A stretch of 47,814 bases of DNA, taken from contig WFNF01000095.1 of assembly GCA_015488775.1 (NCBI GenBank), forward strand, positions 1-47,814, written 5' to 3'. The position numbers and the translations under genes were made by a program. Shown here one piece after another: positions 1-47,814 of this stretch (within the stretch, counting starts at the first letter, position 1; each line of letters begins with the position of its first letter). The notes beneath the pieces are model-generated. The model worked only from the letters and a program-made list of their open reading frames with translations, ran no database searches and was not told the DNA's origin. The stretch comes from Helicobacteraceae bacterium (lineage in GTDB: Bacteria > Campylobacterota > Campylobacteria > Campylobacterales > Sulfurimonadaceae).

Positions 1-47
1 CCCTTACAAGGTAGATGTCACAAGTTCGAGTCTTGTAATGCCCACCA
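1..47 (+). tRNA. tRNA-Val (TAC), 5' part cut by window edge
   Basis: The 47 bases match exactly the 3' portion of the complete tRNA-Val at 80-155: rest of the anticodon arm, variable loop, T arm with TTCGAGT, acceptor strand AATGCCC, discriminator A and encoded CCA. The 5' half lies outside the window. With the next gene it forms a tandem pair of identical isoacceptors 32 bases apart. Confidence 0.93.
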
Positions 48-79
48 TGAAAACTACAAAAAACCAAATTTTTATATTT

Positions 80-155
80 GGGCGTTTAGCTCAGTTGGTA
101 GAGCGCTACCCTTACAAGGTAGATGTCACAAGTTCGAGTCTTGTAATGCCCACCA
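80..155 (+). tRNA. tRNA-Val (TAC)
   Basis: Complete cloverleaf. Acceptor strand GGGCGTT pairs with AATGCCC (one G-U), the D arm is GCTC/GAGC, and the anticodon stem CTACC/GGTAG encloses loop CTTACAA with anticodon TAC. The T arm carries TTCGAGT and CCA is encoded. Second copy of a tandem pair. Confidence 0.97.
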
Positions 156-199
156 TTTAAACAGTTTACAATTTGTACTTAACAAATTATCTTAACGGT

Positions 200-276
200 G
201 CGGCGGTAGTTCAGTTGGTTAGAATACCTGCCTGTCACGCAGGGGGTCGCGAGTTCGAATCTCGTCCGCCGCGCCA
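200..276 (+). tRNA. tRNA-Asp (GTC)
   Basis: Complete cloverleaf: acceptor GCGGCGG/CCGCCGC, anticodon stem CCTGC/GCAGG around loop CTGTCAC with anticodon GTC, T arm with TTCGAAT, discriminator G and encoded CCA. It follows the two tRNA-Val genes, so the three are probably one transcript. Confidence 0.97.
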
Positions 277-423
277 CTTACAATAAAATCCAAAAAAACT
301 CATACAAGCATTACACATTTCTTATTAAAATTTATTTATGCTTTTTGTAACTGCCTATTTTTTAACCACTTTTATTGATTAATTTTTATACAGTAAAAAA
401 CAACTTTTATACTATTAATATAA

Positions 424-429
424 TATAAT
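424..429 (+). promoter_or_regulatory. candidate -10 box upstream of narK
   Basis: TATAAT in the 181-base AT-rich gap between tRNA-Asp and narK, about 28 bases before the ATG, which has SD AGGAG at 448-452. No convincing -35 is visible, as is usual for Campylobacterota sigma-70 promoters. I see no clear FNR-type palindrome. Confidence 0.4.
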
Positions 430-457
430 TCTACATACAAAACTTACAGGAGTATAT

Positions 458-1738
458 ATGGCAAACTTTAAAGCATTAAAAGGTGAAGGTCACTGGCCTA
501 CATTATTAGCAGCTTTTTTATATTTTGATTTTTCTTTTATGGTATGGACCATGCTTGGGCCCCTTTCAACAGAGATTGCTGAAGCATTAGCTACAACTGG
601 TTTTATAATGAGTGCATCACAAAAAGCTACTTTACTCTCTTTACCTATACTTTCAGGGGCTCTACTACGCGTATTGTTAGGATTTGGAGTTGATAAATTT
701 GGTCCAAAAAAGACAGCTTTAATCTCACAAGGTATAGTAATATCTGCTCTGTTTTTTACATATTTACAAGCAGATGCTATTACATATAATCAACTTTTAG
801 TTGTAGCACTTGGTCTTGGTTTTGCAGGTGCTTCTTTTGCGGTTGCTCTTCCTCAAGCTGGTCAATGGTATCCACCTAAGCTTCAAGGTATAGTTTTAGG
901 TATTGCTGGCGCTGGTAATATAGGTGTTGTACTAGATTTTCTTTTTGCTCCAAAAATTGCAGAACACTGGGGATGGTCAGCAGTATTCTTAGTTGGTGCA
1001 GTTTTATCATCTATAATATTTGTTACTTACATGTTTATGGCAAAAGACGCTCCATCATCTGTTTATAAATCAAACCCTAAAAAGTTAAAAGATTATGGAA
1101 AACTTTTAAAAGATAAAGATACTTGGTGGTTTAACCTTTTCTATGCAATCTCTTTTGGTGGATTTGTTGGTTTTGCTGGATATATGAAAGTTTATCTTAT
1201 GAATACATACTTTGATGATATGCAATCGATTGGATTAGCATGGTTAGCAGAGGAAAATGTTAAGGTAATGGCTGGTTATTTTGGTGCATTATGTATCTTT
1301 GCAGGAGCAGTACTTAGACCAATTGGTGGTGGAATTGCAGATAAGATGGGTGGTATAAAATCACTATATATTTTCTATGGTACAGTTGCAGTTATGGCTA
1401 TTATTACAGCAAGTATAAAACTTCCATTTGCACTAGCAATTTTAGTTCTTTTCATAATTATGGCTAGCTTGGGTATGGCTAATGGAGCAGTATTTCAACT
1501 AGTTCCACAAAGATTTGGTAAAGATATTGGAATTATGACTGGTATTATTGGTGCTGCTGGTGGTTTAGGTGGTACAGCTCTTATAAAAACTCTTGGCTGG
1601 AGTAAGGGTGCATTTGATGGTTACTCAGTAGGTTTCTTAATATTTGCAGCTGTTGTTCTTGTAGCTATAACAGGTATCTCTTTTGTAAAAACTAGATGGA
1701 GAACAACATGGGGTGCACAAGCTGGTGGTATAATTTAG
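458..1738 (+). CDS. narK: NarK/NasA-type MFS nitrate/nitrite transporter
   Basis: A 426-residue inner-membrane protein with about 12 hydrophobic segments. It carries both glycine-rich nitrate signature regions of the NNP family: GAGNIG near residue 150 in the fifth helix region and GIIGAAGGLGG near residue 360. It also has the MFS loop GFGVDKFGPKKT after helix 2. Family members import nitrate or exchange it for nitrite. Length is normal for a single-domain NarK. SD AGGAG lies 5 bases before the ATG. The next gene starts directly after the stop, so the two are surely co-transcribed. No nitrate reductase gene is in the window, so respiratory versus assimilatory use cannot be decided here. Confidence 0.9.
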   Translation: MANFKALKGEGHWPTLLAAFLYFDFSFMVWTMLGPLSTEIAEALATTGFIMSASQKATLLSLPILSGALLRVLLGFGVDKFGPKKTALISQGIVISALFFTYLQADAITYNQLLVVALGLGFAGASFAVALPQAGQWYPPKLQGIVLGIAGAGNIGVVLDFLFAPKIAEHWGWSAVFLVGAVLSSIIFVTYMFMAKDAPSSVYKSNPKKLKDYGKLLKDKDTWWFNLFYAISFGGFVGFAGYMKVYLMNTYFDDMQSIGLAWLAEENVKVMAGYFGALCIFAGAVLRPIGGGIADKMGGIKSLYIFYGTVAVMAIITASIKLPFALAILVLFIIMASLGMANGAVFQLVPQRFGKDIGIMTGIIGAAGGLGGTALIKTLGWSKGAFDGYSVGFLIFAAVVLVAITGISFVKTRWRTTWGAQAGGII

Positions 1739-3379
1739 ATGTTAGATGTACAAGTATCAAGCTTTATACGCTCAAAAGAAGAGGGAACAAAAGGGGATGA
1801 TGCTTGTGGTCATTTAATCACCGAAGATGATATACTTATAGGTATATTGTGTGATGGTGTTGGCTCTGCTCTCAAGGGTGGGCAAGCCGCACGAGAAAGT
1901 GTAAACTTCTTTTTAACACAATTTAAAAATAGACCAAAATCTTGGGATATTCCTAAGTCACTTACCATTCTTACAGAACATCTAAACAGAAACCTTTTTA
2001 AAGAGTCAATGACTCAATATGACTCCATAGAGTTTCTAACTACATTAAATCTATTTATACTAGATCAGAACAAGCTTTATACTCTAAATCTTGGAGATTC
2101 AAAAACATATCTGATTAGAAAAGATAAAGATATAATTCAACTAAGTACTGATCACAATATGGATGATGATGCCAATTCTCATGTTTTAACCAAGGCGTGT
2201 GGACTTAGTGAAAATATTGAATTTGAGATACAAACATGGGATGTTGATAAATCTGATATTATAATTATGTGTTCTGATGGATTAAGCAATATAATGAGTA
2301 TTGATGAGATTCAAGAGATAGTAAACAAGGGTCTTGGTGCAAAACTTATTGTGAACAGTGCCTCAAGTGAGCTTAAAGATAATGAAAGAGATGATATATC
2401 TCTACAGATATTTAAAATAAATACTCTATCAGAGCAAAGTCCACATAAAGATGCTGATCTAAAGATACCACTAAACCTAAAAGAGTTTCAAATCATAGAC
2501 GGGATGACTCTAATTGAACCTTTAATGAAGCATAGACGCATATGGAAAGTAAAAAAAGACAATACATTTCTTGTAATGAAATTTCCAATGAGTGATGATG
2601 AACAAGCTATAGATGAGTTTGTAAAAGAAGCATGGTATGCAAAACAGATTCACCATAGATCTTTTGGTAATGCTTGGATACCTGCAAAAAGAACTGCAAG
2701 ATATTATTTGATGGAACTTGTTGAGGGAACAAATTTAATGCAGTACCTAAAAAATTCAACTTTATCTATTGATAATACTGTAGAACTTGGAAAATTTTTA
2801 CATAAAGCTCAAGCTCATCTACTAAATTTAGGTTTAGTCCATGGTGATATAAAACCAGAAAATATAATAGTATATAAAAATGATGAAAAAGCTGGAGTAG
2901 TTTTTAAAATGGTTGACTTTGGTTCAATTGTAGAAATTTTTAGTGAAAAATCTAAAGCTGGTACGCCATCGTTTCTTGCACCAGAAAGATTTATGGACTC
3001 AAATATAAACGAAGCAACAGAGATTTTTTCTATGGGGGTAACAATGTATTGGGCTTTAACTAAAAAGTACCCTTATGGCGAAATAGAGCCTTTCCAAAAT
3101 CCAAAGTTTAAAGAGGCAAAAAGACCATCTACATACAACAAAAACATACCAGCTTGGCTTGATTCGATTATACTTAGAGCCATAGCAATAGATACAGAAA
3201 AAAGACATTCTCACTACTCAGAACTATTTTATGAGTTAAAAGATCCACAAAACGTAAAACCTTATTTTTCAAAAGACACCTCATTTATAGAGAAAGAACC
3301 TCTCCTGTTTTACAAAACTGGTTTTTTTGTTTTATTGCTAGTACTATTTATGGTTCTTTTATCTGGTTATACAAATTAA
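1739..3379 (+). CDS. bifunctional PP2C phosphatase / Ser-Thr protein kinase, membrane-anchored
   Basis: A 546-residue fusion. Residues 1-230 are a PP2C-type phosphatase with metal-binding motifs CDGVGS (38-43), LNLGDS (116-121), CSDG (178-181) and DD (218-219). Residues about 250-510 are a Hanks-type kinase: Lys281 in VMK, probable Glu297, catalytic HGDIKPEN (369-375), DFG (393-395) and APE (414-416). The GxGxxG nucleotide loop is not recognisable. One C-terminal transmembrane helix (about 525-543) would anchor it with catalytic domains in the cytoplasm. The ATG follows the narK stop with no gap, implying coupled translation. From memory, similar fusions lie beside NasA-type transporters in other proteobacteria (for example near nasA in Pseudomonas aeruginosa). 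Control of the transporter by reversible phosphorylation is inference. Confidence 0.88.
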   Translation: MLDVQVSSFIRSKEEGTKGDDACGHLITEDDILIGILCDGVGSALKGGQAARESVNFFLTQFKNRPKSWDIPKSLTILTEHLNRNLFKESMTQYDSIEFLTTLNLFILDQNKLYTLNLGDSKTYLIRKDKDIIQLSTDHNMDDDANSHVLTKACGLSENIEFEIQTWDVDKSDIIIMCSDGLSNIMSIDEIQEIVNKGLGAKLIVNSASSELKDNERDDISLQIFKINTLSEQSPHKDADLKIPLNLKEFQIIDGMTLIEPLMKHRRIWKVKKDNTFLVMKFPMSDDEQAIDEFVKEAWYAKQIHHRSFGNAWIPAKRTARYYLMELVEGTNLMQYLKNSTLSIDNTVELGKFLHKAQAHLLNLGLVHGDIKPENIIVYKNDEKAGVVFKMVDFGSIVEIFSEKSKAGTPSFLAPERFMDSNINEATEIFSMGVTMYWALTKKYPYGEIEPFQNPKFKEAKRPSTYNKNIPAWLDSIILRAIAIDTEKRHSHYSELFYELKDPQNVKPYFSKDTSFIEKEPLLFYKTGFFVLLLVLFMVLLSGYTN

Positions 3380-3492
3380 GTATAGAAGAGCAAGTAAAAT
3401 ACACAAGTTAAAATTTATACTTTGAAAATAATATGTTTTACGCCCAACAAGCTACATATTATAATTAAAGTATAAACTTTAAATTCTATATT

Positions 3493-3510
3493 TTCACGCA
3501 TAAGCGTGAA
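3493..3510. terminator. hairpin between convergent genes
   Basis: Perfect inverted repeat TTCACGC, loop ATAA, GCGTGAA, next to the stop codon of the minus-strand regulator and 113 bases past the plus-strand kinase gene. There is no clean T-run on either side, so termination is likely but unproved. A looser inverted repeat (TTTATACTTT / AAAGTATAAA) lies just upstream in the same gap. Confidence 0.45.
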
Positions 3511-3511
3511 A

Positions 3512-4261
3512 TTAGTCTTCTATATAGTAACCTACTCCACTAGCATTTTGAATTATGTCAGTTGGAAGTTTATTTCTAAGTCTCCACACAAGTGTTCTAA
3601 CGGAGTTCTCTGTAGCACCGTCCTCTTCCCAAACATAGTTAATTGACTGATCAAAACTTACTACAAGTCCAAGTTGTGCAACAAGAAGTCTTATGAAAGC
3701 ATTCTCTTTTTTAGTAAGTTTAATTTTTTTATTATGATAAAAAGTTTCACATACACTAATATCTAAATGATAACCATCACCAAAAGGTACTATCGGTTTA
3801 TCAGATATTTTTTTATTATAAAGAAGTTTTTCTAGATTTAACTTATCAACTTTTAAGTCATCTAAATTCTCATTTCTTTTTTTCTCTTCTGAAAATCTAT
3901 AAAGAGCCATCTGTATTGTTGTATGCAAAGATGCGGGATCAAATGGTTTTACTATATAGCCATATGGTTCAGTTTTTTTAGCTTCAGCGATTATATCATT
4001 ATCACTATGTGAAGTTAAAAATATAAATGGCAGTTCATGTTTTTCAGATATATACTGAGCTAGTTTTATACCATCTTGTCTATCTTGTAAAGAGATATCA
4101 ACTATGATAATATTTGGCTCGTAAATTTTTATTTTATTTCTTGCTTGTATGGTTGTATCAGCTATAGAGATGATTTCATAACCTTGTTTTTCCAAAGACA
4201 TTTTTAGATTCATTGCGGTTACTTCATCATCCTCAACAATCAAAACTTTTGTATTTTCCAT
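3512..4261 (-). CDS. response regulator, REC + winged-helix DNA-binding domain
   Basis: Receiver domain with the acidic pair in VEDDE, phospho-acceptor Asp in IIIVDISL, Thr/Ser in LTSH and Lys in IVKPFD, all intact. After a charged linker a C-terminal OmpR-type winged helix follows (LTKKENAFIRLLV to VRTLVWRLRNKL and SGVGYYI). The frame opens at ATG 4273, but I place the start at the fifth codon, 4261: GGAG at 4268-4271 lies 6 bases before it, and the upstream ATG has no SD. That gives 249 residues. No histidine kinase is adjacent, so it is an orphan regulator. A TATAAT at 4302-4307 on this strand could be its promoter. Confidence 0.85.
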   Translation of the reverse strand: MENTKVLIVEDDEVTAMNLKMSLEKQGYEIISIADTTIQARNKIKIYEPNIIIVDISLQDRQDGIKLAQYISEKHELPFIFLTSHSDNDIIAEAKKTEPYGYIVKPFDPASLHTTIQMALYRFSEEKKRNENLDDLKVDKLNLEKLLYNKKISDKPIVPFGDGYHLDISVCETFYHNKKIKLTKKENAFIRLLVAQLGLVVSFDQSINYVWEEDGATENSVRTLVWRLRNKLPTDIIQNASGVGYYIED

Positions 4262-4326
4262 CTCACACTCCATTATATAGTTTTATATATCTATTATCAC
4301 AATTATAAAATATATATATCAAAAAG

Positions 4327-4353
4327 ATATCACATTAATTACAAATGTGATAT
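4327..4353 (-). terminator. rho-independent terminator of the M6 protease operon
   Basis: On the minus strand a perfect 10-base inverted repeat (ATATCACATT / AATGTGATAT, 7-base loop) is followed by CTTTTT. It lies downstream of the propeptide-like gene and before the response regulator, so it should end the protease transcript. Confidence 0.65.
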
Positions 4354-4437
4354 TTTATAAATTAATATCTAAAATTTATAATAACAGAAAAAATTATCAC
4401 GTTTTATAAAAGTAGAATAATTTTCTTATTTTAACAG

Positions 4438-4818
4438 TTAGTGTGTAGGAATGTTACGTCTTTTATATGAATCTCTTCTTTTACTTTGCCATAAAGCACT
4501 TAGTTCATCTTTTGAAACTTTTTTAATATTTACAGCTCTTGGAGCTAAACTTCTTAAGCTAGAGGGTTTCATGTATTTAGTTCCTGATGCTTTTAACTTC
4601 TTGTTTTCAATAGTAGCATACTCAAAATTATTGCTACTTTTATTGAAAACCAAGATATCTCCATTTTCACTCTCAACCCAGTTAAGATGTTCATCACCAC
4701 CAAGGTGAGCTCTAAATGTTGTACCATCCGCTTGCTTAAACTCTCTTACACCACTAAATGCTGGTGCGCCAAAAACACTTATACTAAGTGTTAAAATCAT
4801 TAATATTTTTAAAAACAT
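4438..4818 (-). CDS. secreted protein resembling the M6 metalloprotease propeptide
   Basis: 126 residues with an N-terminal signal peptide (hydrophobic 2-16, probable cleavage near Ala18-Pro19). The mature part reads like the N-terminal prosegment of M6 proteases: a DGTTFRAHLGGDE stretch, then HLNWVESENGD and FEYATIENKKL, which correspond to the usual 'Q-DGT, GDE, W-E-DG, YA' pattern. No protease domain follows; instead there is a short basic tail (KRRDSYKRRN). It begins 8 bases after the protease stop with SD AAGGA overlapping that stop, so the two are translated from one message. I infer a stand-alone chaperone or inhibitor for the neighbouring protease. The family assignment is by eye and may be wrong; a signal peptide is clear. 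Confidence 0.65.
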   Translation of the reverse strand: MFLKILMILTLSISVFGAPAFSGVREFKQADGTTFRAHLGGDEHLNWVESENGDILVFNKSSNNFEYATIENKKLKASGTKYMKPSSLRSLAPRAVNIKKVSKDELSALWQSKRRDSYKRRNIPTH

Positions 4819-4826
4819 ATTTTTCC

Positions 4827-6191
4827 TTAATTAGATATAACTAGACTCATTCTATCAGAACTAGCGGAGACATCTCTTAACTTAAAATTACTAAGATTTC
4901 CTAAACTATCGTTATAGTCTTTTATCTCATCAACATTATTTTTATAATAAAGGTTTTGTTGATCACCTTTAAGACTCGAACCATCCTTCGAATTATCTAT
5001 AGCATTAGACAATAAAGTTTTTGCTTCTACTAAATCAACACCTTTATTGTCTTTATCATCTTGAATATTATTTGACTTTAAACTATTACTTAAAACAGTT
5101 TTATTTATGTGCCATAAAGCTATACCCCCATCAAAGTTTTTATTAATAATATTTAAACCTCTATCATAACCACTTGCTTGTCTATTTTCCATAAGCAAAT
5201 ATTCACATCTGTTTAATGGTATTTTTAAAATATTATAATCAATTGAGGTAGATGAGTTTAAATAGTAAAAACTATCAACTACATTTTCAACTATCTCTGG
5301 TTCAATCCAACCAACTTTATATTTTGACCAAGCCATCATATGAACAGGTGTTTGACCTGGCTGTTCACTTAAAGTTTTTTGAGCCCAAGAACCATTACCC
5401 ATTAAACCGAAGTATCCTATACCACCATGTGATGCATAACCTATTTTATAAAGATCAGGAAGTTCAAAAGCCGCGTGACCTAACTCATGTGCAATAATTC
5501 CAATAGTAGCATCATGATCACCATGTCTTTCACCAAATATAGCGTAAGTTCCATCCCCATCACAGGACATCATCTTTATACCATTTAAGCTAAAACTTTG
5601 ATCAATACACTTTTGATGAGCCCATACTCCATTTTTACTATTACTCCCACTATATGCATCTTCATTTCCAGCAACAATAAAAAGAAATATAAGTTCATCC
5701 TTACTAAGTGAACCATCACCATCTACATCAAAAGAGGCAAAATCTATATTATTTTGAATCTGTTTTATAGCATCTTTCAAATCACTTTGTATACTTAAAG
5801 AAGCTCCAGAATCTGGATGATTTTTATTTAATCTAATCTTTTTAACACCTATATTTTTAAAACTAAATTTTGAGTTTGATATCTCATTGTAGTAGTTGTT
5901 AACACTAACACTATTTTTAGCAAAAATTTTATCTTCCCAAACTGATTTAGCTGATACAAAAGTTTGATTATTGTATTCAAGTAAGATTACTAAAGTTGGT
6001 CTATCTTCAATTTTTGTAAAATCTCTATAAACTTCTTCATCACATTCACCTGGTTCAACTATAGGTGTAGGGCTACTATTTTTAGAGCCTTTTTCACCTG
6101 CACCACTATTTACTTCTATCTCAGATATTGGTTTAGAGTCACAAGATATAAAAAAAATACCTATAATTATCATTAATATAGTTTTATTCAT
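4827..6191 (-). CDS. M6 family metalloprotease, lipoprotein
   Basis: 454 residues. The N terminus is a lipoprotein signal with lipobox FISC (Cys17), followed by a polar linker to about residue 60. The M6 peptidase domain starts at RPTLVILLEYNNQ, with the family's VNNYYNEISNSKF. The zinc site is HELGHAAFELPD (His235, Glu236, His239, Asp246), followed by the GLMGNGSW turn region. An EF-hand-like calcium loop, DVDGDGSLSKDE (155-166), is inserted before the active site. M6 enzymes (immune inhibitor A type) are secreted zinc endopeptidases. Unlike typical members, this one has no propeptide between signal and catalytic domain; the propeptide-like sequence is the next gene downstream. Lipidation predicts a membrane-attached, extracytoplasmic enzyme. 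Confidence 0.85.
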   Translation of the reverse strand: MNKTILMIIIGIFFISCDSKPISEIEVNSGAGEKGSKNSSPTPIVEPGECDEEVYRDFTKIEDRPTLVILLEYNNQTFVSAKSVWEDKIFAKNSVSVNNYYNEISNSKFSFKNIGVKKIRLNKNHPDSGASLSIQSDLKDAIKQIQNNIDFASFDVDGDGSLSKDELIFLFIVAGNEDAYSGSNSKNGVWAHQKCIDQSFSLNGIKMMSCDGDGTYAIFGERHGDHDATIGIIAHELGHAAFELPDLYKIGYASHGGIGYFGLMGNGSWAQKTLSEQPGQTPVHMMAWSKYKVGWIEPEIVENVVDSFYYLNSSTSIDYNILKIPLNRCEYLLMENRQASGYDRGLNIINKNFDGGIALWHINKTVLSNSLKSNNIQDDKDNKGVDLVEAKTLLSNAIDNSKDGSSLKGDQQNLYYKNNVDEIKDYNDSLGNLSNFKLRDVSASSDRMSLVISN

Positions 6192-6237
6192 ACTTTATTA
6201 TATAGAGATTTAGTAAACAATGGTATTATTACGCAAT

Positions 6238-6243
6238 TATAAT
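6238..6243 (+). promoter_or_regulatory. candidate -10 box for glyQ
   Basis: TATAAT ending 16 bases before the glyQ ATG, in the short divergent gap with the protease gene. It implies a 5' leader of roughly 10 bases that still contains the SD. Confidence 0.4.
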
Positions 6244-6259
6244 TTTGAAGGTAAAGAAA

Positions 6260-7141
6260 ATGCTAACTTTTAGTGATATGTTATTGAAACTACAAGAATT
6301 TTGGAAAGATCAAGGGTGTAATATAGTTCAGCCATATGATATCCCAGCTGGTGCAGGTACATTTCATCCTGCTACATTTTTAAGATCTTTAGATTCAACT
6401 CCATGGAGTGTTGCTTATGTTGCACCAAGTAGAAGACCAACAGATGGTCGTTATGGTGAGAATCCTAACCGTTTAGGCTCATACTATCAGTTTCAAGCTT
6501 TGATCAAACCTAGCCCCGATAATATTCAAGAGTTATACTTAAAATCTTTAGAATACTTAGGTTTAGATATAAGTGAACATGATATAAGATTTGTAGAAGA
6601 TAACTGGGAATCACCAACTCTAGGTGCTTGGGGACTTGGTTGGGAAGTTTGGTTAAATGGTATGGAGGTAACTCAGTTTACTTACTTTCAACAAGTTGGT
6701 GGAATTGCATGTGACCCAGTAGCAGTTGAGATAACTTATGGAACTGAAAGACTTGCCATGTACCTTCAAGGTGTTGATACTGTTTTTGACATCTTATGGG
6801 GTGAAAATGAGCATGGAAAAACATACTATAGAGATATACATAAAGAGGGTGAAATAGAGTTTTCAAAGTATAACTTTGAAGTTGCAGATACAGCTATGCT
6901 TTTTAGTGAGTTTGATGCGAAAAGTAAAGAGTGTATGAGAGCTATAGAAGCAGGCTTACCTCTTCCTGCATATGATCTTTGTATGCAAGCTTCAAACACT
7001 TTTAACATTTTAGATGCTAGAAAAGCTATATCTCAAACTCAAAGAGCATCTTATATCTTAAAAATAAGAGAACTTTCAAAATCTTGTGCTGAACTTTATA
7101 AAGCACAAGAGGAAGACCGTGTAAAAAGAGTAAAAGCTTAA
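6260..7141 (+). CDS. glyQ: glycine-tRNA ligase alpha subunit
   Basis: Class II tRNA synthetase alpha chain of the bacterial alpha2beta2 enzyme, which charges tRNA-Gly. The N terminus [15 protein letters not shown], then [33 protein letters not shown] and the [10 protein letters not shown] stretch are family hallmarks. The open frame reaches a TTG at 6245, but the family normally begins at MLTF and AAGG (6248-6251) lies 8 bases before ATG 6260; that start gives 293 residues, the usual size. The beta subunit glyS is not in the window. The helicase gene starts one base after the stop. Confidence 0.97.
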
Positions 7142-7142
7142 A

Positions 7143-9383
7143 ATGGCTCAAATACTTGGCGTTTTAGATAAGGTTATCTTTGAGGGTGAAGATGGTTTTT
7201 TTATTGGTGTTCTTAAAGATAAAACTAAAATTTCAGGTAAATATTATGAAAGTGATATTAACAATCTTGTTGGTTCAGCCATAAGTTTAAATGGTTTTTT
7301 AGATGAGCATAAAAAGTATGGAAATACTTTTAAGTTTGAATCTCTAAAAGTCAACCAGAATCCCCTCTTCTTCTTTCTAAACAAAGTTATAAAAGGTTTT
7401 ACAAAAAAGCTTACAAGTGAGCTTATAGAGAAGTATGGTGAAGAGGGTCTAATAGATATATTGGATAACGATATACAAAAGTTAAAAGAACACTCTGGCA
7501 TAAAAGAGAAAAGATTAGCTAAAATCCAAGAATCTTGGAAAGACTATAAATCGATGAGACAACTTGGTGAGTTTCTAGCTCCCCTTGATGTTACACCGAC
7601 TCTTATAACAACCATAGCAACTGCACTTAAAGATTTAAAAGACCCTGTCGATCGTATACAATCAAACCCTTATATCTTAACATCTATAAATGGTATTGGC
7701 TTTAAAAGAGCAGATGAGATAGCACTTAGACTTGGTATAAAAACCGATTCGCCTAAACGTATAACTTCTGCTATGGACTCAGCACTTAGAGAGTATTGTG
7801 ATGCTAACGGAAACTCTTGTGTAAAAAAAGAGATACTTTACCAAGAGTTAACAAACCTAATGGGACATATCTCAAATGAGGTGTTTGAAGATATTTTAGA
7901 GCAAAGAGTTATAGATGATGAGATAAAAAAACTTGATCAAAACATTTATTCTCCTAAACGACTTTATGAAGCAGAGAGATATATATATGATGAGATAAGA
8001 AGACGCTCAAAAGATGAAGCTATACCTCTTGTATCCAAGATAGATAAATTTATAGATGAAAATGATTTAAAACTTGGCGATGAGCAAAAAAAAGCAGTTG
8101 AACTTATAAATACAGGTCATAAAATCATACTTCTAATTGGTTACGCAGGAACTGGAAAATCAACAACATCTAAAGTTATTTTAAACCTTTTAGCCACAAA
8201 ATACACTTATGATGACTTTATAACTATAGCTCTAAGTGGTATAGCATCTCAACGTATTGGAGAAACAACAGGATATAAAAGCTCTACAATACAATCACTA
8301 CTTATGAAAAGTGAAGATAAAGATTATTTTTCTCAAAAAGTTGTTTTGATTGATGAAGCAAGTATGATAAACTCTACACTTTTTGCAAGAGTATTATCTA
8401 AAATTCATAAAGATGCAACTTTAGTTATAGTTGGTGATGATGCTCAACTTCCACCAATAGGAAGCGGAAATGTTTTAAGTGACCTAATCGAGCTTAAACT
8501 AGCACCTATAGCAAAACTGACCAAGATTTATAGGCAGTCAGATAAAGCAGCAATCACTTTAATAGCTAATGATATTAGAAATTCTAAAGTTCCATACTAC
8601 AAAGATGAATATGATGATTTTAAATTTATAGATGTAAGTTTAGATAACTATTATGCTCAAAAGTCATCACTAAATCCTGATCAGTTTAAAGAGTTAAAAG
8701 ATAAAAACAATGAAGAGATTTTAGCAAATATAGCAGATATAGCTATAGACAATATTGATGAAGCTAGAGAGTTTTTAAAAAATAAAAATATTAAATCCTA
8801 TATAAACTTTTTTCAAGTTATAACACCTATGAAAAATGGAACTCTTGGAGTAGATAATCTAAATAATGTACTACAAAAGTACTTTAACCCAAAGCCAAAA
8901 AAATGTGTTAAAAAAGGTGGTAAAGATTATAGTATTATGGATAAAGTAGTTCATATAAAAAATGAAAATATGCCAACATACACTGATGAAGGTTTTAAAA
9001 ATGGTGATGATAGTTTTTTAGAGCGTATCTTTAATGGTATGAGTGGCTTACTTTTTGCAATAAATGAAGAGGATGAACTAGCTCATGTTTACTATCCAAA
9101 TGAGATGAGAGTTGTTGAGTATGAGTTTTCACAGCTTAAAACCCACCTTACTCTATCATACGCACTAACCATACATAAAGTTCAAGGTATGGAATACTCT
9201 AGGGTTGTTATGCCAATCACCTACTCTCACTTTATCATGCACAACACTAAACTACTTTATACAGCTATTACAAGGGCAAAAGATGAGCTTTACCTAGTTG
9301 GTGAAGCTATAGCATTTGAGAGTGCATGTAAAAGAGTTGAAGTAACACAAAGAGATACTGTTTTAAAACGTCTTATGAATTAA
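7143..9383 (+). CDS. recD2: RecD2-like ATP-dependent DNA helicase
   Basis: 746-residue superfamily 1B helicase. The N-terminal third has a helix-hairpin-helix-like segment (SINGIGFKRADEIALRLGI, about 181-199), typical of RecD2 rather than RecBCD-bound RecD. Walker A is GYAGTGKST (333-341), Walker B VLIDEASMIN (401-410), then GDDAQLPPIGSG (motif III). The C-terminal motifs are TIHKVQGMEYSRVVMP and LLYTAITRAKDELYLVG. RecD2 enzymes are 5'-3' helicases acting alone in repair and replication-fork processing. It starts one base after glyQ, so it is co-transcribed with it, and its 3' end overlaps the convergent kinase gene by 11 bases. Confidence 0.85.
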   Translation: MAQILGVLDKVIFEGEDGFFIGVLKDKTKISGKYYESDINNLVGSAISLNGFLDEHKKYGNTFKFESLKVNQNPLFFFLNKVIKGFTKKLTSELIEKYGEEGLIDILDNDIQKLKEHSGIKEKRLAKIQESWKDYKSMRQLGEFLAPLDVTPTLITTIATALKDLKDPVDRIQSNPYILTSINGIGFKRADEIALRLGIKTDSPKRITSAMDSALREYCDANGNSCVKKEILYQELTNLMGHISNEVFEDILEQRVIDDEIKKLDQNIYSPKRLYEAERYIYDEIRRRSKDEAIPLVSKIDKFIDENDLKLGDEQKKAVELINTGHKIILLIGYAGTGKSTTSKVILNLLATKYTYDDFITIALSGIASQRIGETTGYKSSTIQSLLMKSEDKDYFSQKVVLIDEASMINSTLFARVLSKIHKDATLVIVGDDAQLPPIGSGNVLSDLIELKLAPIAKLTKIYRQSDKAAITLIANDIRNSKVPYYKDEYDDFKFIDVSLDNYYAQKSSLNPDQFKELKDKNNEEILANIADIAIDNIDEAREFLKNKNIKSYINFFQVITPMKNGTLGVDNLNNVLQKYFNPKPKKCVKKGGKDYSIMDKVVHIKNENMPTYTDEGFKNGDDSFLERIFNGMSGLLFAINEEDELAHVYYPNEMRVVEYEFSQLKTHLTLSYALTIHKVQGMEYSRVVMPITYSHFIMHNTKLLYTAITRAKDELYLVGEAIAFESACKRVEVTQRDTVLKRLMN

Positions 9384-11061
9384 AAAGTTTATTAATTTTT
9401 AGTTTTAAGACCTCTTCATTTATAGGTTTATTTATAAACTCATTTGCTCCAGCATCAAAACACTCAAATTTATACACAGCATAATCATTTGAAGTTATAA
9501 TTATAATAGGAGTTAATGTTAAATGCTTCTCTTTTTCATACTCTCTAATAAGCTTTGTAGATTCTATACCATTCATAACTGGCATCATAATATCCATAAG
9601 AACTAAATCAAAATTATTTGATTTGAAACTAGACAAAGCATCTTTACCATTTTTTGCAAAACTTATGTTTACATTATCATTAATAAAAAATATTTCAAAA
9701 AGCTTTTGCAAGCTTAAATTATCCTCTGCAATCAAAATATTTATCACTTTTTCATCCAACACACTTGTAGTTAGGTTTGTATCTAAAGGCTCAAAACTAC
9801 ATTTCAGCTCTAGATTAAATTCATAACTATTACCTTTTCCAACTTCACTTTTTACATATAAATTAGATCCCATTAGTAAAAGTATCTCTTTAGATATGCT
9901 AATCCCAAGTATGTTAAAACCCCAATCATTATTTATACAATTAAAACATTTTTCATTATTTTGCATTGCTAATAAAAAATCATTTGGTAAAGAAGATCCT
10001 AAATCTTCAATTTTAAAACTAACATACAATTTATCATTTGCTAATTTTGAAGTTACACTTACGCTAACCTCTGAAAATGAGGACATAGAGATTGAATTAT
10101 ATATGATATTTGATATCACTTGTTCTAGGCGTACTTGATCACAAACTACAGCTATATCATATTCACTAAAATCAAAAGATATTTTCACTTTTTCAACTAT
10201 TGCTATATTTGTAAACTTATTTTTCAACTTAATTAAGATGTCATTAAAATTAAAACTATTTTTTTCTAAAACAAATTTATGTGTTTCTAGTTTAGATATA
10301 TCTACCGCGTCATTCATTAACTCTAAGGTAGATTGACTAGCATGGTCAATAATTTTAATATAAGATTGGTTTTTACTAGAGTTAATCTCTTTTTTTAACT
10401 CATTTGTAAAACCAAGAATACTACTTATATTTGTTCTAATTTCAATACTAAGTTTCTCTAATAATTTATTTTTTGTTTCATAAAGTGTTACAGCTTTTTG
10501 TTTTTCATTTTTAATCTCTTCACTTTGCATACTTAAATTATCATAGGCTACATTTAATATATATACTAAAAGGGCAACATATATAGAGGTCATACTATAA
10601 GTTAAAATAAGTAGAACAAATTGTAATGTTTCAAAATTGATACCATATATACCAAAAGAAGATAGAACAGCAATAAGTACAACACCAAGCATATATATAA
10701 AATTAAAGATATTAGCATAGCGTAGAGGTTGAATAAACATATATATAGTAGGAATCATTGCATAAAACCATAACATAGAAGTTTGAGCATTTTGTTCCTC
10801 AACACCAACAACAAAGTAAGTTGCAAAAGCAGATGAGATTAAAAAAATATATGCAGATTGTTGAAGTTTTTTTGTAGATAAAAAATATATTAAACTTATC
10901 ATAAAAAAAGTTTGAGCAAATAGTCCAACATAAACCATCTTTATAAAATCGTAAAAATAGAATAAAACAGATGCAAAAAAAACTGAAATATTTCCTATTA
11001 AAAGTATAATAAAGAAAACTTGTTCTTTTCGTTTCAACAAGTCTTGTTTAAAATTAACCAT
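9373..11061 (-). CDS. hybrid sensor kinase-like protein without the phospho-accepting His, C-terminal REC
   Basis: About 562 residues from ATG 11061; a GTG three codons upstream (11070) is also possible. Six hydrophobic segments span about 19-175, followed by a coiled linker, a HisKA-like region, an HATPase_c-like region and a receiver. In the H-box the expected S-H-E-I-R-T-P reads S-I-E-I-R-T-N: the histidine is Ile209 (GTG numbering; codon ATT at 10444-10446) and the proline is Asn. The ATPase boxes are also weakened: N-box NIIYNSI keeps its Asn, G1 is DLGSSLP instead of DTGIGIP, and G2 lacks the usual GTGLGL. The receiver looks intact (AEDN, LMDIMMPVMNG, ITSN, NKPIN). It probably cannot autophosphorylate and may act as a membrane receiver or allosteric partner. 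Confidence 0.82.
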   Translation of the reverse strand: MVNFKQDLLKRKEQVFFIILLIGNISVFFASVLFYFYDFIKMVYVGLFAQTFFMISLIYFLSTKKLQQSAYIFLISSAFATYFVVGVEEQNAQTSMLWFYAMIPTIYMFIQPLRYANIFNFIYMLGVVLIAVLSSFGIYGINFETLQFVLLILTYSMTSIYVALLVYILNVAYDNLSMQSEEIKNEKQKAVTLYETKNKLLEKLSIEIRTNISSILGFTNELKKEINSSKNQSYIKIIDHASQSTLELMNDAVDISKLETHKFVLEKNSFNFNDILIKLKNKFTNIAIVEKVKISFDFSEYDIAVVCDQVRLEQVISNIIYNSISMSSFSEVSVSVTSKLANDKLYVSFKIEDLGSSLPNDFLLAMQNNEKCFNCINNDWGFNILGISISKEILLLMGSNLYVKSEVGKGNSYEFNLELKCSFEPLDTNLTTSVLDEKVINILIAEDNLSLQKLFEIFFINDNVNISFAKNGKDALSSFKSNNFDLVLMDIMMPVMNGIESTKLIREYEKEKHLTLTPIIIITSNDYAVYKFECFDAGANEFINKPINEEVLKLKINKLFNS

Positions 11062-11087
11062 TGTTATCACTTATATTGAAGTATAAA

Positions 11088-11093
11088 ATTATA
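11088..11093 (-). promoter_or_regulatory. candidate -10 box for the hybrid kinase gene
   Basis: TATAAT on the minus strand about 26 bases before ATG 11061, in the 50-base gap after fliE. A 6-base inverted repeat ACAACA / TGTTGT next to it overlaps the fliE stop and could be a weak terminator. Confidence 0.3.
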
Positions 11094-11111
11094 CAACAGT
11101 TTTACTTGTTG

Positions 11112-11411
11112 TTAAAGTTGAGTTCTTGTTATCTCTTTGTAAGCATTTAGTGCTTTATTTCTAACCTCTAACATCATCTTCATAGAGATTTCAGCTTTGC
11201 CAATTGCAATAGCTGCTTGATGTAGATCTTTAACCTGTCCACTAGCCATATCACTCATAGCTTTTTGAGAGTCAACTTGATCAGTATTTGCCTCATTTAT
11301 AGCAGATTTTAATTTATCAGCAAAACCAGATGATGGAGTTTTAAGGTTACTATTGTTACCTTTTAAAAGATCAGCGGTAGATAATGTGTTTATATTTGAT
11401 ATATTGCTCAT
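11112..11411 (-). CDS. fliE: flagellar hook-basal body protein FliE
   Basis: 99 residues, the normal FliE size. The C-terminal half is diagnostic: VDSQKAMSDMASGQVKDLHQAAIAIGKAEISMKMMLEVRNKALNAYKEITRTQL. FliE joins the MS ring to the proximal rod. It lies downstream of flgC but across a 110-base gap with its own sigma-54-type promoter at 11495-11510, so it can be transcribed independently of flgBC. Confidence 0.95.
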   Translation of the reverse strand: MSNISNINTLSTADLLKGNNSNLKTPSSGFADKLKSAINEANTDQVDSQKAMSDMASGQVKDLHQAAIAIGKAEISMKMMLEVRNKALNAYKEITRTQL

Positions 11412-11494
11412 CTTTAATCCTTTTGAAATTTATATATTACTATTGTAATTATTTTATACTTTACTTACTATAAGTTTGTACTACTAATTGTTCA

Positions 11495-11510
11495 AGCAAA
11501 AATTATACCA
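11495..11510 (-). promoter_or_regulatory. sigma-54 (RpoN) promoter for fliE
   Basis: The minus strand reads TGGTATAATTTTTGCT: GG at -24, TTGCT at -12, with the correct spacing to the sigma-54 consensus TGGCACG-N4-TTGCW. It lies in the flgC-fliE gap about 84 bases before the fliE ATG. It differs at two positions from the promoter before flgB, supporting common control by the flagellar RpoN system. Confidence 0.8.
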
Positions 11511-11521
11511 TTTTTTACTTA

Positions 11522-12019
11522 TTAACCTTGTAAAAGTGAAATTGCATTTGTTGCCATCTCTTTAGCAGACTGAAAAGCTGCCACATTTGCTTGGTAAGCT
11601 CTAGTTGCTTCTACTAAATCGGCCATCTCTACAACAGGATTAATATTTGGGTAAGAAACATAACCTTTAGCATCCGCATCAGGGTGTGATGGATCATACT
11701 TTTTATTAAAAGGGGAATCATCTCTAACAATTTTATCTACCATTACACTCATAATAGCTGGATTAGCTTTTTTACCAAAGTCACCTTCACTTAGTGGATC
11801 AGAGTAGCCAAGTTGATTTGTTGAACCTTTTAGTGCGTCATTGTACATTGCATTAAAATCAAAAGCCTTAAACACAACCTCTTTGCGTCTGTAAGGACCA
11901 CCCTCTTCTGTTCTAGTAGTTTGTGCGTTTGCTATATTTGAAGATATTGTATTTACACGAACTCTTTGTGAAGATAAACCATATCCACTGATATCAAAAC
12001 TATTCATAAATCCACTCAT
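11522..12019 (-). CDS. flgC: flagellar basal-body rod protein FlgC
   Basis: 165 residues. The N terminus has the rod/hook signature SGYGLSSQRVRVNTISSNIANAQTTRTEEGGPYRRKEVVF. The C terminus ends with NINPVVEMADLVEATRAYQANVAAFQSAKEMATNAISLL, the paired helices common to axial proteins. It forms part of the proximal rod with FlgB, FlgF and FliE. It starts 14 bases after flgB and shares its sigma-54 promoter. Confidence 0.96.
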   Translation of the reverse strand: MSGFMNSFDISGYGLSSQRVRVNTISSNIANAQTTRTEEGGPYRRKEVVFKAFDFNAMYNDALKGSTNQLGYSDPLSEGDFGKKANPAIMSVMVDKIVRDDSPFNKKYDPSHPDADAKGYVSYPNINPVVEMADLVEATRAYQANVAAFQSAKEMATNAISLLQG

Positions 12020-12033
12020 ACTAAATCCTTTAA

Positions 12034-12462
12034 TTATTGCGTTTTAGCTGATGCTTCAAGAACTGACTTAAACATCATTGAATCTTTTTTAAGAGCCGCG
12101 GTAAGTGCAGAGAACATAACAGAGTTTTTACTCATTTCAGTTGTTTCAACATCTATATCTACGCTATTTCCATCATTTCTTGCCATATGTCCATCTCTAA
12201 AAAACACACTTGCTTTTGAAGTATCTATATCTTTATATTTAGCTATATTTACACCATCTTGTGTTGATGCCATTTTTAGCTCTTTAGTATGCTTACCAAA
12301 TATCTCTTCACTTTTTTTTGCTAAAGTATCTTCAAACGAAATATCTCTAGGTCTATAAAATGGTGTATCTGCATTTGCTATATTTGAAGCTATCATATCT
12401 TGCCTAGCTGCTCTATAATCTAATGCTTGTTTTACTAATGCTGAAGATTTAGATATTTGCAT
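12034..12462 (-). CDS. flgB: flagellar basal-body rod protein FlgB
   Basis: 142 residues, normal for FlgB. The N-terminal rod motif is ALDYRAARQDMIASNIANADTPFYRPRDISFEDTL, and the C-terminal helix is VDIDVETTEMSKNSVMFSALTAALKKDSMMFKSVL. It is the first gene of flgBC and is preceded by a sigma-54 promoter at 12494-12509. SD AAGGA lies a few bases before the ATG. Confidence 0.96.
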   Translation of the reverse strand: MQISKSSALVKQALDYRAARQDMIASNIANADTPFYRPRDISFEDTLAKKSEEIFGKHTKELKMASTQDGVNIAKYKDIDTSKASVFFRDGHMARNDGNSVDIDVETTEMSKNSVMFSALTAALKKDSMMFKSVLEASAKTQ

Positions 12463-12493
12463 AATTACATCCTTGTAAGTTATATTTCATACA

Positions 12494-12509
12494 AGCAAAA
12501 ATTATTCCA
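12494..12509 (-). promoter_or_regulatory. sigma-54 (RpoN) promoter for flgBC
   Basis: The minus strand reads TGGAATAATTTTTGCT, with TGG (-24) and TTGCT (-12) at correct spacing; GGAA matches the known Campylobacter RpoN preference. It lies about 32 bases before the flgB ATG, directly after the end of the PilO-like gene. Confidence 0.85.
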
Positions 12510-12543
12510 CTTGTTAAATAATCTTTCTATTTATGTCTAACGA

Positions 12544-13074
12544 CTACTTGGCACTTTTATCCAAATAATAAACTTTCATTTTAAAACTTGAATCTATAAG
12601 TTCACCTTCTCTTTTAAAAGCTATTGGAAACTCTATACCAATAATCCAGTCACTTTTATTTAATGAGTCTATAAACTCAAAAAATGAACTAGGTGAGTCT
12701 ATTTTTGAACTTGTGTTTATCTCAAAAACTGCAAATGGTTTTTTAAAAGTTGGTTCACTAATATTTATTACACTTAAAGATTCAAAATATTTTTTATTAT
12801 GTTTTTGAAACTTAACAGTATCAAAAGTTTCATCAAAAGATTTTAAAATATTTTTATTTTTATCTTGTAGAGATTTTAAAGTGTTTAAAGTTTGTTGCTC
12901 ATAATTTTTATATTGGTAAAGGTCAAGCATCTCTGCTTTTTTTTCAACTTTTTTTATTCTATATGATTTTGCTTCTGGAACTAAAACAAAAATTGAAAAC
13001 ATAATTATAAGTATAAATGTGATCAATGTGGCTATAGTAAGATATAACATCTGTCTTGAGATTTGCAACTTCAC
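12544..13074 (-). CDS. PilO-like inner-membrane protein (type IV pilus/T2SS alignment candidate)
   Basis: 176 residues: short cytoplasmic N terminus, one transmembrane helix (about 10-32), a coiled-coil-prone segment (33-85), then a small periplasmic alpha/beta domain. This topology and its place third after PilM-like and PilN-like genes match PilO/GspM, which tie the cytoplasmic PilM ring to the outer-membrane secretin. Sequence similarity is too low to claim by eye. The start is GTG 13074, sharing one base with the upstream stop (TAGTG). It is the last gene of the long minus-strand run, with flgB's own promoter following. Confidence 0.5.
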   Translation of the reverse strand: MKLQISRQMLYLTIATLITFILIIMFSIFVLVPEAKSYRIKKVEKKAEMLDLYQYKNYEQQTLNTLKSLQDKNKNILKSFDETFDTVKFQKHNKKYFESLSVINISEPTFKKPFAVFEINTSSKIDSPSSFFEFIDSLNKSDWIIGIEFPIAFKREGELIDSSFKMKVYYLDKSAK

Positions 13075-13586
13075 TACTCTAACTCACTTTCAAGATAATT
13101 GGTAGATACAAAAGAATACCAACCATTTTCCAAAGGATAAAAGCTAGAATAAGATTCACTAAAAATTGATCTAAGTGGAGCATGAAGCATAAACTCATAG
13201 ACCTCTTTGTTTGGTGTTACTCCATATAGAACTAAAGACTTTTCATTTAAAATAGCTTTTGAAAGAGTTATACGATTTGGGATAAGATCAAAAAGATTTT
13301 TAATACTATTTTTCATAATTTCATTTTGTGTAAAAACCTCAGTTGCCTCGTTTTGCATCTTACTTATAAGTTCTATTTGAGAGTTCATGGTATAAATACT
13401 TGTATTTAGTTCTACTTTTTGTTTAGAGATATAATTTAAAGATTTATCGTAAGTGTATGACTTTAGAAGTAAAAAGCCATAAGTTCCAAAAAGCATTACC
13501 CAAGCTACACCAAAAAATATCAACATCAACTTTAATTCTGGAGATAAAACACTTTTAGAACGAGGTTTGATATATGAATACAACAT
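13074..13586 (-). CDS. PilN-like inner-membrane protein
   Basis: 170 residues: basic cytoplasmic N terminus (KPRSKS), one transmembrane helix (about 22-45), a coiled-coil-prone stretch (50-95) and a periplasmic domain with LSKAILNEKSLVLYGVTPNKEVYEFM, which resembles the beta-strand pattern of PilN/GspL periplasmic domains. The start overlaps the upstream stop (TAATG). Assignment rests on topology and the PilM-PilN-PilO-like order; no close family is recognised. Confidence 0.5.
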   Translation of the reverse strand: MLYSYIKPRSKSVLSPELKLMLIFFGVAWVMLFGTYGFLLLKSYTYDKSLNYISKQKVELNTSIYTMNSQIELISKMQNEATEVFTQNEIMKNSIKNLFDLIPNRITLSKAILNEKSLVLYGVTPNKEVYEFMLHAPLRSIFSESYSSFYPLENGWYSFVSTNYLESELE

Positions 13587-14584
13587 TAAGCTATCTCCTC
13601 TATACTCATTTTAATTAACTCATCAGCTAAATCTATTCTAGTTTGTGTAACATGTAAAAAAAGCTCATCTTCAAGATACCTTTTCAAGTCGCTACCAACA
13701 CCAAAAGTATCTAAAAGATATATATTTTCAATAAATTCATTACCACTTTTGGTATAAAAATTGTGTAAATATTCTTGAATAAGAGTAAATCTAGTAAAGT
13801 CTTTAGAAAATGAACTTAAATCACCAATCTCATCATTTTGAGTATTGTTATTTTCATCACTATCATCTTTATCAGAAAACTCATCAAGGTCATCTATATC
13901 ATCTAAGTTTTCAATATCATCACTTAAATTGTCAATTTCATCTAAATCATCAAGTTCATCTATATCATCAAGATGTATATTTTCATCTAAAGTATCTAAA
14001 TCAAAATCTAAAGATAAAGGTTCAACTATCTCTTTTATAGCTTCTGATGCTTCATCTACTAAAACTAAAGTAGCAGAAGTAACAAGCTTTGCTTTATCAT
14101 ATATCATCACACTTAAGTTTATTTCATCAATCATTACATATATACAGAGTGTTGTATTTAACTTAACTTTATAAGCATTGTAGAGAATAGAAAAAGGGGA
14201 AAACACAAAATCTAAGCCAAAAGGTAAAAAATCTTTTTGTATATTTTTCAGGTTTTGAAAATCAATCAGGGATAAAAAGTTTTTATCTATACATATAGAG
14301 CGTTTACTTGGATCAACTTTTGATTTTTTACATGAAGCTATTGCATAAGAATCTGTACTATAATCTATGGTAGATATATAAAAATATGGAGATTCAGCCT
14401 TAAAAGACTCTACATAACTAATAACTTCGCTTGATATAGAAGCACTAGTAAAAGTTTTTTCAAATTTATCTAATATCTCATTATTTTTAAGTATATGTGC
14501 TTTGACTTTAACAGTAGATTCATATTTTATTACACATATATGAACCTCTACATATAATTTTTGAAAAAAAGATGTCAATTTCAA
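13586..14584 (-). CDS. PilM/GspL-like cytoplasmic protein with an acidic insertion
   Basis: 332 residues, no transmembrane helix or signal. The N-terminal ~190 residues look like a degenerate actin-like fold. The C-terminal segment FIENIYLLDTFGVGSDLKRYLEDELFLHVTQTRIDLADEL has the 'I-x-L-x-G-x-G-S-x-L-x-x-Y-L-E-x-x-L' pattern of the second lobe of PilM. Between them lies a low-complexity Asp/Glu/Leu/Ile insertion (about 192-254). PilM binds ATP and the PilN tail beneath the inner membrane. No clear ATP-binding motif is visible, so nucleotide binding is doubtful. Its position 9 bases after the recombinase gene and one-base overlap with the PilN-like gene indicate co-transcription. Confidence 0.5.
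   Translation of the reverse strand: MKLTSFFQKLYVEVHICVIKYESTVKVKAHILKNNEILDKFEKTFTSASISSEVISYVESFKAESPYFYISTIDYSTDSYAIASCKKSKVDPSKRSICIDKNFLSLIDFQNLKNIQKDFLPFGLDFVFSPFSILYNAYKVKLNTTLCIYVMIDEINLSVMIYDKAKLVTSATLVLVDEASEAIKEIVEPLSLDFDLDTLDENIHLDDIDELDDLDEIDNLSDDIENLDDIDDLDEFSDKDDSDENNNTQNDEIGDLSSFSKDFTRFTLIQEYLHNFYTKSGNEFIENIYLLDTFGVGSDLKRYLEDELFLHVTQTRIDLADELIKMSIEEIA
13823..14011. repeat. low-complexity Asp-rich coding repeat
   Basis: The plus strand shows repeated TCATC / TCATCTA units, encoding on the minus strand runs such as LDDIDELDDLDEIDNL and IENLDDIDDLDEF within the PilM-like protein. The repeat is imperfect, with units of about 9 to 24 bases. It explains the apparent open frames on the opposite strand, which I do not count as genes. 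Confidence 0.75.
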
Positions 14585-14593
14585 TTTGAGTCC

Positions 14594-15430
14594 CTAAGAG
14601 TCTGAATTATCACAAAGTGGGTGAGCACTTTTATAATTTTGCATTTTCAAGCTGTTTCCTAGCTTGGTATAAACCTGTGTTGTCGACATACTAGAATGTC
14701 CCAATAATTCTGAAACATCGGCAATTCTAGCATTATTATTTAATAACTCACTTGCATAAGAGTGACGTAATTGATGAGGAGTAGCCTTAATACCAATACG
14801 TTTAAAAATTTTTACTATTATATATCTTATACTATTTTGAGACAGTTTATCTTTTTTTTGTTCAAAAAGATACTTATATGGTATATTTTGAGATATATAC
14901 TTATCAATTTTTACTTTTACGCTCTTTAAGAGAGGAATTTGCCTTTGTTTAGAACCTTTTCCATCAATTATAATCCATTCATCATGTATGTTGTCAAGCT
15001 CTAAACTACAAAGCTCACTAATTCTTAGACCTAAAGAGTACAACAACTCTATAAGTAAAGTTTCCTTATCATCACAATGTTCCAAGGCCTCCAATATATG
15101 TTTATGGGAGATTGGTTTAGGAAGTGTTTTTGCAGTTTTTATGCTATCATCAGATTTCAAGATAATATCAATTTTTTTAAGTTTTAAAAACTCAATAAAA
15201 CTTCTAATAGCAGATAATTTTTTAGATATAGTTTTAGAGTTTTGATTTTTGATTTTCAATCTAAGAGGCATAAGTTCTAAGATGTTTTTACCATTTTCTT
15301 CCACCAAAGAGCACTCTTTTAGCATCTGAGTTAAAGCTTCATTATAAGTTTTTACACTTAAAGATGAGTAACCTCTACTTTGCTCAAGATAATCTAAAAA
15401 GTCTAATCTAAGTTCATCAAGGTTAATCAT
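14594..15430 (-). CDS. tyrosine recombinase (XerC/XerD/XerH-type)
   Basis: About 278 residues from ATG 15430. The N-terminal SAM-like domain includes SRGYSSLSVKTYNEAL and KLSAIRSFIEFL. The catalytic set is complete: Arg in LGLRISELC, Lys in GKGSKQRQIP, HQLRHSYASELL (His and Arg), LGHSSMSTTQVYTK (His and nucleophile Tyr). The frame opens upstream at 15484 but would overlap the previous gene by 62 bases; ATG 15430 overlaps it by 8 (ATGATTAA), a usual coupling. It is shorter than the 350-360-residue XerH of Campylobacter and Helicobacter, so I leave the symbol open. No dif-like site or mobile element is visible nearby. Confidence 0.85.
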   Translation of the reverse strand: MINLDELRLDFLDYLEQSRGYSSLSVKTYNEALTQMLKECSLVEENGKNILELMPLRLKIKNQNSKTISKKLSAIRSFIEFLKLKKIDIILKSDDSIKTAKTLPKPISHKHILEALEHCDDKETLLIELLYSLGLRISELCSLELDNIHDEWIIIDGKGSKQRQIPLLKSVKVKIDKYISQNIPYKYLFEQKKDKLSQNSIRYIIVKIFKRIGIKATPHQLRHSYASELLNNNARIADVSELLGHSSMSTTQVYTKLGNSLKMQNYKSAHPLCDNSDS

Positions 15431-15884
15431 ATTTTTCAAGTTTTTCATGTAACTTAGTAAATTCGTTAAAATAAAAACTTGCATCTTTCTTTAAATTATC
15501 ATCAATCATAACACTTGGAGATAATTTTTTATATGAGCCAATAACAATTTCACTCATCATTTTCATTCTAACCTTATCTCTTTTTTCTATACTTGCATTT
15601 TTAGATATCTGATCAACAGTAAGCATAAAATCTTTTGCTTGATCAATATACTTTACATAATCTATAGATATTTTTGATTGAGCCATCAATGTGTAAGCCA
15701 TCTTATTATATTTATCTAATTTAAAACTCTCAACTGAGAGTTCATAAGATCTATCATAATCACCAATAGTATAATAATACTTAGCCTCTAAAGATTTTTC
15801 ATAAGTCGTACTCATAAAAAAATACGCTAGCATTATAGATATTATAAAAGTAGCAAAAAATGTAAAAAAGAATTTAGTTAGCAT
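15423..15884 (-). CDS. hypothetical membrane-anchored TPR-like protein
   Basis: 153 residues. An N-terminal transmembrane helix (about 5-24) is followed by an extracytoplasmic all-helical region. EAKYYYTIGDYDRSYELSVESFKLDKYNKMAYTLMAQSKI fits one to one-and-a-half TPR units. I do not recognise the family. It overlaps the DUF374 gene by 11 bases upstream and the recombinase gene by 8 downstream. In Campylobacter an uncharacterised membrane protein also occurs after miaB and the DUF374 gene, so this may be its counterpart. Confidence 0.65.
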   Translation of the reverse strand: MLTKFFFTFFATFIISIMLAYFFMSTTYEKSLEAKYYYTIGDYDRSYELSVESFKLDKYNKMAYTLMAQSKISIDYVKYIDQAKDFMLTVDQISKNASIEKRDKVRMKMMSEIVIGSYKKLSPSVMIDDNLKKDASFYFNEFTKLHEKLEKYD

Positions 15885-16506
15885 ATCTCATCAACTCACT
15901 TTTAACTTTTAAAGTAGCTTCATCTAAACTTATACCACTTAAATCTATTGGAGAGGAAGCTCTAAAATATAGTTTACCAAAAGGTTTTGGAATAACAAAT
16001 TTATCCCAAGAGTTAAGTTGCCAAAACTTTGTAGGATTCAAGGAAAAAACAACAACTTTAGCATCTCTTTTTTGTGCAAGGGCAATTACACCCTTACTAA
16101 CTTCATATCTAGGTCCACGAGGCCCATCTGGAGTTATACCAATATCTTTACCATCTTTTAAAGATTTTAAAGCGCTCAGAAGAACCTTAGCTGCATTTTT
16201 ATTGGATGATCCATGAACAACGCCAAGTTTAAAATAACTCATAACTTTTGCAATTATTTTGCCATCAAAGTGATCAGATATAACAACACTAGCATTTGGA
16301 GTTTTTCTAAACTGATAATACAAATAAGGCATCATCAAAAGATCACTATGCCAAAAAGCAAAAATTACGCCATCTTGTGGAGTGTCATCACTTATATCAA
16401 AAACTTTTTTATTTGTTAGGTAGATTAGACGGATAAGTATAGAACCCAAAAAAGGGATAAAAAGTAAAGCGAGGAAACGCCTTAATTTTTTAGTCAAGAA
16501 GTTCAC
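15874..16506 (-). CDS. DUF374 lysophospholipid acyltransferase-like protein
   Basis: About 210 residues with an N-terminal membrane segment (about 10-30). Family marks are [32 protein letters not shown] and above all [23 protein letters not shown], the DUF374 core related to glycerolipid acyltransferases. The substrate is unknown. The start is uncertain: GTG 16506, TTG 16509 and TTG 16497 all overlap the 3' end of miaB and none has a clear SD, so translation is probably coupled. The miaB-DUF374 order is conserved in Campylobacter. Confidence 0.8.
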
Positions 16507-17791
16507 CAATTTGAGAAAGTCTTGCTACCTTAGTTATTTTAACTTTTTTAATTTTGCCAAGTAGCTCTTCACTACCTTTTACTTTTACTAAGATATTGTT
16601 ATCGCTACGACCTGCAACAAAACCATTATCTCTTAATTCTTCAAAATAAACTTCAAAAACTTTACCAAAATAATTTTTAGTAATATCATCTAATATATCA
16701 TTTTGCATACCTTGAAGATGAGCAAGTCTATCTGAACCAATTTGAGCATCAACTACGTTAGTAAAATTTTCAGCTTCAGTTAGTGGACGTGGAGAATATT
16801 TAAAAGAGAACACTTGTTCAAACTTAGACTTTTTCATAACATCTAATGTATCTTCAAAATCTTCATCACTCTCACCAGGAAAGGCTACAATAACATCTGT
16901 AGAGATAGTAACATTTGGAACTTCAGATCTTAACTTTTCTATACGATTTAAAAACCACTCTTTTGAGTAACCCCTTTTCATATCTTTTAAGATTTTAGTT
17001 GATCCAGATTGAAGAGGCATGTGCATAGATTTACATATTTTTGGGTTTGATGCAAACTCTTCAATAAACTCATCATCCATATGAAAAGGGTGAGGAGATG
17101 TAAATCTAATACGCTCTAAACCATCAATAGCACTTACTCTTCTTAAAAGTTCTGTAAAGTTTACTTTGTCATGTTCACCTGAAAATCTTCTACCATAATT
17201 ATTTACATTTTGACCAAGTAAAAATGCCTCTTTAGCGCCCGCGTCAACACTTTTTTGTATCTCAGCAACAATCAAGTCACTTGGTATAGATATCTCATCT
17301 CCACGTGTTTTAGGCACTATACAAAAAGTACATGCTTTATCACAGCCAATTGAGATATTTACAAAAGCTTTATATGGTGAACTTCTAAAATCTTTAAAAG
17401 CAAAATCAGATTCATCATAATTTATATCTATTTCAACTGCTTTATCTTTATGCAAAACCTCAGCAATTTTACTAACATTTCTTGCACCAAGAACAAAATT
17501 TACATAAGGAGCTCTTTTAATAATATCTTTACCAAGATGTGAGGCTGTACAACCAGTAACACCAATTTTAGAGCCATCTTTTCTCTTTTTATTAAAAGCA
17601 CCTAGTTCTGAAAAAAGTTTATGTACAGGTTTTTCTCTAACAGAACATGTATTGATAAGTATCAAATCTGCTTGTGTAGAGTCATCAGTTAACTCATAAT
17701 CTTCTTTCTCATTTAGCTCTGCAATCATATGTTCACTATCTCTAACATTCATTGCACAACCAAGAGTTTCTATGTAAAGTTTTTTTGCCAT
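16490..17791 (-). CDS. miaB: tRNA-2-methylthio-N6-dimethylallyladenosine synthase
   Basis: 433-residue methylthiotransferase that adds the 2-methylthio group to i6A37 of tRNAs reading UNN codons. The N-terminal domain has its three cluster cysteines in [15 protein letters not shown] and VTGCTASH. The radical-SAM motif is CDKACTFC (CxxxCxxC), in [26 protein letters not shown]-terminal TRAM domain includes [19 protein letters not shown] and [11 protein letters not shown]. Length is standard. It starts 7 bases after the HP0268-type gene. Confidence 0.96.
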
Positions 17792-17798
17792 AATCTAC

Positions 17799-18041
17799 CT
17801 ACAGTACGTGAACTTCGTACATATATTCATCATCACTTAGACCATATTTAACTTCTCTCATATAAAAACTTTTACCCATCTCTTCAAAATGTTCTTGAAG
17901 AAATAAAAGATCTTTATGTGAGTTTTCAGCATCAAAATACATTATTGCAGATTTTTCTTTTGCAACTATTTCGTCAATTTTTTCTAATTTAATTTTTTTT
18001 GGTTTTGCATTATGTTCAGTACGTGCGACTTTAAGTTCCAT
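17799..18041 (-). CDS. HP0268-family small nuclease-like protein
   Basis: 80 residues, the same length as Helicobacter pylori HP0268. Recognisable shared pattern: acidic-basic N terminus, SAIMYFDAENSHKDLLFLQEHFEEMGKSFYMREV and a C-terminal YMYEVHVL. HP0268 has been reported as a nicking DNase and purine-specific RNase with a SMR-like fold. Its place directly before miaB is also as in Helicobacter. SD GGAG precedes the ATG. First gene of the eight-gene minus-strand run. Confidence 0.85.
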   Translation of the reverse strand: MELKVARTEHNAKPKKIKLEKIDEIVAKEKSAIMYFDAENSHKDLLFLQEHFEEMGKSFYMREVKYGLSDDEYMYEVHVL

Positions 18042-18070
18042 AATATCTCCTACTTGATTTTTATTTTGCG

Positions 18071-18076
18071 ATTATA
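18071..18076 (-). promoter_or_regulatory. -10 box of the HP0268/miaB operon
   Basis: TATAAT in GGATATAATCGC on the minus strand, about 30 bases before the first ATG, followed by a short leader with SD GGAG. No other promoter-like element is obvious until the sigma-54 site before flgB. Confidence 0.6.
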
Positions 18077-18186
18077 TCCAATAAAAGGTTAAAAAAATAT
18101 GTAGCAATTTTTTTGCTATTATTTTTAATAACTATTTAGGTAAAATACAAAAAAATTAACCCTATTAAATTGGGTAAAGGTTGTGT

Positions 18187-18828
18187 ATGCTTGTAGCACC
18201 TAGTATTTTATCTGCTGATTTTGGTAATCTAGCAAATGATGTAAAAAAGATTTGTGATAATGGTTGTGACTTAGTTCATGTAGATGTTATGGATGGTCAT
18301 TTTGTTCCAAACCTTACTATAGGGCCTGTAGTTGTAAGTGCAATAGCTAAAGTTGCAACAAAACCATTAGATATACATCTTATGGTTGAAAACAACACTT
18401 TTTTTGTAGATCTGTTTGCACCACTTAAACCTGGGTACATAACTTTTCATTTAGAGGAGGAGAAAAATCCTCACAGACTTGTTCAGTATATAAAATCGTT
18501 AGATATAAAAGCTGGCGTTGTTCTTAATCCACATACACCTGCCTCATCTGTTGAGTACCTACTAAGCAATCTTGATATGGTTTTAATTATGAGTGTTAAT
18601 CCAGGTTTTGGTGGACAAAAGTTTATACCAGAAGTTGTTGAAAAAGTTAAAAGATTAAAAGTTTTAAGAGATAAGATAAATCCAAATTGTTTAATAGAGA
18701 TAGATGGTGGTGTAAGTGATCAAAACATAGAACTACTTAAAGATGCAGGTGTTGATGTTGTTGTTGCTGGCTCTTATGTTTATAAACATAAAGATATCAA
18801 AACTGCTATAGAGACTTTGAAAGCATAA
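18187..18828 (+). CDS. rpe: ribulose-phosphate 3-epimerase
   Basis: Interconverts ribulose-5-P and xylulose-5-P in the pentose phosphate and Calvin pathways. The TIM-barrel motifs are complete: APSILSADFGNL, VHVDVMDGHFVPNLTIGP (metal and catalytic Asp/His), DIHLMV, MSVNPGFGGQKF (phosphate loop) and IDGGV. The frame opens at TTG 18181, but ATG 18187 has AAAGG (18176-18180) before it and gives 213 residues, the family norm. It overlaps trpF by one base. Confidence 0.96.
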   Translation: MLVAPSILSADFGNLANDVKKICDNGCDLVHVDVMDGHFVPNLTIGPVVVSAIAKVATKPLDIHLMVENNTFFVDLFAPLKPGYITFHLEEEKNPHRLVQYIKSLDIKAGVVLNPHTPASSVEYLLSNLDMVLIMSVNPGFGGQKFIPEVVEKVKRLKVLRDKINPNCLIEIDGGVSDQNIELLKDAGVDVVVAGSYVYKHKDIKTAIETLKA

Positions 18829-19418
18829 TGGCAAAAGTAAAAGTTTGTGGTATAACTAACCTTGAAGATGCGCTTAGTAGTCTTAATGCTGATGCATTAG
18901 GTTTTGTTTTTTATGAAAAGTCACCTAGATATATTTCACCTAGTGATGCACGTAAAATTATAAAAAAACTACCACCATTTATAGAAAAAACTGCACTTTT
19001 TGTTAATCATACCCCTACACAAATCAATGAAATTATGAGAGAATCGTCTTGTACTTTAGCACAACTACATTTTGAAGTTGATGATAGTTTTACTGATCAA
19101 CTAAATGTTTCTTATATAAAAGTTATTAGATGTGAAAACAAAGAGCAATTAGACTCTTTAAGTTCAAATAACTACTACCTAATTGATGCCTATGTTGAGT
19201 CATATGGTGGAGAGGGTAAAAGGCTAAATTTAGAGTGGTTTCAAAACAGAGATAATTCTAAAACTATTTTGGCTGGTGGATTAAGTGTAGAAAATTTAGA
19301 TGAATTGAACGGGTATGGATTTTATGGTGTTGATGCTTCAAGTTCATTAGAAATATCCAAAGGGAAAAAAGACACCACAAAAGTCAAAAAATTTATAGAT
19401 AAAGCTAAAAATATATGA
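18828..19418 (+). CDS. trpF: phosphoribosylanthranilate isomerase
   Basis: 196-residue TIM barrel of tryptophan synthesis: N-terminal KVCGITNLEDAL with the catalytic Cys7, GFVFYEKSPRYI, ALFVN, catalytic Asp in LIDAYVESYGGEGKR and the phosphate-binding LAGGLSVENL and VDASSSLE. Start and stop codons overlap its neighbours (TAATG before, ATGA after), so rpe-trpF-dnaQ form one operon. The other trp genes are not in this window. Confidence 0.95.
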   Translation: MAKVKVCGITNLEDALSSLNADALGFVFYEKSPRYISPSDARKIIKKLPPFIEKTALFVNHTPTQINEIMRESSCTLAQLHFEVDDSFTDQLNVSYIKVIRCENKEQLDSLSSNNYYLIDAYVESYGGEGKRLNLEWFQNRDNSKTILAGGLSVENLDELNGYGFYGVDASSSLEISKGKKDTTKVKKFIDKAKNI

Positions 19419-20188
19419 AATTTGAACATAAACTAAACCACCTACTTAGTACAAATGGTGCAACAAAAAACCAGTTTGATTCTTACTTTGATTTAGAAAC
19501 GGATACTCAACTTGAGGTTTTACGCTCTTGTGGATTAAACATAATCTCAAAACACAATAAATTTTATTATGAGACAGAGAGTATGCCAATCAAAGAAGCA
19601 ACTTTTTGTGTAGTAGATATTGAAACAAATGGTTCTAAACCTGAAAATCATCAAATTATTGAGATTGGCGCTGTTAAAGTGAAAGATGGAAAGATTATAG
19701 ATACCTTTGAATCTTTTGTTAAATGTACACAAATTAGAAAACAAATCTCAGAGATTACTGGTATATGGGTTGAGGATACAAAAGATGCTCCTAAACTTGA
19801 AGATGTATTAAAAAAGTTTTTACTTTTTTTAGGTGATGATATATTTATAGCTCACGATATAAAATTTGATTATAACTATATAGATGCTTCGCTAAAACAA
19901 GTTGGATTGTATGGTTTAAGAAATAGAGGTATATGTAGCATTGATTTAGCACAAAGGTTTATAACATCTTACCGTTACGGTTTATCTTATCTAAATGAGT
20001 TTTTAAACCTATACAAAGATGCTAGTCATCACAGAGCTTTAAGTGATGCTATAACAACAGCAGAACTATTTAAACTTATATATAAAGAGATTCCTCCTCA
20101 TCTTAAGACAGTAGAAGACCTTATAAGACATTCAAAACACTCAAAGATGAAAAAAAGACCTAAGTTTGATCCTCTAAAAGAAGTTTAA
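19415..20188 (+). CDS. dnaQ: DnaQ-like DEDDh 3'-5' exonuclease (Pol III epsilon)
   Basis: 257 residues. A 60-residue helical N-terminal extension precedes the exonuclease fold. The catalytic residues are visible: Asp68 and Glu70 in VVDIETNG, Asp152 in IAHDIKFDYNYI, His206 and Asp211 in HHRALSDA. This removes misincorporated nucleotides when bound to the replicase. In Campylobacter dnaQ of the same size also follows rpe. The N-terminal extension and lack of an obvious beta-clamp motif leave open a more general exonuclease role. Confidence 0.85.
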   Translation: MKFEHKLNHLLSTNGATKNQFDSYFDLETDTQLEVLRSCGLNIISKHNKFYYETESMPIKEATFCVVDIETNGSKPENHQIIEIGAVKVKDGKIIDTFESFVKCTQIRKQISEITGIWVEDTKDAPKLEDVLKKFLLFLGDDIFIAHDIKFDYNYIDASLKQVGLYGLRNRGICSIDLAQRFITSYRYGLSYLNEFLNLYKDASHHRALSDAITTAELFKLIYKEIPPHLKTVEDLIRHSKHSKMKKRPKFDPLKEV

Positions 20189-20209
20189 TAAAAAATCTGT
20201 TGTCTTGCT

Positions 20210-20373
20210 CTCGATCCCAATGTCACATTGGCAATGAATATTACAGTTAATTTACTACAGCATATTTATATGAATTCCCAAACTAAAGCTTGGGAACTAG
20301 ATAAAAAGAAGAAAATATTTATTGTTTTGTGATTTATGTTTATATATGTATTCCCACATAAAACATGGGAATA
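20210..20373. repeat. cluster of three REP-like palindromes between convergent genes
   Basis: The 206-base gap between dnaQ and accA holds three related stem-loops: CCAATGT-C-ACATTGG at 20217-20231, TTCCCAA / TTGGGAA at 20275-20296, and TATTCCCA / TGGGAATA at 20349-20373. The first read on the minus strand, and the other two on the plus strand, share a TTCCCA-like arm, a TGGGA arm and a following xxxAG (ATCGAG, ACTAG, ATAAG). I read them as diverged copies of one extragenic palindrome in mixed orientation. They may also end transcription of both convergent operons. Confidence 0.55.
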
Positions 20374-20394
20374 AGGGTAAAGTTACACTAGGTC

Positions 20395-21330
20395 TTATTC
20401 GGCGTAAGCGCCTACACCTGTAAGTCTTTTATATCTTTTTTCTAAACGCTCTTCATCACTAAGTTCTCTTAGCTCTCTTATAGCACTTAAAAAGTAGTCG
20501 CCTATAGCTTTAGCAGCACCTTCTTTATCTCTATGAGCCCCAATAAGAGGTTCATCAATAATATCATCTATAAGATCTAGTTTAATTAAATCTTGAGAAG
20601 TTATTTTAAGTGCATTTGTCGCAGACTCTACTTTTGTAGGATCGTTCCATAAAATTGCAGAACAACCCTCAGGTGAGATAACTGAAAAAACTGAGTATCT
20701 CATCATTACAAGCTTATCTGCAACACCAATGGCTAAAGCTCCACCTGAACCACCCTCACCTATAACAACTGAAACACTTTGAGTGTTAAGTTGAGATAGT
20801 TCAAGTAAGTTTCTTGCAATAGCCTCAGATTGATTTCTCTCTTCTGCACCAAGACCAGGGTAAGCACCCGGAGTGTCAATAAGCATAAGAAGAGGTAGGT
20901 TAAACTTTTCAGCTAACTTAGCAGCTCTTAAAGCTTTTCTATAACCCTCAGGATTTGGCATACCAAAGTTGCGTTTTAACTTATTTTTAGTGCCACGTCC
21001 TTTTTGCTCACCAATAACCATTACACGCTCACCAGCGATATAACCCATATAACAAACTATTGCCTCATCATCTCTAAAATGGCGATCACCATGTATCTCA
21101 TACTTATCTTCTAAAAGAAGATTAATATAATCTAGTGCATATGGTCTATCTTGATGACGTGCAAGTTGAAGTTGTTGATAAGCTGAAAGATTTTTATAAG
21201 TTTTAGAAACTTCTTTATCCAGCTCTTTTTTAAGAATTTCAGCGGCTGCTGAGTCATGACGAACCTCAGCAGTTATGATATCTTCTTGAATTTGTTTTAT
21301 TTTTTGTTCAAAATCTAGATAAGTAGCCAA
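20395..21330 (-). CDS. accA: acetyl-CoA carboxylase carboxyltransferase subunit alpha
   Basis: 311 residues. AccA pairs with AccD to transfer CO2 from carboxybiotin to acetyl-CoA, the first step of fatty acid synthesis. Diagnostic stretches: [71 protein letters not shown]-type [24 protein letters not shown], and [19 protein letters not shown]-like [18 protein letters not shown]. It starts 9 bases after fabF, last gene of acpP-fabF-accA. Confidence 0.97.
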
Positions 21331-21339
21331 GAGACTCCT

Positions 21340-22557
21340 TTATATTTTTTTAAATATTAGAACGCCGTTAGTTCCACCAAAACCAAAAGAGTTACTCATA
21401 GTAACATTAACTTCTGCTTTTCTTGCACCATCAGTTATATAGTCTAAATCACAATTTTCATCAGGAGTAGTATAATTAATAGTTGGAGGTAAAACACCAT
21501 CTCTCATAGCCATTAAACAAACAACAGCTTCAATACCACCAGCTGCGCCAAGACAATGACCAATATGACCCTTAATTGAACTCATTGCAGGTACATTACC
21601 CTCACCAAAAAGTATTTTTACAGCTTTTGTCTCATTTTTATCGTTAACAGGTGTTGAAGTTCCATGAGCATTTATATAATCAACTTTTGGCTCACCTGCC
21701 ATTTTATATGCAGCTTTCATAGCACGAAGTGGACCCTCTAACGAAGGTGAAGTGATGTGACTAGCGTCACCACTCTCACCAAAACCTATAATCTCACCAT
21801 ATATTGTTGCACCACGAGCCATGGCAGTTTCATACTCTTCTAAAACTAAAGCTCCAGCACCCTCACCCATAACAAAACCATCACGATTAGCATCAAAAGG
21901 ACGAGATGAATGTTGAGGATCATCATTATTTGTTGAAAGAGCTTTCATTGCAGCAAAACCACCAACACCAGCTCCAGTTATAGCAGACTCAGCGGCAACA
22001 ACCAACATACGATCAGCACCATCTAACATAATTGTTTTACAAGCTTCAGATACACCATGAGTACCAGCAGCACAAGCAGTAACACTTGAAAGGTTTGGAC
22101 CTTGTAGGTTATGTGCTATAGTTACAAATCCACCAAGCATATTTACTAAAGCAGATGGTATAAAGAAAGGAGATATACGTCTAGGACCACGATTTTCAAT
22201 AATTATAGAGTTTTTCTCTATAGCAGGAAGACCACCAATACCACTTGCTGCACTTATACCAAATCTTTCAGGATTGTGATCAGCTTCAGAGATATTAGCA
22301 TCAGCCATAGCTTCTTGAGCAGCTTTAAGACCTAAATGAATAAATCTATCTGCTTTTTTAACCTCTTTTGGAGCCATAACAGTTGTTGGGTCAAAGTCTT
22401 TAACTTCACCTGCAATTTTTACTGAATATGCTTCAGTATCAAAGATTGTAATCTTATCAATTCCACATTTTCCATCTAAAATAGCTTGAAATGCACTCTC
22501 TTTGTCATTACCAACAGAATTTATCATACCTAAACCAGTTACTACTACTCTTCTCAT
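21340..22557 (-). CDS. fabF: 3-oxoacyl-[acyl-carrier-protein] synthase II
   Basis: Condensing enzyme of fatty acid elongation. The thiolase-fold catalytic triad is present: Cys near 162 in SSVTACAAGTHG, His in YINAHGTSTPVND, His in KGHIGHCLGAAGG. The C terminus has NSFGFGGTNGVLIF. The frame opens at TTG 22572, but ATG 22557 has GGAG 5 to 6 bases before it and matches the family start MRRVVVTGLG, giving 405 residues. Confidence 0.97.
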   Translation of the reverse strand: MRRVVVTGLGMINSVGNDKESAFQAILDGKCGIDKITIFDTEAYSVKIAGEVKDFDPTTVMAPKEVKKADRFIHLGLKAAQEAMADANISEADHNPERFGISAASGIGGLPAIEKNSIIIENRGPRRISPFFIPSALVNMLGGFVTIAHNLQGPNLSSVTACAAGTHGVSEACKTIMLDGADRMLVVAAESAITGAGVGGFAAMKALSTNNDDPQHSSRPFDANRDGFVMGEGAGALVLEEYETAMARGATIYGEIIGFGESGDASHITSPSLEGPLRAMKAAYKMAGEPKVDYINAHGTSTPVNDKNETKAVKILFGEGNVPAMSSIKGHIGHCLGAAGGIEAVVCLMAMRDGVLPPTINYTTPDENCDLDYITDGARKAEVNVTMSNSFGFGGTNGVLIFKKI

Positions 22558-22622
22558 AAACACTCCGTACAAATATATTTATTATAAACTTCAATCATAA
22601 AATCTATAATAAACATATTATC

Positions 22623-22636
22623 AAGGCATAAGCCTT
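22623..22636. other. hairpin in the acpP-fabF gap
   Basis: AAGGC-ATAA-GCCTT inverted repeat 5 bases past the acpP stop. There is no T-run, so it is more likely an mRNA-stabilising or partial attenuation hairpin that keeps acpP message above fabF than a full terminator. Its ATAA/TTAT loop resembles that of the hairpin at 3493-3510. Confidence 0.4.
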
Positions 22637-22641
22637 AATAA

Positions 22642-22872
22642 TTAAGCTTTAGCTTCAACGTAATCTAAAACATCTTTAACAGTTTGAATTTTCTCAGCTT
22701 CATCATCAGGAATTTCGATATCGAATTTCTCTTCAAGAGCCATAACTAATTCAACAACATCAAGGCTATCAGCACCTAAATCTTCTACGAATTTTGAATC
22801 TTCTTTAACTTCATCTGCGCTAACGCTTAGTTGTTCAACAACTACCTCTTTTATGTCTTCTAAAAGTGCCAT
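22642..22872 (-). CDS. acpP: acyl carrier protein
   Basis: 76-residue acidic protein. Ser36 in [18 protein letters not shown] is the 4'-phosphopantetheine site, and the helix III region is [22 protein letters not shown]. It carries growing acyl chains for FabF next door. AGGAG precedes the ATG. fabG, usually just upstream in Campylobacter, is absent; the next gene is a divergent regulator. Confidence 0.98.
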
Positions 22873-22902
22873 TATAGCTCCTATCTTAAATATTTCGGCA
22901 AA

Positions 22903-22908
22903 ATTATA
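22903..22908 (-). promoter_or_regulatory. -10 box of acpP
   Basis: Minus strand ATGCTATAATTTT contains an extended TATAAT about 31 bases before the acpP ATG, a standard leader length with SD AGGAG. Confidence 0.6.
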
Positions 22909-23040
22909 GCATATTTTTCTTAATAATATTAAATTATAAATTTAAATTTAAAATTTATAATCATAAACATCCCATAATTCACAAATTATAAATCATCTAT
23001 ATAGCTTAATAATAGCACCTTTTTTTAAATATAAATCTAT

Positions 23041-23046
23041 TATAAT
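23041..23046 (+). promoter_or_regulatory. -10 box of the two-component operon, probably leaderless
   Basis: TATAAT ends 6 bases before the ATG at 23053, which would place transcription start at or within a base of the start codon. No SD precedes the ATG. The gap upstream also holds a perfect 11-base inverted repeat (22933-22943 and 22951-22961). Confidence 0.5.
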
Positions 23047-23052
23047 TGTCAA

Positions 23053-23700
23053 ATGAAAATATTACTATTAGAAGATGATAAAAATTTAAACCTCACTGTT
23101 AAAGAGGAGCTAGAAGACAATAACTATGATGTCATCTCAGCTTTTAATTCTGATAAAGCTATAGACTTTAGCTACTCTCAAAAATTTGACCTTTATTTGT
23201 TTGATGTGAATGTACCAGGGATTAGTGGTTTTGAACTTTTAAAAGAGTTAAGACAAAGTGGTGACACAACCCCAACAATATTTTTAACATCTAAAAATGA
23301 GATAGATGATATTAAAAAAGGTTTTGAAGTTGGTGCTAACGATTATGTTAAAAAACCTTTTGATTTTGATGAACTTCTTATTCGTATTGAAGCAAAACTC
23401 CCTAAAATAACTGATGAGATTATATCAAGTAAACTAGCGATAAACCCAAATAACTACACAATAATTGTAAATAATAATGAGATTATTTTAGCAAAAAAAG
23501 AGTTTGAGATATTACATTTGTTGATCAGGAATAAAGACAATGTAATTGAAACTTTTGATATTATTGATCAACTATATCAAGATGAAACTATAAGCATAGC
23601 AACATTCAGAGTTTATATTAAAAAATTAAAGAAATATATTGATGGGGTTGGTATTATAGAAAATATTAGAGGAGTTGGTTATCGCTTTAAAGCCTTATGA
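23053..23700 (+). CDS. OmpR-family response regulator
   Basis: 215 residues. Receiver with LEDDKN acidic pair, phospho-acceptor Asp in LYLFDVNVPGISG, Thr/Ser in LTSK and Lys in VKKPFDFDEL, all intact. The C-terminal winged helix runs from AKKEFEILHLL through ISIATFRVYIKKLKKYI to IRGVGYRFKAL. First gene of a five-gene unit; the cognate kinase follows directly. The stop TGA overlaps an ATG (23697) that is one base out of the kinase frame. Confidence 0.92.
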   Translation: MKILLLEDDKNLNLTVKEELEDNNYDVISAFNSDKAIDFSYSQKFDLYLFDVNVPGISGFELLKELRQSGDTTPTIFLTSKNEIDDIKKGFEVGANDYVKKPFDFDELLIRIEAKLPKITDEIISSKLAINPNNYTIIVNNNEIILAKKEFEILHLLIRNKDNVIETFDIIDQLYQDETISIATFRVYIKKLKKYIDGVGIIENIRGVGYRFKAL

Positions 23701-24634
23701 AAAAAGAGCTATAAAAAGACTTATGTTAATCTTTTTTATTGGTTATATTGCACTTTTTACTACTTTATCATCTTTATATTATACAAAAGAGTACAATAGA
23801 GAAGCTAGTAAAAACATGTTAAAAAACAGACTAAAACAAGCTGAATGTAAAAGATTAACAAACAAAGATTGTTCAAAAATAAAACTTATTAAAACTGTTA
23901 ATATAGATAAAGTTTACAAGGAGTTAACTTTTGCATTTTTTCTTAGTTTTATTGTTTTTGGTATATTTGCCTACTTTTTAGCAAGAGCATCACTTAAACC
24001 AGTTAGAGAATCTATAAATCTTATGGATAACTTTATCAATTCTATAATTCATGATATAAATACACCATTAAGTGTTATTAAGTTAAACACATCATCTATT
24101 AATAAAAAGCTTGAAGATGAAAAATTACAAATAAAATCTTTTAGAGTTTTAGACTCGATAACAAAAATTGAAGATTTACAAGAACAATTACTTTATAGCA
24201 TCAGATCACACACAATGTCACTTACAAATGAAAATTTTGATTTAGATATCCTAATAAAAGACGCACTAAAAATATTTAATTCAAACTCATATAATATTAA
24301 AATTATATATAAAGGTCAAAAAACAAAAATCAATGCAGATAAAAAAGCTATATATAGGGTATTGCAAAACATAGTATCAAATGCCATAAAATATTCACAT
24401 TCTGATGTACATATAAACTTAAAAGATAAAATTTTAAGTATTAAAGATTCTGGAGATGGCATAAAAAATCCAGAGTTAATATTTGATAAATATTACAGTG
24501 ACAATAAAGAAAAAAACTCTTTAGGTTTAGGCTTATTTATTGTATCTACAATTTGTAATAGGTATAATATTGATATAGATATAAACTCAAATGAAAATGG
24601 TAGCGAGTTCATTTTAGATCTCTCTACACTTTAA
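23675..24634 (+). CDS. sensor histidine kinase (cognate of the preceding regulator); start displaced
   Basis: Two transmembrane helices (about 16-36 and 86-104) flank a ~50-residue periplasmic loop with two Cys (CKRLTNKDC). Then follow the H-box FINSIIHDINTPLSVI (His126), N-box NIVSNAIKYS, G1 DSGDGIKNP, F-box IFDKYYSDN and G2 NSLGLGLFIV, so the catalytic set is intact. Coordinates give the whole open frame from TTG 23675, whose SD-like GGAG touches the TTG. ATG 23697, overlapping the regulator stop, would fit best but is one base out of frame: ATG is followed by six A, whereas seven would give MKKRAIKRLMLIFF. The first in-frame ATG is 23723. Confidence 0.85.
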   Translation: MVIALKPYEKRAIKRLMLIFFIGYIALFTTLSSLYYTKEYNREASKNMLKNRLKQAECKRLTNKDCSKIKLIKTVNIDKVYKELTFAFFLSFIVFGIFAYFLARASLKPVRESINLMDNFINSIIHDINTPLSVIKLNTSSINKKLEDEKLQIKSFRVLDSITKIEDLQEQLLYSIRSHTMSLTNENFDLDILIKDALKIFNSNSYNIKIIYKGQKTKINADKKAIYRVLQNIVSNAIKYSHSDVHINLKDKILSIKDSGDGIKNPELIFDKYYSDNKEKNSLGLGLFIVSTICNRYNIDIDINSNENGSEFILDLSTL

Positions 24635-24650
24635 GTAAATTAAACTAGGC

Positions 24651-24656
24651 TAAGAT
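24651..24656 (+). promoter_or_regulatory. possible internal -10 box before the periplasmic protein gene
   Basis: TAAGAT ends 6 bases before ATG 24663, in the 28-base gap after the kinase gene. It is a plausible variant -10 giving a leaderless transcript for the last three genes. No SD is seen before this ATG. Confidence 0.3.
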
Positions 24657-24662
24657 AAAAGT

Positions 24663-25229
24663 ATGAAAAATTTAATATTTACACTTATTATTGTTAGCCT
24701 TTTTACCTCTAGTTCGCTTTTTGCACTAAATATGAGTTCTTTAAGAGATGCTCAAAGAACAAATACTTTAAAAACATTTAAACAACAATTTAAGTATAGC
24801 AATAAAAAGCTTGACAGACATAGAGCATCAAGATCATCTCACAACAACCGTTTTGTGCATCAAGAAAGAGCAAAACTGATGCAAACATATACTCAACAAG
24901 TAAAAGCCACAAAAGCAATAGAGGTTTATCATGAGTATAAGCGTGAATTTGAGCATATGGATATTAAAAATAGAGATGATAAATTTAAACAATATTTTAA
25001 GCAGATGAAAGATAAAGGAAAAAGCCCCCAAGAGATTAGAATAGAGTTTGCAAAAAAACTAAAAAACACCCAAATGAAAAATGATGATGATAATATAAAA
25101 CACAATAAAGATAACAATAGTAACAATCAGCCAAAAGATGAAGACAATATGGAAAACTATAATAAAAATATGGAAGACAACTTTGAGCCTAAAAGTATGT
25201 CTAGAAGTTCCATTTGGAGAAGAAAATAG
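24663..25229 (+). CDS. hypothetical periplasmic protein, charged and Asn-rich
   Basis: 188 residues. A clear signal peptide (MKNLIFTLIIVSLFTSSSLFA) is followed by a strongly basic helical region (QRTNTLKTFKQQFKYSNKKLDRHRASR and onward). The C-terminal ~50 residues are disordered and Asn/Asp/Lys-rich, ending in RSSIWRRK. No family is recognised; helix content and charge recall small periplasmic sensors or chaperones such as Spy/CpxP, but I see no LTxxQ motif. It lies between the kinase and the outer-membrane barrel gene and overlaps the latter (TAGTG). Confidence 0.7.
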   Translation: MKNLIFTLIIVSLFTSSSLFALNMSSLRDAQRTNTLKTFKQQFKYSNKKLDRHRASRSSHNNRFVHQERAKLMQTYTQQVKATKAIEVYHEYKREFEHMDIKNRDDKFKQYFKQMKDKGKSPQEIRIEFAKKLKNTQMKNDDDNIKHNKDNNSNNQPKDEDNMENYNKNMEDNFEPKSMSRSSIWRRK

Positions 25230-26353
25230 TGAAATTTTTATTATTACTTTTACCAGCTTTATTACTTGCTAATGAGGTAGAGTTTGACTTTTATTCATAC
25301 CTACACAGTGAGGGTGAGTACAGAGTTGGAAAAAGTGATAATATAAATCAACCATCAGATAAAAGTGGTTTTTCATCTTGGTACAATAATACTCTAGTTG
25401 ATTATATCTTTTTAGATGACTTTTACTTATCGTTAGGTGGTAAAACAAATTATGTATTTGGTGAGCAAAAGTATCAAGTTCCCTCTTACTTAAGACTAAA
25501 ACTAAGTTCAGATGAGATTAATAAAGCTATTTTTACAGAAATAAGTTTTAACTATGATAATGATTTTTTTACTTTCAATGCTGGTAGGATGGATGTTAAA
25601 TATGATTGGTTAAGTGGAAGCATAGATGGTGCAATAGCTATGATTGGTGATGAAGATGATTTAAGTTTTAGAGTTTTTTACTTAGAAAACTATACAGATT
25701 TACAATACAATTACTATGTAGATTTTCAACACGTTAATGAGGAGCTTAACTTTTATGGAGCTATTGGAAGTTATAACTCAGATATTATAGAGTTTAGTTT
25801 ATATGACTATATTATGCCAAATCTTAGAAATATTGTAGGAACTCATGGTTACTTGGCATTCGAGAAAGTTGGATTTAACTTTGCAGCAACTTATTCAAGC
25901 GCATTACAAGACGCAGTATATAACTTAGATGAAAGCTTTTATACCTTAAGTGGTGAGTATCTTTATAAAAACAACTTTTTTGAATTAGGTGGTTCTTACA
26001 CAGGTGAAAACGGCTTAATTGCAATGTTACAACTAGGCTCATTTATGTTTGGTCAATTTTATCTATCCAATCAAGTTGATAGACCAAATGCAAAAAATAT
26101 ATACACAAGGTACATAAAAGCAAATAGAAAATTCAGATTTGAAGTTTTAGGTGGTTATACATCATATAAAGAGGAGATAGAAAATAAAAGTTTATCATCT
26201 TATGAGATTGACACATATTTAACATATGCGTTTAATAAAAAATATAAAATAGAGTTTGGTGCAATGTATATGGGAGTTGATCAAGAAGACCCTTTTTCAA
26301 TGTCTCAAGCCTTACTAACTACTAACTTTATTTACCATTACCATTATGAATAA
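25229..26353 (+). CDS. outer-membrane beta-barrel (porin-like) protein
   Basis: 374 residues from GTG 25229, which has GGAG upstream and yields a clean signal peptide (MKFLLLLLPALLLA, then NEVEF). The mature protein shows alternating hydrophobic/polar strands rich in Tyr, Phe, Asp and Gly throughout, for example FFTFNAGRMDVKYDW and FELGGSYTGENGLIAMLQLG. The C terminus FIYHYHYE lacks the classical terminal Phe. It resembles the Opr-like/alginate-type barrels of Campylobacterota in texture, but I cannot name a substrate. The longer frame from TTG 25214 would spoil the signal peptide. Confidence 0.75.
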   Translation: MKFLLLLLPALLLANEVEFDFYSYLHSEGEYRVGKSDNINQPSDKSGFSSWYNNTLVDYIFLDDFYLSLGGKTNYVFGEQKYQVPSYLRLKLSSDEINKAIFTEISFNYDNDFFTFNAGRMDVKYDWLSGSIDGAIAMIGDEDDLSFRVFYLENYTDLQYNYYVDFQHVNEELNFYGAIGSYNSDIIEFSLYDYIMPNLRNIVGTHGYLAFEKVGFNFAATYSSALQDAVYNLDESFYTLSGEYLYKNNFFELGGSYTGENGLIAMLQLGSFMFGQFYLSNQVDRPNAKNIYTRYIKANRKFRFEVLGGYTSYKEEIENKSLSSYEIDTYLTYAFNKKYKIEFGAMYMGVDQEDPFSMSQALLTTNFIYHYHYE

Positions 26354-26750
26354 AATCTTTATTTTACTTTTAAGCCTTAGTCTCTATGCTGCAACATCAA
26401 ACCTAGAGTTAGGATTAAAGTACTATGAAGACAATACGCTAAAAGATAAAGTAGAATTAGTAAAACAACTTAAAAAAGAGGCTATAAATGGCTCAAATGA
26501 TTCAGCTTTTTTACTTGCTACTGCTTATAAAAATGCTTTATTAATTAATTCTAAAGAGGATAATGCTCTAAAATGGTATAAAATCTGTGCGAAAAATAAT
26601 GATGCAGATGCTATGTTGATTATAGGCTGGATATATTATGAGGGAACAGATTATCAAGATAAAGATGAAGATAAAGCTATAGAGTGGTTTGAAAAAGCAG
26701 CAGACAATGGAGTTATAGAAGCAATAGAGATGCTACATATGATAGAGTAA
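26346..26750 (+). CDS. Sel1-repeat periplasmic protein
   Basis: 134 residues: signal peptide (MNKIFILLLSLSLYAA), then Sel1-like helical repeats. NALKWYKICAKNNDADAMLIIGWIYYEGTDY and KAIEWFEKAADNGVIEAIEML show the A-x-x-W-Y/F-x-x-A-A-x-x-G/N spacing. Such repeats mediate protein contacts, often for envelope complexes. It overlaps the barrel gene by 8 bases and closes the operon; a strong hairpin follows. Confidence 0.8.
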   Translation: MNKIFILLLSLSLYAATSNLELGLKYYEDNTLKDKVELVKQLKKEAINGSNDSAFLLATAYKNALLINSKEDNALKWYKICAKNNDADAMLIIGWIYYEGTDYQDKDEDKAIEWFEKAADNGVIEAIEMLHMIE

Positions 26751-26760
26751 ATATAAAAGA

Positions 26761-26782
26761 TTTACTCTCAAAAGAGAGTAAA
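26761..26782. terminator. bidirectional terminator hairpin
   Basis: Perfect 9-base stem TTTACTCTC / GAGAGTAAA with an AAAA loop between the convergent Sel1 and mrp genes, 10 and 6 bases from their stops. T-rich sequence follows on the minus strand. Confidence 0.7.
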
Positions 26783-26788
26783 AATTAC

Positions 26789-27964
26789 TTAGTGACAACC
26801 ACATCCTGTTCCACATGAACCAGAACTAGCTTCTTGTGGTGCAGGCTTTGCAGCTGCACCAGTTGAACATGCACTTACACCAGCTGGAGTTGTTGGTTGA
26901 ATTGCATTATTATCAACTCCACCCTCTTCATTGATTTTCTCAATTTGATTCCAAATAGACTCAGCTGCTGCAAAGTAACGCTTAGCAGACTCAGAAGTTG
27001 GATTAACAAAAGTGATTGGTTTACCCTCATCTCCACCTGTTCTAATAGATGGCTCAATTGGAATTTCAGCTATAATTTTAGTATCAAACTCATCAGCCAT
27101 AGGTTGAGTAGTTCCCTTACCAAAAATATCGTACTCTACACCAGTATCTGGAGCAATAAATCCTGACATATTTTCAACTATACCAGCTATAGGGATGTTT
27201 AACTTTTTAAACATATCTAGTGAACGTCTCGAATCATCTAAAGATACCATTTGTGGAGTAGTTACAGTTACACCAACAGTTACAGGTACACTTTGAGCTA
27301 AAGTAAGTTGAGCATCACCAGTTCCAGGAGGCATATCTATAACTAAACAGTCTAAATCTCCCCACTTAATGTCTCTTAAAAATTGCTCAATTGCTTTCAT
27401 AATCATAGAACCACGCCAGATTAAAGACTGACCTTGTTCCATTAATGAACCCATAGACATCATAGAAACACCATAAGCTCTAATTGGTTCAACTTTATTT
27501 CCCTCAACTTGAGGTTTTACATCTTGAACACCCATCATACGTGGAATATTTGGACCATAGATATCTGCATCTAAAAGACCAACTTTTTTCCCTTGTTGAG
27601 CAAGAGCAATAGCAAGGTTTACAGATGTAGTTGATTTACCAACCCCACCCTTACCTGAACTGATCATAATAAAGTTTTTAACATCTGGAGCAATATTTTT
27701 ACCCTTAGATGAACTCTCTTTTGGCATTTTAGGGGCAAGTACGTTTACCTTACATCCAGTTACACCAACACGTCCAAGTGCCATAGTCGCATCATCTTTA
27801 ATTTGTTGAGCAACTTCAGGTGCAGATGAGCTAATATCAACATTAACTTCAACATTAGTTCCATCTATTTTAATATCTTTTACAAAACCAAAAGTTACAA
27901 TATCTTTTGTAAATCCTGGGTAAGTAACTGTGCCTAAAGCATCTTTAACAATTTGTTCTGTCAT
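26789..27964 (-). CDS. mrp: Mrp/NBP35-type Fe-S cluster carrier ATPase
   Basis: 391 residues. N-terminal MIP18/DUF59 domain (1-75), then the P-loop ATPase with deviant Walker A SSGKGGVGKSTT (GKGGVGKS at 104-111), DADIYGPNIPRMMG, WRGSMIMKAIEQFL and DMPPGTGDAQLTL. Mrp proteins bind and hand over Fe-S clusters. An unusual tail of about 30 residues ends in CSTGAAAKPAPQEASSGSC and then GTGCGCH, giving four cysteines in all, three within the last six residues. It lies 26 bases after thiC, whose product needs a 4Fe-4S cluster, so pairing is functionally sensible. Confidence 0.92.
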   Translation of the reverse strand: MTEQIVKDALGTVTYPGFTKDIVTFGFVKDIKIDGTNVEVNVDISSSAPEVAQQIKDDATMALGRVGVTGCKVNVLAPKMPKESSSKGKNIAPDVKNFIMISSGKGGVGKSTTSVNLAIALAQQGKKVGLLDADIYGPNIPRMMGVQDVKPQVEGNKVEPIRAYGVSMMSMGSLMEQGQSLIWRGSMIMKAIEQFLRDIKWGDLDCLVIDMPPGTGDAQLTLAQSVPVTVGVTVTTPQMVSLDDSRRSLDMFKKLNIPIAGIVENMSGFIAPDTGVEYDIFGKGTTQPMADEFDTKIIAEIPIEPSIRTGGDEGKPITFVNPTSESAKRYFAAAESIWNQIEKINEEGGVDNNAIQPTTPAGVSACSTGAAAKPAPQEASSGSCGTGCGCH

Positions 27965-27990
27965 ATAAATTTCCTTTTTTATTTATTTAT

Positions 27991-29400
<1,410 letters not shown>

Positions 29401-29548
29401 TCATAATGACTTTATATCACTATAGTTAATAAAACAATTTAAAAAATTTAAATTTTCTTTAAAAAATAAAATCTACATACTATATATAATAATAAACAAA
29501 ATTAAGGTGTAATTTTACAACAACAAGATAAAAAAAAGCTTTTTTATG

Positions 29549-29554
29549 TATAAT
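29549..29554 (+). promoter_or_regulatory. -10 box of the ispDF operon
   Basis: TATGTATAAT, an extended TATAAT about 32 bases before the TTG start of ispDF, in an otherwise AT-rich 225-base divergent gap (29362-29586) that holds no other recognisable element. Confidence 0.6.
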
Positions 29555-29586
29555 TTCGTAACATTTTTTTCAAAACAGGATAATTT

Positions 29587-30708
29587 TTGTCTGATTTAAC
29601 CTTAATCGTCCTTAGCGCAGGCAACTCCACCCGTTTTAATTCGGGTGTAAAAAAACAATGGCTTAGAATTAATGAGCAACCATTGTGGTCATATGTTACC
29701 AATCAACTCAATAGCTTTGGATATTTTTCTAAAGTTATTATTACATCTCACGCAGATGAAGTTGAATATATGAAAAATTATAGTGATTTTACTATAGTTG
29801 AGGGCTCAAGCACTAGGCAAAAATCTTTACTAAATGCTTTAAACCACGTTGATACTGAGTATGTGATGGTTACAGATGTGGCAAGAGCATGTATATCAAA
29901 AGAGCTAATTCAAAGGCTAATTGATAACAAAGATAAAGCTGATGTAATTGTACCTACAATAAAAGTAAGTGATACCTTGGTACACAATAACATCACAGTA
30001 AGTAGAGATGAATATAAAAGAGTTCAAACTCCTCAACTCTCTCTAAGTGCATCTATAAAAGAGGCTCTAAAAACAGATAAAGAGTTTACAGATGAATCTT
30101 CAGCTATGCTTGATTCAGGCTTTAAACGCTTTTTTATTGAGGGTGAAGAGCTAGCATCAAAGATTACTTATCCAAGTGATTTGAACTTATTGAAGTGTCT
30201 TGAAAAACCATCAAGTGTTACTTTATGTGGCAATGGTTTTGATGTACATCAATTTGAAAAAAATAAAATAATGTATCTTTGTGGAATTGAGATTAAAAGT
30301 GATTTTGGATTTAAGGCACATAGCGATGGCGATGTTGCGATTCATGCACTAATTGACTCAATATTAGGTGCTGCATCTCTAGGTGATATAGGAACACTAT
30401 TCCCCGATACTGATAATGCTTATGAGGGTATTGACTCTATGATTTTATTAGAGCGTGCTTTCAATATGATTACAAGTTATGGATTTAAAATAATCAATTG
30501 TGATATTACTATCATAGCTGAGACACCAAAACTTATGAATTATAAAGATGCAATGAAAGCAAATATTGCCTCAGCTCTAGGTCTTAAAAAACATAGAGTA
30601 AATGTGAAAGCAACAACAACTGAAAAACTTGGTTTTGTTGGAAGAAAAGAGGGTGTAGCTGTTATGGCAAACACTAATTTAACATATATAGACTGGACAA
30701 AACTATGA
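29587..30708 (+). CDS. ispDF: bifunctional IspD/IspF isoprenoid enzyme
   Basis: 373 residues. The IspD half (about 1-210, MEP cytidylyltransferase) has VLSAGNSTRFNSGVKKQWLRI and TDVARACI, RVQTPQ. The IspF half (about 214-373, MECDP synthase) has GNGFDVHQF with zinc ligands, AHSDGDVAIHALIDSILGAASLGDIGTLFPDTD and KATTTEKLGFVGRKEGVAVMA. The fusion is usual for Campylobacterota. The start is TTG with AGGA (29577-29580) 6 bases before it. Overlaps the next gene by 4 bases (ATGA). Confidence 0.95.
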   Translation: MSDLTLIVLSAGNSTRFNSGVKKQWLRINEQPLWSYVTNQLNSFGYFSKVIITSHADEVEYMKNYSDFTIVEGSSTRQKSLLNALNHVDTEYVMVTDVARACISKELIQRLIDNKDKADVIVPTIKVSDTLVHNNITVSRDEYKRVQTPQLSLSASIKEALKTDKEFTDESSAMLDSGFKRFFIEGEELASKITYPSDLNLLKCLEKPSSVTLCGNGFDVHQFEKNKIMYLCGIEIKSDFGFKAHSDGDVAIHALIDSILGAASLGDIGTLFPDTDNAYEGIDSMILLERAFNMITSYGFKIINCDITIIAETPKLMNYKDAMKANIASALGLKKHRVNVKATTTEKLGFVGRKEGVAVMANTNLTYIDWTKL

Positions 30709-31592
30709 AAATATTAATCTTAGAAAATGAAATTTATCTTGCGCAAAGTATAGCATCAAAACTTACAGAATTAGGTCACGTTTGTGACATGTGTTCATCA
30801 ACTAAAGAGGCTTTGAAAAAAGATAACTTTGATGTTGTTTTACTATCTACTGGCATAAATGGACAAGATATTTATCCTGTTATTGAAGAATATAAAAAAT
30901 CAGTAATCATACTTATGGTTTCATATATCTCTAATGATACAGTTTCCAAACCACTTCAAGCTGGTGCAAAAGACTATATACTTAAACCATTCATGATAGA
31001 AGAGTTGATCAGAAAGATTGAGCATTATCAAGACTATGAAAGACTTAAAAAGCAAAACGTTGCTTATGAGAAGTACTTAAACCATACTTTTGATGCTTTA
31101 AATATTGCAAAACCAACCACTAAGATAGATAAACCAGTATTTATATCTACAACTTATCAAAAATACGCTGATGCCTATGCTTTTGCTTACGCTTCATCTC
31201 AAAATAAAACTTTACAGTTTGTATCTCTAGCTGCACCTAAATTTTTACAAGAGATAGCTTCTATTAGCTCATCTAATGTGATATATCTAACAGATTTCCA
31301 AACTCTTAAAAAGTCAGACAGAATGGCTGTTGTTGAAGCTGTTGATGGACGTGAGTGTATCATGTCAAGTACAGATAGAATTGAAGATTGTATATATGAA
31401 GTTATAGAGATTAAAAGTGACTCAAACATGTTAGATCATGGTGAAATTCTTCCAATTGAGGATTATGTTAAGTATATTGTACTAAACTATCAACATAAAT
31501 TCCCAGATACTGAGCTTTCTAAAAAACTTGGTATCTCAAGAAAAAGCTTATGGGAAAAAAGAAAAAAGTATGGAATCGTTAAGAAAAAATAA
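30705..31592 (+). CDS. cemR: atypical response regulator, CemR/Cj1608-like
   Basis: 295 residues. Degenerate receiver (1-120): the acidic pair reads ILENEI and the phospho-acceptor position is Ser48 in DVVLLSTGING, so phosphorylation there is impossible; Lys in ILKPF remains. A middle alpha/beta region (about 140-240, SSSNVIYLTDFQTL) and a C-terminal Fis-type helix-turn-helix (DTELSKKLGISRKSLWEKRKKYGI) follow. Its place between ispDF and sat equals Campylobacter jejuni Cj1608, an atypical regulator reported to bind oriC and control energy metabolism (CemR). Orthology is inferred from this order and the missing Asp. Confidence 0.8.
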   Translation: MKILILENEIYLAQSIASKLTELGHVCDMCSSTKEALKKDNFDVVLLSTGINGQDIYPVIEEYKKSVIILMVSYISNDTVSKPLQAGAKDYILKPFMIEELIRKIEHYQDYERLKKQNVAYEKYLNHTFDALNIAKPTTKIDKPVFISTTYQKYADAYAFAYASSQNKTLQFVSLAAPKFLQEIASISSSNVIYLTDFQTLKKSDRMAVVEAVDGRECIMSSTDRIEDCIYEVIEIKSDSNMLDHGEILPIEDYVKYIVLNYQHKFPDTELSKKLGISRKSLWEKRKKYGIVKKK

Positions 31593-32766
31593 ATCTCTTT
31601 ATATTGATCAAGAAGCTATCTCGGCACTTGGTCTTTTAAAAGCAAACTTACTTTACCCTGTTACATCACTTATGAATAGGTCTCAAACTGTAGAAGTTTT
31701 AGAAAACTCCGTAATTGATGGTAAAACCTTTCCATTTCCTTTTATTTTAGCACCTGCTGGTGAGCAAAATCATGATGTTTTATCATTTTCTAAAAAAGGT
31801 GAAAAACTAGACTTAATTAGCCATAATAATGAAATCATAGGTTATCTTATCATAGAAGAAACTTTTGAAATAAATCCAAGAGAACGGATTAGACAGATAT
31901 ACGGTACTGATGATTTTTCTCAACCAGGAGTTCAAGAAACTTTTAATAGAGTTGGAAAGATTGCCGTTTGTGGTGAGTTTGAACTATTTAATGACAAAAC
32001 AAAAGATAAAATAAATCTTATTAAAGATGCTCAAAAAAGAATTGGTGCTAAACATACTACTGCTTTTATGATGGCTGCAAATCCACTTCATAGAGCGCAT
32101 GAACGTATAGTAAGACAGTCATTAGATAAAACAGACTTAGTTGTTATTTTTTTACTTAAACCTTATAATGCAAATGATTTGAACTTTAATTTGAGATATA
32201 AAACTTTAAATTATTTTGTAGAAAACTTTTTGCCTACAAATAGAGTTATCATTATACCTTTAGAAAATTCTTATATATTTGCTGGATATAATGAGGTTTT
32301 ACTAGATGCAATTGTTGCTAAAAACTTTGGGTGTGATAAACTTACAATTGGACAAAATCATGCTGGTGTTGGGATGCATTACGACACAAATGCTAACAAT
32401 AAATCTATACTAGATAAACTAATAGGTATAAATATAGATATAGAGGTAACAAATGAATATGTGTATTGTAATGTTTGTAAAACTTTAGTTTCAACATCAA
32501 CTTGTCCACATGGTCAGCATCACCATATATCATACCATTCAGATTCCATTTTGGAATTATTAAAAATCGGTCTACTACCTCCAGCTGTTTTAATTAGAAA
32601 AGAGATTGCAGCTATTATACTATCTGAATTATTTCCAGATAGATTTAAAAACTTAGAAAAACTGTACTATGACATTATGCCTGTAACTGGTTTATTAGAA
32701 CAACATAGTGAAAAAGACTTTTATATTGAGCTAATGAAGCTCTACCAAACAACATCATTATCATAA
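31570..32766 (+). CDS. sat: sulfate adenylyltransferase (ATP sulfurylase)
   Basis: 398 residues. Makes APS from ATP and sulfate, or ATP from APS in the reverse direction in sulfur oxidisers. Motifs: MNRSQTVE, TAFMMAANPLHRAHERIVRQ (nucleotidyl-transferase HxxH), IGQNHAGVGMHYD and a Cys-rich site CNVCKTLVSTSTCPHGQHHH that may bind zinc. The frame opens earlier at 31528, but ATG 31570 fits the family and overlaps the regulator by only 23 bases. The direction of use in this organism cannot be read from the window. Confidence 0.93.
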   Translation: MESLRKNKSLYIDQEAISALGLLKANLLYPVTSLMNRSQTVEVLENSVIDGKTFPFPFILAPAGEQNHDVLSFSKKGEKLDLISHNNEIIGYLIIEETFEINPRERIRQIYGTDDFSQPGVQETFNRVGKIAVCGEFELFNDKTKDKINLIKDAQKRIGAKHTTAFMMAANPLHRAHERIVRQSLDKTDLVVIFLLKPYNANDLNFNLRYKTLNYFVENFLPTNRVIIIPLENSYIFAGYNEVLLDAIVAKNFGCDKLTIGQNHAGVGMHYDTNANNKSILDKLIGINIDIEVTNEYVYCNVCKTLVSTSTCPHGQHHHISYHSDSILELLKIGLLPPAVLIRKEIAAIILSELFPDRFKNLEKLYYDIMPVTGLLEQHSEKDFYIELMKLYQTTSLS

Positions 32767-32775
32767 GGAGATAAT

Positions 32776-33279
32776 TTGAAAATTAGATGGTTTTTTTTAA
32801 CTCTTGGATATAGCGGATTATCTCCTAAATATCCAGCAATTATATCAAGTGTAATATCATTTTTAATCGCACTACCTATTTTAATGTATTTTGGAAGTCA
32901 AACATTAATAATGTTGGCAATTTTAATAAGTATAATAACTATAAAACAGATAGATATATATGCAAAAGAAAATAATTACAATGACGACAGAATTGTAATA
33001 GATAAGTTAATTGGTATTTTTATAGCACTAAGTATAGCTCCTGCTATACCATTACAAGCTGATCAACTTTTTAACATCTCTAATGCTTTTTTAATACAAG
33101 CACTGATGTCTTTAGTTTTTTATATATTTTTTAATATAAAAAAGCCATCTATCATAGGTAGAATTGCTAGAGAGGCAAAAGGCTCATACGCAGTTGTAGG
33201 CGATGATATTATGGCTGGTGTAACATCTGGAATGTTAACTGCTGTGATTTATCAATCTTATATATCACTATTAAACTAA
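32776..33279 (+). CDS. pgpA: phosphatidylglycerophosphatase A
   Basis: 167-residue integral membrane enzyme that dephosphorylates PGP to phosphatidylglycerol. Four hydrophobic segments; the signature NDDRIVIDKLIGIFIAL matches the PgpA DD-RIVIDE-type active site, with Lys in place of the usual Glu. It ends in DDIMAGVTSGMLTAVIYQ. TTG start with SD AAGGAG (32765-32770) at 5 bases. Same neighbour (sat) as in Campylobacter. Confidence 0.9.
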   Translation: MKIRWFFLTLGYSGLSPKYPAIISSVISFLIALPILMYFGSQTLIMLAILISIITIKQIDIYAKENNYNDDRIVIDKLIGIFIALSIAPAIPLQADQLFNISNAFLIQALMSLVFYIFFNIKKPSIIGRIAREAKGSYAVVGDDIMAGVTSGMLTAVIYQSYISLLN

Positions 33280-33323
33280 TATTTTAGCTTAAATTCAAAT
33301 AAGTTCTATTAGAATAAAGATAT

Positions 33324-33329
33324 TATAAT
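33324..33329 (+). promoter_or_regulatory. -10 box of the HDOD-rnr-holA operon
   Basis: TATAAT about 13 bases before ATG 33342, which has GGAG at 33332-33335. This puts the transcription start inside or just before the SD, so the leader would be very short. Confidence 0.45.
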
Positions 33330-33341
33330 TTGGAGTACTAA

Positions 33342-34145
33342 ATGCAAGAGAATATTTTAAGTAAAATAAAACAACTTCCACCTTTACCAGAATCAGCAAT
33401 GCAAATTGAAGCTGTATATCAAGATCCCAACTCAACTTTTAATGATATGGTTAAAATTTTAGAAAAAGATCCTCTTTTAACTGCTGATATTTTAAAAGCT
33501 GCTAACTCACCTCTTTATGGTTTTTCAAGAGAGATAAATGCCATATCACAAGCTGTATCTTTGTTTGGTATGGGTACAGTTAGAGGTTTTGCCCTAGCAA
33601 GTATAGTTAAAAAAAGTTTTGCATTAAATTTATCTCCTTACAATATGAGTAATGAACAATTTTCTGCACTTTCTAAAAATCAACATGCTTTTATGACATC
33701 TTGGTATATAAAGAAAAATCCAAGATTACTTGGTATTCTTTCTCCAGCAGCATTTTTAGTTGAGATTGGGAAAGTGTTAATTGCACAATGCCTTGAGTCT
33801 GAGGGTAAAGCAGGTGAATTTAAAAGTAAACTTCAAGATGGGGTTAACACTGAAGAGTTAGAAAAAGAGATGTGTGGTAGCGATACACCAGAAGTTAGTG
33901 CAAAAGTATTTGATCATTGGAGATTTGAGAGTGAATTAGTAGATACTATTGCTCACTGTATGGATCCAGAAAATGCAATGGAAAAAGATATAGAAGCTGC
34001 AAGTGTGCTAAATGTGGTTAGAGTAATCATACCTATTACAGGTGTTGCTACACAAGAAAGTATTGATGAAGCAACTGCATTAGTTGAAAAATATAATTTA
34101 GATATGCCATCTTTTCTAAAAGCGAGTGAAACATTACTAGCTTAA
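33342..34145 (+). CDS. HDOD domain protein
   Basis: 267 residues. HDOD domain (about 5-205): LPPLPESAMQIEAVYQDPNSTFNDMVKILEKDPLLTADILKAANSPLYGF and ISQAVSLFGMGTVRGFAL are typical. HDOD proteins are HD-GYP relatives without the metal-binding HD pair; here that pair is absent, so a signalling scaffold is likely rather than a hydrolase. No extra output domain. It lies 8 bases before rnr. Confidence 0.9.
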   Translation: MQENILSKIKQLPPLPESAMQIEAVYQDPNSTFNDMVKILEKDPLLTADILKAANSPLYGFSREINAISQAVSLFGMGTVRGFALASIVKKSFALNLSPYNMSNEQFSALSKNQHAFMTSWYIKKNPRLLGILSPAAFLVEIGKVLIAQCLESEGKAGEFKSKLQDGVNTEELEKEMCGSDTPEVSAKVFDHWRFESELVDTIAHCMDPENAMEKDIEAASVLNVVRVIIPITGVATQESIDEATALVEKYNLDMPSFLKASETLLA

Positions 34146-34153
34146 AAACACTT

Positions 34154-36055
34154 GTGTTAAAACTAACTCACGGTCTTTACGCCGTGGACGCTTCACAAGA
34201 GGAGCTAGATTTTTTAGAATTTCATAAAAACTATATAAACTTCAAAGATGATATATATAAAATAAATTCAAAATATCGTCTTGGAACTATAAACTCTATT
34301 GGAAAAGAGATGGCGTATGTTCATCTATATCAAGACAATACCAGAGATTTACAAATACCACTTTTTGACTTGAATGAGGCAGTAGTTGGAGATATAGTTT
34401 TAGTTAAAAGACTTCTAAATGCTAGAGGTCCAGCTAAGGCTAAAGTTGAAATAGTACTTGGAAGTGAACAGAGTTACTCTATAGTTTATCTTAAAAAAGT
34501 GGATGGTAATTTAACTTATAGTGATTTTAAAACATCACATCCAGTCAGTATAGAGATTGATAACTCTTTTTCATCAAATGAAAATGATATCTTTAAACTA
34601 GATAATCAAAGTTTTAAAATTGTTGAATTTCTAGGTAATATTGAAGATCCACATGTTGATGAAAAGATATTACTTGCTATATACAACAGACATACTACCT
34701 TTGATCAAGATGTCTTAGATATAGCAACATCTTTTAAACAAGAGGATGTTAATACAAAAGATAGAGTTGACTTAAGAGATTTAGACTTTGTTACTATTGA
34801 TCCAGTTACTGCAAAAGATTATGATGATGCAATTTACTTTGATCATAAAAATCATACTTTGTATGTTGCTATAGCTGATGTATCATCTTATGTAGATAGC
34901 TTTGGTGCTATAGACAATGAAGCTATTTATAGGTGTTTTACAGTATATTTTCCAACTCATTCTATCCCTATGCTACCAAGACAACTTAGTGAAACACTAT
35001 GTTCACTGCAAGCCCATATAGATAGACGTGCTTTTGTTTTTAAACTTAAGCTAGACACTAAAAATGAGATAGAAAACTTAGAACTTTTTGAAGCACTCAT
35101 ACACTCAAAAAGACGTTTTAACTATGATGAAGTTGATAAAATCTTTGAAAACACTTTGAAACCTAAAAATGAAGATGAAAAAAGAATATTTAACTCTTTA
35201 CATAAACTAAAGATTTTAACAGATGACTTAAAAATTAAAAGACTTAAAAAAGGTTTTGATTTTAGATCAAAAGATTTAGAGATTAAACTAGATGAAAACT
35301 CGGAAATACTTGAAACCTCTCTAGCAGATGAAACGCCATCACATGCTTTAGTAGAAGATTGTATGCTTTTAGCAAACAAAGCAGCTGCTTCAATGTTTGA
35401 GTTTGGAGTTTTTAGAGTTCATGAGATGCCATCACAAACAAAACTTCAAAATCTTTATAATGAGTTAGCTGGTATTGGGATTATAGTTGAGCAACAAGAG
35501 ACTTTGGGTGAAACTATAAAGTTTATTCAAAAACTAGCAGATGAAAAAGATTTAAGTGAAGATGTTGATACATTAATCATCCAATCACAAATGCAAGCTA
35601 GATATATGCCTCATAACCGTGGCCATTTTGGACTTGGTTTTGAGAGATATACACATTTTACTTCACCAATTAGAAGATATTCAGACCTAATTGTTCACAG
35701 AATTTTAAAAGCTAAAAATGATAAAGATGAAAATGCCTATGTTTTAAGAAATATTGAATACCTTACATCTAAAATCTCAGAAAATGAGCGTGAAGTTGAT
35801 AAAATAGAAAATGAGTTTAAAAGACGTAAGTTTGCAAGATGGGCAAGAAACAACATTGATCAAGAGTTTGTAGCTAAAGTTTTATCTACAGAGGATTTAA
35901 GCGCAGAGATAAGAGATACTATAATTGGAGCAAGAGTTGAGCTAACATCAAAGTTTGATTTGACACTTTTTAGTGATGTTAAGATAAAAATCATCTCTTC
36001 AAACATCTTAAATGCAAAAATTAAAGCAGAGGTAGTGGAGATACTTGATGTATAA
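34154..36055 (+). CDS. rnr: ribonuclease R / RNase II-family exoribonuclease
   Basis: 633 residues, 3'-5' exoribonuclease. Cold-shock-like RNA-binding domains occupy the N-terminal third. The RNB domain starts at DLRDLDFVTIDPVTAKDYDDAIYFD with the metal-binding Asp cluster, followed by HSIPMLPRQLSETLCSL, FRVHEMP, YMPHNRGHFGLGFERYTHFTSPIRRYSDLIVHR. A short C-terminal S1-like region follows (VAKVLSTEDL to the end). It is shorter than E. coli RNase R but typical of Campylobacterota. Start GTG 34154 without clear SD, 8 bases after the HDOD gene. Confidence 0.93.
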   Translation: MLKLTHGLYAVDASQEELDFLEFHKNYINFKDDIYKINSKYRLGTINSIGKEMAYVHLYQDNTRDLQIPLFDLNEAVVGDIVLVKRLLNARGPAKAKVEIVLGSEQSYSIVYLKKVDGNLTYSDFKTSHPVSIEIDNSFSSNENDIFKLDNQSFKIVEFLGNIEDPHVDEKILLAIYNRHTTFDQDVLDIATSFKQEDVNTKDRVDLRDLDFVTIDPVTAKDYDDAIYFDHKNHTLYVAIADVSSYVDSFGAIDNEAIYRCFTVYFPTHSIPMLPRQLSETLCSLQAHIDRRAFVFKLKLDTKNEIENLELFEALIHSKRRFNYDEVDKIFENTLKPKNEDEKRIFNSLHKLKILTDDLKIKRLKKGFDFRSKDLEIKLDENSEILETSLADETPSHALVEDCMLLANKAAASMFEFGVFRVHEMPSQTKLQNLYNELAGIGIIVEQQETLGETIKFIQKLADEKDLSEDVDTLIIQSQMQARYMPHNRGHFGLGFERYTHFTSPIRRYSDLIVHRILKAKNDKDENAYVLRNIEYLTSKISENEREVDKIENEFKRRKFARWARNNIDQEFVAKVLSTEDLSAEIRDTIIGARVELTSKFDLTLFSDVKIKIISSNILNAKIKAEVVEILDV

Positions 36056-37019
36056 AAAGGAGTTTGATAATTTATTAAATTCAAGAAAATTAACACAAAA
36101 TGCAATTATACTTTTTGGAGAATCAACTTTCCTCATAGAGTATTACTCTAAAATATTTATAAATCAAGGTGTAAATTTAATGAGTTTATACCAAAGTGAG
36201 TACTCTTTGCAAAGTGCAAAAGCCCATCTATCTCAAGGTTCACTTTTTGGTGGTTCAAACCTACTAATTATAAAAACAGAAAAAAAAATCTCTAAACCAG
36301 ACTTAGTAACATTAATAGATCTTTGTAAAAAAAATCCTGATCATAGATTTATTTATTGTTATACTGGTAGTGATTATAAAGCCTCAACTTATTCAGCTTT
36401 TAACTCAAAAAAAGATACTCACACTCTATTTGTAAGATTTTTCAATCCAAATCAAAATGAAGCTAAAAATATGATTTTAAACGAGGTTCAAAAACGTTCA
36501 CTTAAAATGAATCAACAAAGTATCTCCCATCTTCTTGAGATAAATAATTATGATTTAGCACTTAGTTTTAACGAGTTAAGTAAATTAGAAATTTTGGATA
36601 AAAATATTGAAATCAGCGATATAGATGAACTTATATATGGTACTAAAGAGATTTCAATGGAGGATTTATTTGATTTAATTTTAGAAAAAAAAGATTTTAT
36701 TCCACAATTAAAGTTATTACTAGAAAGTGGAGCAGATGAGATTAGATTATTTACTGCTTTTACAAGTCATGTGGCACAACTATATCTATTTAATATATAT
36801 ATAAAAATAAATGGATTTGTTTCATCAAAAGATATTTTAGGTTACCCTCTACCAAAATTTGTCGAGGAACAAAAAGCTAGGCAATCTAGTAAGATTGATA
36901 CTAAAAAATATCATAGGCTTATAAAGTTGTTGGTTAGGGGTGAATTAGAGCTAAAAAGCTCAAATGTAGATAAATCAGCTAAGTTTTTAGAACTGATTTT
37001 AAAAGCAAATTCTATTTAA
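36048..37019 (+). CDS. holA: DNA polymerase III delta subunit (clamp loader)
   Basis: 323 residues from ATG 36048, which overlaps the rnr stop by 8 bases; the frame also allows TTG 36045. The layout fits HolA: NAIILFGESTFLIEYYSKIF at the N terminus, SLFGGSNLLIIKTEKK, the FFNPNQNEAKNMILNEVQKRSLKM region and a C-terminal helical collar domain. It opens the beta clamp within the clamp loader. Following rnr is a conserved Campylobacterota arrangement. The sequence is divergent, as is usual for delta. Confidence 0.85.
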   Translation: MYKKEFDNLLNSRKLTQNAIILFGESTFLIEYYSKIFINQGVNLMSLYQSEYSLQSAKAHLSQGSLFGGSNLLIIKTEKKISKPDLVTLIDLCKKNPDHRFIYCYTGSDYKASTYSAFNSKKDTHTLFVRFFNPNQNEAKNMILNEVQKRSLKMNQQSISHLLEINNYDLALSFNELSKLEILDKNIEISDIDELIYGTKEISMEDLFDLILEKKDFIPQLKLLLESGADEIRLFTAFTSHVAQLYLFNIYIKINGFVSSKDILGYPLPKFVEEQKARQSSKIDTKKYHRLIKLLVRGELELKSSNVDKSAKFLELILKANSI

Positions 37020-37267
37020 AGATTTGCTAAGTACTCTTCATCAGCGAAAATTTCATCTAATGGTGCTATCAAACCTTGTGAATCCCAAAATTCTCTAATT
37101 TTGTTATTATAGTAATCAGATGCATCTTTTTTGTTCATCTGCTTTGGAATTGTATTTAAAGGTTTTTCAACAATCCATTGTCCGTCAATCATTTTCATTG
37201 ACAATTTAATTGCTACCCAGTATTCTCCGTACGTCATGTGCTTATCCGTCATAATAATATCAAACAT
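37016..37267 (-). CDS. conserved hypothetical protein, 83 residues
   Basis: No signal peptide or transmembrane segment; mixed charge, with a central YWVAIKLSMKMIDGQWIVEKPLNTIPKQMNKKDASDYYNNKIREFWDSQG and an acidic C terminus LDEIFADEEYLANL. Family not recognised. It is convergent with holA, overlapping by 4 bases. Start either ATG 37267 or ATG 37252; neither has an obvious SD. Codon use is like its neighbours. Confidence 0.6.
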   Translation of the reverse strand: MFDIIMTDKHMTYGEYWVAIKLSMKMIDGQWIVEKPLNTIPKQMNKKDASDYYNNKIREFWDSQGLIAPLDEIFADEEYLANL

Positions 37268-37431
37268 ACTAAAATATAAATATTCTAAATGCAGTTGACA
37301 TTATAGCATAAGATTAAGCAACAATTTATCAAATTTTAAAATTTATCAAAATTATTTACTTAAAACAAGCTTTATTAGTATATATTCCAAGTTAAATTCT
37401 TACAATAAGTGAGTACTAAGTTACAAAATAG

Positions 37432-37540
37432 TATTATTTCGAGTTCCTTTCTCTTTGTGTCAAAATTTGACATATGACTTAGTTTGTTACTTTAAACTAC
37501 CGAACCAAGAGGGACTAATACCAAAGGGAGATAATACTCT
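37432..37540 (+). promoter_or_regulatory. rpsF leader: promoter, palindrome and candidate S6:S18 site
   Basis: The 273-base gap before rpsF contains a likely -10 (TATTAT, 37432-37437) and a perfect palindrome TGTCAAAATTTGACA at 37458-37472. An ACCGAACC tract follows at 37499-37506, then the SD AAAGGGAG at 37523-37530. UUCCUUU (37444-37450) can pair with the SD, and CUUU (37490-37493) offers an alternative partner. Many bacterial rpsF leaders have an S6:S18-binding structure with an exposed CCG; the ACCGA here may be that element, but I cannot fold it convincingly by hand. Confidence 0.35.
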
Positions 37541-37999
37541 ATGAGACATTACGAAAACTTAGTAATTGTTAAACCTACATTAACAGAAGAAGAGCTAAAA
37601 GCTCAGTTAGCTTCTATAGAAGAAGTTCTTACATCAAACGGTGCTACAATAGTTGCACGTGAAGATAAAGGTATCAAGAAACTTGCATACCAAATTGAAA
37701 AAAATGCTCGTGGTTACATCTATGTTATGTATTACACAATGGAGCCATCTTCAATAGCTGAAGTTGAAAGACGTTTTAAAATAAATGAAGAGTTACTTAG
37801 ATATGTAACTATCAAATATGATTCAAACAGAGAAATCAAAGCTTTCAATGACTTAGTTGCAAAAGCTAACAAAAAAATTGCAGCAGCTGCGGCAGTAGCT
37901 GAGGCAAAAGTTGAAGCTGAGGCAAAAGTTGAAGCAAAAGTTGAAGCTGAAACAGTAGCTGCACCAGTTGCAGACAAAACAGAAGAAGCAACTTCTTAA
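37541..37999 (+). CDS. rpsF: 30S ribosomal protein S6 with Ala/Glu-rich C-terminal extension
   Basis: 152 residues. The S6 fold (about 1-105) is clear: MRHYENLVIVKPTLTEEE, GIKKLAYQIEKNARGYIYVMYYTMEPSSIAEVERRFKINEELLRYV. A ~40-residue tail of Ala, Glu, Lys and Val (EAKVEAEAKVEAKVEAE) is encoded by 18-base tandem repeats at 37901-37948. S6 binds S18, encoded two genes on. Strong SD AAAGGGAG. Confidence 0.96.
   Translation: MRHYENLVIVKPTLTEEELKAQLASIEEVLTSNGATIVAREDKGIKKLAYQIEKNARGYIYVMYYTMEPSSIAEVERRFKINEELLRYVTIKYDSNREIKAFNDLVAKANKKIAAAAAVAEAKVEAEAKVEAKVEAETVAAPVADKTEEATS
37901..37948 (+). repeat. 18-base tandem repeat in rpsF
   Basis: Unit GAGGCAAAAGTTGAAGCT at 37901-37918, repeated at 37919-37936 with one change, then a partial third copy (AAAGTTGAAGCT) to 37948. 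In frame, each unit encodes EAKVEA, so copy-number change would lengthen or shorten the S6 tail without frameshift. Confidence 0.85.
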
Positions 38000-38009
38000 G
38001 GACATTTAG

Positions 38010-38657
38010 ATGTATAATAAAGTCGTTTTAGTTGGAAATTTAACACGTGATATTGAGTTGAAATATGCTCAAAGTGGAACTGCAATTGCATCATCTGCTA
38101 TAGCTACGTCTCGTAAATACACTAGTAATGGTGAAAAAAAAGAGGAAGTAATGTTTGTTGACATCACTTTTTTTGGACGTAGTGGCGAAGTTGCGAATCA
38201 GTATCTTAGAAAAGGCTCAAAAATCTTAGTTGATGGAAGACTTAACTTTGAACAATGGGTTGACCAAAACGGCCAAAAAAGATCTAAACATACAGTTATA
38301 GTTGAAACTATGCAAATGTTAGATAGTAGAGCAGATTCTGCAGCAAATGGTGGAGGTAATGGTGGTTCATACAATAACAACCAAAATCAAAATCAAGCTC
38401 AAGGTTCATACAATGCTCCTGATAATTCTAGTAATTATAATGCTCCAGCAAGTACTGGAAACAATAATTACAATAGTAATAATCAGCAACAACAATCATA
38501 CAATGCACCAAGTCAAAACAATAACTATAATGCGCCTGCTCAAGGTTATCAACAACCTGAACAACAACAGCAACGTCAATATCAAGCACCTAAAAAAGAG
38601 ATGCCTCAGAACAATATACCTGAGATTGATATAGATGAAGATGAAATACCATTTTAG
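38010..38657 (+). CDS. ssb: single-stranded DNA-binding protein
   Basis: 215 residues. OB fold (1-110): MYNKVVLVGNLTRDIELKYAQSGTAIASSAIATSRKY, EVMFVDITFFGRSGEVANQYLRKGSKILVDGRLNFEQW. The linker (about 112-198) is Asn/Gln-rich and has four YNAP motifs. The C-terminal tip is IDIDEDEIPF, the conserved acidic-DIPF-type tail that recruits repair and replication proteins. It lies between rpsF and rpsR, a standard operon. Confidence 0.97.
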   Translation: MYNKVVLVGNLTRDIELKYAQSGTAIASSAIATSRKYTSNGEKKEEVMFVDITFFGRSGEVANQYLRKGSKILVDGRLNFEQWVDQNGQKRSKHTVIVETMQMLDSRADSAANGGGNGGSYNNNQNQNQAQGSYNAPDNSSNYNAPASTGNNNYNSNNQQQQSYNAPSQNNNYNAPAQGYQQPEQQQQRQYQAPKKEMPQNNIPEIDIDEDEIPF

Positions 38658-38678
38658 TAAATACATAAAGGAAAAATT

Positions 38679-38939
38679 ATGGCTGAAAAAAGAAAATATA
38701 AAAAAAGATATTGTAAATACTGTGAATCAAAAGTTGATTTTATAGATTACAAAGATACAGGTACTTTAAAGTTCTCACTTTCTGAGAGATATAAAATTAT
38801 GCCTCGCCGTTTAACTGGTAACTGTAAACGTCACCAAGATATGATTACAATTGCAATCAAACGTTCACGTGCTGCTGCACTTATACCATACACAGTAACT
38901 AGAAAAGCTGTTATAACTAATCCATTCGAAGGTCTTTAG
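38679..38939 (+). CDS. rpsR: 30S ribosomal protein S18
   Basis: 86-residue basic protein: [65 protein letters not shown]. The CxxC with further Cys may bind zinc. Third gene of rpsF-ssb-rpsR. SD AAGGA precedes the ATG. Confidence 0.97.
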
Positions 38940-38952
38940 GCCTTTAAAGATT

Positions 38953-38970
38953 AAAGAGCTTAGGCTCTTT
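38953..38970. terminator. terminator hairpin after rpsR
   Basis: Perfect 7-base stem AAAGAGC / GCTCTTT with loop TTAG, 13 bases past rpsR, followed by TATATC. It also touches the stop of the convergent small gene, so it may serve both strands. Confidence 0.6.
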
Positions 38971-39226
38971 ATATCTCTTCATTATTCCAAGCTTCTATAG
39001 CTTCAATCAAGTTATGAAAACCATCTGACTTTCCAACAATAAAAATTTCATCTAAAACATAAACAGTTATACTACCATCACTATCAAGCATAAAAACACC
39101 AAACTCATCCGCAGAGCGTAGGTTAGTAGACATTATCAACATAGAGTCTAAACTATCATTAACCATAGGCACAAAGTCATACTCAACACCTAAAATCTTT
39201 TTTCCATCACTAATATAATTTGACAT
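38969..39226 (-). CDS. conserved hypothetical protein, 85 residues
   Basis: Small acidic soluble protein with no signal. Alternating strands (KKILGVEYDFVPMV, SMLIMSTNLRSADEFGVFMLDSDGSITVYVLDEIFIVG) end in a helix (FHNLIEAIEAWNNEE). Looks like a compact alpha/beta fold; family not recognised. ATG 39226 has an AAGAGA SD and a TATAAT at 39262-39267 on the same strand. Confidence 0.7.
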   Translation of the reverse strand: MSNYISDGKKILGVEYDFVPMVNDSLDSMLIMSTNLRSADEFGVFMLDSDGSITVYVLDEIFIVGKSDGFHNLIEAIEAWNNEEI

Positions 39227-39261
39227 AATAAATTCTCTTATTTTTAACTTATAGTAACATA

Positions 39262-39267
39262 ATTATA
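39262..39267 (-). promoter_or_regulatory. candidate -10 box for the 85-residue protein gene
   Basis: Minus strand TTACTATAATTATG contains TATAAT about 35 bases before ATG 39226, in the short gap after lptE. Confidence 0.4.
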
Positions 39268-39276
39268 GTAAAAAAA

Positions 39277-39786
39277 TTAATCTTTGGAAATTAATCCCTC
39301 AGCACTGACTTGAGCAATAAAACTCTCTATAGCTTTAATAGAGCTAAACTTTATAGCTTCAAATCTAGATTGATCAGATATTTGTGTTGCACCAGGTTCA
39401 ATTGCAAAGTCGTAAGTACCCTTAGCTCTATAGGTTTTAGAGCTATTTTTAGACTCTCTAAGTATTTGTAAAGTGATAATAGTTCTATAAGTTACAACAT
39501 AGCCGTTAACATCATATTGCAAAGGGGAGAAAGATATAGAGTTCATAACAATTTTTAGATGTGTATCTGAGTAACGTCTATGTACTAAAGAACTTCTAAA
39601 TTTTGTTATAACGGCTTGATCTATAGCATCTTTAATGATTACAGTGTTTTCAGGCTCAGTTGAAGATATAAGAACTTGAGTACTTACTTTATTGCCCATC
39701 ACATTTGAGGCTGACTCACTACTTGGTCTATACCCACAAGAGCTTACAAATAGTAAAACACTGATCAAAGATACTATAAATCTCAA
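39277..39786 (-). CDS. lptE: LptE-like LPS assembly lipoprotein
   Basis: 169 residues with lipobox VSSC (Cys17) followed by GYRP, as in LptE, and an alpha/beta domain (VSTQVLISSTEPENTVIIKDAIDQAVITKF, YDVNGYVVTYRTIITLQI). LptE plugs the LptD barrel that inserts LPS in the outer membrane. Sequence is weakly conserved, but its position 2 bases after leuS is the usual one in Campylobacterota and beyond. Confidence 0.8.
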   Translation of the reverse strand: MRFIVSLISVLLFVSSCGYRPSSESASNVMGNKVSTQVLISSTEPENTVIIKDAIDQAVITKFRSSLVHRRYSDTHLKIVMNSISFSPLQYDVNGYVVTYRTIITLQILRESKNSSKTYRAKGTYDFAIEPGATQISDQSRFEAIKFSSIKAIESFIAQVSAEGLISKD

Positions 39787-39788
39787 TA

Positions 39789-42242
39789 CTAGCCTTTTAT
39801 AACTATGTTAACAAGCTTTTTAGGAACAAGAATCTCTTTAACTATCTCTTTACCATCAAGCCATTTACTTATAGCATCTTTAGCAGTAGCAATAATCTCA
39901 TCTTTTGAGGCACTTGCACTAACCTCAATACTTGCTCTATTTTTACCATTAACACTCACACCTAAAGTAAGCTCATCAACAACAAAAACTTCTTCAAGTA
40001 TCACTTGTTTATCTAAGTTTTTACGATTAAATAGTTGATCAGATATCTCCCAACAAATATGTGGAACAATAGGCTCTAAAATAGATGTAATAATCCATAA
40101 AGCTTCTGTGCTAACATCAGAGTTGTCTTGCTCATTTAAAGAGTTCATAGCCTCCATAACACCTGCTATAAGTGTGTTAAAAGTATGGCGTGTTTCAAAA
40201 ACTTCATTTGAACGTTTTAAAGCTTCATAAACTTTTTTTCTAGCCAGTTTTTCACTTTTATTTAAACTACTATGATCTATCTTAGGAATAGTATCTGTTT
40301 TATAAGCTTTATCACTAAAAGAGGCTAAACGTTTTAAAAATCTATAAGAGCCCTCAACTGCTGAATCATTCCACTCTAACTCTTGTGTTGGCGGTGCAGC
40401 AAATAGTATAAACAATCTCGCAGTATCTGCTCCAAACTTTTCAATAATCTCATCTGGATCTACAGTATTACCCTTAGATTTTGACATCTTAGCGCCATCT
40501 TTTAAAACCATACCTTGGGTAAGTAAGTTCTCAAAAGGTTCATCAAACTCTATATAACCTAAATCTCTAAAAACTTTAGTAAAAAATCTAGCATAAAGAA
40601 GGTGTAATATGGCATGTTCAATCCCACCAATATAGTTATCTACACCCATCCAGTACTTGATTTGCTCTTTAGAAAAAGCTTCATCTTCCCAGTTTGAAGG
40701 TGATGCACAAAATCTTAAAAAGTACCAAGATGACTCAACAAAAGTATCCATAGTATCTGTTTCTCTTAAGGCATCTTTACCACATGTAGGACATTTACAA
40801 TGTTTCCAAGTTGGATGATTTTCAAGAGGTGAACCCTCACCATTAATCTCAACATCATCAGGTAAGGCTATAGGAAGGTTCTCTTTTTTCTCCATAACCA
40901 AACCACAATCATCACAATGTATAAATGGTATTGGTGCACCCCAGTAACGTTGACGAGAAACTCCCCAATCTTTTAACTTATAATTTGTAGTCTTTTTCCC
41001 AAAGTTTTTCTCTTCAAACATCTTGATTATGTTGTATTGAGACTTTTTAGAGTTTAGACCATTAAACTCTTCAGAGTTTATCAACTCCCCTACTTCTGTA
41101 AAAGCACTTTTAGAAAAATCATGCTCTCCAACTTTTGGTTTTATAACCTCATTTATCTCTAAATCATACTTTTTTGCAAAATCATAATCTCTATCATCAT
41201 GAGCAGGAACAGCCATAACCGCCCCACTACCATAATCCATTAAAACGAAGTTTGCTATCCAAACAGGTACAAGTTTTTTTGTAAGTGGATGAATAACATT
41301 TAAGCCTAAAGACAAACCAGCTTTCTCTTTTTGTCTATCTATAGATGAAGTGTTTTTCATCTTATTTATTTCACTTATAGTTTCATCACTTAAAAGTTTA
41401 TGCTCAATCATATAGTTAACTATCTCATGTTCAGGTGCTAGCGCGGTGTATGAAACACCATAAATGGTATCTGGTCTAGTTGTAAAAACATCAAAAGATT
41501 CAAATTTTGAGTTTAGTAGCTTTTTACTCTCATCATCAAAGAAAAGATCAAATGCTAAACCATTAGATTTGCCTATCCAGTTCTCTTGCATAGTTAAAAC
41601 TTGAGATGGCCAACCATCTTTTAACTGATCAAGATCTTTTAAAAGTTCATCAGCGTACTGAGTGATTTTAAAATAGTATTGATTCATATCTTTTTTAACT
41701 ATAGGTGTGTCACATCTCCAACAACAACCATCTATAACTTGCTCATTTGCCAAAACAGTTTCATCATGTGGACACCAGTTTAAAAGCCCTTTTTCTCTAT
41801 ATAAAAGACCTTTATTGTACATATCTATCATAAAGCCTTGTTCAAACTTAGTGTAAAGTTCATCACTAGTTGCTAACTCACGCTTTGTAGAAAAAGAAAA
41901 ACCTAAAGATTTAAACTCTTTTTTCATATAATCTATATTGTCATAAGTCCAACCCTTTGGGTGAGAACCGTTTTTTATAGCTGCATTTTCTGCTGGCATA
42001 CCAAAACTATCAAACCCAATCGGATGTAAAACATTACGTCCAAGTTGTCTATGGTACCTTGCAAAAGCATCACTTATAGAGTAGTTTCTAACATGACCCA
42101 TATGTAAACGTCCACTTGGAAAAGGGAACATACTTAAAATATATTTTTTTTCTTTAGTAAAATCTTCGCTAGGCTCAAAACTATCATTATCTGCCCAAAA
42201 AGTTTGCCATTTTTTCTCTATCTCTTGTGATTTATATTCCAC
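39789..42242 (-). CDS. leuS: leucine-tRNA ligase
   Basis: 817-residue class I synthetase. HIGH motif as HMGH in [21 protein letters not shown]1 editing domain with [12 protein letters not shown] and the [19 protein letters not shown] stretch; KMSKS in [19 protein letters not shown]; cysteine pairs in the zinc region (CPTCGK, CDDCG). Length is standard. It follows the DUF6394 gene by 8 bases. Confidence 0.98.
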
Positions 42243-42250
42243 TTTTTATC

Positions 42251-42589
42251 CTAATATTGTTCTCTAGTTTTTGAGCTTTCTATAAACACTAAGCCAACTG
42301 AAAACAGATTAGCTAAAAGTGCACCTATAGCTAAGGCTACAGTAAACTCTAGGTTTCCAGATACTTGTAAGTAAATGAAAGCTGGTATAAGGTGTAGGTC
42401 TGCTACAAGTGAACTAGCTAAAAGCTCAGCTGCAAGTAGGTTTCTAACACCAATTTTTAAAATTGTAGATACAAGGTTTAAACTTGCAGCAACAAAAAGC
42501 GCTATAGTTGAGTGATCATAAATAAATCCCGCAGTAGATGTCAAAGACATTAGCGAGAAAAAAACATATATAACTTTTCCCCAATCCAT
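42251..42589 (-). CDS. DUF6394-type small integral membrane protein
   Basis: 112 residues with about four hydrophobic segments and few charges (GKVIYVFFSLMSLTSTAGF, IALFVAASLNLVSTIL, LIPAFIYLQV, FTVALAIGALLANLFSVGLVFIE). Function unknown. It sits between secF and leuS, as in Campylobacter. SD AAGGAG precedes the ATG, and likely starts a unit separate from secF. Confidence 0.8.
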   Translation of the reverse strand: MDWGKVIYVFFSLMSLTSTAGFIYDHSTIALFVAASLNLVSTILKIGVRNLLAAELLASSLVADLHLIPAFIYLQVSGNLEFTVALAIGALLANLFSVGLVFIESSKTREQY

Positions 42590-42650
42590 AATTAACTCCT
42601 TAAAAGTAAAAATCTAAAATAAACATCATTATCTTAGATTTTGTCTTTTA

Positions 42651-42678
42651 AAATTTACCCACAATTGTGAGTAAATTT
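42651..42678 (-). terminator. terminator candidate after secF
   Basis: AAATTTAC / GTAAATTT arms extended by CAC / GTG around AATT, with T-rich sequence on the minus strand after it. A second inverted repeat (AAAATCTAA 42609-42617, TTAGATTTT 42634-42642) follows. Together they suggest the yajC-secD-secF transcript mostly ends before the DUF6394 gene. Confidence 0.55.
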
Positions 42679-42694
42679 CAAGATTCAATTATAA

Positions 42695-43666
42695 TTAAAT
42701 GGTACCTTGTTCAAATTGTGCACGCATCTTTTCTTTTTCTACTTCGCGCATCTTTTTGTCAGCCAATTTACCTCTATAGTTTGTAATATCAAAACCAAAC
42801 CAAAGCAAAATAGGTGAAGCAACAAAAATAGATGAGTATGTACCAACAACAACACCAACTAAAAGCGTAAATGCAAAACCGTGTATTATCTCTCCACCAA
42901 AGAAGAAAAGAGTAAGTACAACTAAAAATGTAGTTAATGAAGTAAGAGTTGTACGAGATAGAGTTCTAGTAACAGACTCATCAATAACATAAGATAGATT
43001 ACTCTCTTTAGACCCAGTGACACCCTCTCTAATTCTATCAAAAACAATAATAGTATCGTTAAGTGAATAACCAAGTATAGTAAGAAGTGCTGCTAAAATA
43101 TCAAGATTAACCTCTACACTAAAAAGTGAAATCATCCCAAGTGCTATACTAACATCATGAACTAAAGCAAATATAGAAGCAACAGCAAATCTCCATTCAA
43201 ATCTAAATGCAACATAGATTAAGATACCTAAAACAGATAGAAGCAGAGCCATTAAACCTTTTTCTCTTAACTCATTACCAACCTTAGGACCAACAACGTC
43301 AACACGTCTAATCTCAAAGTCTCCAGTTGGAGCTAAAAGTTTGCTAGCAACATCAGAGATATCATTTGTAACATCCCCAGTTGAAGTTTTAACTTTTATT
43401 ATTATCTCTTGAGGTGAGCCAAATTCAGATATAGAAGCATTTTTAAAAAGTGCATTATCATTTGTTAGTTTTCTAATCTGATCAAGAGGAGCATCTTTAG
43501 TATACTTAACTTGAACTATAGTTCCACCGGCAAAATCAACACCATAATTTAAACCTTTAACACTTAAAAGTGCATAAGACAATAAAACTATTGATATAGA
43601 CAATAATATAGCAAATTTAGACTTTTCCATAAATTTATAAGGGACAGTGTATTTAAAAAATTCCAT
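42695..43666 (-). CDS. secF: protein translocase subunit SecF
   Basis: 323 residues from ATG 43666, sharing one base with the secD stop (TAATG) and preceded by AAAGGG. The frame opens at 43699, but that would overlap secD. Six transmembrane helices; family marks GLNYGVDFAGGTIVQVKY, VDVVGPKVGNELREKG, ILGYSLNDTIIVFDRIRE and TTLTSLTTFLVVLTLFFFGGEIIHGFAF. With SecD it uses the proton motive force to complete secretion. Confidence 0.97.
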   Translation of the reverse strand: MEFFKYTVPYKFMEKSKFAILLSISIVLLSYALLSVKGLNYGVDFAGGTIVQVKYTKDAPLDQIRKLTNDNALFKNASISEFGSPQEIIIKVKTSTGDVTNDISDVASKLLAPTGDFEIRRVDVVGPKVGNELREKGLMALLLSVLGILIYVAFRFEWRFAVASIFALVHDVSIALGMISLFSVEVNLDILAALLTILGYSLNDTIIVFDRIREGVTGSKESNLSYVIDESVTRTLSRTTLTSLTTFLVVLTLFFFGGEIIHGFAFTLLVGVVVGTYSSIFVASPILLWFGFDITNYRGKLADKKMREVEKEKMRAQFEQGTI

Positions 43667-45240
43667 TATTTCATCCCTTTTGTTGAGATTCCAAACCAAA
43701 GGTTTAGATTTTTTGCTTTATTTATTCGTGATTCTAAAGCTTGATAAATACCATGAGTACCAAGTATAGCTGTAAGCATAGAAGCTAAAATACCAATAGT
43801 TATAGTTATAGCAAAACCTTTAATCGCACCAGTACCATAAGCATAAAGCACAACAGCAGCAATTAAAGTAGTAATGTTAGCATCTATAATCGCGCGCATT
43901 GCATTAGAGTAACCATCTTCTATAGCTTTATGTAAAGATTTACCCTCATAAAGTAACTCTCTTATACGCTCAGAGATAATAACATTAGCATCAACAGCCA
44001 TACCAACAGTTAGAACTATACCAGCCATACCAGGCAGAGTAAGCGTCGCTCCAAAAAGTGACATAACAGCTAAAATAATAAACAAGTTAGCAACTAAAGC
44101 AATATTTGCAATAATACCAGCCATCTTGTAATACACAATCATAAAAATAATTACTAAAAGAAAACCTAAAATCAAAGCTATCATAGAGGCTTTAATACTA
44201 TCTGCACCAAGGCTAGGTCCAACACTTCTTTTTTCCATCAAATATATAGGAGCAGCTAGTGCGCCAGATCTTAAAGCAATAGCTAAATCTTGTGCTTCAA
44301 GAACTGTGTAATCCCCAGATATCTGCCCACTACCTCCGCCAATACGCTCATTTATAACCGGAGCAGAGTAAACCTTACCATCAAGAACAATAGCAAGATG
44401 ATTTCCAACATTAGCACCAGTAAAGTCACCAAATATAGATGCACCCTCAGAGTTTAAAGTAAAATTGATTACAGGACGGTTATTTCTATCAAAACCTACA
44501 TGTGCATTTGTAAGCATATTTCCATCTAAAATAGTGATTTCATGTAAAAGATACTTAATGCCATTTTCTTTAGCATCATCTAAAATAATATCCCCATACT
44601 TTCTAGCTTCAGAAGAATCCATCTTATAAACACGGTCTTTTCTTTTTTCATCAACACTCATAAGTTCTAACTTCGCTGCTCTTGAAATAAGCTCTCTAGC
44701 TCTTCTCTCATCTTCAAGAGTTTTTATACCAGGAAGTTCAACTAAAATTTTATCTTCACCTTGAGCAGCAACAGTTGGTTCAGCCAAACCAAACTGATCA
44801 AGTCTATTTCTGATAGTTTCTATAGCTTGTTTAATAGAATCTTTTTTAGTTTTAATAATATCTTTAGGAGTTAAAGTAAGTAAAAAACTTTCTTTATCTT
44901 GTTTAACCACCAAACCATCGACATTTTTAAGCATCTTAACTATAGGTGAAGCATCATCCATATCCAAAATCTCAAAACTTATAGAATCAGCATTTACAGT
45001 AATATAATCAAGTAAGATATCATTTTTATCTGTAAAATGTTTTAATGACGCAGCCACTGACTTAAACTTAGACTTTATTGCCTCTTCACTCTTTACACCA
45101 AGCAACATGTGAAGTCCACCTTGAAGATCAAGACCTAAGTTTATTTTTGCACCTTTTTCACTTTGTAGTAGTGATGGAGCAGAAAAAAAGACTCCAAAAA
45201 CTATAGCTAAAGTGAAAAGTACTAATCTATAATTAAGCAT
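43666..45240 (-). CDS. secD: protein translocase subunit SecD
   Basis: 524 residues from ATG 45240, overlapping the yajC stop by 8 bases; the open frame reaches 45267. N-terminal helix, GLDLQGGLHMLLGV, the periplasmic P1 domain with IETIRNRLDQFGLAEPTVAAQGEDKILVELPG, then the five-helix RND-like half with MAVDANVIISERIRELLYEGKS. Works with SecF and YajC beside SecYEG. Confidence 0.97.
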   Translation of the reverse strand: MLNYRLVLFTLAIVFGVFFSAPSLLQSEKGAKINLGLDLQGGLHMLLGVKSEEAIKSKFKSVAASLKHFTDKNDILLDYITVNADSISFEILDMDDASPIVKMLKNVDGLVVKQDKESFLLTLTPKDIIKTKKDSIKQAIETIRNRLDQFGLAEPTVAAQGEDKILVELPGIKTLEDERRARELISRAAKLELMSVDEKRKDRVYKMDSSEARKYGDIILDDAKENGIKYLLHEITILDGNMLTNAHVGFDRNNRPVINFTLNSEGASIFGDFTGANVGNHLAIVLDGKVYSAPVINERIGGGSGQISGDYTVLEAQDLAIALRSGALAAPIYLMEKRSVGPSLGADSIKASMIALILGFLLVIIFMIVYYKMAGIIANIALVANLFIILAVMSLFGATLTLPGMAGIVLTVGMAVDANVIISERIRELLYEGKSLHKAIEDGYSNAMRAIIDANITTLIAAVVLYAYGTGAIKGFAITITIGILASMLTAILGTHGIYQALESRINKAKNLNLWFGISTKGMK

Positions 45241-45499
45241 CGTCCTCTTGCTTTCTTGCAATAGCATCTTTAGTTATTTTAACTACAGTATCAGAGTTTA
45301 AAGATATAGAAACGAACTCATCTTCAACTTTTTTTACTTCAGCAAAAAAGCCACCACTAGTTACGATTTTATCACCTTTTTTAAGAGTATTTATCATCTC
45401 TTTAAGTTTTTTAGCTTGTTGTTGTTGTGGTCTTATAATCACAAAATACATAATTGCAATTAGAAATACGAATGGTAAAAGTTGAGAAATCATCTCCAT
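45233..45499 (-). CDS. yajC: preprotein translocase accessory subunit YajC
   Basis: 88 residues: one transmembrane helix (LLPFVFLIAIMYFVIIRPQQQQAKK) and the cytoplasmic KGDKIVTSGGFFAEVKKVEDEFVSISL domain, both typical. First gene of yajC-secD-secF. SD AAAGG lies 9 bases before ATG 45499; a second ATG two codons in is too near GGAG to be preferred. Confidence 0.96.
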   Translation of the reverse strand: MEMISQLLPFVFLIAIMYFVIIRPQQQQAKKLKEMINTLKKGDKIVTSGGFFAEVKKVEDEFVSISLNSDTVVKITKDAIARKQEDDA

Positions 45500-45528
45500 G
45501 TTTAGAAACCTTTTAATAAATTTTGCGA

Positions 45529-45534
45529 ATTATA
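45529..45534 (-). promoter_or_regulatory. -10 box of the yajC-secDF operon
   Basis: Minus strand TTGATATAATTCGC holds TATAAT about 30 bases before the yajC ATG. It lies back to back with the lnt promoter in an 80-base divergent gap. Confidence 0.6.
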
Positions 45535-45565
45535 TCAACAATTAGATAAATAAAAGCATTATTTG

Positions 45566-45571
45566 TATACT
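45566..45571 (+). promoter_or_regulatory. -10 box of lnt, nearly leaderless
   Basis: TTTGTATACT, an extended -10 ending 8 bases before ATG 45580, so the transcript would begin within about 2 bases of the start codon. No SD is present before the ATG. Confidence 0.5.
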
Positions 45572-45579
45572 CTACAAGT

Positions 45580-46827
45580 ATGAAAAACATACTTAACTAT
45601 CTTAGTTCAAAAACAGATTTAAAAAATGATTTGCTTAAAGCTTTTATTACAGCTTTTACTTTTAGCTTTTTTATATATGCTTTCCATTACGGATTTTCTT
45701 TCAAAATACTAAACTCAATTTTTGCACTTATAGCCTTTTTTATGTTTATAAATCTCAACAATAGAGCTATACTTTTAGCTGGGTACTTAGTTGGACTTTT
45801 TTGGTTTTACTGGATAGGTTACAGTTTTGAGTATCAAAATGTAATGTACATGAAACTACCAGTGGCTATAGGTTTTGGTTTTATTTACCTTATATTTTTT
45901 TCCCCTTTACTGATTAGTAAAAATGTTTTTTATAGAGCCTTTGTCCTCTTTGCTTTAAGCTTTTTTGAACCTTTTGATTATAATTGGCTAACTATGGAGT
46001 TACCTTTTATAAACTCTTTTTTTGGTATACAGAAGTACCAATATACTTTAATTTTAGTATCTTTAGCACTTAGCTCATTTTTTGTGTTTAAAAACGATAA
46101 AAGATTATTTGTCTTACCTGCTCTACTTTTAATATTTGCAATTGATTTTACTGATCAAGTAAAAGAGTTACCAAACTTAAAAATCAAAACAGTTCAAACA
46201 GATATATTGCAAAAAGACAAGTGGAAAAGAAAAAACTTAAATCCAATTATATCTATGAACTTAAGAGAAATACAAAAAGCTATAGATGAAAATTATGACA
46301 TAGTAGTTTTACCTGAATCTACTTTTCCACTTTACTTAAACCACCACCCTATGATTTTAGAGGAACTTAAAAAACTATCTTATAAAATCGGTATAGTAGC
46401 TGGTGCTTTATATTCTGAAGATAATAAACACTACAATGTGAACTATATACTAGAAAATGGCAATGTAAAAATAGCTAAAAAGATGATTTTAGTACCTTTT
46501 GGTGAGTATGTACCACTTCCAAAAGTTCTAAGAGATTGGGTAAATAAAACCTTTTTCAACTCAACATCAGACTTTGTTACAGCAAAAGAGCCTACATCAT
46601 ATAAACTAAAAGGTGTAGAGTTTACAAATGCAATATGTTACGAAACTACTTGTAGTGAGATATATGAAAAACATCCAAAATACATCATTGCAAACTCCAA
46701 CAATGCATGGTTTGACCCATCTATAGAGCACAGTGTGCAAAGACTACTTATGATGTTTTATGCAAAAAAATATAATGCAATAATCTTTCATAGTACAAAT
46801 AACAAAGGGAGTGGAGTTATAAAATAA
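45580..46827 (+). CDS. lnt: apolipoprotein N-acyltransferase
   Basis: 415 residues. Hydrophobic N-terminal half with six or seven helices, then a nitrilase domain. Catalytic residues: Glu in VVLPESTFP, Lys in KKMILVPFGEYVPL, Cys353 in NAICYETTC. It adds the third acyl chain to lipoproteins such as the M6 protease and LptE encoded here. Only about 62 residues follow the Cys, against about 125 in E. coli; the C-terminal helix is absent. H. pylori Lnt is similarly short, so this is probably a lineage trait. Divergent from yajC as in Campylobacter. Confidence 0.92.
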   Translation: MKNILNYLSSKTDLKNDLLKAFITAFTFSFFIYAFHYGFSFKILNSIFALIAFFMFINLNNRAILLAGYLVGLFWFYWIGYSFEYQNVMYMKLPVAIGFGFIYLIFFSPLLISKNVFYRAFVLFALSFFEPFDYNWLTMELPFINSFFGIQKYQYTLILVSLALSSFFVFKNDKRLFVLPALLLIFAIDFTDQVKELPNLKIKTVQTDILQKDKWKRKNLNPIISMNLREIQKAIDENYDIVVLPESTFPLYLNHHPMILEELKKLSYKIGIVAGALYSEDNKHYNVNYILENGNVKIAKKMILVPFGEYVPLPKVLRDWVNKTFFNSTSDFVTAKEPTSYKLKGVEFTNAICYETTCSEIYEKHPKYIIANSNNAWFDPSIEHSVQRLLMMFYAKKYNAIIFHSTNNKGSGVIK

Positions 46828-46904
46828 AAGATTAATCTTTTTCTTTTATTTTTATTTGCACACAATAAGCTAAAATGCCAAAAAATCAATATTAGGGATA
46901 TAAA

Positions 46905-47555
46905 TTGAAAAAATTTAATCTATTTAATGAAATAATAGTTGCAAAAACTGAAGATCTAAAAAAAGCAGTTTCATCAAACAAAGAGTTTGGTATAACTATA
47001 GATGGTGAAGTTGTTTACGACATAACACCTACAAATATCTACATATATATTGGAAAAGCTACACCACCAGCGCCAAGTGCGTTAAGTATGCCTAAACCCA
47101 TGACCATAGAAACACTTTTAGGTCATACATATAAAGTAGTACAAGATGAGAAAAGAACTTTAATAAAATCAGGTGCGGCGTGGCAAGATATATTATCTTT
47201 TAATGTAGCTAACGCATCTTATGATGACTCAACAGGAGATGGTATAGCTGAGTTTTCAGATGAAATACTTGAAGATTACGGCTGGTACGCGACAGACTTT
47301 GCTGTAAACTATAGAGATATGGTTGATGTACTTGAAGATAAGGTTGATGGTGTGCTTTTATGTATAGAACAAAAGGAACCATACCAGTTTAGTGGTTTAG
47401 GCTTTATACATGATATAGACACTGCTAGAGTTAAAGTAAAAGAGTACTGTGTAAACTTTATAAAAGATAAATTAGAAAATGATGAAGATTTTGTTTATGA
47501 AAGCTTAGATACTGATGAACTTGAAGCACTTGAACATTTTGGTCTAAAAAGATAA
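46905..47555 (+). CDS. conserved hypothetical protein, 216 residues
   Basis: Soluble, acidic, no signal or transmembrane segment. Starts at TTG 46905 with AGGGA 6 to 7 bases before it. A short Pro-rich segment (GKATPPAPSALSMPKP, about 50-65) separates an N-terminal beta-rich part from a C-terminal alpha/beta domain (GWYATDFAVNYRDMVDVLEDKVDGVLLCIEQKEPYQFSGLGFI). The C terminus is helical and Glu/Asp-rich. No family recognised. A TAAAAT near 46871 may be its -10. Monocistronic, ended by a strong hairpin. Confidence 0.75.
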   Translation: MKKFNLFNEIIVAKTEDLKKAVSSNKEFGITIDGEVVYDITPTNIYIYIGKATPPAPSALSMPKPMTIETLLGHTYKVVQDEKRTLIKSGAAWQDILSFNVANASYDDSTGDGIAEFSDEILEDYGWYATDFAVNYRDMVDVLEDKVDGVLLCIEQKEPYQFSGLGFIHDIDTARVKVKEYCVNFIKDKLENDEDFVYESLDTDELEALEHFGLKR

Positions 47556-47560
47556 AAAAC

Positions 47561-47595
47561 TGGGTTTAATTCTTTTTTATAAAGAATTAAACCCA
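47561..47595. terminator. long perfect hairpin, probable terminator
   Basis: 15-base perfect stem TGGGTTTAATTCTTT / AAAGAATTAAACCCA with loop TTTAT. It follows the unknown gene and precedes the tRNA pair. The flanking A-run on its left gives a T-run on the minus strand, so it may block transcription both ways. Confidence 0.75.
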
Positions 47596-47648
47596 CTAAA
47601 GAAAACTTAAAGGTACTAGTCGCTATAATTCCACCCTCTTAAAAGTAT

Positions 47649-47725
47649 GTCACGGTAGCTCAGCTGGTTAGAGCACTGGTCTCATAAGCCGGGGGTCGGG
47701 GGTTCAAGTCCCCCTCTTGACACCA
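47649..47725 (+). tRNA. tRNA-Met (CAT), elongator type likely
   Basis: 77 bases: acceptor GTCACGG / TCTTGAC, D arm GCTC/GAGC, anticodon stem CTGGT/GCCGG around CTCATAA (CAT), T stem GGGGG/CCCCC with TTCAAGT, encoded CCA. A G1-C72 pair argues against initiator tRNA. The fifth acceptor pair is a C-U mismatch. A tRNA-Ile2 with lysidine at C34 cannot be ruled out by sequence reading. Confidence 0.92.
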
Positions 47726-47739
47726 TTTATTTTTAAGAT

Positions 47740-47814
<75 letters not shown>

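What the first reader, a model, noticed from the sequence alone, without database searches (positions are those of the whole stretch)
4438..6191. M6 metalloprotease split from its propeptide
The protease goes from lipobox directly to the M6 catalytic domain. The propeptide-like sequence (DGT, GDE, W-E-x-G-D, YA pattern) is a separate secreted protein from the next gene, 8 bases away. M6 enzymes normally carry this segment in cis. A trans-acting inhibitor or chaperone that keeps a lipid-anchored protease inactive until both are exported would be an unusual zymogen arrangement.
Basis: partly seen in the sequence, partly recalled or inferred. Interest (0 to 1): 0.6.

Follow-up and report, generated by a model that had tools for sequence, protein, structure and literature searches.

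The report
Protease and propeptide as separate genes
In one group of sulfur-cycling bacteria a lipid-anchored M6 protease has lost the pro-region that its relatives carry, and that pro-region is instead a separate secreted protein made from the next gene, which probably controls or folds the enzyme from outside.

Summary
The window encodes an M6 metalloprotease lipoprotein (4827-6191, minus) with no pro-region, followed 8 bases later by a 126-residue secreted protein (4438-4818, minus). A profile of the mature small-protein family finds the N-terminal pro-regions of M6 proteins from at least six other phyla (E down to 3e-13; reversed decoys no better than 0.2; profile-profile 99.6%, E 2e-24). 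The domain matched no Pfam or NCBIfam family.

The arrangement is conserved. All 36 M6-positive genomes among 200 relatives encode the small protein; among the other 164 there are only two marginal matches. It lies immediately downstream of 35 of 45 M6 loci, always protease first. The M6 tree fits one cis-to-trans change. In two genomes the genes lie on different contigs, yet both belong to matching subclades.

What the small protein does to the enzyme is inferred. Best reading: a split zymogen whose pro-region acts in trans as folding helper and/or latency inhibitor. Stand-alone propeptide-like inhibitors are known for other protease families, so this is a new variant of a known kind.

The parts
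4827..6191 (-). M6 metalloprotease lipoprotein, 454 aa, without a pro-region
   Evidence: TIGR03296 E 7.8e-47, PF05547 E 4.4e-17; InhA2 zymogen 4yu5/4yu6 is the only strong solved relative
6141..6152 (-). lipobox FIS-C, lipidated Cys at aa 17
   Evidence: sequence; 43 of 48 paired M6 proteins have a lipobox-like Cys by a simple pattern, and at least two of the five it missed show one by eye
5973..6002 (-). first strand of the M6 domain (RPTLVILLEY, aa 64-73)
   Evidence: sequence and TIGR03296 boundaries
5448..5489 (-). zinc site HELGHAAFELPDLY, intact
   Evidence: sequence; HELGH and PDLY invariant in the 37-row alignment of M6 domains
4438..4818 (-). stand-alone secreted pro-region protein, 126 aa
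   Evidence: profile match to cis M6 pro-regions; conserved next to M6
4768..4818 (-). signal peptide (aa 1-17), likely signal peptidase I cut VFG|APAF
   Evidence: sequence; the same small-residue|[AVT]-x-[AT] site in nearly all trans and most cis members
4582..4767 (-). conserved pro-domain core, APAF...QADG...GDEHLNW...EYA...L..SG
   Evidence: the part homologous to cis pro-regions; predicted beta-domain in both settings
4453..4515 (-). basic helical tail (SKDELSALWQSKRRDSYKRRN)
   Evidence: L-W-x-x-K-R conserved in the family; predicted helices; positively charged tail in all sampled pairs

Best explanation
The pair is a split zymogen. An ancestral M6 protease carried its pro-region in cis. 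In the lineage leading to the Campylobacterota enzymes the pro-region was moved to its own gene directly downstream, and the catalytic domain gained a lipoprotein signal. Both proteins are exported separately: the protease by signal peptidase II and anchored by lipid, the pro-region by signal peptidase I. They then meet in the envelope, where the pro-region binds the protease in trans to help it fold and/or to hold it inactive until the pro-region is removed. Shown by sequence: homology, loss of the cis pro-region, conserved pairing, single origin on the tree. Inferred: binding, latency, folding help, release. A possible latency device, untested, is the freshly cut N-terminus (A/V)-P-A, whose alpha-amino group could bind the catalytic zinc as described for the InhA2 zymogen (recalled knowledge, not checked here).
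For: Mature-only profile of the small family matches N-termini of cis M6 proteins of Bacillota, Bacteroidota, Nitrospinota, Chloroflexota, Synergistota and Verrucomicrobiota at E 3e-13 to 1e-2, while among 2750 ORFs nothing else but stand-alone partners scores below 0.9 and reversed decoys reach at best 0.23. Profile-profile comparison 99.6%, E 2e-24 over 65 columns. Same motif register from the signal-peptidase site in both. 36 of 36 M6 genomes have it, and 35 of 45 M6 loci have it immediately downstream on the same strand; spacing mostly -4 to +11 bases. Phylum sample: 9 of 397 with the small protein, 10 of 397 with M6; the one unmatched is a weak, different M6. One cis-to-trans change on the M6 tree. 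Distances of the two proteins agree (Mantel r 0.68, no permutation above 0.22), and two unlinked pairs follow matching subclades. Net charges are opposite (M6 median -29.5, small +5.5). A bacterial prodomain in trans can both fold and block its protease (CspB, PMC3567191).
Against: No binding or inhibition data. The AlphaFold2 read-through chain gives pTM 0.75, about what the protease domain alone would give, so docking is not predicted with confidence. The cis model is likewise unsure about its pro-region. Ten M6 loci have no adjacent partner, including a second M6 in this genome. The protease gene comes first, so the enzyme is made before its partner. I found no test of whether cis pro-regions of this type inhibit. 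The Mantel agreement is also expected from shared vertical descent.
Confidence: 0.75

Rival explanations
1. A dedicated inhibitor of the Spi or propeptide-mimic type. The small protein descends from a pro-region but is now only an inhibitor that protects the cell from premature activity; the protease folds without help.
For: Protease-inhibitor gene pairs with the inhibitor gene alongside are known (SpeB-Spi; staphopain-staphostatin; PMC3462683). Stand-alone propeptide-like inhibitors are known for subtilases (SUB1-ProM; PMC6993865). Gene order here is protease first.
Against: In the subtilase and SpeB cases the protease keeps its own cis propeptide; here it is absent in the paired M6 proteins examined, so a folding role has no other carrier.
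Confidence: 0.25
2. A foldase only. The domain is needed to fold the M6 enzyme (as lipase-specific foldases are for lipases) and does not block the active site.
For: Small, separately exported, encoded next to its client, and found in every genome that has the client.
Against: The M6 enzyme with a solved pro-form is a latent zymogen (InhA2; 4yu5/4yu6 are titled zymogen). Orphan M6 genes exist, although always in genomes with a copy of the small gene elsewhere.
Confidence: 0.15
3. The shared domain is not a pro-region but an accessory domain (for example substrate or surface binding) that stays with the mature enzyme in both the cis and the trans form.
For: No functional data on cis domains of this type were found; AlphaFold2 shows a compact beta-domain, not an extended pro-peptide; docking unresolved.
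Against: In cis it sits between signal peptide and catalytic domain, the usual pro-region place, joined by a long poorly ordered stretch (pLDDT under 50 at residues 54-93 and 102-111 of the cis model), and its start register from the signal-peptidase site is fixed.
Confidence: 0.12

Closest known systems
InhA2 (immune inhibitor A2) M6 zymogen, PDB 4YU5/4YU6
   Same: Homologous M6 catalytic domain; only strong solved match by sequence (E 5e-32) and by fold (E 1e-16 to 3e-11); has a latency-conferring pro-peptide
   Different: Pro-peptide is in cis and showed no sequence match to the small protein; InhA2 has further domains the window protein lacks
TIGR03296 M6 proteins with the same pro-domain in cis (e.g. 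Nitrospinota L110, Bacillaceae L095, Bacteroidales L099)
   Same: Same catalytic domain and same pro-domain with identical motif register
   Different: One polypeptide, pro-domain first; here two genes, protease first, protease lipidated
SpeB-Spi (Streptococcus pyogenes) and staphopain-staphostatin pairs
   Same: Protease with a small specific partner encoded by a neighbouring co-transcribed gene (PMC3462683)
   Different: Cysteine proteases; the inhibitors are thought to act in the cytoplasm; the proteases keep their own propeptides
SUB1-ProM and other stand-alone subtilisin propeptide-like proteins
   Same: A free-standing homologue of a protease propeptide, encoded near the protease genes (PMC6993865)
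   Different: Serine proteases that retain a cis propeptide; the free copy is an extra inhibitor
CspB subtilase of clostridia with prodomain supplied in trans
   Same: Shows that a prodomain given as a separate chain can fold and block its protease (PMC3567191)
   Different: An experimental split in a serine protease; not a natural two-gene M6 system

Membership tests
M6 metalloprotease (TIGR03296) | match above the curated cut-off | tested here: met
   160.5 bits against 110.8
M6 metalloprotease (TIGR03296) | HExxH zinc site followed by PD-Y | tested here: met
   HELGHAAFELPDLY at aa 235-248
M6 metalloprotease (TIGR03296) | proteolytic activity | not testable with these tools
   needs an enzyme assay
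InhA-type M6 zymogen | pro-peptide in cis | tested here: not met
   lipobox Cys at 17, only a low-complexity linker to the catalytic domain at 64; the same in paired M6 proteins elsewhere
Pro-domain family of cis TIGR03296 proteins | sequence homology to the pro-region between signal peptide and M6 domain | tested here: met
Pro-domain family of cis TIGR03296 proteins | same predicted secondary structure | tested here: met
   strands in the same order in the trans (420-477) and cis (8-50) models; the cis part has lower confidence
Trans-acting propeptide (inhibitor or chaperone) | conserved genetic pairing with the protease | tested here: met
   36/36 genomes, 35/45 loci adjacent; phylum sample agrees
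Trans-acting propeptide (inhibitor or chaperone) | physical binding to the protease near its active site | tested here: inconclusive
   read-through chain pTM 0.75, no coordinates
Trans-acting propeptide (inhibitor or chaperone) | inhibition or folding of the protease | not testable with these tools
   needs biochemistry
Aspartate-switch zymogens (GDE Asp as zinc ligand) | invariant Asp in the pro-region | tested here: not met
   Asp of G-D-E is Asn in 6 of 36 trans and 2 of 22 cis members

The most novel reading that the evidence does not exclude
A natural two-gene zymogen: an M6 protease that has wholly lost its cis pro-region and depends on a separately exported pro-region, whose signal-peptidase-made N-terminus (A/V-P-A) plugs the catalytic zinc in trans, so that latency is set by export and meeting in the envelope rather than by cleavage of the enzyme itself.
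Probability: 0.3. Interest if true: 0.75.

Novelty: new variant of a known kind. Interest (0 to 1): 0.58.

Why it matters
Pro-regions almost always travel in cis, and known stand-alone propeptide homologues are extra inhibitors of proteases that keep their own. Here the cis copy appears to be gone in a whole clade, with related enzymes that still have it for comparison. That makes a clean natural experiment on what a pro-region does when it need not be cleaved off. It also points to a widespread pro-domain of M6 proteases that matched no Pfam or NCBIfam family, and gives a function lead for many small secreted proteins of unknown function in Sulfurimonas, Sulfurovum, Sulfuricurvum and relatives.

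Tried and rejected
Direct search of the single small protein against Pfam, NCBIfam and PDB found nothing; homology only shows with family profiles, and even the profile has no PDB relative. A viral-contig scan with the single M6 found no relative, and the small-protein alignment gave no usable pattern. Plasmid tblastn with the small protein and blastn with the pair found nothing. Aspartate-switch latency through the GDE motif was considered and disfavoured, since Asp is Asn in 6 of 36 members. The response regulator next door (3512-4273) as a conserved third member was rejected: only distant regulators occur in a few other loci. The Cj0814-like NCBIfam match of the M6 (E 0.0017) is far below its cut-off and was set aside. 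Two marginal small-protein matches without M6 (G081 with stops, G106) were judged spurious or remnants.

Full report
WHAT IS THERE. On the minus strand, 4827-6191 encodes a 454-residue protein and 4438-4818 a 126-residue protein, 8 bases apart, protease first. The larger matches TIGR03296 at E 7.8e-47 over aa 68-346, and PF05547. It starts with a lipoprotein signal (Cys 17), then about 45 low-complexity residues, then the catalytic domain from aa 64, with HELGHAAFELPDLY at 235-248. The smaller has a signal peptide with a likely cut at VFG|APAF and no Pfam, NCBIfam or PDB match by itself.

CONSERVATION OF THE SMALL PROTEIN AND ITS PAIRING. In 200 related genomes the small protein has a match in 38, and TIGR03296 in 36. 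All 36 M6 genomes have the small protein. The two small-only matches are marginal (E 0.001 with stops inside; E 0.007 within an unrelated 300-aa frame). Fisher p is 1e-37, without correction for kinship. Of 45 M6 loci, 35 have the small gene immediately downstream on the same strand. Spacing is mostly -4 to +11 bases, several being -4 overlaps. A separate even sample of 397 Campylobacterota genomes gives 9 with the small protein and 10 with M6; the extra one is a weak match in a 1337-aa frame. Many loci share the neighbour glyQ, as in the window.

HOMOLOGY TO M6 PRO-REGIONS. A scan of 84,980 species genomes with an M6 alignment gave 80 loci, both Campylobacterota and other phyla. A profile built from the stand-alone proteins, signal peptide removed, was run over 2750 ORFs of these and five plasmid loci. 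It hit the stand-alone partners and the N-termini of 22 long M6 proteins, from Bacillota, Bacteroidota, Nitrospinota, Chloroflexota, Synergistota, Verrucomicrobiota and a Pseudoalteromonas plasmid, at E 3e-13 to 0.01. All other ORFs scored above 0.9, and reversed decoys at best 0.93 (full mature profile) or 0.23 (core profile). Profile-profile comparison of 36 trans with 22 cis sequences gives 99.6% and E 2e-24 over 65 columns. Positions 2-3 (P-A), 12 (Q), 14-15 (D-G), 24-25 (G-D), 30 (W), 36 (G) and 50 (Y) of the mature chain are shared in the same register. In the cis proteins the domain lies between signal peptide and M6 domain. The mature trans protein (about 100-110 residues) is about as long as the whole cis pro-region. 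The cis sequences matched no consistent Pfam family.

ORIGIN. In a tree of 87 M6 domains the paired enzymes and the Campylobacterota orphans form one group of 54 rows (SH-aLRT 93), next to cis enzymes of Bacillota. The cis and trans labels need one change. The pair also occurs in a SAR324 contig (L126), in a contig titled Bathymodiolus heckerae thiotrophic gill symbiont (L102) and in an unnamed MAG (L131), nested in the same group; transfer or misbinning are both possible. Because the order is protease first, a simple stop codon between pro-region and enzyme cannot explain the split; the pro-region was moved.

COEVOLUTION. Distances among the two proteins over 46 pairs correlate (Mantel r 0.68, best of 2000 permutations 0.22). 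Shared descent alone would also give this. More telling, in two genomes (G033, G047) M6 genes and small genes lie on different contigs, yet for both proteins these two genomes are each other's nearest relatives. This fits trans action without linkage, though the pairing is my assignment and G033 has several M6 copies. M6 domains are strongly acidic (median net -29.5 over 420 aa) and the small proteins basic (median +5.5).

STRUCTURE. Only single chains could be folded. In locus L125 the two genes are in frame with 9 bases between, so reading the single TAA as a residue gives one chain: protease, then signal peptide as linker, then pro-domain. AlphaFold2 with 37 rows gives mean pLDDT 91.5. The pro-domain is mostly at 90-95, with strands at 420-424, 430-438, 441-446, 451-455, 460-467 and 470-477, then helices 484-493 and 497-515. 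pTM is 0.75, roughly what the protease domain alone would contribute, so the mutual placement is not confidently predicted. The cis protein L110 gives pLDDT 82 and pTM 0.78 with strands at 8-11, 17-24, 29-33, 38-42 and 47-50, the same order, at lower confidence. Foldseek finds the InhA2 zymogen for the M6 part and nothing convincing for the pro-domain.

HOW IT MOST LIKELY WORKS. Shown: homology, loss of the cis copy, pairing, single origin on the tree, separate export signals. Inferred: the two chains meet in the envelope and the pro-region helps the M6 fold and/or holds it latent. From established knowledge, the InhA2 zymogen is kept latent by the N-terminal segment of its pro-peptide, whose alpha-amino group binds the zinc; this was recalled and not checked in a held paper. 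The fixed (A/V)-P-A start at the signal-peptidase site in both cis and trans members makes the same device conceivable here, but it is a lead only. An aspartate switch through G-D-E is less likely since Asp is Asn in 6 of 36 trans members.

COMPARISON. Two-gene protease-inhibitor units (SpeB-Spi, staphopain-staphostatin; PMC3462683), stand-alone subtilisin propeptide-like inhibitors (SUB1-ProM; PMC6993865) and a prodomain working in trans (CspB; PMC3567191) are known. I found no paper describing a stand-alone M6 pro-region, with the limit that only open-licence papers were searched. What differs here is that the protease itself has no pro-region left. I file it as a new variant of a known kind.

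Noticed in passing
L002 (G000:C41:60354-64253): The same genome has a second M6 lipoprotein of 845 aa with a long N-terminal extension that looks repetitive, intact HELGH, and no small partner nearby; it also lies next to a response-regulator gene, convergently. Whether it borrows the window's small protein is open.
   Followed up: partly
G033:C4 (L067) and G047:C45 (L070): Orphan M6 genes are followed by a conserved 176-aa protein (MNVNTALSAYSQ...SLSIDIRTSSGDLIELDFNNEK), which may be a different partner.
   Followed up: no
L065 (G033:C56) and L069 (G047:C34): Stand-alone pro-region proteins unlinked to any M6, with a longer C-terminal tail ending in ILNTKSS-x-WKEVLKEK.
   Followed up: partly
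window 1739-3379: One 546-aa ORF appears to join a PP2C-type phosphatase region and a protein-kinase region with a C-terminal membrane segment, next to a transporter gene; judged by eye only.
   Followed up: no
L080 (G025:C377): A cis-type M6 fragment with an N-terminal pro-domain-like stretch (core profile E 0.014) in a genome that also has the trans pair; may be a contaminant contig.
   Followed up: partly
L164, L165: Sulfurimonas M6 proteins of 777-791 aa with long N-terminal extensions and no partner, branching at the base of the trans group.
   Followed up: no
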